Source of the DNA: Halococcus agarilyticus
GTDB lineage: Archaea; Halobacteriota; Halobacteria; Halobacteriales; Halococcaceae
DNA: 42,948 bases
Direction of reading: 5' to 3'
Assembly (NCBI RefSeq): GCF_000334895.1
Contig: NZ_BAFM01000023.1
Location: 1 to 42,948, forward strand
The notes beneath the pieces were generated by a model, which did no database searches, had not been told where the DNA came from, and saw only the letters and a list, made by a program, of their open reading frames with translations. Made by a program: the position numbers and the translations under genes. The number at the start of each line of letters is the position of its first letter. Position 1 is the first letter of the stretch. This document shows positions 1-42,948 of the stretch, one piece after another.

Positions 1-413
1 TGAGCGGTGAAGGTCGGCTCGATCAGCACGTCCCCGAGGATCCGTTCGACGACCGCGGGGTCGCGGTCGGCGAGACTCTCGACGGCGGCGCTCAAACTGT
101 CGGCGAGCGATCCCTCCTGGGAGGCGGTCCGGATCGCGCGGACGCGTTCGCGCTCCTCGGCGAGGTTCACCATCTCGAAGTACGTCGTGAACGCGCGCGC
201 GACCGTGACCGCGGTCTCGGGTTCGAGGCCGCGCAGCGTGCGATCGAGGGCGTCGCGCGAGTCGCGCTCGCCGTCGCGGTAGTCGATCGCGGTGGTGCGG
301 AGCTCCTCGACCGTCTCGAACGCGTCGGTCGAGGTCTGCGCTTCGAGAACGTCACCGACCAGCGCGCCGAGCTCCCGAACGTCCCGCTCAACCGTGCGAT
401 TGTGTAGCGTCAT
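1..413 (-). CDS. ppc: Phosphoenolpyruvate carboxylase, N-terminal part (runs off the left edge)
   Basis: Only the first 137 codons are in the window. The minus-strand reading from the ATG at 411-413 begins MTLHNRTVERDVRELGAL and ends with IEPTFTAH at the window edge. That matches the N-terminus of bacterial-type PEP carboxylase, where the LTAHPTE-like motif carries a conserved histidine of the active site. The enzyme converts PEP and bicarbonate to oxaloacetate in the cytoplasm to refill the TCA cycle. The frame is acidic and rich in Asp, Glu and Arg, as haloarchaeal proteins are, whereas the overlapping frames translate to Ser/Arg-rich nonsense. The start lies 7 nt after the stop of the aldehyde dehydrogenase gene, so the two are probably co-transcribed. 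Identification is from the N-terminal motif pattern; the catalytic C-terminal part is not visible. Confidence 0.85.
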   Translation of the reverse strand, partial: MTLHNRTVERDVRELGALVGDVLEAQTSTDAFETVEELRTTAIDYRDGERDSRDALDRTLRGLEPETAVTVARAFTTYFEMVNLAEERERVRAIRTASQEGSLADSLSAAVESLADRDPAVVERILGDVLIEPTFTA

Positions 414-420
414 CGTGTTG

Positions 421-1851
421 TTAGAGCACGATACTCTTGTATCGAGTGAACCCTTCGATACTCGTGCCGATACCCTCGCGGCCGATGCCCGAGTCCTCGT
501 TTCCGCCGAACGGGATGTCCCCGAGACCGTGGGAGGGTGCGCCGTTGATTCGTACTGCGCCGGCGTCGATCCGCTCGGCGACCCGGAGCGCACGGTCGTA
601 CTCAGTAGTAAAGACGCAGCCGTCGAGCGCGAGATCGGTCCCGTTGGCGATCTCGATGGCGTGGTCCTCGTCGGCGAACGTCGTCACCGGGATCACGGGA
701 CCGAACTGCTCCTCGGCGACGAGGCGTGCGCTCTCCGGAACGCCGCCGAGCAACGTCGGCTCGAACGTTTGTCCACTGCGCCCGCCGCCGCGAACGATCT
801 CGGCACCCCGATCGGTGGCGTCGGTGACGAGCTCCTCCACCCAGTCAGCCTGGTCGTCGCTGATGAGCGGCCCCAGCGCCGTTTCCTCGTCGAAAAGATC
901 ACCCGTCGGATACCCGTCCATCTCGCTCTCGATCCGTTCGACGAGATCGTCGTGGATCGACTCGTGGACTAGGACGCGGCTGATCGCCGAACACCGCTGG
1001 CCGGCGTACTTGAGACCGCCCTTCGCACACGCCGCGGTGGCTTCGTCGAGGTCGGCGTCGGGGAAGATGATCGCGGGGGCGTTCCCGCCGAGCTCCATGT
1101 GGAGGTGCACGATCCCACTCTGGCGGGCGACGTGTTCGCCTGCGCCCGACGAACCGGTCATCGCGATCGCATCGATCTGCTCCGAACCGGCGAGCACGTC
1201 GCCGATCGAACTTCCATGTCCCGGAACGAAGTTGAACCCGCCCGCCGGAACGTCGGTCGACGCGATGACGTCGGTCAGGATCGCGGCGCTCACGGGAGTC
1301 TTGCTCGCGGGTTTGAGCACAACGCTGTTGCCGGCCGCGAGCGCGGGCGCAACCTGAAGCGCGGTCGTCGAGAGCGGATAGTTGTACGGCGTGATGCAGA
1401 GCACGGTTCCGCGGGGTTCGGGCTTGGTGATTGCCTCCCAACCCTCGTGCCCGGCGGTCGCTCCCGGCCGGAACTCGCCCTTTAGTCCTCGGGCTTCCTC
1501 GACCGCGCGCTCGAATCGCTCGGCAGCCGATTCGACTTCGCCGCGCGCGCTCGCGATCGGCTTTCCCGCCTCACGAACGATCACGTCCGCGAGTTCGTCC
1601 TTCCGGTCGCGCAGGCCTGCGGCGATGGCTTCGAGCCACGCAACCCGCTCGGGGATTGTCGACGCAGCCATCGCCGGCTGCGCACCCTCGGCTGCATCGA
1701 GCGCTGCTTCGGCCTGGAGCGGGCTCGTGGCGGTGATCCGGGCGAACACGCCACCTTCGGCGAGATCGCTCACTTCGATGACGCCGTCGCCGCTCTCCCA
1801 CTCCCCGTCGATGTAGGGGCGTTCAGTGTGCATCTTCAACACGGTAGCCAT
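421..1851 (-). CDS. NAD(P)-dependent aldehyde dehydrogenase (GapN/lactaldehyde dehydrogenase branch)
   Basis: A 476-residue protein of the aldehyde dehydrogenase superfamily, full length for the family. It oxidises an aldehyde to the acid in the cytoplasm with NAD(P)+. Visible residues are the oxyanion-hole Asn157 in TPYNYPL, general-base Glu253 in MELGGNAP and catalytic Cys287 in GQRCSAI. The C-terminus PFGGNEDSGIGREG is the usual family signature. The overall pattern is closest to non-phosphorylating glyceraldehyde-3-phosphate dehydrogenases and lactaldehyde/glycolaldehyde dehydrogenases, but the substrate cannot be fixed from sequence. The ATG at 1849-1851 is chosen over a GTG two codons upstream. 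An AT-rich stretch around 1891-1902 could be the TATA box. The gene precedes ppc by 7 nt, suggesting an operon. A role in the last oxidation of sugar-acid or deoxysugar breakdown is possible but unproven. Confidence 0.88.
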   Translation of the reverse strand: MATVLKMHTERPYIDGEWESGDGVIEVSDLAEGGVFARITATSPLQAEAALDAAEGAQPAMAASTIPERVAWLEAIAAGLRDRKDELADVIVREAGKPIASARGEVESAAERFERAVEEARGLKGEFRPGATAGHEGWEAITKPEPRGTVLCITPYNYPLSTTALQVAPALAAGNSVVLKPASKTPVSAAILTDVIASTDVPAGGFNFVPGHGSSIGDVLAGSEQIDAIAMTGSSGAGEHVARQSGIVHLHMELGGNAPAIIFPDADLDEATAACAKGGLKYAGQRCSAISRVLVHESIHDDLVERIESEMDGYPTGDLFDEETALGPLISDDQADWVEELVTDATDRGAEIVRGGGRSGQTFEPTLLGGVPESARLVAEEQFGPVIPVTTFADEDHAIEIANGTDLALDGCVFTTEYDRALRVAERIDAGAVRINGAPSHGLGDIPFGGNEDSGIGREGIGTSIEGFTRYKSIVL

Positions 1852-2013
1852 AGACACAAATTCGATTCCGAGAACAAAATGTTTACTGTGTAATTAATAA
1901 ACACTCAAATAGGCTCAAGGAATCCCTGAGTTTGACCGTGTCGGCGAGCTAGAGCTCTTCGGCATGGCTCTGATAACTTCGAAGGTCTCCTTTTTGCTTC
2001 AGCGCCCGATTTA
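1852..2013. promoter_or_regulatory. Upstream region of the aldehyde dehydrogenase gene
   Basis: No gene is seen here. The minus strand has an AT-rich TTTATTAATTAC stretch at 1891-1902, about 40-50 nt before the ATG of the aldehyde dehydrogenase gene, a plausible archaeal TATA element. The rest is spacer running into the end of an IS5 element. Confidence 0.45.
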
Positions 2014-2046
2014 GTGCTCTATTGAAAATGCGGTACAGGAGTACAA

Positions 2047-2753
2047 TCATAGCGTCTTGGCGAGTTTCTTGATGTTGTTGAGCGCGAATAGGAGAACGAT
2101 CTCACGGAACTGACGATACCAGAACCGCGAACGCAGGGCGGAGTCCTGCGTTCGCTTGACCGTCGAATAGGACGTCTCGGACATCCATCGCTGGGTGTAG
2201 CCTTTTGCTCGGATGAGCGCATTATTCGCAACAGCCATCGGTCTCGATCCTTGGTGATGAACGAGGTACTCGACGTCTAACGCAGCGATTTCGTATTCGG
2301 TGTGCCAGTCCTGGAAGCCGTTGTCAGCAGCCACTGACCGCAGATCGTCCGCGTTCCTGCGGACGACCCGCGGTCCGGCCTTGGTGTCGTGTTCGCGCTC
2401 GATACAGCAATGGATGTCCAGCACCGCAAGCGACTCTGTATCGGTCAGCGTCGTCGCTTTGGCTGTCTTCACGCTTCGCCCACAACGCTGGGGGTAGTAC
2501 TGTGAGGCTTGCCGCCGTTCGAAGAACGTGCTATCCAGCGCGACATCTCCAGACTGCGGGTGTTGCTGCGCTGAAACGCGCAGCAACGCCCGCCAGACGT
2601 ACATCGCGTACCGATCGAGTGAGTGGTAGAACGTGGTCGGATCAGGCAGCGCGTCTGAATGGAGCCCGAGCAGATCACACACCTCCGGCATGAGGCTCAG
2701 GCGGTCGATGAGTTCGGTGAAGGTGTAGCCTTCTTCCTTGCGGATACAGTGTA
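2047..2753 (-). pseudogene. IS5-family transposase, C-terminal part of the outer copy
   Basis: DDE transposase of the haloarchaeal IS5 type. Visible motifs are the first catalytic Asp in VALDSTFFE, the LTDTESLAVLDIHC block, the RRNADDL block and the C-terminal WYRQFREIVLLFALNN block with the catalytic Glu region. The first ATG at 2691 is internal: the frame is open upstream through KEEGYTFTELIDRLSL to the joint with the inner element at 2753 and continues beyond 3688. The gene is thus an interrupted coding sequence rather than a short intact gene. Comparison with the inner copy, which has the same order of motifs, supports the family call. Confidence 0.8.
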
Positions 2754-3686
2754 CTGCTGTGTTGAATAGGGGTACAGCGCGGGGATCATAGAGACTCGCA
2801 GAGTTGTTCGATGTTCGAGATAGCGAACATCAGGACGATCTCGCGGAACTCACGATACCAAAACTGCGCTCGCACGGCGGAGCCGAGCGAGCGCTTCGTC
2901 GTCGAGTACGATGTCTCGGACATTCATCGCTGGGAGTATCCCTTCTCCCGGATCAAGGCGTTGTGGCCGACTGTTTCTGGCGACGATCCCCGTTCGAGAA
3001 CGAGCGGATCGACGTCGAGCGTGTAGAACTCGAACTTGCCCATCCAGTCGTGGAATCCCTTGTCTCGGCGACTGAGAGCAGGTCGTCGGCGTTCCGCCGG
3101 ACGACCTGCGGCCCGAGTTTCGTATCGTGCTTCCACTCGACCGAGCACTGTAGATCCAGCACAGCAAGCGACTCCGTATCGGTGAGAGTTGTGACTTTTA
3201 GCGTCTGTACGTCTCGATCCGCTCGCTGAAGGTAATACGACGAGGCGTGACCACGTTCGAAGAAGGTACTGTCGAGAGCAGCGTGCCCGGACTGCGGGAG
3301 TTGCTCCGCAGAAACGCGGAGCAACGCCCGCCAGATCGTCATATTGAATCGGTCGAACGATTTGTAGATCGTGGAGTAGTCCGGGACATCGTTGAGGTCG
3401 AGTTCAAGAATCTCGCGCAGTTCGCTGAAGCAGCGGAGACGATTTTCCGTTTCACGGTAGCTGTGGTCGTCTTCAAGCCGATATCCGTGAATGACGAGGT
3501 GCTTCCAGCGGGCAAGCCCACCTTCGGCGGGCTTGCCCGCGTTGGTCCCTAACGCTTGTATGGCAAGCCGCTTACAGTCCTTCAGGAAGTCGAGGAGATC
3601 GACTTCAGCCATACCGGTCTTCCTCGGCTTCATCCTTACCGATGTGACGGTCTATCCCGCCGCCCTACCCCTGTTCAACAGAGCAG
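2754..3686 (-). mobile_element. Inner IS5-family element, 933 bp, with terminal inverted repeats and TA target duplication
   Basis: Both ends read inward as CTGCT(G/C)TGTTGAA(T/C)AGGGG: 2754 onward on the plus strand, 3686 backward on the minus strand. A TA dinucleotide flanks each side (2752-2753 and 3687-3688). The element is inserted into the outer IS5 transposase gene in the same orientation. Size, ends and TA duplication fit IS5-group elements. Confidence 0.85.
2786..3633 (-). pseudogene. IS5-family transposase of the inner element, frameshifted and with a nonsense codon
   Basis: The frame opens at the ATG 3633 (MKPRKTGMAEVDLLDF) and shows ALDSTFFERGHASSYY with the first catalytic Asp, then LTDTESLAVLDLQC and VVRRNADDLL. 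Near 3065 the frame is lost; the natural continuation (KGFHDWMGKFEFYTLDVD) lies in another frame. At 2924-2926 a TGA stands where the outer copy has TGG (GYTQRW), after which MSETSYSTTKRSLGS continues to the natural stop at 2786-2788. Two independent lesions make this copy inactive. Confidence 0.85.
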
Positions 3687-3715
3687 TAAAATGAGGGTGT
3701 GATAGAATCGATCTC

Positions 3716-3860
3716 TTACCGTATCACGGTGCTCCCAGGGTTGTCTCCGCGATCATCGTTGGTGATTGCGACGACGAGTCGCAGACACAGCGCGAGGTAG
3801 CACTGTGTTCGGGCATGAACGCGGCCTCGGGCGCGAAACGTCCCGAGATTGCAGTCGTTG
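3716..3860 (-). pseudogene. C-terminal remnant of an unrelated transposase
   Basis: The minus strand reads LGTFRARGRVHARTQCYLAL, then CLRLVVAITNDDRGDNPGST and VIR-stop (TAA at 3716-3718). This looks like the end of a haloarchaeal transposase, with a cluster of Cys/Leu and a terminal DRGDNPG motif I associate with such genes. No N-terminal part is present: further upstream a stop interrupts the frame. It abuts the truncated right side of the outer IS5 element. Confidence 0.5.
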
Positions 3861-3896
3861 CACGCTCCGATCGTTCATTCAGCCTGTGATCGCCGG

Positions 3897-4763
3897 TCAT
3901 ACGTCTCGTTCAAGACCAATTGCTGACCGAAGAGGAGGGGTTCCACCGACATCAGGCGAGAATCGGAAAAGTCCGCCTGCACCTTTCCCTTCAATATCTC
4001 TATCGTTGCCAGCCAAAGCGGTAGTCACGTATGCATCCGAGTAGTTTGACCCTCCGAATGTGATTGCGGAAACCTTCCTTGCCGGAAAATCGACACGGTT
4101 AACGATACTGCCGTTCTCTGGATGGTGACGCACGACACAACCACCGTTCCACCGTGCTGACCAGACATACCCTTCAGCGTCGACGGTGAGACCATCCGGA
4201 TTTCCTGGTGTCCCAATGGTTGAGGCGAACGGTTGGCGATTCACAAGATCTCCACTTTCGGGATTATAGTCGAATTGCCAGATGGTTTGAGCCTTTGTTT
4301 CAGTATAGTAAATACCATTCTGGTCAGGGATGAATTCCAAACCATTAGAAATGTCTACGTTTTCAATCAGTGATCGAAAGCGACCATCGGTCTCAAATCG
4401 GTATAAACGTCCATTTGGCGGGAGAGTTCCGGCGTATACTCGTCCTCTCGAATCCGCCACTACATCATTGAATCGAGAATCGGCTTCCTCGGGAATCTCG
4501 GTCAAAATAGTGCTCTCTTCGCCTTTATTCCAAACAGTAACCATACCACAATCTTCGAAAAGTAGTAGCGATCCATCCTTCTGTATAGTGAATCCGCCAA
4601 TTCGAGATCCTTCTCGGACTCGTTCATGATCGTTTGCAGTGGCATCGTATCGATGAAGATGTCCTTGCGGGATATCTACGAAGTAAATGACATTCTCACC
4701 AGGGTGCCAAAGAGGGCCTTCTCCCACCTCACATCGAATATCCAACACGCATTCAGGACTCAT
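3897..4763 (-). CDS. SMP-30/gluconolactonase/LRE-family sugar lactonase
   Basis: A 288-residue six-bladed beta-propeller hydrolase of the SMP-30 (regucalcin) family, expected to open an aldonolactone to the aldonate in the cytoplasm. The divalent-metal ligands of the family are all visible: Glu15 (GEGPLWH), Asn140 (ISNGLEF) and Asp190 (GNPDGL); Asn99 in RFNDV is the usual substrate-binding residue. The ATG at 4763 is chosen because the longer frame from 4805 runs into the inserted ISH8-like element (left end at 4803). Codon usage is more AT-rich than the surrounding genes, suggesting origin from another haloarchaeon. In known haloarchaeal pentose and rhamnose oxidation pathways such a lactonase acts between a sugar dehydrogenase and an enolase-superfamily dehydratase; both enzyme types occur in this window. 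The link to them is inference. Confidence 0.88.
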   Translation of the reverse strand: MSPECVLDIRCEVGEGPLWHPGENVIYFVDIPQGHLHRYDATANDHERVREGSRIGGFTIQKDGSLLLFEDCGMVTVWNKGEESTILTEIPEEADSRFNDVVADSRGRVYAGTLPPNGRLYRFETDGRFRSLIENVDISNGLEFIPDQNGIYYTETKAQTIWQFDYNPESGDLVNRQPFASTIGTPGNPDGLTVDAEGYVWSARWNGGCVVRHHPENGSIVNRVDFPARKVSAITFGGSNYSDAYVTTALAGNDRDIEGKGAGGLFRFSPDVGGTPPLRSAIGLERDV

Positions 4764-5373
4764 GAGAGTTAGTGAGGTTGAGAAAGCAATTAACCTTTGT
4801 GCCATCCGTCTTTAGCTAAGCCTCGATCGTTGGCTGAGTGACGGTAGCGAGCCGCTCTTGGAGAATCGGTCGCTGTTGGTGAATCTTCTGAGCATCTTCG
4901 ATCAGCCGTTCCAACAGCGGTGGTGGAGAGTAGCCGAGGTAATCACCGAGTTCGTGAAGGATGAGCTGGGCGTGCGACCGGAAGGTCGCAGCCCAGCGTT
5001 CCGTCGGAAAGACGCACTCGTCATCAGCTTCCTCTGTCACTACCTTTAGCAACGCTCGACTCACCACCAACGACAGCAACGCTGCGTACAGCAAAACCTC
5101 CACCACGTGCTTCTTGCTTGTATCGAACTCGTCCAGTTCGTACTGCGTCTTCAGCTCCCGAAACAGTACCTCTACTTCCCACCTGCACCGATACAGTGTC
5201 GCTATATCCGCCGGTAGAAACGACTCTCGCGACAAGTTCGTGATGTACAACTGGTAGTCGTCGGCGTCCTCGACGTGGACGCCGACGACGCGGAATCGCT
5301 TCGTATCCCACGACTGCGTGCCCGCGTACTCACGCCGCTGGAACGAGACTTCTACTTCGACATCGATATATAT

Positions 5374-6394
5374 TCAAAGACAGAGATATTGAAACACTCC
5401 TGGTGGACTGATCGATTCGAGTGCTGTCCAGACTGCTGATCGGATCTCGGCACAACTGTCGAAGTAGCGGTTACCGAGGATGAGTTTGAGTCGCCGCCAG
5501 TACTCTTCGGTTGGATTCAGGTCCGGCGATCCAGTCGGGAAATACACCAGCTCGATCGGTTCATCGGCGGCGAAGTTCTTCACCACCTTTGCGGTGAAGT
5601 ACGTCGCCTGGTCCAACAGCACCACCAACTTCTCGCCGAATTCTGTCTGAAGATGCTCCAGAAAGCGGATCGTCACCTCGCCGATGAACGATCCGCCGCA
5701 CTCCAGCACCGTCGTCTCCCCGTACTCAGTGACTGCTCCCAGAAGGTTCACGCCCTCGCGAGAGGCCGACACGCCCACGGTCGGCCTCTCGCCAACCGGA
5801 TACCATGCTGCATAGAGGTCCGCTCCAACCGCTTTCCGTGTCTGGTCGATCGTGACGACCGTCGCGTCCTCGTCACGGTGTCCTACTTTTTTTCGACTAT
5901 CTCCTCGAACTCCTCACGTTCGTCTTCGTCGGCAGAGGCCGGTTCCGGCCGGGGTCTCTTCGGTGAGACCCGGCCTTGTGCATGAGCCGACAAACGTGAC
6001 GGCGTGAGAAAGCGACGTCAAACGTCTCGATGAGGTAGTGCTGGGCGAGAACGCTACTCCACGCTGGGTCGTCGTATCCGGCTTCTTCAGGTGGCTCATG
6101 GAGTACAGCGGTGAACTGCTCGAACTGGTCGTCGCTGAGTTCGGATGGACGGCCGGGACGAGATTTATCGTAGAGCGCGGCGTCGAAGCCGCGCTCTTCG
6201 AAGCGATTCAACCAGTTGTAGACGGTCTGTCGGTCCCATCCGTATTTGTCTTCAATATCGGCCGGAGAGAGTCCTTCCAGATATTCGCGAGCAGCGGTGA
6301 GCCGTTTGATCGCCTTTGGGTCGGTCTCGTCCACGAGTTGCTCACGGACTCGACGTTTCGTGAGGTCGGGAATCTTGTTCCCTTCCTTGGCCAT
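5374..6394 (-). pseudogene. IS630-family transposase, copy A, inactivated by a 1-nt deletion
   Basis: The N-terminal helix-turn-helix part starts at the ATG 6394 (MAKEGNKIPDLTKRRV) and contains DKYGWDRQTVYNWLNRFEER. At the run of G near 5976 one base is missing relative to copy B (three G instead of four), which throws MHKAG into a wrong frame. The catalytic half is intact in the other frame: TIDQTRKAV, VVLLDQATYF, then NPTEEYWRRLK. The intrinsic -1 frameshifting site of the family is preserved at 5886-5892. The copy cannot make full-length enzyme. Confidence 0.88.
5851..5892 (-). promoter_or_regulatory. Programmed -1 frameshift signal in IS630 copy A
   Basis: On the minus strand the heptamer A AAA AAG (5892-5886) is followed directly by TAG. 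Eight nt after the heptamer comes a perfect 8-bp stem, CGTGACGA (5877-5870) with TCGTCACG (5858-5851), enclosing an 11-nt loop. The arrangement is the same as in copy B. Confidence 0.75.
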
Positions 6395-7298
6395 ATCGGT
6401 GGTTGTTTCGCCGGCGTATCAAAACTTCCGGCACACGGTATACTTCCGCTGAAGATCCCCCACGATGTCGTAGACGTGCTCACCTTCGAGAGGAATGGCG
6501 CGACCGCGCCATTCCCTCAACTCTGCCGTTATCACTGGATTTGAACTGTCTTCAGCTGACTCATGAAGTAGCTGTCGTTCTCATCGATCAGTGCAAACCG
6601 GCGGAACTTGAAGTACGCTCGATCGAACAGTACCAGCCATCCTTTCAGCCACGAGCCTGTATCGAATGCGGTGCTGTCGTGGGCTTTTTCATCGGTGACG
6701 CTGAACCTCTCGATCATCTGGTCGGTAGCGTTATGGAGCAGGTGGAGCCGTGCTCCAGCCTGCTCCTCTTTGCGACCTTCGTACTCCTCAGCAAGGAACT
6801 GATGCAACCGCAGGACCGTCACATCAGCGATGATCACATCTCTGAATCGGCTGAATTCTTCACTGACCGTGTGTGGGACAGCGACCTCGTCGAGCGCAGT
6901 CTCGACGAGGTCGCAGAGATACTCCGCGAACAGCGACGTGAGTCGCTGGTAGAAACCGCCAGGTGAAAGCGTCTCGTCGGCTGTAGAGTTGTAAGCACGT
7001 CTGAAGCCGGCGAGTGTTCGGCTCTCGCCTGCGGCGAAGCCGAACACGAACGCCCAGACCAACGCTGGGATCTGGAGCTTCCCATCTCGCTCGACCACGC
7101 CGAGTTCCTCGGCGTGCTCTTCGAGCATCGTCGATGGAAAGAGCGTAGTGAGCCGCTGCATAATTCGAGGTGAGGAGGCATCGTCGTACACAGACACCGC
7201 CTCCTCACTCCTGCCGAAAAGATGCCTCGATAAGCCGCCGCTGTCACGCGATTTTTCGCTTAGCTAAAGACGGATGACCTTTGTGCATTCGTATTCGG

Positions 7299-8278
7299 TT
7301 AAGATGGAAAACCGCCACACAGCTCGGCATTCACCTCCTCAAGCAGAGTAAGTCGTGACGGCGATGGCTGCTTGGCTTCGTGATACAGAATCTCGCCGAG
7401 GTTTGGTCGAGGATACCCGTAGCCAGCGGCGATCTCCTGAAGGATTAGCTGGGCGAGCGACCGGAAGGTCGCCGCCCAGCGTTCCAGCGGGAATACGTAC
7501 TCGTCACCTTGCTCCTCGGCGTACTCGACGAACTCGCGAAGGATGGCTCTGCTGACGACCAATGTCAGCAGAGCCGCCACTACCTGAATCTTCACGATGT
7601 GAGCCTTCTCGGTTTCGAACTCACCCAGAGAGTACCGCGACTTCAACTCTCTGAACAGCAGCTCTACCAACCACCGTGCTCGGTACAACGTGGAAATCTC
7701 GTCAGGACTGAACTCATCATGCGGTAGATTGGTGATGTACAGCCGATAGCCGTCGTCGGCGTCCTCGTCGCGGACGCCGACGACTCGCAACCGCTTGGTG
7801 TCCCACGATTTCACCCCATCGTACACTCGTCGCTGGAAGGAAACTTCGACTTCAACATCGATGTGCTCCCGGTACAGATCTCCAACTACGTCGTAGATTC
7901 GCTCGCCTTCAAGCGGAATGGCCCGACCGGGCCATTCCTGCAACTCTTCGGTCACTACTGGGTTCGAACTCGCCTTGAGACGGCTCACGAAGAAGCCGTC
8001 GTTCTCGTCGATCAGTGCGAACCGGCGGAACTTGAAAAAGCCGCGATCTAGCAAGAAGAGCCGCCCAGACAGCCACGAACCCGTCTCGAACAACGTGCTC
8101 TCGTGGGTGGTTTCGTCGGTGATCTCCGACGAGATCACCGACTGCTCGGTCACGTTGTGGACAAGATAGAGCGTCAGTCCCGACTCGTCCGCATGAGTGG
8201 CTTTGAATTCGTAGGTGTTTAGCGGAACAGTCGAGTCGAAATCGTAGCTCTCAGGGAAGAGTAGGACAAACGACCGCT
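7299..8278 (-). pseudogene. Truncated IS4-family transposase (second, divergent copy)
   Basis: The minus frame is open from a stop near 8276 down to TAA at 7299-7301 but has no proper start; the first in-frame GTG (8153) lies inside the conserved part. Readable blocks are FDSTVPLNTYEFKA with the first catalytic Asp, LFETGSWL, LLDRGFFKFRRFALIDEND with the second Asp, YITNLPHDEFSPDEI, and LYRARWLVELLFRELKSRY with the catalytic Glu. Compared with the ISH8-like copy next to it, roughly the first 130 residues are missing, removed where the IS66 sequence begins. It cannot be active. Confidence 0.85.
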
Positions 8279-8282
8279 AATC

Positions 8283-9764
8283 GTGCTTTCCGGGCCTGAC
8301 GGATCGCCGGGTCGTTCGACCTTGGCGATCCGTTCTGCGGGTCGGACGATCTTTCCCCAGCGGGATCTCGCTCTTCTCGTTGAGAACGCGTTTCTTCGTC
8401 AGCAAAACGCCGAGCAGAACGAACGAATCGAGCAGCTTGAAAACCACCTCAAGAAGTACGAAAACGCCCACACGCCGTCCAGCCAACAGGACGGTGCCGG
8501 ACAACAGCCACAGAATGAGGAGTCGGAGCAAGACGAGGAAAACGACGAAGCTGGCGGCGACTCCGACGCCGCCAGCGACTCCTCATTCGGACCCGGACGC
8601 AACCCCGGCCACGACGGAACGACCCGGCCACCACCCGACCCGGACAGGACCGTCCGGGTCGGGGAGGCGTACTGTCCCGATTGCGACCGCGTTCTCACCG
8701 ATCCAGACGAGTACGTCTCCCGCGTCATCGTCGATATACCGCTTCCCATCCCGACCGAGGTCACGAAATACGAGCTCGGAAAGCAGGAGTGCTCCTGTGG
8801 TAACGAAGTTGTCGCCGAACATCCTGATTGCCCGGAAACCGGGCGGTTTGGGCCACGCTTGCTGGCCCAAACCGCTCTCCTTCGCTATCACGGCCGGCTT
8901 CCGCACCGCAAACAGGCCGAGCTGTTCGACTGGCAGCTCGACCATCCGGTCTCACCGGGAACGATCTACAACATGACCGAGCGGGTCGCAGACCGGCTGC
9001 GACCCGCGTACGAAGACGTTCGAGCCAGCGTCCGTGACAGCGACGTCATCTACTGCGACGAAACCGGCTTTCCGGTCGACGGCGATCAGCACTGGGTCTG
9101 GACGTTCGTGACCGACGAGGACGTTTTCTACACAATCGACGAGAGCCGCGGGAGTCAGGTGCTGGAGGACGTCCTCGGCGACGAACTCGCCGAGGACGCC
9201 ACCTTGAGTTGTGACGGCTGGTCGGCGTATCCGAGCTATCACGGGAAGTTGCAGCGGTGCTGGGCACACCTGCTCCGAGAGGCGAAGTACGTTGCTGAGC
9301 GGCACGAGGAGGCTGAGCCGATCTCGGAGGTACTGCACGATCTCCACGAGGATCTAACCGCGTTCGATGTGGAGGACCCGCCCGCCTCCGCCCGCGAGCG
9401 GAGGCGGGCGCAGGCCTCGCTGTGTCTGGAGGAGTTGATCAAAGCGGACTACGAGGCCGAGGAAGTGACGCAGTTAGCCGAGAAGATCCGGAACGGGCTG
9501 GGAAGTTGGCTGACGTTCGTGACGGAGCCAGACGTCGATTCGACGAACAATCGCGCAGAGCGGGCTCTACGCGAGCAAGTAGTGATGCGGAAGATGTTCG
9601 GCGGACTCCGGTCGGAAACCGGAGTCCGCATCCACGAGACAGTCTCAACGATGGTGGCGACGTGGGAACGCCAGGGACTCGATCCACCCGATCAGCTGAC
9701 GTCAGTGCTGGGAGGAGAATGGCCAGATTCGCGAGCAGAGGCATCTATGACGGAACTACGCTAA
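8283..9764 (+). CDS. IS66-family transposase (single-ORF TnpC type)
   Basis: Domains in order: a coiled-coil/leucine-zipper segment (about residues 30-60, LRQQNAEQNERIEQLENHL), an acidic low-complexity linker, a zinc-ribbon of the IS66 type (YCPDCDR and ECSCG), then the DDE core with DVIYCDETGF (first Asp), LSCDGWSAYP (second Asp), CWAHLLREAK, and the catalytic Glu in NNRAERALREQ. The product is about 490 residues, normal for IS66 TnpC. The start is uncertain; the first residues may be non-coding. No accessory TnpA/TnpB genes are present, as in other haloarchaeal IS66 elements. The element truncates the neighbouring IS4 copy. Clear terminal repeats were not found, although a GTAG-type end is possible near 8263 and 9757. 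Confidence 0.85.
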   Translation: MLSGPDGSPGRSTLAIRSAGRTIFPQRDLALLVENAFLRQQNAEQNERIEQLENHLKKYENAHTPSSQQDGAGQQPQNEESEQDEENDEAGGDSDAASDSSFGPGRNPGHDGTTRPPPDPDRTVRVGEAYCPDCDRVLTDPDEYVSRVIVDIPLPIPTEVTKYELGKQECSCGNEVVAEHPDCPETGRFGPRLLAQTALLRYHGRLPHRKQAELFDWQLDHPVSPGTIYNMTERVADRLRPAYEDVRASVRDSDVIYCDETGFPVDGDQHWVWTFVTDEDVFYTIDESRGSQVLEDVLGDELAEDATLSCDGWSAYPSYHGKLQRCWAHLLREAKYVAERHEEAEPISEVLHDLHEDLTAFDVEDPPASARERRRAQASLCLEELIKADYEAEEVTQLAEKIRNGLGSWLTFVTEPDVDSTNNRAERALREQVVMRKMFGGLRSETGVRIHETVSTMVATWERQGLDPPDQLTSVLGGEWPDSRAEASMTELR

Positions 9765-9924
9765 ATAAGTACCCTCTGTCCTTGAGTATACGTTAAACAC
9801 GCACATCCGGGTTTCTGAGGACAGATTGTTGTAACATATCCATATTCGGCCGTCGAATCGCTAAGGAGCGGCGAGCTGCGTCTCACCCAAATCGTTTTCA
9901 CCACCGTTCACGTACCACAACGCG
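9765..9924. other. Spacer between IS66 and sulfatase 1
   Basis: No gene is seen. The stretch holds the presumed promoter of the sulfatase gene, but no convincing TATA element stands 25-30 nt before its start codon. An AT-rich patch near 9825-9850 is the best candidate. Confidence 0.35.
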
Positions 9925-11304
9925 ATGGCCACAGCCGAGCAGCCGAACGTCCTGTTCGTGTTCTCCGACCAGCATCGAGCCTCGGCCATGGGGTGTTCCG
10001 GCAACGACGACGTGCGGACGCCGAACATGGACCGCCTGGCGCGAGAAGGGACAAGAATGAGCAACGCGTACGCGAACGACCCTGTGTGCGGGCCCAGTCG
10101 TGCGTGTCTCGTTACCGGTCAGTACCCTTTCTCTCACCAATCAATCTTCAACGATATCCAGTTGCCGACCGACGTCCCGTCGGCAGCCCGACCATTCAAC
10201 CACCGCGGCTACCAGACGGGGTACGTCGGCAAGTGGCACCTCGACGGTCTCCCACGAGACAAGTGGACGCCGCCGGGGCCGCGTCGGCAGGGATTCGACG
10301 ATTTCTGGGCGGCCTACGACTGTTCGCACGACTACTTCGAACCGAAGTACTACCGCGATATTCCCGCCTTGATCGAACCGGAAGGGTACGAACCAGAAAT
10401 CCAAACCGACCTTGCCATGGAGTTCGTCGATCAGTGTGGGGACGATCCGTTCTGTCTCTTTCTCTCTTGGGGGCCGCCCCACGACCCGTACGACGAAGTT
10501 CCGGACCGGTATCGCGATCTGTACGACCCTGACGAACTGATCCTGCGGCCGAACGTCGAGCCGATCCCTGAGGCGGTTCCGTATCCGGATTATCAGGGGA
10601 ACGACGTGCGGCAAGCGCTGGCGAACTACTATGCACAGGTGACCGCCCTTGACGACCAGCTCGGACGCCTTCTCGATCATCTGGACGAGACAGGCCGGGC
10701 CGACGATACGGTCGTGGTTTATACCGCTGATCACGGCGACATGCTCTGGTCGCAGGGGGCGACGACGAAACTGGTTCCCTGGGAAGAATCCGTCAATGTT
10801 CCGTTTCTCGTCAGGTGGCCCGAGCGGGTTCCGGCCGGCGCGACGAACGAGAGCCTGCTGTCGACTGTCGACGTCGCCCCGACGCTCTTGTCGCTGACCG
10901 GGATATCGGTACCCGATGGGATGGATGGCGAGGACCAATCGGATGCGATCATTGAGTCCGAAGATGACGGCCGGGAGGCGGTATATCTGATGCGGACGAC
11001 TTACCCGCGATACGAGTGGCGCGCGGTCCGGACTAAGCGGTTCACGTACGCCCGACTGCTCGATGGGAGCAGTTGGCTACTCTACGACAACGAGAATGAC
11101 CCGTACCAGCGACGAAATCTCGTCAGCGAACCCGAGTACGAGGGTCTGCGCGCTGAGCTCCACGAACTGATCGACGAACGCGCCGCGGCGGTCGGCGATC
11201 CACTCCTTCCGGGCCCAGAACTGGCCGAAGAACTCGGCGTGCTGCCGGACCTCTACGCCGCCTGGTTCGACGCCGGCTACGACGTACCGGCGCAGTTCAG
11301 GTAG
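9925..11304 (+). CDS. Type I (formylglycine) sulfatase 1, cytosolic
   Basis: A 459-residue alkaline-phosphatase-superfamily sulfatase that hydrolyses sulfate esters, probably from imported sugars. It opens with NVLFVFSDQHR (metal ligand Asp15), has the formylglycine motif C55-G-P-S-R followed by ACLVTGQYP, and the second metal site in ADHGDM (residues 268-273). The motif cysteine must be oxidised to formylglycine by a maturase not encoded in this window. There is no signal peptide, Tat motif or membrane segment, so the enzyme should act in the cytoplasm. It stands alone on the plus strand at the edge of the carbohydrate cluster, with decayed transposon DNA on its downstream side. Specificity (which sugar, which carbon) cannot be read from sequence. 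Confidence 0.92.
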   Translation: MATAEQPNVLFVFSDQHRASAMGCSGNDDVRTPNMDRLAREGTRMSNAYANDPVCGPSRACLVTGQYPFSHQSIFNDIQLPTDVPSAARPFNHRGYQTGYVGKWHLDGLPRDKWTPPGPRRQGFDDFWAAYDCSHDYFEPKYYRDIPALIEPEGYEPEIQTDLAMEFVDQCGDDPFCLFLSWGPPHDPYDEVPDRYRDLYDPDELILRPNVEPIPEAVPYPDYQGNDVRQALANYYAQVTALDDQLGRLLDHLDETGRADDTVVVYTADHGDMLWSQGATTKLVPWEESVNVPFLVRWPERVPAGATNESLLSTVDVAPTLLSLTGISVPDGMDGEDQSDAIIESEDDGREAVYLMRTTYPRYEWRAVRTKRFTYARLLDGSSWLLYDNENDPYQRRNLVSEPEYEGLRAELHELIDERAAAVGDPLLPGPELAEELGVLPDLYAAWFDAGYDVPAQFR

Positions 11305-11352
11305 GCTATCGGAATTCAGCAAGGGAGATCGCCACGCGGCATGTCGTCCAAA

Positions 11353-11402
11353 GGCGGGACGAGACGACGGCGCCGCACGTCACTGTCGCGAGTCGTCCCG
11401 CC
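11353..11402. repeat. Ten-bp perfect inverted repeat downstream of sulfatase 1
   Basis: GGCGGGACGA at 11353-11362 pairs perfectly with TCGTCCCGCC at 11393-11402 across a 30-nt spacer. It could fold in the 3' end of the sulfatase mRNA or be the relic of a transposon end. No T-run follows immediately. Confidence 0.5.
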
Positions 11403-11477
11403 TGATGAGGTTGGCCTGCCCGGTCGCCGAGCTACCGCCTGTATTTTATTCTACCGGTGGATCCGTCGGCACCGTTA

Positions 11478-12163
11478 ACTTAGGCACGCGTTCCAGACCC
11501 GTCCGAATTGGCGCAGCCAGTTGTTCATGCTGACAACGTCGTCACCGGTAAACAAAGCGCAGAAGGTGTCGATACGGAGTTTGTGTTCCTGAACCCAGCG
11601 TTCGATGGGGTTTCTCACGCTGTGGCATTGTATGATTCGTGTAATACCGAGCTTGGTGAAGACGGGACCGTAGCTGGCCGTCCGTCACGACGATTGGCGG
11701 CGCTCTCCCGTACAACTCAGCGAGTCCTCATGGAACTCTTCGAGTTGTGAGTGTGTTTCGCGACGGAGCGACCGACGCGTGCAACAGGTGACGCGTTTCT
11801 AGATTGACCGCCGCATGTGAACTCCTCACCACGCTGAGTAACCGCTGTTTCGTCCAGCAGGACGACTACCGGCAGGTTCGGCGGCGGGCCACCGACCCGC
11901 CTCGTTCAACCGCTAGCCGGATTTCTGGATCCACGTCCAGATCGCGACGTGCGAGTGCCCAACGCCGATCCAGCCCAGCACGTGCTCGACTCGGACAACC
12001 GCCACGGGTGGGACTGAAAGGGGCCGACCGCTCGGCAAATCCCGGCGAAACAAGGACCGCAGGCCGAAGGCCGAGGACCGCAGCGAGCCGCGGGAGCCGA
12101 GCGTGTCGGGGGCTTTCGAGCTGTTTGCGTCGCCAATCTCCGCCAAGTCCACTAAGTTAATAG
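11478..12163 (-). pseudogene. Decayed IS6-like transposase relic
   Basis: Pieces of a DDE transposase are readable on the minus strand in different frames: VEHVLGWIGVGHSHVAIWTW near 11935-11990, VVVLLDETAV near 11860, APPIVVTDGQ near 11695, and GPVFTKLGITRI then VRNPIERWVQEHKLRIDTF down to NNWLRQFGRVWNACLS and a stop at about 11478. The order (FLEWLGV, DETAV, VVTDG, RNPIERW) matches the IS6-like copy at 28291-29026. At least three frameshifts separate the blocks. Nothing else recognisable lies between sulfatase 1 and the BNR-repeat gene. Confidence 0.7.
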
Positions 12164-12184
12164 TGCCTCCAGACCGTACACAAG

Positions 12185-12197
12185 TTTTAATACTATA
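12185..12197 (+). promoter_or_regulatory. TATA-like element before the BNR-repeat lyase gene
   Basis: TTTTAATACTATA lies about 58 nt upstream of the chosen ATG (12255). This would give a short leader of roughly 30 nt, unlike the leaderless genes of the cluster. Confidence 0.4.
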
Positions 12198-12254
12198 CCG
12201 GGAGGATCCCCGGAGTGCTCGAGCGATGTCCGCGTGGTCGGGCACAGAACAATC

Positions 12255-14009
12255 ATGATCGAAGACGAACCTACAAGCGAACCAACCAGGGATTCGACGC
12301 GCAGAACGTATCTCAAAGCGCTGGCGACGGCGAGCGGGTTCGCCGCGACCGGCGGAGCCGGACTCGAATTGGCGACCGGGCGCGCCGCCGCGGCGTCGGC
12401 GGGGAACTACGGGCTCCGGAAACTGACCAACGACGGGAGCGAGGCAGCGTTCTATCCGCAGGGGCCACACGCGCAGTACGTCGCCGGGCAGAACACCACC
12501 TTCCTGGTGTTCCGCGGGCCGTCAGCGAATCCCTACGCGATGAGCTACGACCACGGCGCGGATTCGACGACCGGGCCCGTGCAGATTGGGACGAACCCGC
12601 TTCCCGACTATGACGAACACGGGCCGCCGTCGCTCGCGGTGGGGGACGACGGAACCCTACATGTGTTCTACGGGTGTCACACGACGACGCTCCAGTATGC
12701 TCGCTCGACGAGCGCCTACGACGTCAACGGGTGGGAAAACTTCGATCTTGACGGACTCCCCGACGCGACGTATACGTCGATGTGCGTCTACGACGGCACC
12801 ATCTACGGGATCTACCGCAACGGCGATCACGAGTACGGCGTCCTGATCGAATCGAGCGACAGAGGCGACACTTGGTCGGACAGGGTCGTCGCGGACCTGA
12901 CGACCGGGGGTAACGACCACGACGACTTCTACGTCGTTGGCGACCTGAGCGTCGTCGCGGACAATCTCCACTTCAGCTTCACCGTCTCTGAAGGCGATGC
13001 ACACGACACGAATCGCCAGGACATCTATCACGCGCTCGTCGACGCGCCGGACGACGACCCCGACGCCGACGGCAACGTCTACGCCTGGGATTACACCGAT
13101 CTCGGCTCACAGATCACCTGGAGCGACCTCAATGCGTGCCGGATCGCGTCGCAGGACGAGACGTGGTCGGTCAACCACGCCTACGACCCCGCGGCGGACG
13201 AGATCCACGTCCAGTACCAGAACGACGCGAACGGCGACGGGACCTGGGAGTGGGAGATCACGACGATCGACCGCGCGAACGGGACCAAGAGCACGCAGAC
13301 GATCCCGAACCTGCAGACGGCGACGCCGGCGAATTACGGCCGCCCACGCATCAACGACGCGGGCGACCTCGAAGCCCACGTGATTGCGGGGTCCACCGAC
13401 GAAGGCGGCGATTACCACGTCTCGACGTACGACGGGAGTTCGTGGACGGACGCGATAGTGGTCGCGGAGTCGAGTGCGCGCGAACAGGCCCGCATCGCGG
13501 TCGTGCGTGACGGACTCGACGAGCTCGCCACGATGATCGCCGAGGGCGAGACGAGTGACAGCGACCAGTCGATCTGGGCTGTCGGCACGAACTTCGACCG
13601 GCCGGTAGAAGCGATCGTCGACAACGCCGACTCTAGCGGGGTTACCGTAACCGGCACTTGGCAGACGAGCACGTGGGCGGATGATTACGTTGGCAGCGAC
13701 TACCTGCACGACGGCGACGCAGGCAAAGGGAGCAAGAGCGTCGAGTTCACCCCAGACCTGCAGGAAGGCGGGACATACGACGTCTCGATCTACTGGAACA
13801 CGACCGACAGTCGCGCGTCTTCGGTCCCGATAGACGTCGCGTACGACGGCGGCAGTAATACGGTGACCGTCGACATGACCACGAACGGCGGCCAGTGGAA
13901 CGTCATCGGTTCGTACGACTTCACGGCCGGAACCGGCGAGTCGGTCACGGTCCGCAACGACGGGACGAGCGGGTACGTCATCGCGGACGCCGTGAAGTTC
14001 GAGAGGTAG
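12255..14009 (+). CDS. Tat-exported BNR-repeat protein, PL24/PL25 ulvan-lyase-like, with C-terminal golvesin-like domain
   Basis: A 584-residue secreted protein. Residues 14-45 form a twin-arginine signal (STRRTYLKALATASG, then a hydrophobic stretch and AAAASA). Residues about 50-440 are a seven-bladed BNR_4-type propeller; the block DYDEHGPPSLAVGDDG followed by LHVFYGCH (residues 118-142) matches the D-x-H-G...H-V-x-Y-G-x-H pattern of PL24/PL25-like ulvan lyases, in which such histidines belong to the active site. Residues about 452-584 are a golvesin-C/Xly-like beta domain, probably carbohydrate or surface binding, ending GYVIADAVKFER. The likely job is beta-elimination of a uronate-containing polysaccharide outside the cell. 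The ATG at 12255 is preferred to the GTG at 12234. The gene converges on the SDR gene. A non-lyase hydrolase of the same fold remains possible. Confidence 0.78.
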   Translation: MIEDEPTSEPTRDSTRRTYLKALATASGFAATGGAGLELATGRAAAASAGNYGLRKLTNDGSEAAFYPQGPHAQYVAGQNTTFLVFRGPSANPYAMSYDHGADSTTGPVQIGTNPLPDYDEHGPPSLAVGDDGTLHVFYGCHTTTLQYARSTSAYDVNGWENFDLDGLPDATYTSMCVYDGTIYGIYRNGDHEYGVLIESSDRGDTWSDRVVADLTTGGNDHDDFYVVGDLSVVADNLHFSFTVSEGDAHDTNRQDIYHALVDAPDDDPDADGNVYAWDYTDLGSQITWSDLNACRIASQDETWSVNHAYDPAADEIHVQYQNDANGDGTWEWEITTIDRANGTKSTQTIPNLQTATPANYGRPRINDAGDLEAHVIAGSTDEGGDYHVSTYDGSSWTDAIVVAESSAREQARIAVVRDGLDELATMIAEGETSDSDQSIWAVGTNFDRPVEAIVDNADSSGVTVTGTWQTSTWADDYVGSDYLHDGDAGKGSKSVEFTPDLQEGGTYDVSIYWNTTDSRASSVPIDVAYDGGSNTVTVDMTTNGGQWNVIGSYDFTAGTGESVTVRNDGTSGYVIADAVKFER

Positions 14010-14074
14010 CCGGCAGCGCTGATCGTCTGTCGCCGTTCGGGGGAACCATTCTGGAGCCGAGACTCACAGGTCGA

Positions 14075-14878
14075 TCACTCGTTTGCCAGGCGTCGCTCAC
14101 GGTAATCAGGGAGATTATAATCTTCGATGACGACTGACCTCCCACCGTCGACGACGACGCTTTCGCCCGTAATGAACCCAGCTTCGTCACTCGCCAGGAA
14201 CGCGACCGTCGACGCGAGGTCGTCGGGGCGGCCCATCCGGGCGACGGGGTGCTTGGCTTCCAGGTCCGTCTTGCGCTCGTCAGCCATGTCGTTCCCCGTC
14301 CGTTCGACGTCCATCCATCCCGAGACGACGGCGTTGGCGCGGACCGACGGCCCGTGTTCGAGTGCGATCGCCCTCGTCATGGCGTTGATGGCCGCCTTGA
14401 CGGCGTTGTAGGGGAAGATGTTCGGCTGCGTGAGCATCGAGTGATTCGACGAGATATTGACGATCGCCCCGTCAGACATGTGGCCGAGCGTGTGCTTGGC
14501 GCAGAGCCAGTATGCGCGCAGAGCCGTCTCGACGACGAGGTCCCAGTCGTCCATCGTTGCGTCCTCGACACCAGTGTACGTCTGGACGGCGGCGTTGTTG
14601 ACGAGGACGGCGATCGACCCGTACCGCTCGACCGTGGCCTCCACGAGCGCTTCGATAGCGGCCGGGTCGCGTAAGTTCGCCTGGACGAACCGGGCCTCGC
14701 CGCCGTTGTCGCGAATACCCTCGGCGACGGCCTCTCCGGCGTCGGTCGCTCTCCCGGTAACGACGACCGACGCGCCCTCGGCCGCCAGCCGTTCGGCGAT
14801 GGCGGCGCCGATCCCTCTGGTTGATCCCGTGACGAGTGCCGTTCGCCCGTCGAAGCGTTCGCCCGCGTGTGCAGTCAT
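14075..14878 (-). CDS. SDR-family NAD(P)-dependent oxidoreductase
   Basis: A 267-residue classical short-chain dehydrogenase. The cofactor motif TGSTRGIG is at residues 17-24, NNAA at 94-97, the catalytic Ser in NISSN (143-144), and Y157-N-A-V-K161. The C-terminus carries FITGESVVVDGG. It would oxidise or reduce a sugar, sugar acid or keto-sugar acid in the cytoplasm. The ATG at 14878 (MTAHAGERF) is chosen because a TATA-like element sits about 30 nt upstream, fitting a leaderless message; the longer frame from 14899 would start inside the promoter spacing. It follows sulfatase 2 on the same strand by 63 nt but probably has its own promoter. A pseudogenised inverted relative lies at 30050-30430. 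Confidence 0.9.
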   Translation of the reverse strand: MTAHAGERFDGRTALVTGSTRGIGAAIAERLAAEGASVVVTGRATDAGEAVAEGIRDNGGEARFVQANLRDPAAIEALVEATVERYGSIAVLVNNAAVQTYTGVEDATMDDWDLVVETALRAYWLCAKHTLGHMSDGAIVNISSNHSMLTQPNIFPYNAVKAAINAMTRAIALEHGPSVRANAVVSGWMDVERTGNDMADERKTDLEAKHPVARMGRPDDLASTVAFLASDEAGFITGESVVVDGGRSVVIEDYNLPDYRERRLANE

Positions 14879-14904
14879 AGCGTGTATAGGTCTGTCCAAT
14901 CCGG

Positions 14905-14916
14905 TATTTAATAATT
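14905..14916 (-). promoter_or_regulatory. TATA box of the SDR gene (leaderless)
   Basis: The minus strand reads AATTATTAAATA, centred about 32 nt before the ATG at 14878, the spacing expected for a leaderless archaeal transcript. Confidence 0.6.
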
Positions 14917-14941
14917 GCTGTTCTCGTTCCGACGCTAGCGC

Positions 14942-16519
14942 CTATTGCGGCAGGCGGGCGTCCCCGAGGTCGGCGAGCGGTCGCGGGAAGGCCGTCTCGC
15001 TGCGGTCGAGGATAGCGGCGTGCTCGGCCAGTTCGCCGCGCTCGGCGTAGAGCGCCCGAAGTTCGTCGGGGCGGACGTAGATGAACGGCCCCTCGTTCGT
15101 CGCCATCTCGACGAGGGGATCCGTTCCGGCGGCGTCCGGCGTCCGGAGCTGGTCCGCCGTCCACTCCGCCATTGTCCGCCGCAGCCGCTTTGCGACCGCT
15201 GGCTTCTCGACGACGAGGTTCTCGGCGTGGTGGGGATCGCCGTCGCGCGCGTGAAGCAGTTCAAGCCCCTCGGCGGGGAGCGAGGTATCGTTGAACGTGC
15301 CGGGGAACGAGAACACGCCCGGGTGGACGAGTTGCACATAGAGCCAGTCGTCGGTGTACAGCGCCCGCGACAGTGTCTGTGTGCCGTGGCCGCAGACGAC
15401 GAACTCGCGGCCGTCGAACTCAATCCCCGATAGTGCGGGCGTGAACGGTCGCGCGTCCCAGCCGTCGGGGATAGGGATGTCGAACAGGTCACAGAGGGTT
15501 GCCATGAGGTCGAACTGGTAGACCATCGCGTCGGTCGCGGTGCCGGCCATGTCGTCGTCGGTTCCCGGCCAAGAAACGATCAGCGGGACCCGCTGAGTGG
15601 CCGGATGGGCCATCCCGTGCGTCCCGTAGAGGCCGTGCTCGCCGAACGCCTCCCCGTGGTCGGCGGTGACGACGACGACCGTCTCGTCGCGGATGCCGAG
15701 CCGTTCCAGTTCGTCGAGCACCGCGCGAATCTCTGCGTCGGCCTTCTGGACGCTGGAGTCGTACCCGTCCACGACGTGCTCGACGGTCTCGCGGTCGAGT
15801 TCGTCGGTCGGCATCTCCCACGCGTCCTCGCGGAACTGGCCGTGCGTTTCGTCGGAGAGGTTTCGCGGCGTCGGCCACAGGTTCGCGGTTCGCGGCCCAG
15901 TCATCGACCGATGGCGCTCGATCAGGTCCTCGTCTGGAAGTCCGGGCGGCGGCCCGTCCCCCCGAACGCTATCGACGAACGACTCGACGTCTTCGTAGGG
16001 GAGGTGAACGTCCCAGTAGTTGAGGTGCAACAGCCAGTCGTCGGCGTCGGATCCGTTATCTACGGTCGACCGCAGCCAGCGAACGGCGGCGTCAGTGACG
16101 TCGCCGCCACCTTCGAGTCCGGTTTGCGCGGTGGGCTGGATCGTCTCGCGGAACGCGCCGGCGAAGTGAGGGGCGAGGTGGCGCTGCGAGAAGCTACTCA
16201 CCGACGCGGTTCGGATTCCCGTCTCGGAGAGCAGGCGAAAGCTGGTTATTCGGTCGTCGTCGGGGTCGTGGCCACTCCCCGGACTTTCGTACCACTGGCC
16301 CTCGCCCTCGTGCGTGACGACGCCAGTCTTGATCCCGCGCCGGCACGTCACGAGGGCGGTTCTGCTCGGGAGACACGGCGAGTTCGAGACGTAGCAGTCA
16401 TCGAAGCGGACGCCGGCGTCTGCGATAGCGTCGATGGTCGGCGACGTCGGTCGGTCGTAGCCGTAGCAGCCGAGGTGGTCCTGCCGAAGCGAGTCGATGT
16501 CGAAGATGAGGACGTTCAT
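14942..16519 (-). CDS. Type I (formylglycine) sulfatase 2, cytosolic
   Basis: A 525-residue sulfatase of the alkaline phosphatase superfamily. MNVLIFDIDSLRQDHLG supplies metal ligands Asp7 and Asp9; C49-L-P-S-R is the formylglycine motif followed by TALVT; TADHGEAFGEHGLYG is the second metal/phosphate-like site. There is no export signal, so desulfation should occur in the cytoplasm after import. It begins 33 nt after the ABC ATPase stop, on the same strand, and is most simply the last gene of the transporter operon. It differs clearly from sulfatase 1 (LPSR versus GPSR, different flanks), so the two probably attack different sulfate positions. Active enzyme needs a formylglycine-generating maturase encoded elsewhere. 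A deleted relative of its C-terminal half lies at 29668-29965. Confidence 0.92.
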   Translation of the reverse strand: MNVLIFDIDSLRQDHLGCYGYDRPTSPTIDAIADAGVRFDDCYVSNSPCLPSRTALVTCRRGIKTGVVTHEGEGQWYESPGSGHDPDDDRITSFRLLSETGIRTASVSSFSQRHLAPHFAGAFRETIQPTAQTGLEGGGDVTDAAVRWLRSTVDNGSDADDWLLHLNYWDVHLPYEDVESFVDSVRGDGPPPGLPDEDLIERHRSMTGPRTANLWPTPRNLSDETHGQFREDAWEMPTDELDRETVEHVVDGYDSSVQKADAEIRAVLDELERLGIRDETVVVVTADHGEAFGEHGLYGTHGMAHPATQRVPLIVSWPGTDDDMAGTATDAMVYQFDLMATLCDLFDIPIPDGWDARPFTPALSGIEFDGREFVVCGHGTQTLSRALYTDDWLYVQLVHPGVFSFPGTFNDTSLPAEGLELLHARDGDPHHAENLVVEKPAVAKRLRRTMAEWTADQLRTPDAAGTDPLVEMATNEGPFIYVRPDELRALYAERGELAEHAAILDRSETAFPRPLADLGDARLPQ

Positions 16520-16552
16520 TGGTGAGAGTAGGCGACCTGTCGGTCCAGAGAC

Positions 16553-17623
16553 TCAGTCTGTGAGCGGTTCCTGATCCCAGTACTCGTGGGTCTCGTCTTC
16601 GCGGAAGCAGGCGACGGTGCCGTCGCTGGCCTCGTACTGCGGCGGTTTGGTCTCACGACAGGCCGGTCGTGCTTCTGGACAGCGCGTATGGAACCGACAG
16701 CCGCTCGGCGGGTCAACGGGGTCCGGAATGTCGATCTTCCGGATCGGCGCTTCGTCGGCTGTTTCCGCGTCGGGATCGATTTTCGGCGTTGCCCAGCGGA
16801 GGACCTTCGTGTATGGGTGTGACGGGTTCGAGATGATCTCCTCGGCCGTCCCGATCTCCACGATCTGTCCTAGGTACATGACGCCGATACGGCCGTCACC
16901 GTGTTTCGCGAGGTACCGCGCGTTCGAGAGGTCATGCGAGATGAACAGAAACGACGTGTCGAACTCGTCCTGCAGTTCTAGCATCAAGTCCATCATGTCC
17001 ACGCGGAGACTCACGTCCAGCGCGCTGATCGCCTCGTCCGCGAGGATGAGGTCCGGGTTCATCATCAGCGCACGGATCAGCACGACGCGCTGTTTCTCAC
17101 CACCGCTCAACTGGTGGGGATAGCGACGCGCGTATGCCTCCGGCGGCATCATCCCGACACGTTCAAGCATCGAGAGGATCTTCTCCTTGCGTTCGTCGCG
17201 CGTCAGTCCAGGGGACCACTTCTTAAGCGGCGCGCCCAGGGAGGTCATTACTTTCCGATTCGGGTTGAGCGCGCCGCCGGGGTCTTGGTGGATAATCTGG
17301 AGCGACCGTCGGATCTGGTCGTAGGGCACATCAACGTCGCCCTTGAAGCCGCTCTGCGCCGCCTGGATGTCCTGGCCCTTGAACCGCACCGAGCCCGATG
17401 TCGGGTTCTGGAGTCCAATGGCTGTCTTCCCGAGCGTTGTCTTCCCGCAGCCCGATTCGCCGACGAGCGCCAGGACGTCGTTGTCCCCGATGTCGAGATC
17501 GACGCCGTCGACGGCGCGCACGACATCGGGTCGCACGAACGGATTGAGGCCGCCCGTCTCCTCGAACGACACCGTCACGTCGTCGAGCGAGATGACCGGG
17601 GACTGGTTCCGGACGTGACTCAT
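16553..17623 (-). CDS. Opp/Dpp-type ABC importer, ATPase subunit (DppF-like)
   Basis: A 356-residue ATPase energising oligopeptide/oligosaccharide-type import at the inner face of the membrane. Walker A is GESGCGKT (55-62), the signature LSGGEKQR lies near residue 172, Walker B is LILADEA followed by SALDVS, and the switch histidine is in FISHDL. The C-terminal oligo_HPY domain includes the Cys-rich block CRFHTRCPEARPAC, typical of Opp/Dpp ATPases and able to bind an iron-sulfur cluster in some relatives. Its start ATG overlaps the stop of the upstream ATPase gene by one base. Together with the second ATPase, two permeases and the binding protein it makes a complete importer; the setting argues for sulfated oligosaccharides rather than peptides. 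Confidence 0.92.
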   Translation of the reverse strand: MSHVRNQSPVISLDDVTVSFEETGGLNPFVRPDVVRAVDGVDLDIGDNDVLALVGESGCGKTTLGKTAIGLQNPTSGSVRFKGQDIQAAQSGFKGDVDVPYDQIRRSLQIIHQDPGGALNPNRKVMTSLGAPLKKWSPGLTRDERKEKILSMLERVGMMPPEAYARRYPHQLSGGEKQRVVLIRALMMNPDLILADEAISALDVSLRVDMMDLMLELQDEFDTSFLFISHDLSNARYLAKHGDGRIGVMYLGQIVEIGTAEEIISNPSHPYTKVLRWATPKIDPDAETADEAPIRKIDIPDPVDPPSGCRFHTRCPEARPACRETKPPQYEASDGTVACFREDETHEYWDQEPLTD

Positions 17624-18678
17624 CAGCCGTCACCTCCTTGGTACGGGAGCTGAATGTCGTCGGCAGCGTCCTCCCAGTGGTAGCAGGCAACGGCGTGATC
17701 TGCCTCCTCGGCCGATTCGAGCCGCGGCGGCGCCGCTCGACACTCCGGGTCCGCCAGCGGACAGCGTGGGTGGTACGAACAGCCGTCCGGTTTCGTTACC
17801 GGATCCGGGCTCGACCCCCCGATGGGACGCATCTCGTCGAGCGGCGCGTCGATATTCGGCGTCGCGCTCAGTAGTGCCCTGGTGTAGGGATGGGCGGCGT
17901 GTCGCAAGATGTCGTCTGTGCGGCCGAGTTCGGCGAACTCGAAGGCGTACAACACGGCCATGCGGTCGGCGAGGTGGGCGACCAGCGGTAGGTCGTGCGT
18001 GATGAACACGAGCGTGATATCGTACTTGGCCTTGATGTCCTCGAGGAGCGTGAGGATTGATCGCTGCATCAACAGATCCAGCGCCGCCGTTGGTTCGTCC
18101 ATGACGAGCACCTCGGGCTTGAGGACGAGGCTCAGCGCGATGAGCGTCCGCTGCCGCATCCCCCCGCTGAGTTCGTGAGGATACGACCCCATAACGCGAT
18201 CCGGTTCGAGGTAGAGGTCGGTCAAAAGCGTGCGGGCACGCTCCAGCCCCGTCTCGCGGTCCGAGCCATGTGCGCTGAGCGTCTCGGCGAAATGCTCGCG
18301 GATGCGCATCGTCGGGTTGAACGAACTCATCGCGCCCTGAAACACCATCGACACCTCCTCCCAGCGGTAGCCCCGGAGTTCGCTTGCCGAGAGATCGAGT
18401 ACGTCGACCGGTTCGCCGTCTTCAGGTCGATATCGGACATCGCCGCTCAGGGTGCCGGGTTCCACTACCGCGTCCAGTAGCGCGTCGGCGAACATTGACT
18501 TGCCGGAGCCGCTTTCGCCGACGATACCGAGCGTTTCGCCGCGCTGGATGTCGATACTGACGTTGTCGAGGACGGTCGATACGCCGCGTGGGGAGTCGAA
18601 CTGGACCGTCGCGTTCCGGACCTCGAAGATCGGATCTGCGTCGGTGCTATCGTCGAGTGCTGTCGTGGTAGTTGCCAT
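17623..18678 (-). CDS. Opp/Dpp-type ABC importer, ATPase subunit (DppD-like)
   Basis: A 351-residue ATPase. Walker A is GESGSGKS (54-61), the signature is ELSGGMRQR, Walker B is VLVMDEP with TAALD, and the switch region is FITHDL. The C-terminal oligo_HPY extension has CSYHPRCPLADPEC. It sits between the second permease gene (one base gap) and the DppF-like gene (one base overlap), so translation is probably coupled. Confidence 0.92.
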   Translation of the reverse strand: MATTTTALDDSTDADPIFEVRNATVQFDSPRGVSTVLDNVSIDIQRGETLGIVGESGSGKSMFADALLDAVVEPGTLSGDVRYRPEDGEPVDVLDLSASELRGYRWEEVSMVFQGAMSSFNPTMRIREHFAETLSAHGSDRETGLERARTLLTDLYLEPDRVMGSYPHELSGGMRQRTLIALSLVLKPEVLVMDEPTAALDLLMQRSILTLLEDIKAKYDITLVFITHDLPLVAHLADRMAVLYAFEFAELGRTDDILRHAAHPYTRALLSATPNIDAPLDEMRPIGGSSPDPVTKPDGCSYHPRCPLADPECRAAPPRLESAEEADHAVACYHWEDAADDIQLPYQGGDG

Positions 18679-18679
18679 A

Positions 18680-19705
18680 TCAGAATTCCTCCATTACCTG
18701 CGGACCGGATGACCCGTCGCCGCCAGATTTCTCGTCGTCGCCCGGCACTTTGTCGACGTGTCTCGCCCGTGCTCGCGGATTGAACACCCGGTCGAGTCCC
18801 TGAGCGACGAAGATGAATGCGAGGATCAGCAACACAATGGCCAGCATCGGGAAGAACAGCCAGTGCAGACCGATCCCGAGGTAGATGCCACCGGTATTGT
18901 ACGCGAGGTTCATCATGACACCCCAGTTCTGTGTCGAGAACGGGAGGACGCCAAGGAAGTAAAGCCCGACCGAGCTGTAGATGACGAACCGTGCGGAGTT
19001 GGCGAACTTCACCGTTACGTAGGGCATGATGTTCGGGAGAATGTCCGAGAAGATACTGTATCGCGTCGATAGCCCCATGGCCTGCGACGCCTCGACGTAC
19101 TCCGCGTGCCGGAGCGTGAGGACCTGTGAGCGGATCGCGCGTGCGACGCCCGCCCACACGTTGGCTGTCAGAAGCACGCCGACCACGTATGGGTTCTCTG
19201 GATTGATGAGCGCGCCGAGGACAATGATCAGCGGCAACCCAGGGATCGTCACGACGATGTCGGTGATCGTCGAGAGGACCGTGTCGACCCAGCCGCCGAC
19301 GTACCCCGAGACGGTCCCGACGGTCGTTCCCATCACCGTCGAGAACAGCGCGCCCGCGAGGATCATCTGGAACATCGCGGGCGTCGAGTGAACTATTTGG
19401 GCGAAAATATCCTGTCCCGTCTTTCCGGTGCCAAGGATGAACTCGGGGTTGACGAACGGCTTGACGTACGCGGGGCCCTCATTCGGGTGGGGTACTTCGA
19501 CGACAAGGACGCCCACCGTCCCCATCAGGACGAACAGGCCTAGGAGGAACAGCCCGATTCGTGCCCGCAAGTCGTCCCACATGATCCTGAACGGCGCGAC
19601 GACGAACTCGTCAGCGAGCGCGACAAACCGTTCTTGCCGTGTGAGTTGACTCGGTCCGCCCGATTCGCCGTCTGTCGTGAACGTGTTGGACGCGTTGTCT
19701 CGCAT
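18680..19705 (-). CDS. Opp/Dpp-type ABC importer, permease subunit (DppC-like)
   Basis: A 341-residue membrane protein with an N-terminal cytoplasmic tail, a first membrane span (IGLFLLGLFVLMGTVGVLVV) and five further spans. The EAA loop that docks on the ATPase is visible as HAEYVEASQAMGLSTRYSIF. A long loop after the first span carries PEFILGTGKTGQDIFAQIV, standard for DppC. The ATG at 19705 is chosen because it follows the stop of the preceding permease by a single base (TGACATG); the longer frame from 19747 would overlap that gene without need. The C-terminal tail of about 40 residues is acidic. Confidence 0.9.
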   Translation of the reverse strand: MRDNASNTFTTDGESGGPSQLTRQERFVALADEFVVAPFRIMWDDLRARIGLFLLGLFVLMGTVGVLVVEVPHPNEGPAYVKPFVNPEFILGTGKTGQDIFAQIVHSTPAMFQMILAGALFSTVMGTTVGTVSGYVGGWVDTVLSTITDIVVTIPGLPLIIVLGALINPENPYVVGVLLTANVWAGVARAIRSQVLTLRHAEYVEASQAMGLSTRYSIFSDILPNIMPYVTVKFANSARFVIYSSVGLYFLGVLPFSTQNWGVMMNLAYNTGGIYLGIGLHWLFFPMLAIVLLILAFIFVAQGLDRVFNPRARARHVDKVPGDDEKSGGDGSSGPQVMEEF

Positions 19706-19706
19706 G

Positions 19707-20702
19707 TCAGTTCGACCCTCCGTCGGCCCGCGGGTCAATGAGTCCATACGTCATGTCCGCGACGTAGATGCCGGTGACGACGGCGAACGTGATCACGATG
19801 AAACACCCCATCAGGAGCGGATCGTCGCGTGTGTCGGCGGCCTTGTACAGGAGAAAACCGATCCCACGGTAGGTGAAGATCTCCTCGACGATGACCGACG
19901 CGCCGAACATGAATCCGATCGAGACCATGAATCCGGTGTACATCGGGAGAATGGCGTTGCGTGCGACGTACCGCATCGCGATGCGGCGCGAGGACAGCCC
20001 CCGGAGTCGAGCAACCCTGAGATAGTCCTTCCCGAGTTCTTGGATGCTGTTCCCGCGCATTGACATCGCTCGGTTGCCGAACCCGGTGATGACGAGTGCC
20101 GCGATTGGCAACGCGGCGTGGTGGAGCGCGCTCAGTAAATATGGGATCCGCAGCCCCGGCGCGATATCCTGGCTGACCCGGCCACTCGTCGGAAAGAGCC
20201 CGGTACTATACCCCATGAAGTAGATCAGTACGATCGCCATGACGTAGTTTGGAGTCGCGCTCAGCACCGTCGAGAACACGCTCCCACCGAGGTCGAGCGA
20301 ACTGCCTTCGATGTACGCGAAGGCTGCACCCAGTACGATCCCGATGAGGTAGATGAGCAGCATCGATGTCCCGACGAGGAGGATCGTCCATGGGAGCGCC
20401 TTCCCGATCACCGATGCGACCGGTTCGCCGTACCACACAGACTTCCCGAGTTCGAACTGAAACACGTTAGCGAAGTAGTCGACGTACTGCTGCAAGAGCG
20501 GTTTGTTCGGATTGACGGCGGTGTACGATTCCATCAGGTTGTTTAATGTCTCCTGCGACATGTCCGACGACCCCTGAATGTATTGGGCCCGGACGTAATC
20601 CATTGGTCCACCCGGCATGAACCGGATGATGACGAACGAGAGCGACAACACTGCGTATATCGTGAGCAGCGTCCTCGCTGTCCGCGTAAGCAATCGGTGC
20701 AT
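19707..20702 (-). CDS. Opp/Dpp-type ABC importer, permease subunit (DppB-like)
   Basis: A 331-residue integral membrane protein with six predicted spans. The typical DppB start (RTARTLLTIYAVLSLSFVII, then RFMPGGPMD) and the EAA loop KDYLRVARLRGLSSRRIAMR are both seen, and the C-terminus ends in the DPRAD motif common to DppB proteins. The ATG at 20702 is preferred over a GTG at 20726, because a TATA element at 20729-20739 would otherwise touch the start codon; from 20702 the spacing fits a leaderless mRNA. It heads the permease/ATPase/sulfatase run and so may have a promoter separate from that of the binding protein. Confidence 0.9.
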   Translation of the reverse strand: MHRLLTRTARTLLTIYAVLSLSFVIIRFMPGGPMDYVRAQYIQGSSDMSQETLNNLMESYTAVNPNKPLLQQYVDYFANVFQFELGKSVWYGEPVASVIGKALPWTILLVGTSMLLIYLIGIVLGAAFAYIEGSSLDLGGSVFSTVLSATPNYVMAIVLIYFMGYSTGLFPTSGRVSQDIAPGLRIPYLLSALHHAALPIAALVITGFGNRAMSMRGNSIQELGKDYLRVARLRGLSSRRIAMRYVARNAILPMYTGFMVSIGFMFGASVIVEEIFTYRGIGFLLYKAADTRDDPLLMGCFIVITFAVVTGIYVADMTYGLIDPRADGGSN

Positions 20703-20728
20703 CTTACTGAGTCGATTGTTTTCCACCC

Positions 20729-20739
20729 ATAAATATCTA
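20729..20739 (-). promoter_or_regulatory. TATA box of the transporter operon
   Basis: The minus strand reads AGATATTTATG, about 30 nt before the ATG at 20702. Just upstream (20755-20796) lies a sequence shared with 36322-36364, a candidate operator or duplicated promoter region. Confidence 0.6.
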
Positions 20740-20819
20740 CTGTAAACGCAGCGGGGCGGTGTCGAATTGAGATGTGAGGTTATCGTGCTGGAGCGGCGTA
20801 CAGACCCTAATGAGGGAAA

Positions 20820-21935
20820 TCACCGATTTGGATGCACCACGGCCCGAAGGGCATCACCCGATGCCTGCGCATCGTACGCCGTTTCGATGTCGTCCAGGTC
20901 GACGTGGACCGATAGCAGGTCCGCGAACGGATAATCATCGGCGTAATCGTCAAGGAGCGAGAGCGCGGTTTCGAACTGTGACGGCGGGTAGGCGTAGCTC
21001 CCTCGGACATCGAGTTGCTTGCGCACGATCTGCGGGTAGTCAAGGTCGACCGTCTCGCCTCCGAGTGTGCCGAGGTCGACGATCGTTCCGCCGCGCCGGA
21101 CCATCCGAAGGTCCTGCTTAAGGGTCGCCGGAACGCCGGCGGTCTCGACGACGACGTCGGGACCGACGCCCGAATCGGTGACCGATTCGACCTTGCGAAC
21201 GACCGCATCCGTCGATAACCCAGCGGCGGCGACGATATCCGTCGCGCCAAAGGCTTGTGCGAGTTCGAGTCGTGCTTTGTCGAGGTCGATGGCGACGACG
21301 CGACCAGCACCGTGAACCGCGGCCGTGAACACGCAGAGGAGCCCGATCGGCCCGACGCCGTGGACCGCGACCGTCTGGCCGAGGTCCAGACCTTCCTTAG
21401 CCCAAGAGACGTCGGGACTCTCCGCGCGTTCCAACGCGTGGGTCGCGACGGACAGTGGTTCCGCGAGGAGTCCGAGACCGGGGTCCAGCGAGTCCGGGAG
21501 GCGGTAGAAGCGAGAGCCGGGACATACAGGCAGTCGCTGGCTCAGTCCACCAACGAACGGAGGCTGGTCGACGTTGGTGAATCCATACCGCATCCGGTCC
21601 ACGCAGGTCGTCGGGCGCGCGCGGACCTGCTCGCAGTACCAGCACTCGCCGCAAGAAACGCCCGGTACGACCGTCACCGGGTCGCTCTCGTGGACCGACC
21701 GACCGCGGGCATCGGTCACGCCGTCGTCCGAACGGGAGGTCACGACACCGACGAATTCGTGTCCGGGAATAACCGGAAAGTCGATGTCAAGTTCACCGTC
21801 GTACATGTGGACATCCGTCCCGCAGATACCGCAGTCGGTGACATCGATCATCAGATCGGCGTCATCTGCCGGGACATCGAGGGTGCGCACAGCGACGTCA
21901 CCGGGTGCGTTCATAACAGCTGCTCGCGTTTGCAT
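20820..21935 (-). CDS. Zinc-dependent alcohol/polyol dehydrogenase (MDR family)
   Basis: A 371-residue medium-chain dehydrogenase. Catalytic zinc ligands are Cys35 (CGICGTD), His59 and Glu60 (PGHE); four structural-zinc cysteines are at 95, 98, 101 and 111. A Rossmann motif VHGVGPIGLL follows near residue 190, with Asp in VAIDLD suggesting NAD preference. Relatives act on sorbitol, threonine, galactitol or sugars, so a sugar or sugar-acid dehydrogenase role is likely here. It lies between the binding-protein gene and the permease genes on the same strand, which ties it to catabolism of the imported sugar. The substrate cannot be named. Confidence 0.9.
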   Translation of the reverse strand: MQTRAAVMNAPGDVAVRTLDVPADDADLMIDVTDCGICGTDVHMYDGELDIDFPVIPGHEFVGVVTSRSDDGVTDARGRSVHESDPVTVVPGVSCGECWYCEQVRARPTTCVDRMRYGFTNVDQPPFVGGLSQRLPVCPGSRFYRLPDSLDPGLGLLAEPLSVATHALERAESPDVSWAKEGLDLGQTVAVHGVGPIGLLCVFTAAVHGAGRVVAIDLDKARLELAQAFGATDIVAAAGLSTDAVVRKVESVTDSGVGPDVVVETAGVPATLKQDLRMVRRGGTIVDLGTLGGETVDLDYPQIVRKQLDVRGSYAYPPSQFETALSLLDDYADDYPFADLLSVHVDLDDIETAYDAQASGDALRAVVHPNR

Positions 21936-21955
21936 ACCATGGCGTGGAGTCCGCA

Positions 21956-21973
21956 GCGAAAAAACGGTTTCGC
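21956..21973 (-). terminator. Possible terminator hairpin between binding-protein and dehydrogenase genes
   Basis: GCGAAA (21956-21961) can pair with TTTCGC (21968-21973); on the minus strand a run of six T lies in the loop/arm region. Weak signal that could reduce read-through from the binding-protein gene. Confidence 0.3.
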
Positions 21974-22061
21974 CGCTAAATGGTGGCGGGGAGCGTGCGA
22001 AAAAGTCGGATCGCGAGGAATCGGACCCGTGGCAGACGGACAGACGAGCGGTTCGCCGCGA

Positions 22062-23897
22062 TTACTCTTTGGCCTTGATGATGCCGCGGTCTAGCATGAA
22101 TTCGACCGGGAAATTGACCGACATCCGCGGGTCGGCCTTCTTCGGCATCGCCCATTCGGTCGAATCGTACGAGCGCTGGTCGAGCTTTTCGTTCATCGGC
22201 ATTGCGGGAAGCCCCTGGTTAATCGCCCACGTGACCTTCTTGACTGCGTCCTTCGCTTCCTGTCCGGTACTCGTCGAGATGGTCGAAAGATGTTTCTGGA
22301 TGTCGACGGTTTCGAGGCTGCCCTCTGTGTCCCCGACCGGCATCGGGACGTCCACCGACGTCGGAATCGCAGCGTTCTTCTGGAGAACCTCGTTGTTGTT
22401 CGCGATGACGGTCGGGAGGCTCGACGCCGGGTGGGGGAGATCCCCACCCCAGTTCCCGGTGATGAGGTCCCACTTCCCCTGCGAGTGGAACTGGCCGTAC
22501 AGGACGGACGACTCCTTGGGCTGGTAGTCGACATTGATGCCGAAGCTGTCGAGCGTATCGGAGATCGTCTGGCCCATCCGGACCCACGACCAGTCTGTGG
22601 GCGCGCGCACCGTCAGGGTGAATTTCTCGCCGTTCTCCTTGCGCCACCGACCGTTCTGTTTCTGTAAGCCGGCTTCCTGCAGCAGGGACTCGGCTTTCGA
22701 CTCGTTCGAGCTATCGTACCCATATTGGGTGAGTTGGTCGAGGGTGTCACCGAGCCACTGTTTGGGCGTCCCGGAGAGCGTTCCAGGAAGCCCGTGCGGG
22801 GCTTTAACCGCCGAATACATGATCTTAGACATGTTCTGTGTCCCGTTCGTCCGGTTCACGAGATGCGCGATGGCCTGTCGGACCTCGCGCTTTGCCAGGA
22901 CTTCGTTCGTGTGGTTGAAGTCCAGACACAGCCCGTTGTACACAGGATAGCGAACCAGTGTGACCCAGTCCGGGAACCGCTGTTCGATCTTTTCGGTCAC
23001 TAGTCCGTGGAAGACATCGATCTTGTGGTTGATGAGGTCGGCGACACCGCCTTGATGGCCACTCACCATCTGCCACTCAACGGTGGGGAAGTTGAGTTTG
23101 TCCACAGCCGGATGTCCGCCCTCCCGAACAGGGGTTGTGATGCCCGCGGACGACGCCGACTCGAATTTGACCGGGCCGCACGACGGGGGTTCCTTCAGCG
23201 TCCAACTGACGAGTTCGCCCTTCGCGGACTCGACCTCGCTGTCCGACGACGCGTCCTCGAGGCTCTCGAGGTACTCGCCGTACATGCGTTCAGGTGTGCT
23301 CATCCGCATGCCTAGGAGGTTCATCCTGAAGACATCCTCGTTGATGCTTCCCGAGACGTGCGAGAGTTCGACACTCCTGTCGCCCGTCTCCTGAACCGAC
23401 TCGATCGAATCCCAGACCGGATGGCCGAAGTACTTGCCCAATTTGAGTCGCGTCACCAGGTCGGTACTGGTCACCGGGTCGCCATTCGCCCATGACTGCT
23501 TCCGGAGCGAGATTGTCGTCTTGTCGCTACCGATGTTCCACTCGGAGGCCAGCATCGGCGCGAACTCCTGGTTGGGCAGGTACTTCGCCAGCGGCTGGTA
23601 GAACACAGTGAAGACAAACTGCGTCTGCGCGTTGGGATTGAACGGATTGAATTGTTGCTTGTCGCTCGACCGTTGCCCGCCGATGACGAGCGACCGATCG
23701 ACCATCTCGCTCGACCCGCCGATATCGGTATCGTTACTCGCGGCGGTGTCCGATTCGTTGCTCGCCCCGTCCGAGGGCGTTCCACCGGAACCGCCCCCGC
23801 TACACCCGGCGAGCGCAAATGCGCTCCCCGAGGCAGTCAGTGTCAGTAGCTTTCGCCTCGTCACGGTATCGATCGCATTCAAGTCACTCTCTACCAT
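22062..23897 (-). CDS. Opp/Dpp-type ABC importer, Tat-exported lipoprotein solute-binding protein
   Basis: A 611-residue extracellular binding protein (SBP_bac_5 family) delivering substrate to the importer. The N-terminus has a twin-arginine motif (TRRKLLTLTASG, Arg14-Arg15) and a lipobox LAGC with Cys32 as the lipid anchor, followed by a Gly/Ser/Asp-rich linker, the usual form of haloarchaeal surface lipoproteins. The body shows family blocks such as WANGDPVTSTDLVTRLKLG and VRQAIAHLVNR. The ATG at 23897 is used since it begins with a proper Tat n-region and has a TATA element about 30 nt upstream. It is the first gene of the importer group. The family binds peptides but also oligosaccharides; the sulfatases nearby favour the latter. 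Confidence 0.92.
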   Translation of the reverse strand: MVESDLNAIDTVTRRKLLTLTASGSAFALAGCSGGGSGGTPSDGASNESDTAASNDTDIGGSSEMVDRSLVIGGQRSSDKQQFNPFNPNAQTQFVFTVFYQPLAKYLPNQEFAPMLASEWNIGSDKTTISLRKQSWANGDPVTSTDLVTRLKLGKYFGHPVWDSIESVQETGDRSVELSHVSGSINEDVFRMNLLGMRMSTPERMYGEYLESLEDASSDSEVESAKGELVSWTLKEPPSCGPVKFESASSAGITTPVREGGHPAVDKLNFPTVEWQMVSGHQGGVADLINHKIDVFHGLVTEKIEQRFPDWVTLVRYPVYNGLCLDFNHTNEVLAKREVRQAIAHLVNRTNGTQNMSKIMYSAVKAPHGLPGTLSGTPKQWLGDTLDQLTQYGYDSSNESKAESLLQEAGLQKQNGRWRKENGEKFTLTVRAPTDWSWVRMGQTISDTLDSFGINVDYQPKESSVLYGQFHSQGKWDLITGNWGGDLPHPASSLPTVIANNNEVLQKNAAIPTSVDVPMPVGDTEGSLETVDIQKHLSTISTSTGQEAKDAVKKVTWAINQGLPAMPMNEKLDQRSYDSTEWAMPKKADPRMSVNFPVEFMLDRGIIKAKE

Positions 23898-23922
23898 ACG
23901 CTGTGAGGTCAAAGTTCCTACT

Positions 23923-23932
23923 GTATATATCT
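23923..23932 (-). promoter_or_regulatory. TATA box of the binding-protein gene (leaderless)
   Basis: The minus strand reads GATATATACA, centred about 30 nt before the ATG at 23897. A TTTGACC motif lies between it and the start. Confidence 0.65.
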
Positions 23933-24002
23933 TGCGTCCCGCTGGAGGCCATCCGGGACGGGAGCGGACCTGACAGCCGAAAACTGATCAAGAGCGCGTG
24001 GT

Positions 24003-24221
24003 TCAGTTCCGTTTCGCACACGCGTAATCCGTCGCCCCGGCGAGAAGGGCCGAGAGTAAAACGACGACCAGCGCGGCGACCCAGATCGGCAAGGTACGCG
24101 CGTCGTCGCTCGCGAACGGAAACGAGACGAGCAACCCAACGAACAGCGTCGCGTCGATGTAGATCACCGACTTGGAGAAGTTCGTCAGTTCGCAAAAGGC
24201 CTCCCACTGTGCCTCGTTCAT
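24003..24221 (-). CDS. Small membrane protein of unknown function
   Basis: A 72-residue protein beginning MNEAQWEAFCELTNFSK, with two hydrophobic segments (about residues 18-33, VIYIDATLFVGLLVSF, and 42-62, PIWVAALVVVLLSALLAG) separated by a short acidic loop, so probably two membrane spans. The ATG at 24221 gives a natural start; the longer frame from 24290 adds a basic stretch unlike a haloarchaeal protein. It lies upstream of the binding-protein gene on the same strand with about 100 nt between. I do not recognise a family. It may assist the importer or be unrelated. Confidence 0.55.
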   Translation of the reverse strand: MNEAQWEAFCELTNFSKSVIYIDATLFVGLLVSFPFASDDARTLPIWVAALVVVLLSALLAGATDYACAKRN

Positions 24222-24317
24222 GGATACAGGATGCCGGCGGGACTGTAAATAGGTTCGCTTCGAATCATACCCCGCCCACGAAATCCGCACGGCCGCACGA
24301 AGCCACCTGCGAAGAGA

Positions 24318-24327
24318 CTAAATATAG
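24318..24327 (+). promoter_or_regulatory. TATA box of the dehydratase gene (leaderless)
   Basis: CTAAATATAG stands about 30 nt before the ATG at 24357, fixing that ATG as the start of a leaderless message in preference to the GTG at 24327. Confidence 0.65.
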
Positions 24328-24356
24328 TGACGGATAACGACTCAACTACATCGACG

Positions 24357-25541
24357 ATGTCAGAACTAGTCATTACAGACGTTACGACACATATCGTCGC
24401 CTGCCCGACCAGACCCTGGGTGTTCGTGCGCGTCGAGACAGACCAAGGAATCCACGGGATCGGTGAGGCGATGGCCCACCGGAAACCACAGACCGTCGCC
24501 ATGGCTATCGAGGAGATGAGCGAGCGATACGTCATCGGCGAAGACCCGTTCGCCACGGAAGATCTGTTCTTCCGCATGTACCGGGACGAATGGTTCTCGA
24601 AGAACGTGGTAAACACGACGTGCATCAGCGCCATCGACGCTGCCTGCTGGGATATCAAGGGAAAGTACCTCGACATGCCCGTCTACGAACTGTTGGGGGG
24701 GTCGGTGCAGGGCGATTCGCTCCTTGGGTACGCCAACGGCTGGTTGACGGGCTCCAACGGGAACCCGGCCGAGTTCGCCGAGGCGGCGGAACAGGTCGTC
24801 GACGACGGCTATCAGGCGATGAAATTCGACCCGTTCGGATCGGCTTGGGAACGCATGACGCGCGACGCGTTTAACAACGCGATCGACACGGTCGCCGCGG
24901 TCCGCGAGGCGGTCGGCCCCGACATCGACCTCTTGATTGAGGGACACGGGCGGTTCACGCCGGGGATGGCCATCGATGTAGCCGAGAAGCTGGCGCCGTA
25001 CGACCCAACCTTCTTTGAGGAGCCGACGCCCGCCGACTCCCTCTCCGGCCTCCGGCGCGTTTCCGAGAAGTCATCTGTACCCATCGCGACCGGCGAGCGC
25101 GCCATGACCAAGTACGACGTGCGGGACCTCCTCACCGAGACAAACGTCGACTTCATCCAGACCGACCTCGCCAACACGGGCGGGATCACGGAGGGCAAGA
25201 AAATCGCGTCGATGGCTGAAGCCGAACACGTCACGTTCGCGCCGCACAATTCCCAGGGCCCGGTCTGTACGGCCATGTGCGTCCACGTCTGTGCGACCAC
25301 CACGAACTTCCTCTTCCAAGAGACGTTCGAAGATTACGATGTCGACTGGAAGACGGAGTTACTTGAGAATCCGCTCGAGATCACGGACGGAGAGATCGTC
25401 CTGCCGACCGAACCGGGGCTCGGCGTCGAACTCGACATGGATGTCGTCCGCGAGCACGACTACGAGAGGCACGCCGATCGCGTCGACATGGTGAACCCGT
25501 TCGAAGACGGCTGGGAAGACCGGTCGCTCGTGAACGACTGA
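24357..25541 (+). CDS. Enolase-superfamily (mandelate racemase/muconate lactonizing type) aldonate dehydratase
   Basis: A 394-residue protein that should dehydrate an acid sugar (aldonate) to a 2-keto-3-deoxy acid in the cytoplasm. Expected Mg ligands are Glu195 (IEGHGRF), Glu222 or Glu221 (FFEEP) and Glu247 (TGER). Lys156 in MKFDPFG and His297 in APHNSQGP are the likely acid/base residues. The pattern resembles archaeal gluconate, galactonate, xylonate and rhamnonate dehydratases; substrate cannot be chosen by eye. It is transcribed away from the importer operon, with divergent promoters for coordinated control. The SMP-30 lactonase at 3897-4763 would make its substrate in the known haloarchaeal pathways. 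The ATG at 24357 is selected by promoter spacing. Confidence 0.9.
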   Translation: MSELVITDVTTHIVACPTRPWVFVRVETDQGIHGIGEAMAHRKPQTVAMAIEEMSERYVIGEDPFATEDLFFRMYRDEWFSKNVVNTTCISAIDAACWDIKGKYLDMPVYELLGGSVQGDSLLGYANGWLTGSNGNPAEFAEAAEQVVDDGYQAMKFDPFGSAWERMTRDAFNNAIDTVAAVREAVGPDIDLLIEGHGRFTPGMAIDVAEKLAPYDPTFFEEPTPADSLSGLRRVSEKSSVPIATGERAMTKYDVRDLLTETNVDFIQTDLANTGGITEGKKIASMAEAEHVTFAPHNSQGPVCTAMCVHVCATTTNFLFQETFEDYDVDWKTELLENPLEITDGEIVLPTEPGLGVELDMDVVREHDYERHADRVDMVNPFEDGWEDRSLVND

Positions 25542-25694
25542 CTGCAGCCGAGGATTTCTGAAATCTTTACCGACGACTGAGGGCGTGGGCTCGTAATCCT
25601 ACGTCGGTGATCGCATTCCGCTGCCGACTCAGAACGAGTGTCACTGGAACAGTCGTCCAATGTGGTCAAACACGGTTTGCTTCGCTGACCCGAC

Positions 25695-26498
25695 CTATTC
25701 GCGCCATGGAGCGTACTCCGGCGAGACGATGCGGCGCTGGAGGGACATCGACTCGATCGTCTCGATCTCCTCGTCGTCCAGTTTCAGGTCAAGCGACTCA
25801 TAGTTCTCGCGCTGGTGTATCTCGATGTCCGCCATTGGGATAGGCACGACGCCGTCCATCGCGTGGAGCCAGGCGAGACTCACCTGCGCCACCGAGGCGT
25901 CGTGGCTCCCAGCAATGTCGATCAACTGGTCGAACTCAAAGACCCGACTGCGGGCGATGGGCGAGAACGCGACGAGCGAGATCCCCCGTTCCTGAGCGTG
26001 TTCCACGAGGTCGTGTTGCTGGAAGAGCGGGTGCATCTCGACCTGGTTGGCGACGATCGGTACCTCGGCGATTTCCATCGCTTCGTCGACCAGGTCCGGC
26101 GTGAAGTTGCTCACGCCCGCCGCCTCAATGCGGTCGTCCTTCCAGAGGTCGTCGAAGGCTTCCCAGGTCTCGTCGGGGTCGTATGTCAGCGCGGGCCAGT
26201 GGACGTACAGTAGGTCTATGGTCCCGATCCCGAGTTCGGAGAGACTCCGGTCGACACTCTCGTACACGTCGTCGTAGCCCAGGTTCTCGGGGTGAACCTT
26301 CGTCGCGACGGTGACGTCCGAGCGCGGCACCGACGAACAGCGCAGGGCCTCGCCCACGTAACTCTCGTTTCCGTACGCTCTCGCCGTGTCGACGTGGGTG
26401 TAGCCCATGTCGATCGCCGTAGCGATACTCTGCTCACACCGTCCTGGATAGGTGTTCCGCCAGGTCCCCAGTCCGATCGATCCGATGTTGATGGTCAT
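25695..26498 (-). CDS. Aldo/keto reductase
   Basis: A 267-residue NAD(P)H-dependent (beta/alpha)8-barrel oxidoreductase. The catalytic tetrad is visible: Asp37 (HVDTARAYGNE), Tyr42, Lys67 (VATKVHP) and His100 (LLYVHWP). Further family signatures are GVSNFTPDLV and NQVEMHP. It likely interconverts an aldehyde and alcohol of a sugar intermediate, or lactaldehyde. It lies between the dehydratase and IclR genes with its own TATA element. A 58-bp sense piece of a relative occurs at 29609-29666 in the collapsed inverted copy of the cluster. Confidence 0.9.
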   Translation of the reverse strand: MTINIGSIGLGTWRNTYPGRCEQSIATAIDMGYTHVDTARAYGNESYVGEALRCSSVPRSDVTVATKVHPENLGYDDVYESVDRSLSELGIGTIDLLYVHWPALTYDPDETWEAFDDLWKDDRIEAAGVSNFTPDLVDEAMEIAEVPIVANQVEMHPLFQQHDLVEHAQERGISLVAFSPIARSRVFEFDQLIDIAGSHDASVAQVSLAWLHAMDGVVPIPMADIEIHQRENYESLDLKLDDEEIETIESMSLQRRIVSPEYAPWRE

Positions 26499-26520
26499 CT
26501 GTATGACGATTAGGGTACGT

Positions 26521-26530
26521 TAGCTAAAAG
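26521..26530 (-). promoter_or_regulatory. TATA-like element of the aldo/keto reductase gene
   Basis: The minus strand reads CTTTTAGCTA, about 28 nt before the ATG at 26498, fitting a leaderless transcript. Confidence 0.5.
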
Positions 26531-26674
26531 GTTATGGGAGAAACAAGCGTCCGCCATTGTCAAACGGCTATTCAACAGTTCGAGCGATGGGTCCGTCTTG
26601 CTACTGCAGCCGTCTGCGAGTGAAAATGGGCGTAGACATCGAACATGGGCGCGTCCGAACTGGTCAAACGAACA

Positions 26675-26680
26675 TTTAAT
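26675..26680 (+). promoter_or_regulatory. TATA box of the IclR regulator gene (leaderless)
   Basis: TTTAAT, preceded by CGAACA as a possible BRE, is centred about 29 nt before the ATG at 26707. A TGGTCAAACG motif overlaps its upstream side. Confidence 0.6.
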
Positions 26681-26706
26681 AGAGTGGGCCGGCAGTAAGC
26701 TTCTAA

Positions 26707-27471
26707 ATGGAGAAAAAGCCGAAGACTAAGACGCTCCAGTCGGTGGAGACGACCTTCGAACTGATCGAGTACCTCCGAAAGACGAACGGCGCGGGCGTTT
26801 CGCAGATCGAACAGGCGCTCGGTATCCCGAAGAGCACCGCCCATGTCCACCTGAACACGCTCGAACAGAGCGGTTATCTCGTCAACAACGACGGAAAATA
26901 CCATGTCGGCTTGGGGTTTCTCGAACTGGGGGAGAGCGCCCGCAATCGCGAGCAGATCTACAATCTCGGTCGCTCGGAGGTCGAAAAGCTCGCGAACGAG
27001 ACCGGCGAACTCGCGAGTATGATGATCGCAGAGCACGGCAAGGGCGTGTACATCCACCGCTCGCGCGGGGACCAGGCCATCCTCGCCGACACCCAAGCCG
27101 GCCAGAAGGTCGACATCCACTGTCGCGCCGCCGGGAAAGCCATCCTTGCTCAATTGCCCGAAGACGAGGTGGTCGAGATAATCGAGACGCACGGCCTCCC
27201 ACGGAAGACAGACGAGACGATTGCGACCCGAAGCGACCTGTTTCAGGAACTGGGCGAAATTCGTGACCAGGGCATCGCCTTCGACGACGGCGAGCAACTG
27301 GACGGCCTCCGATGCGTCGCCGCGCCCGTTACCGCCAGCGGCGCCGTCGCCGGCGCGCTTAGCGTATCCGGACCGAAAGGACGGCTCCGCGGCGAGCGGT
27401 TCGAGGAATGGCTCCCCGAGATCATTCTTAGCGCCGCGAACGTGATCGAAATAAATCTCTCGTACTCCTAA
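26707..27471 (+). CDS. IclR-family transcriptional regulator
   Basis: A 254-residue regulator. Residues about 10-70 form the winged helix-turn-helix (LQSVETTFELIEYLRK; recognition helix around IPKSTAHVHLNTLEQ), and residues about 80-250 the IclR effector-binding domain (CRAAGKAILAQLPEDE; GLRCVAAPVTASGAVAGALS). Such proteins sense sugar-derived metabolites; in haloarchaea an IclR protein (XacR) controls oxidative pentose breakdown. Standing at the end of this cluster, it is the natural candidate regulator of importer, sulfatase and dehydratase promoters. Its last codons and 3' flank are duplicated in inverted orientation near 29566-29612. Confidence 0.92.
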   Translation: MEKKPKTKTLQSVETTFELIEYLRKTNGAGVSQIEQALGIPKSTAHVHLNTLEQSGYLVNNDGKYHVGLGFLELGESARNREQIYNLGRSEVEKLANETGELASMMIAEHGKGVYIHRSRGDQAILADTQAGQKVDIHCRAAGKAILAQLPEDEVVEIIETHGLPRKTDETIATRSDLFQELGEIRDQGIAFDDGEQLDGLRCVAAPVTASGAVAGALSVSGPKGRLRGERFEEWLPEIILSAANVIEINLSYS

Positions 27472-27580
27472 TTCGAATGCCACTTCCGATGCTGTCGAAC
27501 GGATGTGTGATAATTCATCGCAGTCGAGTAGAAACCGCGTCGGGATGGGCGCTTGCTGGATCGTGAGCAGTCGGCGTCAG
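27466..27580. repeat. Left arm of a degenerate inverted repeat that includes the IclR gene 3' end
   Basis: Its reverse complement matches 29485-29612 with only scattered differences; GCATCGGAAGTGGCATTCGA is identical in both, and the stop codon and last residues of the IclR gene (INLSYS versus VNLSDS) are included. The arm pair encloses IS110, IS6 and IS5 fragments. Confidence 0.75.
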
Positions 27581-27879
27581 AACTGACGATCTCAAAAGTA
27601 ACAACAGTACTCCTGTTACTTGATCTCTCACGTCTATAAACGGCCGTTGCGAACCGGTCGCTACGCAACCGATAATACCGGTTACGGTGTTTCTGTCCTA
27701 CACGGATCTCATCGATGATTTCGGCTGCTTCTCGTATCAATAGCACTGACTCGATGGGGAAAATCTGCTACCTTAGCCGGGTCAAGGCAAAGCATGGGGG
27801 CCGAGTAGAGTCCGGCGGCTTCGACCGCGCGGCACTGGCGGGTCCAGGTGCGAAGGAAGCCGAGAGTGGAGCATCCCAG
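27581..27879. other. Non-coding stretch before the IS110 fragment
   Basis: No gene is seen. AAGTAACA (27596-27603) and TGTTACTT (27614-27621) form a short inverted repeat. The right part, rich in G and with GGGGCCGAGTAGAG, resembles the non-coding left end of an IS110-family element. Confidence 0.4.
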
Positions 27880-27906
27880 CCGGCTGTCGCCTGCGGTGGC
27901 AGCCGG
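27880..27906 (+). ncRNA. Stem-loop in the IS110 left end, possible bridge-RNA relic
   Basis: CCGGCTG (27880-27886) pairs perfectly with CAGCCGG (27900-27906) around a 13-nt loop, 57 nt before the IS110 transposase start. IS110-family elements encode a structured bridge RNA in the non-coding end next to the transposase gene; this hairpin is in the right place. Only part of the element remains, so function is lost or unknown. Confidence 0.35.
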
Positions 27907-27962
27907 GAAAGCCCGAATACGTGATTCTCATCCAACGCACCGGTGCCCCGGAGTGAGAACAG

Positions 27963-28238
27963 ATGTTCTTAGGAATCGATATTCACAAGTGGGAGGCCCA
28001 AGTGGCCGTCCGCAATGACGACGGAGACGTGATCGAGCAGGTCCGTGTCAACAACACGGATCTTGAAGAGATTGCCCAGCGATACGCTGGCGGCGAAGCC
28101 TTGCTGGAAGCCACGACGAACTACTTCTACATCTACGATATGCTGTCTGAGTACTTGGAGGGGGTTGTCGGGCACCCGCCGAAGCTGAAAGCAATCGCTC
28201 AGACGGACAAGAAAACCGACAAGATCGACGCCAACGCA
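27963..28238 (+). pseudogene. IS110-family transposase, N-terminal fragment
   Basis: Reads MFLGIDIHKWEAQVAVRNDD, containing the first acidic residue of the RuvC-like DEDD catalytic site (GIDIHK), then EATTNYFYIYDML and TDKKTDKIDANAL, the conserved K-x-D-x-x-D-A-x-x-L block. The frame ends where the IS6-like element begins at 28239; no continuation is recognisable after 29030. About two thirds of the protein, including the C-terminal serine domain, are missing. Confidence 0.8.
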
Positions 28239-29030
28239 CTGTCTAGTTGAGGGTGCTTGAGAAGCGAGTAGGTCGTACCGAGAACTGTTCATGAAACTCG
28301 ACGAGCTGCTCGGAGAGACGTTGAACGTGGGCTGTGATGAGGTTTGGGAGAACGAGCGCACCCCGACACCCGTCAGGGTGTTCGGAGTGCGTCTCCATTC
28401 GATGGGGCAGTCGCTGCGCGAGGTCGTCGCGGTGTTCGAGTGGCTCGGCGTTGACCGTACCCACGGAGCGGTCTGGAACTGGACGCACGCGCTCGCGGAG
28501 AACCAGGCTGACCCGCCAACGTTCACGAGAGCGACGCTCTCGTGCAGCACATCAGAACGCTTCGCGTTCTGAGGACGGCGGAGCCGTCGCGGGTCGCCGT
28601 CGACGAGAAACAGATCACCGTCGACGGCGAGAAAAATGGCTCTACGCCGCGGTCGATACGGATTCAAAGCTGATTCTGGACGTAGAAGTGTTCAGCCGCC
28701 GCGGGACCGACCCCGCGTCGGCGTTCCTTCACCGTCTCACCGAGAAACACGACGTCTCAGATACCGAGTTTCTCACCGACGCAGGCGGGTATCTCACGGC
28801 GTTAGCTCGCCTCGACCTCCGCGGCGGACTCAACTACAGCGAACGGAATCTCATCGAGAAGTGGTTCCAAACCGTAGTAATGCGGATCGACCGCTTTCAC
28901 TCGTTCTGGCGTGGGAGTCCAGCCAGCGCACGGCGCTGGCTGCGACGGTTCAGGCACTATTGTAACCACGATCGACCGAATCAAGCGCTCGACGGACGAA
29001 CACCCGTCGAGGAGGTTCTCAACTAGACAG
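28239..29030 (+). mobile_element. IS6-like element with 13-bp perfect terminal inverted repeats (792 bp)
   Basis: CTGTCTAGTTGAG at 28239-28251 is repeated inverted as CTCAACTAGACAG at 29018-29030. Length and gene content fit IS6-like elements of haloarchaea. The 8 bp on each side do not match, so no target duplication survives; the element probably recombined after insertion into the IS110 copy. Confidence 0.8.
28291..29026 (+). pseudogene. IS6-like DDE transposase with frameshifts
   Basis: The start (MKLDELLGETLNVG) and the block VFEWLGVDRTHGAVWNW are in one frame up to 28572; SRVAVDEKQITVDGEK with the first catalytic Asp is in a second; and WLYAAVDTDSKLILDV, FLTDAGGYLTAL (second Asp) and SERNLIEKWFQ (Glu) follow in a third, ending in GRTPVEEVLN. 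At least two frameshifts between about 28560 and 28640 inactivate the gene. Confidence 0.82.
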
Positions 29031-29208
29031 CGTCTCCTCAAACTGATCTACACGCCTCCAAGTAACGTGCATACAACTGTTACTGTTGTTCGATCTGAAT
29101 TCACCGTTGAATACCGGGTACAATACTGTTACTGGTGCTCGTAAACTGAAGGGCTAGAGGAAAAAACCTGATCTCGACGAGAATCTCTATGCATAATAAT
29201 CGATGACC
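29031..29208. other. Non-coding spacer between transposon remnants
   Basis: No gene is recognised. The tetranucleotide-rich motif CTGTTACT recurs (29072, 29126 region) and resembles 27596-27621 on the other side of the IS110/IS6 block, so the two may derive from one sequence split by these insertions. Confidence 0.3.
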
Positions 29209-29336
29209 GAAATCTTATTTTCCCCGCTCAAGCGCTCGCTGGGCTGGCCGTGCGAGCGCGGGCATGGTATCGCCAGTTCCGTGAGATCTCGCTCACCGCC
29301 GCAGTCTACAACGTCAAACAGGCCGTCAACCAATGA
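29209..29336 (+). pseudogene. C-terminal remnant of an IS5-family transposase
   Basis: Reads VRARAWYRQFREISLTAAVY and then NVKQAVNQ-stop (TGA 29334-29336), matching the WYRQFREIVLLFALNNI end of the IS5 transposase at 2047-2753. Upstream residues are in shifted frames; nothing else of the gene remains. Confidence 0.65.
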
Positions 29337-29484
29337 ATTCTCTCGCCCTCTGTGGATTCAATAGACCCGTGTCAAACATGGTTATTACGAATCTGGATTC
29401 TCGTTTCCGGAGACGCCAGTTCGCGACTGGAGAAGATAACAAGCGTTCCATTGTTTATTCCCAGAATCGGCGTCGGACCGGACG

Positions 29485-29612
29485 CCGACTGCTCACGGTC
29501 CGCCGAAGGCCCGCCACGACGTCTCTCATATTCGACTGTGACGAACCATCACACATCCGTTCGACAGCATCGGAAGTGGCATTCGAATTAGGAGTCCGAG
29601 AGATTTACGTGG
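29485..29612. repeat. Right arm of the inverted repeat with a relic of an IclR gene 3' end
   Basis: The minus strand carries VNLSDS-stop, the counterpart of the INLSYS-stop end of the intact IclR gene, followed by the same downstream DNA as 27472-27580. It is the outer edge of the collapsed inverted copy of the carbohydrate cluster. Confidence 0.75.
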
Positions 29613-29666
29613 AACACGCTCAGGACCGAGGGGTCGCGCTCGTCTCGTTCTCGCCCATTGCCCGGA
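29609..29666 (+). pseudogene. Internal fragment of an aldo/keto reductase gene
   Basis: Reads VEHAQDRGVALVSFSPIAR, against VEHAQERGISLVAFSPIAR in the intact gene at 25695-26498. It is joined directly to a sulfatase fragment; everything before and after in the reductase gene has been deleted. Confidence 0.85.
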
Positions 29667-29667
29667 G

Positions 29668-29965
29668 GTGTATCAGTTCGATCTCATGGCGACGCTCTGC
29701 GACCTGTTCGAAATCCCGATCCCCAACGACTGGGACGCGCGACCGTTCACGCCCGCACTCTGGGGGATGTCATTTGATGGCCGCGAGGTCGTCGTTTGCG
29801 GGCACGGCACCCAAACGCTGGAAGGACCGTTCATCTACGTCCGCCCTGACGAGTCGCGAGCGCTCTACGGAGAGCGCGGCGAACTGGACGCACACGCGGC
29901 GGTTCTCAACCGGAGCGAGTCCACCTTTCCGAAGCTGTTAGACGAGCCCGCCGAACACCGCTGGC
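29668..29965 (+). pseudogene. C-terminal sulfatase fragment with an internal deletion
   Basis: Reads YQFDLMATLCDLFEIPIP, DWDARPFTPALWG and CGHGTQTL, then jumps to GPFIYVRPDESRALYGERG and HAAVLNRSESTFP. The same blocks occur in sulfatase 2, where about 90 residues separate GTQTL from GPFIYV. The catalytic N-terminal half with the formylglycine motif is absent. Confidence 0.88.
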
Positions 29966-30049
29966 TCGGTATCAGAGCGACCACTTCCGCGTCAAGGCGG
30001 CCCCCGAACGGTAATTGTTATGTGACTGGTCCGAGTGACTACACACATC

Positions 30050-30430
30050 ATGGTTGGAGACGGACGCGAGCGCTTCGAGGGACAGACCGCACTCGTCACG
30101 GGATCGACCAGGGGTATCGGCGCTGCCATCGCCGAACGGCTGGCGGCCGAGGGCGCGTCAGTCGTCGTCACCGGGAAAGCGACCGACGCCGGGGAGACTG
30201 TCGTCTCGGGATGGATGGACGTCGAACGGACGGCGAGCGACATGGCTGACGAGCGCAGGGCGGACCTCGAATCAAAGCACCCCGTCGCCCGGATGGGCCG
30301 GCCCGACGACCTCGCGTCGACGGTCGCGTTCCTGGCGAGCGACGAAGCGGGGTTCATCACTGGCGAGAGCGTCGTCATCGAGGACGACAACCTCCCGGAC
30401 TACCGCGAGTGACGCTTAGCGAATGAGTAA
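30050..30430 (+). pseudogene. SDR dehydrogenase relic with two internal deletions and a nonsense codon
   Basis: Starts MVGDGRERFEGQTALVTGST and keeps the cofactor motif TGSTRGIG, then jumps from KATDAGE to TVVSGWMDVERTASDM, removing the catalytic Ser and YxxxK. A second small deletion removes VDGGRS before VIEDDNLPDYRE. The following TGA replaces a sense codon, and the original end RLANE-stop is still readable up to 30430. It is the inverted counterpart of the SDR gene at 14075-14878. Confidence 0.9.
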
Positions 30431-30568
30431 GTTCGAGGTGCACGGCGTGTCGCGCGAGCATCCCGTACCGGGACTTTCGAGGCGTTTTTGTCACCGCTAC
30501 CGGTTGCTTACAGACGATTAATTCCAACGCTCAGCCAAAGCGTTCCAACAAAAATTAATCGAGAGTCG
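30431..30568. other. Spacer between SDR relic and the GH30-like gene
   Basis: No gene or clear signal is seen. The two flanking genes converge here, as the SDR and lyase genes do at 14010-14074 in the intact cluster. Confidence 0.3.
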
Positions 30569-33500
30569 TTATTCGGTCCAGACTTCGAGGGTGTGCGGGT
30601 CGACATCGACGGAGAGCGTCGACGTGGTCATGCTCCCGAGGTCGGTGAACCGCTCGGACTCGCTGAACGACTGGCCGGAGAGCGTCATCGACCCGCCGAG
30701 ATCGATGTCGAACGACTTGGTTGAGCCGCTGTCGTTCAGGAGCGCGAGACCGCGATCGCCGTTCGGCGCTTCCCACGCCATCGCGACTCGAGTGGTGTCG
30801 TCGGCGTCGTCGCCGAGGACGGAGTAGCGCACCGAGTCGTGGGGGATCAGTTCGACGAACGGCACGATGCCGTTCCAATTGACGTCATTATAGGTCCACT
30901 CACCGACGTCGACGTCAATGCCGTCGTCCGAACTGTCTGAATCGCTTGGCGGGCGGAACCAGCCGAGCGAGTAGCCGTAGCCGGATTCGTCGTTGGCGAC
31001 AGTCGTTGGCTTCAGCGCGTGGAGCCAGAAGAACGTCGGCGAATCCATGTAGACGAAGTGGTTCATGACCATCTTCGCCGTGTGGGTGAAGTTTGTGTTG
31101 CCGCCGAGGTACTCGAACTCAGTGTTGATCACCGGCCGCCCCAGCGCCTCGTCGCCGAGGCTCGACGTACCAACGAACGAATCCGGGTTGCCCGACGAGG
31201 TGAGCGCGTGCCAGGACCACATATCGATCAGTTCGAGCGCCTCCGGGTTGGAGCGGACCGCATCGCTCAACCCGTCCGACGGGACGGATCCCGTGTTGTG
31301 GTCGGGGCCGTGGATTCGCACCGATGGGAACTCTGAACGAATGCGTTGACCGACGACGTGGAGCGCGTCGGCGTACTCCCCGTTACCGTACCCGCACTTC
31401 GAGTATCCCCCGCCCTTGACGTGGGGTTCGTTCTGGAGCGACCAGATGGAGGCGTCGATGCCGTTCTGGTCCAGCATCTGCATGTCCGTAACCATGGCGT
31501 CGGCCATGTCCGCCAGCGCTGTCGTTGATGTGGATTCGAGCCCCTCGTAGAGGTAGTCGTCGCTGCTCTTGAAGTAGGGCGTTGGCGACCAGTAGGTCGG
31601 CATGACCTTCGTCCCCGACTGCTGGACCGTCTCGGCGATGTCGGCGATCTGGCCCGCGTACCGTCCCTCCAGCAGCCGCTCCTGCGAGTCCGTCCCGCGG
31701 AGGTAGAGCCCCATTGCCAGCCGGACGTGCCGGAAATTGCTCAGCATCTCAGAGTACCAGCGTTGCGCTTCACTATCCGAGAGGGCCTCCGGGACGCGTT
31801 CGTCGGTACACGACGACATGTCGTTGTTCGCGCCGATGCAGTCGAACTGTATCTCACAGCCCATTCCCTCGATGTGCTGTCGGGGGTCGTCCCAGTCGAC
31901 GCCGAACTCGACGTTCGGCGTCTCGCTCGCCGGGACAAACCGGATCGCATCGGCGACAACGTAGCCGTCGGCGTCGTTCGACAGTTCGACGCCGTGGCCG
32001 CTGCCCGGCGAGAACGTGTACGTGCTGGAGCCGAGTTGCTGCCAGTCCTCCTGTGCTCCCCGAATATCGACCCTGACGGTGTCAGACCCGTTCGCGTGGT
32101 CGATCGCGTACGGCGCAGCGCTCGCGTACGACGAGGAGCCATGGGGCAAGTACACCCAGACACTGTAGTCGCCCTGCGAGGACAGAGTTGGTTCCCAGCG
32201 GGCGGTCGCCCCGCCCGACCCGGAATTCGCGGTTCGATATCCCTGTCCGAAGAAGCCCGGATTGTACTCGCTGGTATCCCACGTCCCGCTCAGCGTCGCG
32301 TCGCCGTCGTCGTAGAGCAGATCGGCCGTCGTCCGCGGCGCGGCGTTCGCCTGGAACGAGGACAGCGACCCCATGCCGGCGCCGTTGACCGGGTAAACGA
32401 CGTAGTGGTAGGTCGTGCCGTTCGAGACGCCGGTGTCCGTGTAGATCGTCGATGACGTGGTGTCGATCTGTGAGTACGACCCGCCACTCGTCGTCGAGCG
32501 GTGAACCTCGTACGACGTTGCGCCGCTCACCGACCGCCAGGAGAGGTCAACCGCGCCGTCCCTGGACCTCGCCCTGAGTGCCTTGGGTGAGGCTCGCGGC
32601 GGTGCTTGCGTGGGTGTCGCCGACGCTTCGCTCGCGTTACCGCTCTCGTCAGTACTCGTATTGGCGCTCACGGTGTAGTAGTAGGTGGTGCCGTTCGAGA
32701 CGCCCTCGTCGACGTAGTACATCGACGCGGGCGCGTCGCCGATGCCGAGCGGGTTCGATATGTTCGACGCGATGGTCTGGTACGGTCCCTCGCTCGATGT
32801 CGCCCGCTTGAGGTTGTACGTCACGCCGGCGACATTGTCCCACTCCAGGTACGTGCGCCCGTCGTCGGCCTGCACGGTCAACCCCCTCGGGATCTCGGCT
32901 GGGACGACCTTCTCGAACTTCACGCCGTCCGCAAAGACGTACTTGGCGCCGACGTCGTCGTTCGACACCTCAACATACCCGTTCGTTCCCGACGTAAACG
33001 TGAACGACGAACTCCCGAGTCGATGCCACTGGCTGCCTTTGACGTTCTGGTCGAAGTCGACGGTCTGCGTCCCTCCGTCGTAACTCACCGTATAGGGCGC
33101 TCGAGTGCCCGAGTCTTCGTTCCCTTCGGGAACCTGCACGTAGATCTCGTACTCGCCGTCGGCGGGCAAGTCGGGCGTGTAGCGCGCGGTGCTGCCGCCA
33201 CTACCGTCGTTCGCATAGATGTAGTCGCTGCCGTAGTAACCGCTCCTGAAGGTCGAACTCGTCCACGTCCCTGACGTGGTCGCATCTGGATTGTCCAGGG
33301 TGACCGCCCGCTGGACGAACTTGATCCCGTCGGCGAAGACGTACTTGGCGCCGACGTCGTCGTTCGACACCTCAACATACCCGTTCGTTCCCGCGGCGAA
33401 CGGGAACGCCGAACTGCTGAGTTGGTACCACTGCCCACCAGAAACGTTCTGATCGAAGTCAATCGTCTGGCTTTCTTCTGAGTGACTCACCGTATAGGGC

Positions 33501-33832
33501 GCTCGAGTGCCCGAGTCTTCGTTCCCTTCGGGAACCTGCACGTAGATCTCGTACTCGCCGTCGGCGGGCAGGTCGGGCGTGTAGCGCGCGGTGCTGCCGC
33601 CACTGCCGTCGTTCGCATAGATGTAGTCGCTGCCGTAGTAACCGCTCCTGAAGGTCGAACTCGTCCACGTCCCTGACGTGGTCGCATCTGGATTGTCCAG
33701 AACTACCTCGTTAGTCGCCGCGGCCCCCGTTTGAACGAACGGGTACACCGCGCCCGCGGACAGGAGTTTCAGCAGGCTGCGCCGCTCGATCGGTGTATCG
33801 GTACCCCTCGCATCGCTCTCGTTACCGTTCAT
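30569..33832 (-). CDS. Tat-exported multidomain GH30-like glycoside hydrolase with golvesin-like and fibronectin III domains
   Basis: A 1,087-residue secreted enzyme. Residues 1-40 hold a twin-arginine signal (PIERRSLLKLLSAGAV). Two nearly identical golvesin-C-like beta domains follow (about 42-173 and 176-307), then two fibronectin type III domains (about 315-405 and 410-495), a third golvesin-like domain (about 500-632), a (beta/alpha)8 catalytic domain (about 634-985) and a C-terminal beta-sandwich. Likely acid/base is Glu802 in WSLQNEPH and nucleophile Glu905 in VINTEFEYLGG, about 100 residues apart as in clan GH-A; QHIEGMGCEIQ at the domain start is GH30-like. It should cut polysaccharide outside the cell and bind it or the surface through its accessory domains. 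The ATG at 33832 gives a normal Tat n-region; a TATA-like TTTATTTATGA lies at 33894-33904. Confidence 0.82.
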   Translation of the reverse strand: MNGNESDARGTDTPIERRSLLKLLSAGAVYPFVQTGAAATNEVVLDNPDATTSGTWTSSTFRSGYYGSDYIYANDGSGGSTARYTPDLPADGEYEIYVQVPEGNEDSGTRAPYTVSHSEESQTIDFDQNVSGGQWYQLSSSAFPFAAGTNGYVEVSNDDVGAKYVFADGIKFVQRAVTLDNPDATTSGTWTSSTFRSGYYGSDYIYANDGSGGSTARYTPDLPADGEYEIYVQVPEGNEDSGTRAPYTVSYDGGTQTVDFDQNVKGSQWHRLGSSSFTFTSGTNGYVEVSNDDVGAKYVFADGVKFEKVVPAEIPRGLTVQADDGRTYLEWDNVAGVTYNLKRATSSEGPYQTIASNISNPLGIGDAPASMYYVDEGVSNGTTYYYTVSANTSTDESGNASEASATPTQAPPRASPKALRARSRDGAVDLSWRSVSGATSYEVHRSTTSGGSYSQIDTTSSTIYTDTGVSNGTTYHYVVYPVNGAGMGSLSSFQANAAPRTTADLLYDDGDATLSGTWDTSEYNPGFFGQGYRTANSGSGGATARWEPTLSSQGDYSVWVYLPHGSSSYASAAPYAIDHANGSDTVRVDIRGAQEDWQQLGSSTYTFSPGSGHGVELSNDADGYVVADAIRFVPASETPNVEFGVDWDDPRQHIEGMGCEIQFDCIGANNDMSSCTDERVPEALSDSEAQRWYSEMLSNFRHVRLAMGLYLRGTDSQERLLEGRYAGQIADIAETVQQSGTKVMPTYWSPTPYFKSSDDYLYEGLESTSTTALADMADAMVTDMQMLDQNGIDASIWSLQNEPHVKGGGYSKCGYGNGEYADALHVVGQRIRSEFPSVRIHGPDHNTGSVPSDGLSDAVRSNPEALELIDMWSWHALTSSGNPDSFVGTSSLGDEALGRPVINTEFEYLGGNTNFTHTAKMVMNHFVYMDSPTFFWLHALKPTTVANDESGYGYSLGWFRPPSDSDSSDDGIDVDVGEWTYNDVNWNGIVPFVELIPHDSVRYSVLGDDADDTTRVAMAWEAPNGDRGLALLNDSGSTKSFDIDLGGSMTLSGQSFSESERFTDLGSMTTSTLSVDVDPHTLEVWTE
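33087..33298 (-). repeat. 212-bp direct repeat, unit 1 (golvesin-like domain 2)
   Basis: This stretch recurs at 33489-33700, offset by exactly 402 bp (134 codons), with only two differences noticed. It encodes the N-terminal half of a golvesin-like domain (LDNPDATTSGTWTSSTFRSG onward). Confidence 0.9.
33489..33700 (-). repeat. 212-bp direct repeat, unit 2 (golvesin-like domain 1)
   Basis: Partner of 33087-33298. The other halves of the two domains have diverged more, which points to a recent gene-conversion event or a partly eroded duplication. Confidence 0.9.
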
Positions 33833-33964
33833 GATTACATCCCTGGCACCGGCAAGGCCGTAGCTTGCATGCCACTTCACGGCACACAACTATCATAAAT
33901 AAAATTTTCGGTGTCAGCATCACGTCGTGTTCATGGGCGAACACCAGAGACGCGGACGAGGCGA

Positions 33965-34178
33965 TTACTTCTCGAATCGCACGGCGTCAGCGATGACGTA
34001 CCCGCTCGTTCCGTCGTTTCAAATCGTGACCAATTCTCCAGTTCCGGCGGTGAAGTCATAGGAGCTGATCGCGTTCCACTACCCACTATTCGCGGTCATC
34101 TTGACCGAAACCGCGTCGCTCCCGCCGTCGTACGCTACGTCGATCGGGACCGACGACGCGCGGCTGCTAGTCGCGTTC
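33965..34178 (-). pseudogene. C-terminal golvesin-domain relic of a second BNR-repeat lyase gene
   Basis: The minus strand reads NATSSRASSVPIDVAYDGGS, then a stop (TAG) where the intact gene has a Trp/Gln context (GGQWN), SSYDFTAGTGELVTI, another stop (TGA), and NDGTSGYVIADAVRFEK-stop at 33965-33967. The intact gene at 12255-14009 has NTTDSRASSVPIDVAYDGGS and DGTSGYVIADAVKFER. An IS630 element begins at 34181, so the upstream part is cut off. It belongs to the collapsed inverted cluster copy. Confidence 0.88.
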
Positions 34179-34186
34179 TATAGGGA

Positions 34187-35204
34187 TCAACAGAGGTACT
34201 CATAGATCTGCGGCGAGTTGAGCGCTGGCAGCGTCGTTGCGAGATATGTCTTGACGTCGTCGAGCGTTCGAAACAGCCAGTTGGCTTGAGCTTCTCTCAG
34301 CTGCCGCCAGCAGTTTTCGAGCGGATTCAGTTCCGGCGAATGTGGCGGCAAGAATTCCAGAAGCAGGCCGCCTCGGACGGCCTGCTTCTTCAGCGTCTTC
34401 GCGATGAAGTAGCGGGCGTTGTCCAAGACGATCACCAGCTTCTCACCGAATCTTGTTGTATCGCTCGATAAAGTGCTTGGCGACCTCAGCGTTGAACTGG
34501 TTCGGTGTGAGAGCAACGAATCGGTCGCCATCGTCGGTGACCGCACCCAGCATGTTCATACGCTTGCGAACGCCCGAGACTGCCGGTCTCGGGCGTGAGT
34601 TCACCGGGAACCAGCCACGTTTTTGCTCGGTGGCAACCGTCTGCATGTGCTGATCGATGGCGACGATGCGATAGCCCTCAGCCTTCAGCGTCGGCCACTT
34701 TTTTGAACTCCGCGCGCCACCTTCGTTGTACCTCGGGATCGGCCTTGTAGTGGATCGGCCGGGCTGTCTGGACGGACAGCCCGGCCTCGTGGAGCAGTCG
34801 TCGGCAGTGCTTTGAGGTTAGGTGATATCAAAGGTCTCCTCCAGAGACGTGCGTGCGAGCGCCGGCGACCACGCCGGCGCGTCGTACCCGACTTCGGTCG
34901 GCACAGCGTTCACCGCAGCCACGAAGCGTTGGTGGTTCTCACGGCTCAGCAATCGTGGTCGACCGGGGCGTGGGGTATCATGAAGCGCGGCATCGATGCC
35001 GCGCTCCGCGAACCGATCGTGCCAGTCGTAGACGGTCTGTTCGGGCACTCCGTATTTCGCTTCAATCTTTGCCGGTGAGAGTCCCAATTTGTATTCTAAC
35101 GCCGCAGTCAGACGCTTGACCGCCTTTGGGTCGGTTTCCTCAATGAACCGCTGGTGGAGGTGAGCCGTGCTCACCCCCGCCAGCTTGTCTCCACGCTTCG
35201 TCAT
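34187..35204 (-). pseudogene. IS630-family transposase of the outer element, multiply frameshifted
   Basis: The helix-turn-helix half starts at the ATG 35204 (MTKRGDKLAGVSTAHLHQRF) and includes KYGVPEQTVYDWHDRFAERG. Frame breaks occur near 34835 (after EETFDIT), near 34700 in a run of six A, and near 34445. The catalytic residues can still be read: VAIDQHMQTV, LVIVLDNARYF and NPLENCWRQL, down to the stop at 34187. Three lesions make it inactive. Confidence 0.88.
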
Positions 35205-35276
35205 GGATAAATAGAGGCGTTCAGAGAATATACCCTAAGCCGGAAGTCTTGACACAGTAGCGAAGCAGATACTGGT

Positions 35277-36301
35277 ATGGGCAAGAAGAGAACCAAGATC
35301 CCCGACCTGACGAAGGGTCGAGTCCGCGAGCAACTCGCGGACGAGACCGATCCGAAGGCGATCAAACGTCTCACCGCCGCTCGCGAATATCTGGAAGGGC
35401 TCTCTGGCGGTGAGATCGAAACGAAGTACAGGTGGGATCGCCAGACCGTCTACAACTGGCTCGATCGCTTCGAAGAGCGCGGCTTCGACGCCGCGCTCTA
35501 CGATGATTCCCGTCCCGGACGCCCCTCAGAACTCAGCAACCAACAGTTCGAGCAATTCACCGCTGTCCTCCACGAATTGCCTGAAGAAACCGGATACGAT
35601 GCCCCAGCAGCATGGAGTACAGCTCTCGCCCAACACTATCTCATCGAAGCATTCGACATCGGCTTCTCCCGCCGCCACGTCCGCCGATTGATGCACAAGA
35701 CCGGGGTCTCACCGAAGAGACCCCGGCCAGAACCAGCGTCTGCCGACGAAGAGGAGCGTGAAGAGTTCGAAGAGACAGTCGAAAAAAAGTAGGCTACCGT
35801 GACGAGGACGCGACAGTCGTCACGATTGATCAGACCCGCAAAGCGGTTGGTGCAGACCTCTACGCGGCGTGGTTCCCAGTTGGCGAGAGGCCGACCGTGG
35901 GCGTGTCGGTCTCTCGCGAAGGCGTAAATTTCCTTGGAGCAGTGACGGAGTACGGTGAAACGACGGTGCTGGAGTGTGGCGGATCGTTCACCGGCAAGGT
36001 GACGATCCGCTTTTTGGAGCACCTCCAAACGAAGTTCGGTGAGAAGCTGGTTGTGTTGTTGGATCAGGCGACGTACTTCACCGCCAGAGCGGTGAAGGAC
36101 TTCGTAGCCGAGGAACCGATCGAGTTGGTGTACTTCCCGACGGGATCACCAGACCTGAATCCGACTGAAGAATACTGGCGGCGGCTCAAACTCGTTCTCG
36201 GAAACCGCTACTTCGGTACTTGTGCTAAGATTCGATCAGCAGTTTGGTCAGCACTCGAATCGATCAGTCCACCAGGAGTGTATCAATATCTCTGTCTTTG
36301 A
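35277..36301 (+). CDS. IS630-family transposase made by -1 ribosomal frameshifting
   Basis: Frame 0 (35277-35792) gives a 171-residue DNA-binding protein with helix-turn-helix blocks (TDPKAIKRLTAAREY; KYRWDRQTVYNWLDRF) ending EETVEKK-stop. A slip of -1 at A AAA AAG (35783-35789) continues as VGYRDEDATVVTIDQTRKAV into the catalytic half, giving a 341-residue fusion, the usual IS630 length. Catalytic residues are Asp in TIDQ, Asp in VLLDQATYF and Glu in NPTEEYWRRLK. The short product alone could act as a repressor of transposition, as in other frameshifted insertion sequences; that is inference. It carries one extra Ala codon relative to copy A. Confidence 0.85.
35783..35824 (+). promoter_or_regulatory. 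Programmed -1 frameshift signal in IS630 copy B
   Basis: Slippery heptamer A AAA AAG at 35783-35789 in frame 0, TAG stop at 35790-35792, an 8-nt spacer, then a perfect 8-bp stem CGTGACGA (35798-35805) / TCGTCACG (35817-35824) with an 11-nt loop. All parts are conserved in copy A. Confidence 0.8.
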
Positions 36302-36330
36302 GTATATGAGCACTTCCGTGGATCCCTATA

Positions 36331-36880
36331 GCAATATAATCTCACATCTCAATTCGACACCGCCTACGGGGAGAACCATGGGTGAATATATTGACGCTAA
36401 GTCAGCGGTGAAGCAAGTATCACGCCGGAGTGCCCCTCTGTCAGCAATACGTCTCGAAATGGTCCGCTACACCACCCACATTCGTACATTGATCAACGAC
36501 CAGGGGACGACCCACCAGCACAACGCGATCAACAGGGGGAGTTCACTGAGCACTCAGCTGTCAGGCGAACTGAGACAAAAGGTGATAGAATCAATTGGAG
36601 AAAATTGTCCATCGATGGTTCGACTAATCATTCCTCTGAATAATTGTAGTGGAGGGCAGTCATCATACGAAACACGGGGAATCGTGATTCCAAAGCCAGG
36701 TATGGAATGGAAGGTACCATGGTACAGTAACCGATGCCACACCCAGCGACATCGACTTCGAAAAGTTCCATTATAAATGTTTGCTGTAGTGATTTTCAGT
36801 AGGGCAAAGACGCCATACCCATTTGGAAAACAGACTCGTCTCAGACAAATCTACGCTCTTGTGAATCACATTGTTGGTGA
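36331..36880. other. Unassigned AT-richer region with one doubtful ORF
   Basis: A plus-strand frame from the ATG at 36379 (MGEYIDAKSAVKQVSRRS) runs to 36776 (about 132 residues). It has little acidic character and no motif I know, and it may not be a gene. At its left edge, 36341-36364 is identical (inverted) to 20755-20778 upstream of the importer permease gene. GTACCATGGTAC near 36713 is a 12-bp palindrome. Confidence 0.3.
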
Positions 36881-36881
36881 G

Positions 36882-37567
36882 TCAAAGCACCTTCCGAAGA
36901 ACGTGTCTTAGGGCTTCGCGGCCAGGTTTGCGGTAGATTCGTCTTCGTAGCTGAAACGCTCTCAGATAGTGCGTGAGCTTGTCCTTTGAAACGCCTCGAT
37001 GAGGCGAGAGCCACGATCGCACCAGCGATCCGTGGCTTTCGCAGGTGTTTACATGAACGTCGCCATCGACGTACTCGTTGTTCGCGTGGATGACCGACTC
37101 GCGGTGAAACCGCTCGTCGTCATCCAGCGGATCATACGCCCGAAACCCATCGGTATAGACCGATAATGGCTCCTTCTCGCGGTTCGCGAGAAGGAGTCGA
37201 ACCGTTGATTCGTCCGCTGACTTCGCCGGCACGACGTACCGACTTCCAGTTCCGCGGTCAACAAGGGTGAACACTGGCGGTTTGTCACCCTCGTAGGTTC
37301 CACGCCCGCGCGTGGAAAGGCCTCGCGAGCGCGACGGACGGTCGCGCTCGCGGCCCTTCATCCCAGCTGAGACGTATAGTTCGTCGATCTCGACGGGACC
37401 GCGCAACTCGATTGAAGGCGCGTCGAGTGCTTTGGCGAAGCACTCGACACGGCGGTGGAGCGTCTTGTACGAGAGGTCGAGTTCAGCCGTGAGTTGGCGA
37501 ATACTGGTGTTGAACCGAACGAACGCGTAGATCGCGAAGAGCCACTCATCGAGCGCGATCTTCGCGT
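36882..37567 (-). pseudogene. IS1595-family transposase, catalytic part
   Basis: The minus frame is open from the edge of the inserted IS630-type element at 37567 (NAKIALDEWLFAIYAFVRFN) through RGPVEIDELYVSAGMKG (first Asp/Glu region), SVYTDGFRAYDPL (second Asp) and EYVDGDVHVNTCESHGSLVR (catalytic region ending in Asn/Glu/His) to the stop at 36882. The N-terminal zinc-ribbon part is at 38723-38927, so the gene was split by insertion. Joining the two at the TA leaves a frame mismatch, so there was probably a further lesion. Confidence 0.83.
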
Positions 37568-37569
37568 TA

Positions 37570-38720
37570 GTCCCTAGCGGAAGTTATGGGTGTAGGATGG
37601 GATCGGTGAGCAATGAGTGGCGACCGTCGTATCGAGATCGTGCGGCACCTGAGCGAGGAAGACCTTGACCGATTGCTCTCCGAGGCGGACGATGACAAAA
37701 TCGTCCGCCGTCTCACCTTCGTCAAAAATCTCTACGAGGGCGACATTCTAGAGGAAGCTGCCAACCGCGTCGGCAAGTCCCAATCAACCAGCAGCCGGTG
37801 GGCACGTCGCTGGAACGAGGGCGGCCTCGGACTCCTCACGCCGAACTTCGGGGCCGGCAGGCCCCCGAAGCTCGGCGAGGACGAGCAAGAAGAGTTGCTC
37901 GAACTCCTCCGAGAGGGCCAGCCCTGGAAATCACAGGAGGTTCAGTACCTTCTCAATGAAGAGTTCGACGTAGAGTACCATCCAGTCTACCTCGGAAAAT
38001 TCCTCAAAAAGCTCGGTCTCTCACGCGCGATACCACGAACAAAGCGCCCCTCTCGTCCCGAGAACGCCGAGGAGATTCTCGAAGAACACGTCGGAGACGC
38101 GTTCGACGAAGACACCGATGAGCCACACAACAAACAGGACGGTGATGACGAGGAAGGCTGGGTCGTCAACGACGATATCTGCACGGACGGCGGAACTGTC
38201 CTCGGCTTTTTCGATACATCCCAGCCACAGCCTTGGGACAACTCACAGCGGCTGTACTACGTCGATGACCCGCACATCACTCGACCGCTGGTTCGTCACG
38301 ACGAACCAACGGTCGGCTTCTACGCTCTCAACGGTGAGAGCGTGGTGAGCTTCCCCGAAAACCAGGAGAAAGAACAGATCTGTGACTGCCTCGAACGAGT
38401 CCGCGAGCAGAATCCGGGCAAGCGGATTCTGCTCGTCTTGGACAACTTCTCATCGCACATCTGCCCGTACACGCGCAGGCGCGCACATCAGCTTGGAATC
38501 GATCTCGTGTTCCTTCCTGTTGGCTCGCCGGATCTGAACCCGATCGAGCCGGTCTGGAAGAGTCTACGATGGGAAGCATCACCGCTCATCGTCGAGAGCG
38601 CGGAGGAATTCCGCGCTCTCGTCGCAGATCTGTTCGAGAGCCTTACTAATCGAATGAGTTTCGCCGTCTCGTGGATCGAGAACTTCCTTGCTCCTCATAT
38701 TCAGAAATTATCTTGATGAC
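37570..38720 (+). mobile_element. IS630-type element (about 1,151 bp) splitting the IS1595 element
   Basis: TA stands on both sides (37568-37569, 38721-38722) and the ends both begin GTC when read inward, with partial similarity further in (GTCCCTAGCGGAAGTTATG against GTCATCAAGATAATTTCTG). The single transposase gene fills almost all of it. Confidence 0.75.
37613..38716 (+). CDS. IS630-family transposase (367 residues, complete)
   Basis: N-terminal helix-turn-helix domain (about residues 20-100; EEAANRVGKSQSTSSRWARR and GAGRPPKLGEDEQEELLELL), a winged-helix part (YHPVYLGKFLKKLGLSRAIP), then the DDE core: GFFDTSQPQPWDNSQRLYYV with the presumed first Asp, ILLVLDNFSSH with the second, and GSPDLNPIEPVWKSLRW with Glu. 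No frameshift is needed, unlike the 341-residue IS630 type in this window. An acidic insert (DDEEGWVVNDD) precedes the core. The gene looks intact. The start ATG at 37613 gives MSGDRRIEIVRHLSEEDLDR. Confidence 0.88.
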   Translation: MSGDRRIEIVRHLSEEDLDRLLSEADDDKIVRRLTFVKNLYEGDILEEAANRVGKSQSTSSRWARRWNEGGLGLLTPNFGAGRPPKLGEDEQEELLELLREGQPWKSQEVQYLLNEEFDVEYHPVYLGKFLKKLGLSRAIPRTKRPSRPENAEEILEEHVGDAFDEDTDEPHNKQDGDDEEGWVVNDDICTDGGTVLGFFDTSQPQPWDNSQRLYYVDDPHITRPLVRHDEPTVGFYALNGESVVSFPENQEKEQICDCLERVREQNPGKRILLVLDNFSSHICPYTRRRAHQLGIDLVFLPVGSPDLNPIEPVWKSLRWEASPLIVESAEEFRALVADLFESLTNRMSFAVSWIENFLAPHIQKLS

Positions 38721-38722
38721 TA

Positions 38723-38927
38723 AATTTTGCGCGAAGATCGTGCGGGTCTTGTCGTTGAACGTGCGGTCACAATCCTTACACAGATACCGCTGAAAGGCTC
38801 TGTAGCTGCCGTACTTGATCACTGATGAGGATCGGCAGCGCGGGCACTGGAGGCCGTCGCGCCAGCGGACCTGCTCCAACAGGTCCGCAGCGCTCTCCTC
38901 CGTACTCAGTGCAGTAAATGGGAACAT
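38723..38927 (-). pseudogene. IS1595-family transposase, N-terminal zinc-ribbon part
   Basis: Starts MFPFTALSTEESAADLLEQV and carries the zinc ribbon CPRC...CKDC with RTFNDKTRTIFAQ, the conserved stretch leading into the catalytic domain. The frame is cut at the TA where the IS630-type element inserted; the rest is at 36882-37567. Confidence 0.83.
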
Positions 38928-38933
38928 CCTGCC

Positions 38934-38955
38934 GGGTGACGCGGGAGCGTCACCC
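38934..38955. repeat. Perfect 9-bp hairpin upstream of the IS1595 gene
   Basis: GGGTGACGC (38934-38942) pairs with GCGTCACCC (38947-38955) around a GGGA loop, just before the transposase ATG. It may block read-through transcription into the element or lie in its terminal region. Confidence 0.6.
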
Positions 38956-39075
38956 TTGCCCGCTATGCTTTCTCAGCCGCGGCTACTCCACCAACAATCT
39001 CCTTCACAAGAGCGCAAATCTATTCCAACGACTCCATGGATCTACTGGTCAACCGGGCCAGGATCTCTGAGAGAT

Positions 39076-39116
39076 TGCGAGGGACAGGATTTGAACCCGC
39101 GAACTCCTACGAGAGC
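39076..39116 (-). tRNA. 3' fragment of a tRNA-Leu-like gene (probable attachment site)
   Basis: The minus strand reads CTCTCGTAGGAG (a long variable arm as in tRNA-Leu), a T-arm with loop TTCAAAT closed by GCGGG/CCTGT, and the 3' acceptor strand CCCTCGC plus discriminator A. The D-arm, anticodon arm and 5' acceptor strand (expected GCGAGGG) are absent. Integrative elements that use tRNA genes leave exactly this kind of 3' fragment, so it is probably one att site of an integrated plasmid or provirus lying to one side. It is not a functional tRNA gene. Confidence 0.75.
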
Positions 39117-39329
39117 AAGGAATGAGAGCGGTCAACATAAGCGGCTGCACAGACCCAAAACGGCCTCCCGCTTGATCCGTCGCGATTTTACTCGTGCTTA
39201 GCTCTCTAAGCAAGAGTAACACGGTCCCAGTGGGCTTGAGTGCCGCGGCGATCGTCACTACGCCTTGGGACTCGATCGGTCCGCTGAGGAGATAAGGTGG
39301 CGCGCGACAACCACGTTTCGAGTGTAGCA
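39117..39329. other. Spacer beside the tRNA fragment
   Basis: No gene is recognised in either strand; short frames here lack acidic composition or motifs. Confidence 0.3.
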
Positions 39330-39520
39330 ATGGCGAACGACACACGCGATGAGGAAACCAAGCGGTTCGCGGAGAACTATCCAGGTAGAGGAGTCCACCG
39401 GGACGCTCGACGCTGCTGAGGGAAGCAACGACCGCCGAGAAGAGTCGGATGCGACCGAGACACCGCTTACCGCCGGTCCCGTCTCCTCGCCAAAGTGGGG
39501 CGTGTCGAGCGGCGCGAAGT
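39330..39520 (+). pseudogene. Decayed small acidic gene (plasmid/provirus type)
   Basis: Opens MANDTRDEETKRFAENYPG at the ATG 39330. The acidic continuation (STGTLDAAEGSNDRREESD, then ATETPLTAGPVSSPKWGVSS) is in another frame, so one frameshift lies near 39385. No family is recognised. Confidence 0.5.
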
Positions 39521-39573
39521 AGGGAAGTTCTTTGCTGTGGTCGGCCGCAGAGGACACACGAGTGAGTTCGCAC

Positions 39574-39841
39574 ATGAGCGAGTTCGCGCCCGGAGAGCTC
39601 CCGCACCCAGGCCACTCACTCGAAACGGCAAAGCGGTGCATCCGCGAATCGTGACGCACTCGGTGAGAACACGCGCGTCGGCGCGGTCGAAGCCTCGTGT
39701 GAGTTCACCCAGGCGATGCTGCCGGCGCTCGCGAGGGCCGTTGAGCACGAGGACATGACCAAGGAACTCGCCGAGATCCTCTCGATGTACGTGGTCGACG
39801 TCGAGTACGACGTGTCGATAGACGTTAACGTGCGCGAGTGA
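39574..39841 (+). pseudogene. Frameshifted small gene, about 89 codons
   Basis: Opens MSEFAPGELPHPGHSLETAK and RCIRES at the ATG 39574; one extra T near 39652 creates a stop. The continuation DALGENTRVGAVEASCEFTQ, AMLPALARAVEHEDMTKELA and EILSMYVVDVEYDVSIDVNV runs in the next frame to TGA at 39839-39841. The total length is a multiple of three plus one, consistent with a single inserted base. Function is unknown; such small acidic genes are common on haloarchaeal plasmids. Confidence 0.6.
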
Positions 39842-40027
39842 TCGAGGTTACGGTCCCGGCGATCACCGCGCCGGGGGCGACCCCCTCTCGCAGCACCCTC
39901 CAAGGCTCAGCGGCCGCTGTTCGTTGTCGACCGCGCCCCACAACTTCGGCGCGTAATTGTGGGATCGATCCCGCAACATCGGACCGCGGCGATCGGCCGG
40001 CCGCGCCGACCGCACGCCTGCTTTCGT

Positions 40028-40074
40028 TCTTACCAACACAATTAAGACGGTAGCCGTTGTGATTGTTGGTAAGA
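40028..40074 (+). promoter_or_regulatory. Inverted-repeat operator 1, next to the start of the 40076 gene
   Basis: TCTTACCAACA (40028-40038) and TGTTGGTAAGA (40064-40074) are perfect arms with a 25-nt spacer. The right arm ends one base before the ATG at 40076. The same core recurs at 40435-40483. Confidence 0.65.
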
Positions 40075-40075
40075 G

Positions 40076-40429
40076 ATGAACCGGACTGCACTCGACCCCG
40101 ACGCCCCCGAACCCGCACCGCCCGCCGATCTCGCGGCGTACGTCCACGAACCGATCGCCCGACAGGACAGCGAGACGCTCCGCGCGATCGCCGCGTGGTG
40201 TGAGGATCTCGCCGACCACCGCGACGCGCAACCGGTCGAGATCGACGAGGAGGACGAGCTCGTGGTCGACGTCGACGAGGACAGCGAGGAAACCGGCGTG
40301 GTCGTCTCGAAGCTTCAACTATGCGGCAAGGACTGCGACGGCTGTCCGCACGGCCCCTACGACTGGCTCGTCACCGGGTCCGGGGCCGATCGTGACTGGG
40401 AGTTCCTCGGCCGGACCGACGGGGGCTGA
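40076..40429 (+). CDS. Small acidic Cys-motif protein of unknown function
   Basis: A 117-residue, strongly acidic protein. The middle (DEEDELVVDVDEDSEETGVV) is an acidic strand-like stretch; the C-terminal part has C-G-K-D-C-D-G-C-P-H-G-P-Y (residues about 82-94), a possible metal-binding knuckle seen in small proteins of haloarchaeal plasmids and proviruses, then DWLVTGSGADRDWEFLG. I cannot name a function. The start is fixed by the operator-like repeat immediately upstream. Confidence 0.72.
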   Translation: MNRTALDPDAPEPAPPADLAAYVHEPIARQDSETLRAIAAWCEDLADHRDAQPVEIDEEDELVVDVDEDSEETGVVVSKLQLCGKDCDGCPHGPYDWLVTGSGADRDWEFLGRTDGG

Positions 40430-40434
40430 TTCGT

Positions 40435-40483
40435 TTCTTACCAACGCTTCCAGACTAATGCCGGTTCGAATTGTTGGTAAGAA
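40435..40483 (+). promoter_or_regulatory. Inverted-repeat operator 2
   Basis: TTCTTACCAAC (40435-40445) and GTTGGTAAGAA (40473-40483) are perfect arms with a 27-nt spacer. The last base of the right arm is the A of an ATG at 40483. Confidence 0.65.
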
Positions 40484-40513
40484 TGAGGCGGTCGGGCGGC
40501 GCGGCGGCGGCGC

Positions 40514-40897
40514 GTGCCGCTGCGAGAGGACGACGCTCACGCGTCTGTCTCATCCGCCGGCGTCCCGAACAGCCACCACTTCGCTCGTCGCCAGACCGGC
40601 GCGCGCGTACGCTCCTCGGCGACGGCACTGAATCCGCCGCTCCTCCTCAACGTACTCGACGAACTCGACGGGTCGCCGTCGGTCGCTGACCTGAATCCCG
40701 AGTACGGGGCTTCTGGACCGATCGCGACGGTTGCGTTCGCGGGGGAGTCCGACGAGGCCGCGGAGTGGCGCGAGGCCGACTCCGAGGCGCTCGCCGGGAT
40801 TGCGGCCGACCACGAGCTTCGGACCTACACGTATCCCCGCGAGCGGCTCCGGCACGTAGAGGACGCCGCCGACGACCAGGGAGGTGACCCACGGTGA
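40514..40897 (+). CDS. Small hypothetical protein (possible 5' frameshift)
   Basis: The frame ending at 40897 has a haloarchaeal acidic C-terminal part (LLLNVLDELDGSPSVADLNP; GESDEAAEWREADSEALAGI; DHELRTYTYPRERLRHVEDA). The ATG at 40483, placed next to operator 2, is in a different frame and gives an Arg-rich reading, so either translation begins at the GTG 40514 or a frameshift lies in the Ala/Arg-coding GC run. The family is not recognised. The stop overlaps the next start by 4 nt (GTGA). Confidence 0.5.
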   Translation: MPLREDDAHASVSSAGVPNSHHFARRQTGARVRSSATALNPPLLLNVLDELDGSPSVADLNPEYGASGPIATVAFAGESDEAAEWREADSEALAGIAADHELRTYTYPRERLRHVEDAADDQGGDPR

Positions 40898-41058
40898 GCG
40901 TGGTCGCGCGCGAGCGCCTTGTCGAGCGCGTCGAGAGGTACGTCGATCGGACCGACGACCCCACGCTCCCGGAAGTGCTGGGACGGTTCTTGCTCGACCC
41001 CGACGAGGAGAGCGACGAGCGCACCCAAAACAGGAACGGTACGAATCAGAATCACTGA
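40894..41058 (+). CDS. Very small acidic protein, 54 residues
   Basis: Starts GTG at 40894 (MSVVARERLVERVERYVDRT), continues DDPTLPEVLGRFLLDPDEES and DERTQNRNGTNQNH, and stops at 41056-41058. The GTGA overlap with the preceding gene suggests translational coupling. The ordered alternation in the first half predicts one amphipathic helix. No known function; typical of plasmid-borne small genes. Confidence 0.6.
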   Translation: MSVVARERLVERVERYVDRTDDPTLPEVLGRFLLDPDEESDERTQNRNGTNQNH

Positions 41059-41379
41059 TGTATCGGATGCCATTTACGGAAAATCTATGAATACGAATCT
41101 ACTGCACAAAACCCGGGTTCTGTCAAATTCCCTAAGGAGTCTAGTATGGTGAACAATAGTCAAATTACTGGGCGAAAATTGTAATTACTGTCTGAAGTCG
41201 TACGTGCGATGAGCCAAAAACGGCCATTCCGGCACATCGTCCCTGGCATTGAATCGGTTCCTTCTGTTTCGTGTCTTTAGCAAAGAATAGAAGGGTGCTT
41301 CAGCTATGGCCTGCTGACTACATGCTCTGTATCTTGCACGGCATTTCTGACAGCCACCGGAGAGTATACAAACCCGGGT
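41059..41379. other. AT-richer spacer, no gene seen
   Basis: Short frames on both strands lack recognisable features. The region may hold promoters for either side. Confidence 0.3.
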
Positions 41380-41729
41380 ATGGGTTTGATTACTAACCCC
41401 CATAGCAAGTGGACGGCGTACATCAAGACCACTAGCGCCGAGGACAACCCCGAGTATCCCGATGAGTCTCCCATCGGGCGGCTGCCGACTTCGATCACGT
41501 GGGGGACGTGTTCGCCGCCGGACCCGACGACTACAGCGTTGAGGCTGCGCCGGGTTCGTTCCAGCCGGTCGACGGCGTCGAGGCTCTCTACCAGTCCGGC
41601 GTCCCCGGCTCCCAGCAGGTGAGCGAGCGCCCGACGGTGACGTCAATGTTGGGATCGGACCTCAGTCTCGGTCAAGCACTCCAGCAGGGTGGCGAGTCGG
41701 CAATCGTGGCCCCGGCGTCCCTTATGTAA
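41380..41729 (+). pseudogene. Probable frameshifted gene of unknown function
   Basis: MGLITNPHSKWTAYIKTTSA, EDNPEYPDESPIGRLPTSIT is open from the ATG at 41380. After a run of five G near 41503, the acidic reading continues in another frame as GDVFAAGPDDYSVEAAPGSF, QPVDGVEALYQSGVPGSQQV and on to the stop at 41727-41729. The composition change and the G-run suggest a 1-nt indel in a once-intact gene of about 115 codons. It could be a structural or surface protein of the integrated element; no family is recognised. Confidence 0.4.
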
Positions 41730-41771
41730 CACACGAGCATCCCCGGATGACCACTCGTTACATAAGGGACG
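41716..41771. repeat. Perfect 15-bp inverted repeat with 26-bp spacer
   Basis: CGTCCCTTATGTAAC (41716-41730) and GTTACATAAGGGACG (41757-41771). The left arm covers the last codons and stop of the preceding frame. It could be a terminator-like hairpin, a recombinase site or the end pair of a tiny mobile element. Confidence 0.7.
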
Positions 41772-42078
41772 ACTGCGGTATCGGTAGACAGCGGCGCGGC
41801 CCGCCGACATGGACAACTCCAGCCGCCGGTTTTTGTGCTCCCCGAAGGAGTGAGGTGTCGAGAAGAACGAACGCACCCGAAGCGGTCGCAATTGGATCCG
41901 TAGAGCCTTGATCATGTACTCAGCAGGCGATCGCGTACACAGAAGCTTGAGAAGTACTGACCTCAAGAGCAGCGTAGGAGCCATCCCAACGACAAGGCTG
42001 CGCGTACGACCCGCCTCACCACGGTCGTCGGAATACTATCGTTATCCATAGATCATCCTGCAATTTCCCTGCCCTCAA
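41772..42078. other. Spacer, no gene seen
   Basis: Frames on both strands here are basic and without motifs, probably non-coding. No RNA gene is recognised. Confidence 0.3.
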
Positions 42079-42282
42079 CTATCTATCCTCGTCATTGAAT
42101 TCTGTGAAGAAGACAAGACGTGCTTCCCGGTCACCTCTGCCCTGCATGTACGCCCTCCACCCCTCTACGTAACCTGCGTCCGATGGGAGGCCGAACTGTG
42201 CGCGCCACCCGTTGGGATCCTGTGGTTGAGTTTCGAGAGACTCGAGTCGGCGTTCTATTTCACGCTTCGATCTCCGGGTCAT
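42079..42282 (-). CDS. Small coiled-coil-start protein of provirus/plasmid type
   Basis: A 67-residue protein beginning MTRRSKREIERRLESLETQP, a short charged helix, followed by a Trp-rich part (NGWRAQFGLP; YVEGWRAYMQGRGD) and an acidic end. Its ATG overlaps the stop of the helix-turn-helix gene (ATGA), so the two are one transcription and translation unit. Function is unknown. Confidence 0.6.
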   Translation of the reverse strand: MTRRSKREIERRLESLETQPQDPNGWRAQFGLPSDAGYVEGWRAYMQGRGDREARLVFFTEFNDEDR

Positions 42283-42740
42283 TCTGTTCCCTCCGGAAGC
42301 TCCTCTTCTGTCTCGAGTCGATCGAGTCGGGCGTGTAGCTCATCGATATCGTGGAATTCCGTGATCCACTCGTCGTACTCGGTGGCGGTCTGCGCCGCCT
42401 TCCGGTACTTCTCTTCATCCAGTAGTCCTCGGATCGACCGGCGGACCACACTTTCGACGATGAACGCCCGCCGATCGCGATCGATCATTCTGTTATGGAT
42501 GTGGCCTGCCAGTCGGTCGAGGTCCTTGCTGATCTGCTGTTGGGAGACACCGTAGTCGTCGGCGAGCTGTGTCTGGTTCAACGCCGCTGGTTCGCCTGCC
42601 TCTTCAATGAGTTGTAACAGCTCCGCGCGGCGCTCGAGATAACTGTACTCCCTCCGGTCTTTCGAGGGGAGATCTACTGCTGAGTAGTCCGGCTGGTTAC
42701 TACCCTCTACAACCGACTCCAGGTGCGATTGATCGGACAT
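42279..42740 (-). CDS. Helix-turn-helix DNA-binding protein of provirus/plasmid type
   Basis: A 153-residue protein from the ATG at 42740 (MSDQSHLESVVEGSNQPDYS). Residues about 40-90 include an N-terminal helix (YSYLERRAELLQLIEEAGEP) and the helix-turn-helix LNQTQLADDYGVSQQQISKD with recognition helix ending DLDRLAGHI. The C-terminal third is helical and acidic (LHARLDRLETEEELPEG), possibly for dimerisation. It is probably a regulator of the integrated element; similar HTH genes are frequent in haloarchaeal pleomorphic-virus-like and plasmid regions. The shorter start is preferred over 42809, whose extension lies in AT-rich DNA. Confidence 0.7.
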   Translation of the reverse strand: MSDQSHLESVVEGSNQPDYSAVDLPSKDRREYSYLERRAELLQLIEEAGEPAALNQTQLADDYGVSQQQISKDLDRLAGHIHNRMIDRDRRAFIVESVVRRSIRGLLDEEKYRKAAQTATEYDEWITEFHDIDELHARLDRLETEEELPEGTE

Positions 42741-42948
42741 GGTATGTATTTGCACTCCAGAGATTTGAGTTTTGGGCGAAGATGGGGAGATGGTATGGTT
42801 TGATTTCAAACTCTTCTCAGTAATGATAGAAAATCGCAGTTCAGAATTTTTCTCCTACAGGTATCCTTCCCTTTATCTGTCTTCGTCATCTATGCATCCT
42901 ATCGAATTTTGACAAATAAAACTTCTCATATGCTATACTGAATCAATC
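42741..42948. other. AT-rich promoter-like region at the right edge
   Basis: No gene is seen. The stretch is clearly more AT-rich than the rest of the window and probably holds the promoter of the minus-strand HTH gene and perhaps of a divergent gene beyond the edge. Confidence 0.35.

Follow-up and report, generated by a model that had tools for sequence, protein, structure and literature searches.

Recoding is already known for IS630 transposases, and some relatives of the element described here are annotated as fused coding sequences in RefSeq, while proven recoding in archaea is confined to very few genes (PMC8211752). At the -1 sites of Escherichia coli dnaX and of the IS3 family, the heptamer A_AAA_AAG is followed by a downstream stem, as it is in the element studied here, but E. 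coli differs from the host of that element in having a single tRNA-Lys (PMC5009743). The transposase of a Roseiflexus IS630 element is produced by RNA polymerase slippage, although there the slip occurs on T5C5 with a nascent RNA hairpin upstream (PMC5009743). In Deinococcus, ISDra3 and related IS630 elements have a two-frame transposase joined at a run of A's in the same linker as in the haloarchaeal elements; they differ in being bacterial, with nine A's and a +1 shift in ISDra3 and eight A's and a -1 shift in the element of strain QL22. Transcript slippage has been proposed for IS elements of D. radiodurans with runs of 8 to 9 A's, and IS elements of Sulfolobus solfataricus with 9 A's have been listed (Baranov 2005, PMC1088944).

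The window analyzed here, a contig of 42,948 nt from Halococcus agarilyticus (NZ_BAFM01000023.1), contains an IS630 element, copy B, whose transposase is divided between two frames where seven A's stand in a row (A7). We consider it very probable (about 85%) that this transposase is expressed by programmed recoding at the A7 run, be it by the ribosome or by RNA polymerase. The split, its conservation throughout the class and the spread of A7 copies can be read directly from the sequences compared; production of the fusion, its minority share and a role for the first ORF by itself are what we infer.

Results

The element and its slip site comprise the following features.

35233 to 36302, plus strand: copy B of the IS630 element, approximately 1070 bp, delimited by comparing its flanks with those of 10 relatives in other genomes
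35277 to 35792, plus strand: ORFA, 171 aa, the half of the transposase with the DNA-binding HTH domains, with matches to NF033545 and PF13565/PF13592/PF13518
35789 to 36301, plus strand: ORFB, the DDE_3 catalytic half in the -1 frame, 170 aa, with NF033545 and DDE_3 matches
35782 to 35788, plus strand: A7 run, which together with G35789 includes the heptamer A_AAA_AAG (35783-35789)
35798 to 35824, plus strand: 8-bp stem with an 11-nt loop, arms CGTGACGA (35798-35805) and TCGTCACG (35817-35824) in perfect pairing

Copy B inserted cleanly and shares its ends with its relatives. The flank comparison with the 10 relatives places TA target duplications at 35231-35232 and 36303-36304, and imperfect terminal inverted repeats lie at approximately 35228-35256 and 36279-36307 (inverted repeat I1, 29 nt, 72%). 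Insertion at TA, duplication of the TA and short terminal inverted repeats, all traits of the IS630 family, are found in copy B and in the 10 relatives. The IS630 profile NF033545 (length 299, cut-off 100 bits) is covered end to end, with ORFA matching positions 2-135 (106 bits) and ORFB positions 140-298 (125 bits). PF13358 scores 92 bits, and a DD34E triad was counted by eye in ORFB (D14, D92 and E127, with 34 residues between the last two). These matches assign the copy B transposase to the IS630 family, and a sequence-only reading of the window had correctly anticipated that the -1 product would be a DDE transposase of normal IS630 length.

The 3' end of ORFA reads GTC GAA AAA AAG TAG, with the TAG directly after the slip site, and a spacer of 8 nt (35790-35797) separates the heptamer from the stem. 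The coordinates confirm the layout given in the sequence-only reading, in which copy B is split at A AAA AAG before TAG, with an 8-nt spacer, a perfect 8-bp stem and an 11-nt loop. RNAfold of 35780-35850 recovers the CGTGACGA/TCGTCACG stem, and this segment is not unusually stable compared to dinucleotide shuffles (z of -0.55). No clear Shine-Dalgarno-like stimulator was seen by eye upstream of the copy B junction. On both strands of the window there are just two A7 runs, and these are the junctions of copy B and of a second element of the same type. The two other IS630 copies of the window are as follows.

5374 to 6394, minus strand: copy A, same IS630 type, 85% identical to copy B at the DNA level, with ORFA broken and ORFB intact
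34170 (approximate) to 35204, minus strand: third, decayed IS630 element of another subgroup, with the junction GAGTTCAAAAAAGTGG

Copy A was said to keep the same arrangement while otherwise being dead, and this holds: the A7 run (5887-5893), the TAG and the stem (arms at 5877-5870 and 5858-5851) are kept, while a 1-nt deletion upstream of the run breaks ORFA, which terminates at 5897. Copy A is flanked by pieces of a DDE_Tnp_1 (IS4-like) transposase on the minus strand (4816-5250 and 6532-7197), as if it had inserted into such an element. The junction of the third element, GAGTTCAAAAAAGTGG, has six A's (A6), and its intact relatives have A7. The left terminal repeat of this element, CTATAGGGATC, is found at 36320-36331, beyond copy B, which is located in the 5' leader of the third element between the left terminal repeat and the start codon. 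Copy B is thus flanked by parts of another element and therefore arrived at this site as an element.

Relatives were sought in a sample of 391 genomes from across the class, in the family's own 18 genomes and in a collection of contigs at species level. Since the query was the DDE half only, the sample is unbiased for or against a split. The survey yielded 165 loci with 126 distinct measurable junctions and reached subgroups down to approximately 38 to 50% protein identity. A run of at least six A's was present at the same linker in all 126 junctions, so conservation in two copies, as originally claimed, is true of both but understates a pattern that is class-wide. In 96 of the 126, the run is A7 and the DDE half follows in the -1 frame; these junctions belong to several subgroups and many genera, and in most of them both halves are otherwise open. 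The run stands in phase 0 (mostly NNC AAA AAA AGN) in 87 of these 96. Seven junctions combine A7 in phase 0 with a +1 offset (L036-L038, L061, L044, L012, which is copy A, and L015). Among them, L036-L038 and L061 form a well-supported sister clade of copy B's own subgroup (the window's subgroup) in the tree, L044 falls elsewhere, and L012 and L015 are decayed. In this sister clade (L036, L037, L038, L061 and L172), the DDE half lies behind A7 in the +1 (or -2) frame. Phase (0 and 1) and offset (-1 and +1) vary while A7 stays, meaning that the run is conserved independently of phase. Spans annotated in RefSeq correspond to two-frame lengths, with 1022, 1001 and 1001 nt for -1 elements and 1021 nt for a Halorubrum element of the +1 clade, which is likewise annotated as fused.

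The remaining run lengths are rarer. About 12 junctions have A6 with a +1 offset, and several of these are decayed. Within the window's subgroup, A6 in place of A7 occurs in L006, L032, L034, L057, L203 and L209, some of which are otherwise intact; the intact ones may have lost activity recently or may rely on another kind of slip. Only 6 of the 126 junctions are in frame, two of them A8 copies and four others. Relatives with a single uninterrupted ORF were named in the sequence-only reading as what would refute a programmed split, and their scarcity upholds that split. Single-frame copies include L102 (genome G035) and L106 (G388), by way of A8, and L086 (G150), by way of an extra A downstream, and each of the three shares its genome with ordinary A7 copies. 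When another 392 genomes were drawn, the window's subgroup gained just one member, the decayed L211 with 81% identity, and the viral contigs searched contained no close relative.

Many A7 elements are present in multiple copies. Genome G054 carries six plus three identical A7/-1 copies with different flanks, and all nine copies found there are of this type. Identical A7/-1 copies with different flanks were also found in G224 (four), G150 (five) and G034, G046 and G257 (at least three each). The occurrence of identical A7 copies at different sites in complete genomes means that A7 elements transpose, and, with no in-frame copy found among the nine in G054, they seem to do so without the need for an in-frame helper. 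We therefore regard the split as most probably the normal, working state of these transposases.

In the window's subgroup, the exact heptamer phase and the immediate TAG are kept by most A7/-1 relatives, the TAG being lost in L030, and GAA AAA AAG sets an X_XXY_YYZ heptamer in register with the frame of ORFA. The stem is retained in all A7/-1 members of the subgroup except one, and L033 maintains the pairing through G-U. Structure downstream of the junction, measured against synonymous shuffles, had a mean z of -1.3 in the window's subgroup (n = 9) and -1.2 in a small A7/phase-0 group (n = 6), while in the two large phase-0 groups, it did not exceed codon expectation (z of 0.0, n = 32, and +1.0, n = 24). 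The signal is confined to the first two groups, and the idea that a conserved structure after the junction stimulates slippage in general was rejected.

The tolerance for A7 in ordinary genes was assessed by synonymous shuffles of 1.6 Mb from four haloarchaeal chromosomes (L213-L292). Across the 424,316 codons of these four haloarchaea, avoidance of A7 was not significant, with 8 runs seen against 10.6 expected. Strong avoidance was seen for G7 (18 runs in coding sequence, with 83.5 expected) and C7 (8, with 71 expected) but not for A7 or T7.

Discussion

The mechanism that we propose for copy B is one in which most translation products would end with ORFA and consist of the DNA-binding part alone. 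A minority product would result from slippage on the A7 run of the linker, joining ORFA to ORFB in a 341-aa DDE transposase (..VEKK-VGYRD..), and with the fusion scarce, transposition would be held low. Weighing against recoding are the A6 runs in several members of the window's subgroup and the few in-frame relatives, namely, the A8 copies L102 and L106 and L086 with its downstream insertion. In many bacteria, avoidance of A runs becomes evident at a length of 9, and A7 is shorter (PMC1088944). Since A7 is not significantly avoided in haloarchaeal genes, slippage on it must be weak by either route, and weak slippage would suit a transposase. The codon statistics thus give neither machine a strong advantage.

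The choice between the two machines is a closer one. Classical -1 ribosomal frameshifting, in which two Lys-tRNAs slip jointly on A_AAA_AAG with the aid of the stem 8 nt downstream, is a serious possibility that we would nonetheless place short of even odds. Copy B, like most A7/-1 members of the subgroup, has the exact heptamer phase and the immediate TAG that such a site should have. Elsewhere, a -1 frameshift has been proposed in the tail genes of haloarchaeal viruses, and one has been reported in a gene of Sulfolobus (PMC5009743, PMC8211752). The stem argues in the same direction, being kept throughout the A7/-1 members of the subgroup with the single exception mentioned above. Only 0.2% of synonymous-codon shuffles produced 8 perfect Watson-Crick base pairs in the zone of 5 to 13 nt (P of approximately 0.002, with the stem already known at the time of the test), and the stem of copy B is for this reason probably more than codon chance in its lineage. 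It is possible that it acts as a subgroup-specific stimulator. On the other hand, the stem codons of the window's subgroup are not conserved above the rest of the ORF (24 of 143 windows were equally low), which counts against a ribosomal role.

Outside the window's subgroup, the ribosomal route fares worse. The phase-0 run makes tandem X_XXY_YYZ slippage impossible in 87 of the 96 A7/-1 relatives, and most of these 87 show no stem. The textbook bacterial layout recognized in the sequence-only reading consequently describes the window's small subgroup but not the general mechanism, and a haloarchaeal survey for heptamer and stem, as suggested there, recovers both in that subgroup while the large groups have neither the heptamer phase nor the stem. 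The sister clade requires the opposite shift on A7, +1/-2; IS elements are known to make +1 shifts by transcript slippage but are not known to make them on the ribosome (PMC5009743). The host encodes both tRNA-Lys CUU and UUU, and the presence of the former, unlike in E. coli, also speaks against the ribosome. In Thermus, where dnaX uses polymerase slippage in place of the A_AAA_AAG site of E. coli, the possession of two such tRNAs has been suggested as a possible reason, since A_AAA_AAG may then be a poor site for the ribosome (PMC5009743).

RNA polymerase slippage, which would turn A7 into A8 in the mRNA, is no less likely than a shift on the ribosome because of the mostly stemless phase-0 runs, the sister clade with its opposite shift, the tRNA-Lys(CUU) of the host and the A8 and A9 runs of the bacterial elements. 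For the group as a whole, we give polymerase slippage about an even chance and ribosomal -1 slippage a chance somewhat below even, more favored inside the window's subgroup, with some other mechanism having a small chance. A bolder reading, which we hold less likely than not, is that programmed slippage of the RNA polymerase on A7 serves the whole class as its way to make transposase; the ribosomal-style heptamer and stem would then be a secondary gain of the window's subgroup at the same run. Detection of the VEKK-VGYRD junction peptide would prove the fusion but cannot separate the mechanisms, since A7-to-A8 slippage in the transcript and -1 slippage on the ribosome give the same protein.

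It is improbable that the two ORFs function without recoding, either as two cooperating separate proteins or with transposase supplied in trans by in-frame copies (A8 or L086) and phase variation through replication slippage. In-frame copies do stand beside A7 copies in three genomes (L102 in G035, L106 in G388 and L086 in G150), which speaks for such a supply, but the nine of nine A7/-1 copies in G054 leave no such source among the copies found, and A7 is the strong majority length. An IS630 transposase can also be one protein, as in the single-ORF relatives of Klebsiella and Salmonella. Least probable is an unprogrammed split, that is, a homopolymer indel common by descent or a sequencing error in dead elements: homopolymer runs are prone to indels, copy A is dead and L032, L057 and the third IS630 of the window are decayed A6 relatives, but the shared indel or pseudogene reading was rejected by the class-wide survey, with its A7/-1 split in 96 distinct and mostly open elements of many genera, and by the multicopy families of identical sequence with different flanks in complete genomes.

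With programmed recoding as the favored reading, the split is a way to produce little transposase and not a broken gene. The A7 elements are common in culturable haloarchaea and offer short, defined slip sites with natural variants in run phase and shift direction; the haloarchaeal IS630 variants thereby constitute a ready test set for whether the archaeal ribosome or RNA polymerase slips on A7. A search of the literature, limited to open-license papers, found no description of an A7 run that is kept across the class while its phase and shift direction change.

Among named elements, the IS630-like ISNpe3 (Natrinema) and ISNma7 (Natrialba) have the linker A7 as here, and the 1001 nt that RefSeq gives for them is the length expected of a -1 fusion. 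They are approximately 41% identical to copy B in the DDE half and differ from it in having the run in phase 0 (CTC AAA AAA AGC) without an immediate stop, in a stemless subgroup. The closest match is an IS630 element on a Natrinema zhouii plasmid (NZ_CP084885; WP_226778856), whose DDE half is 90% identical and which has the same GAA AAA AAG TAG and stem. It is presented as one fused coding sequence of 1022 nt in the existing annotation and shows no essential difference from copy B.
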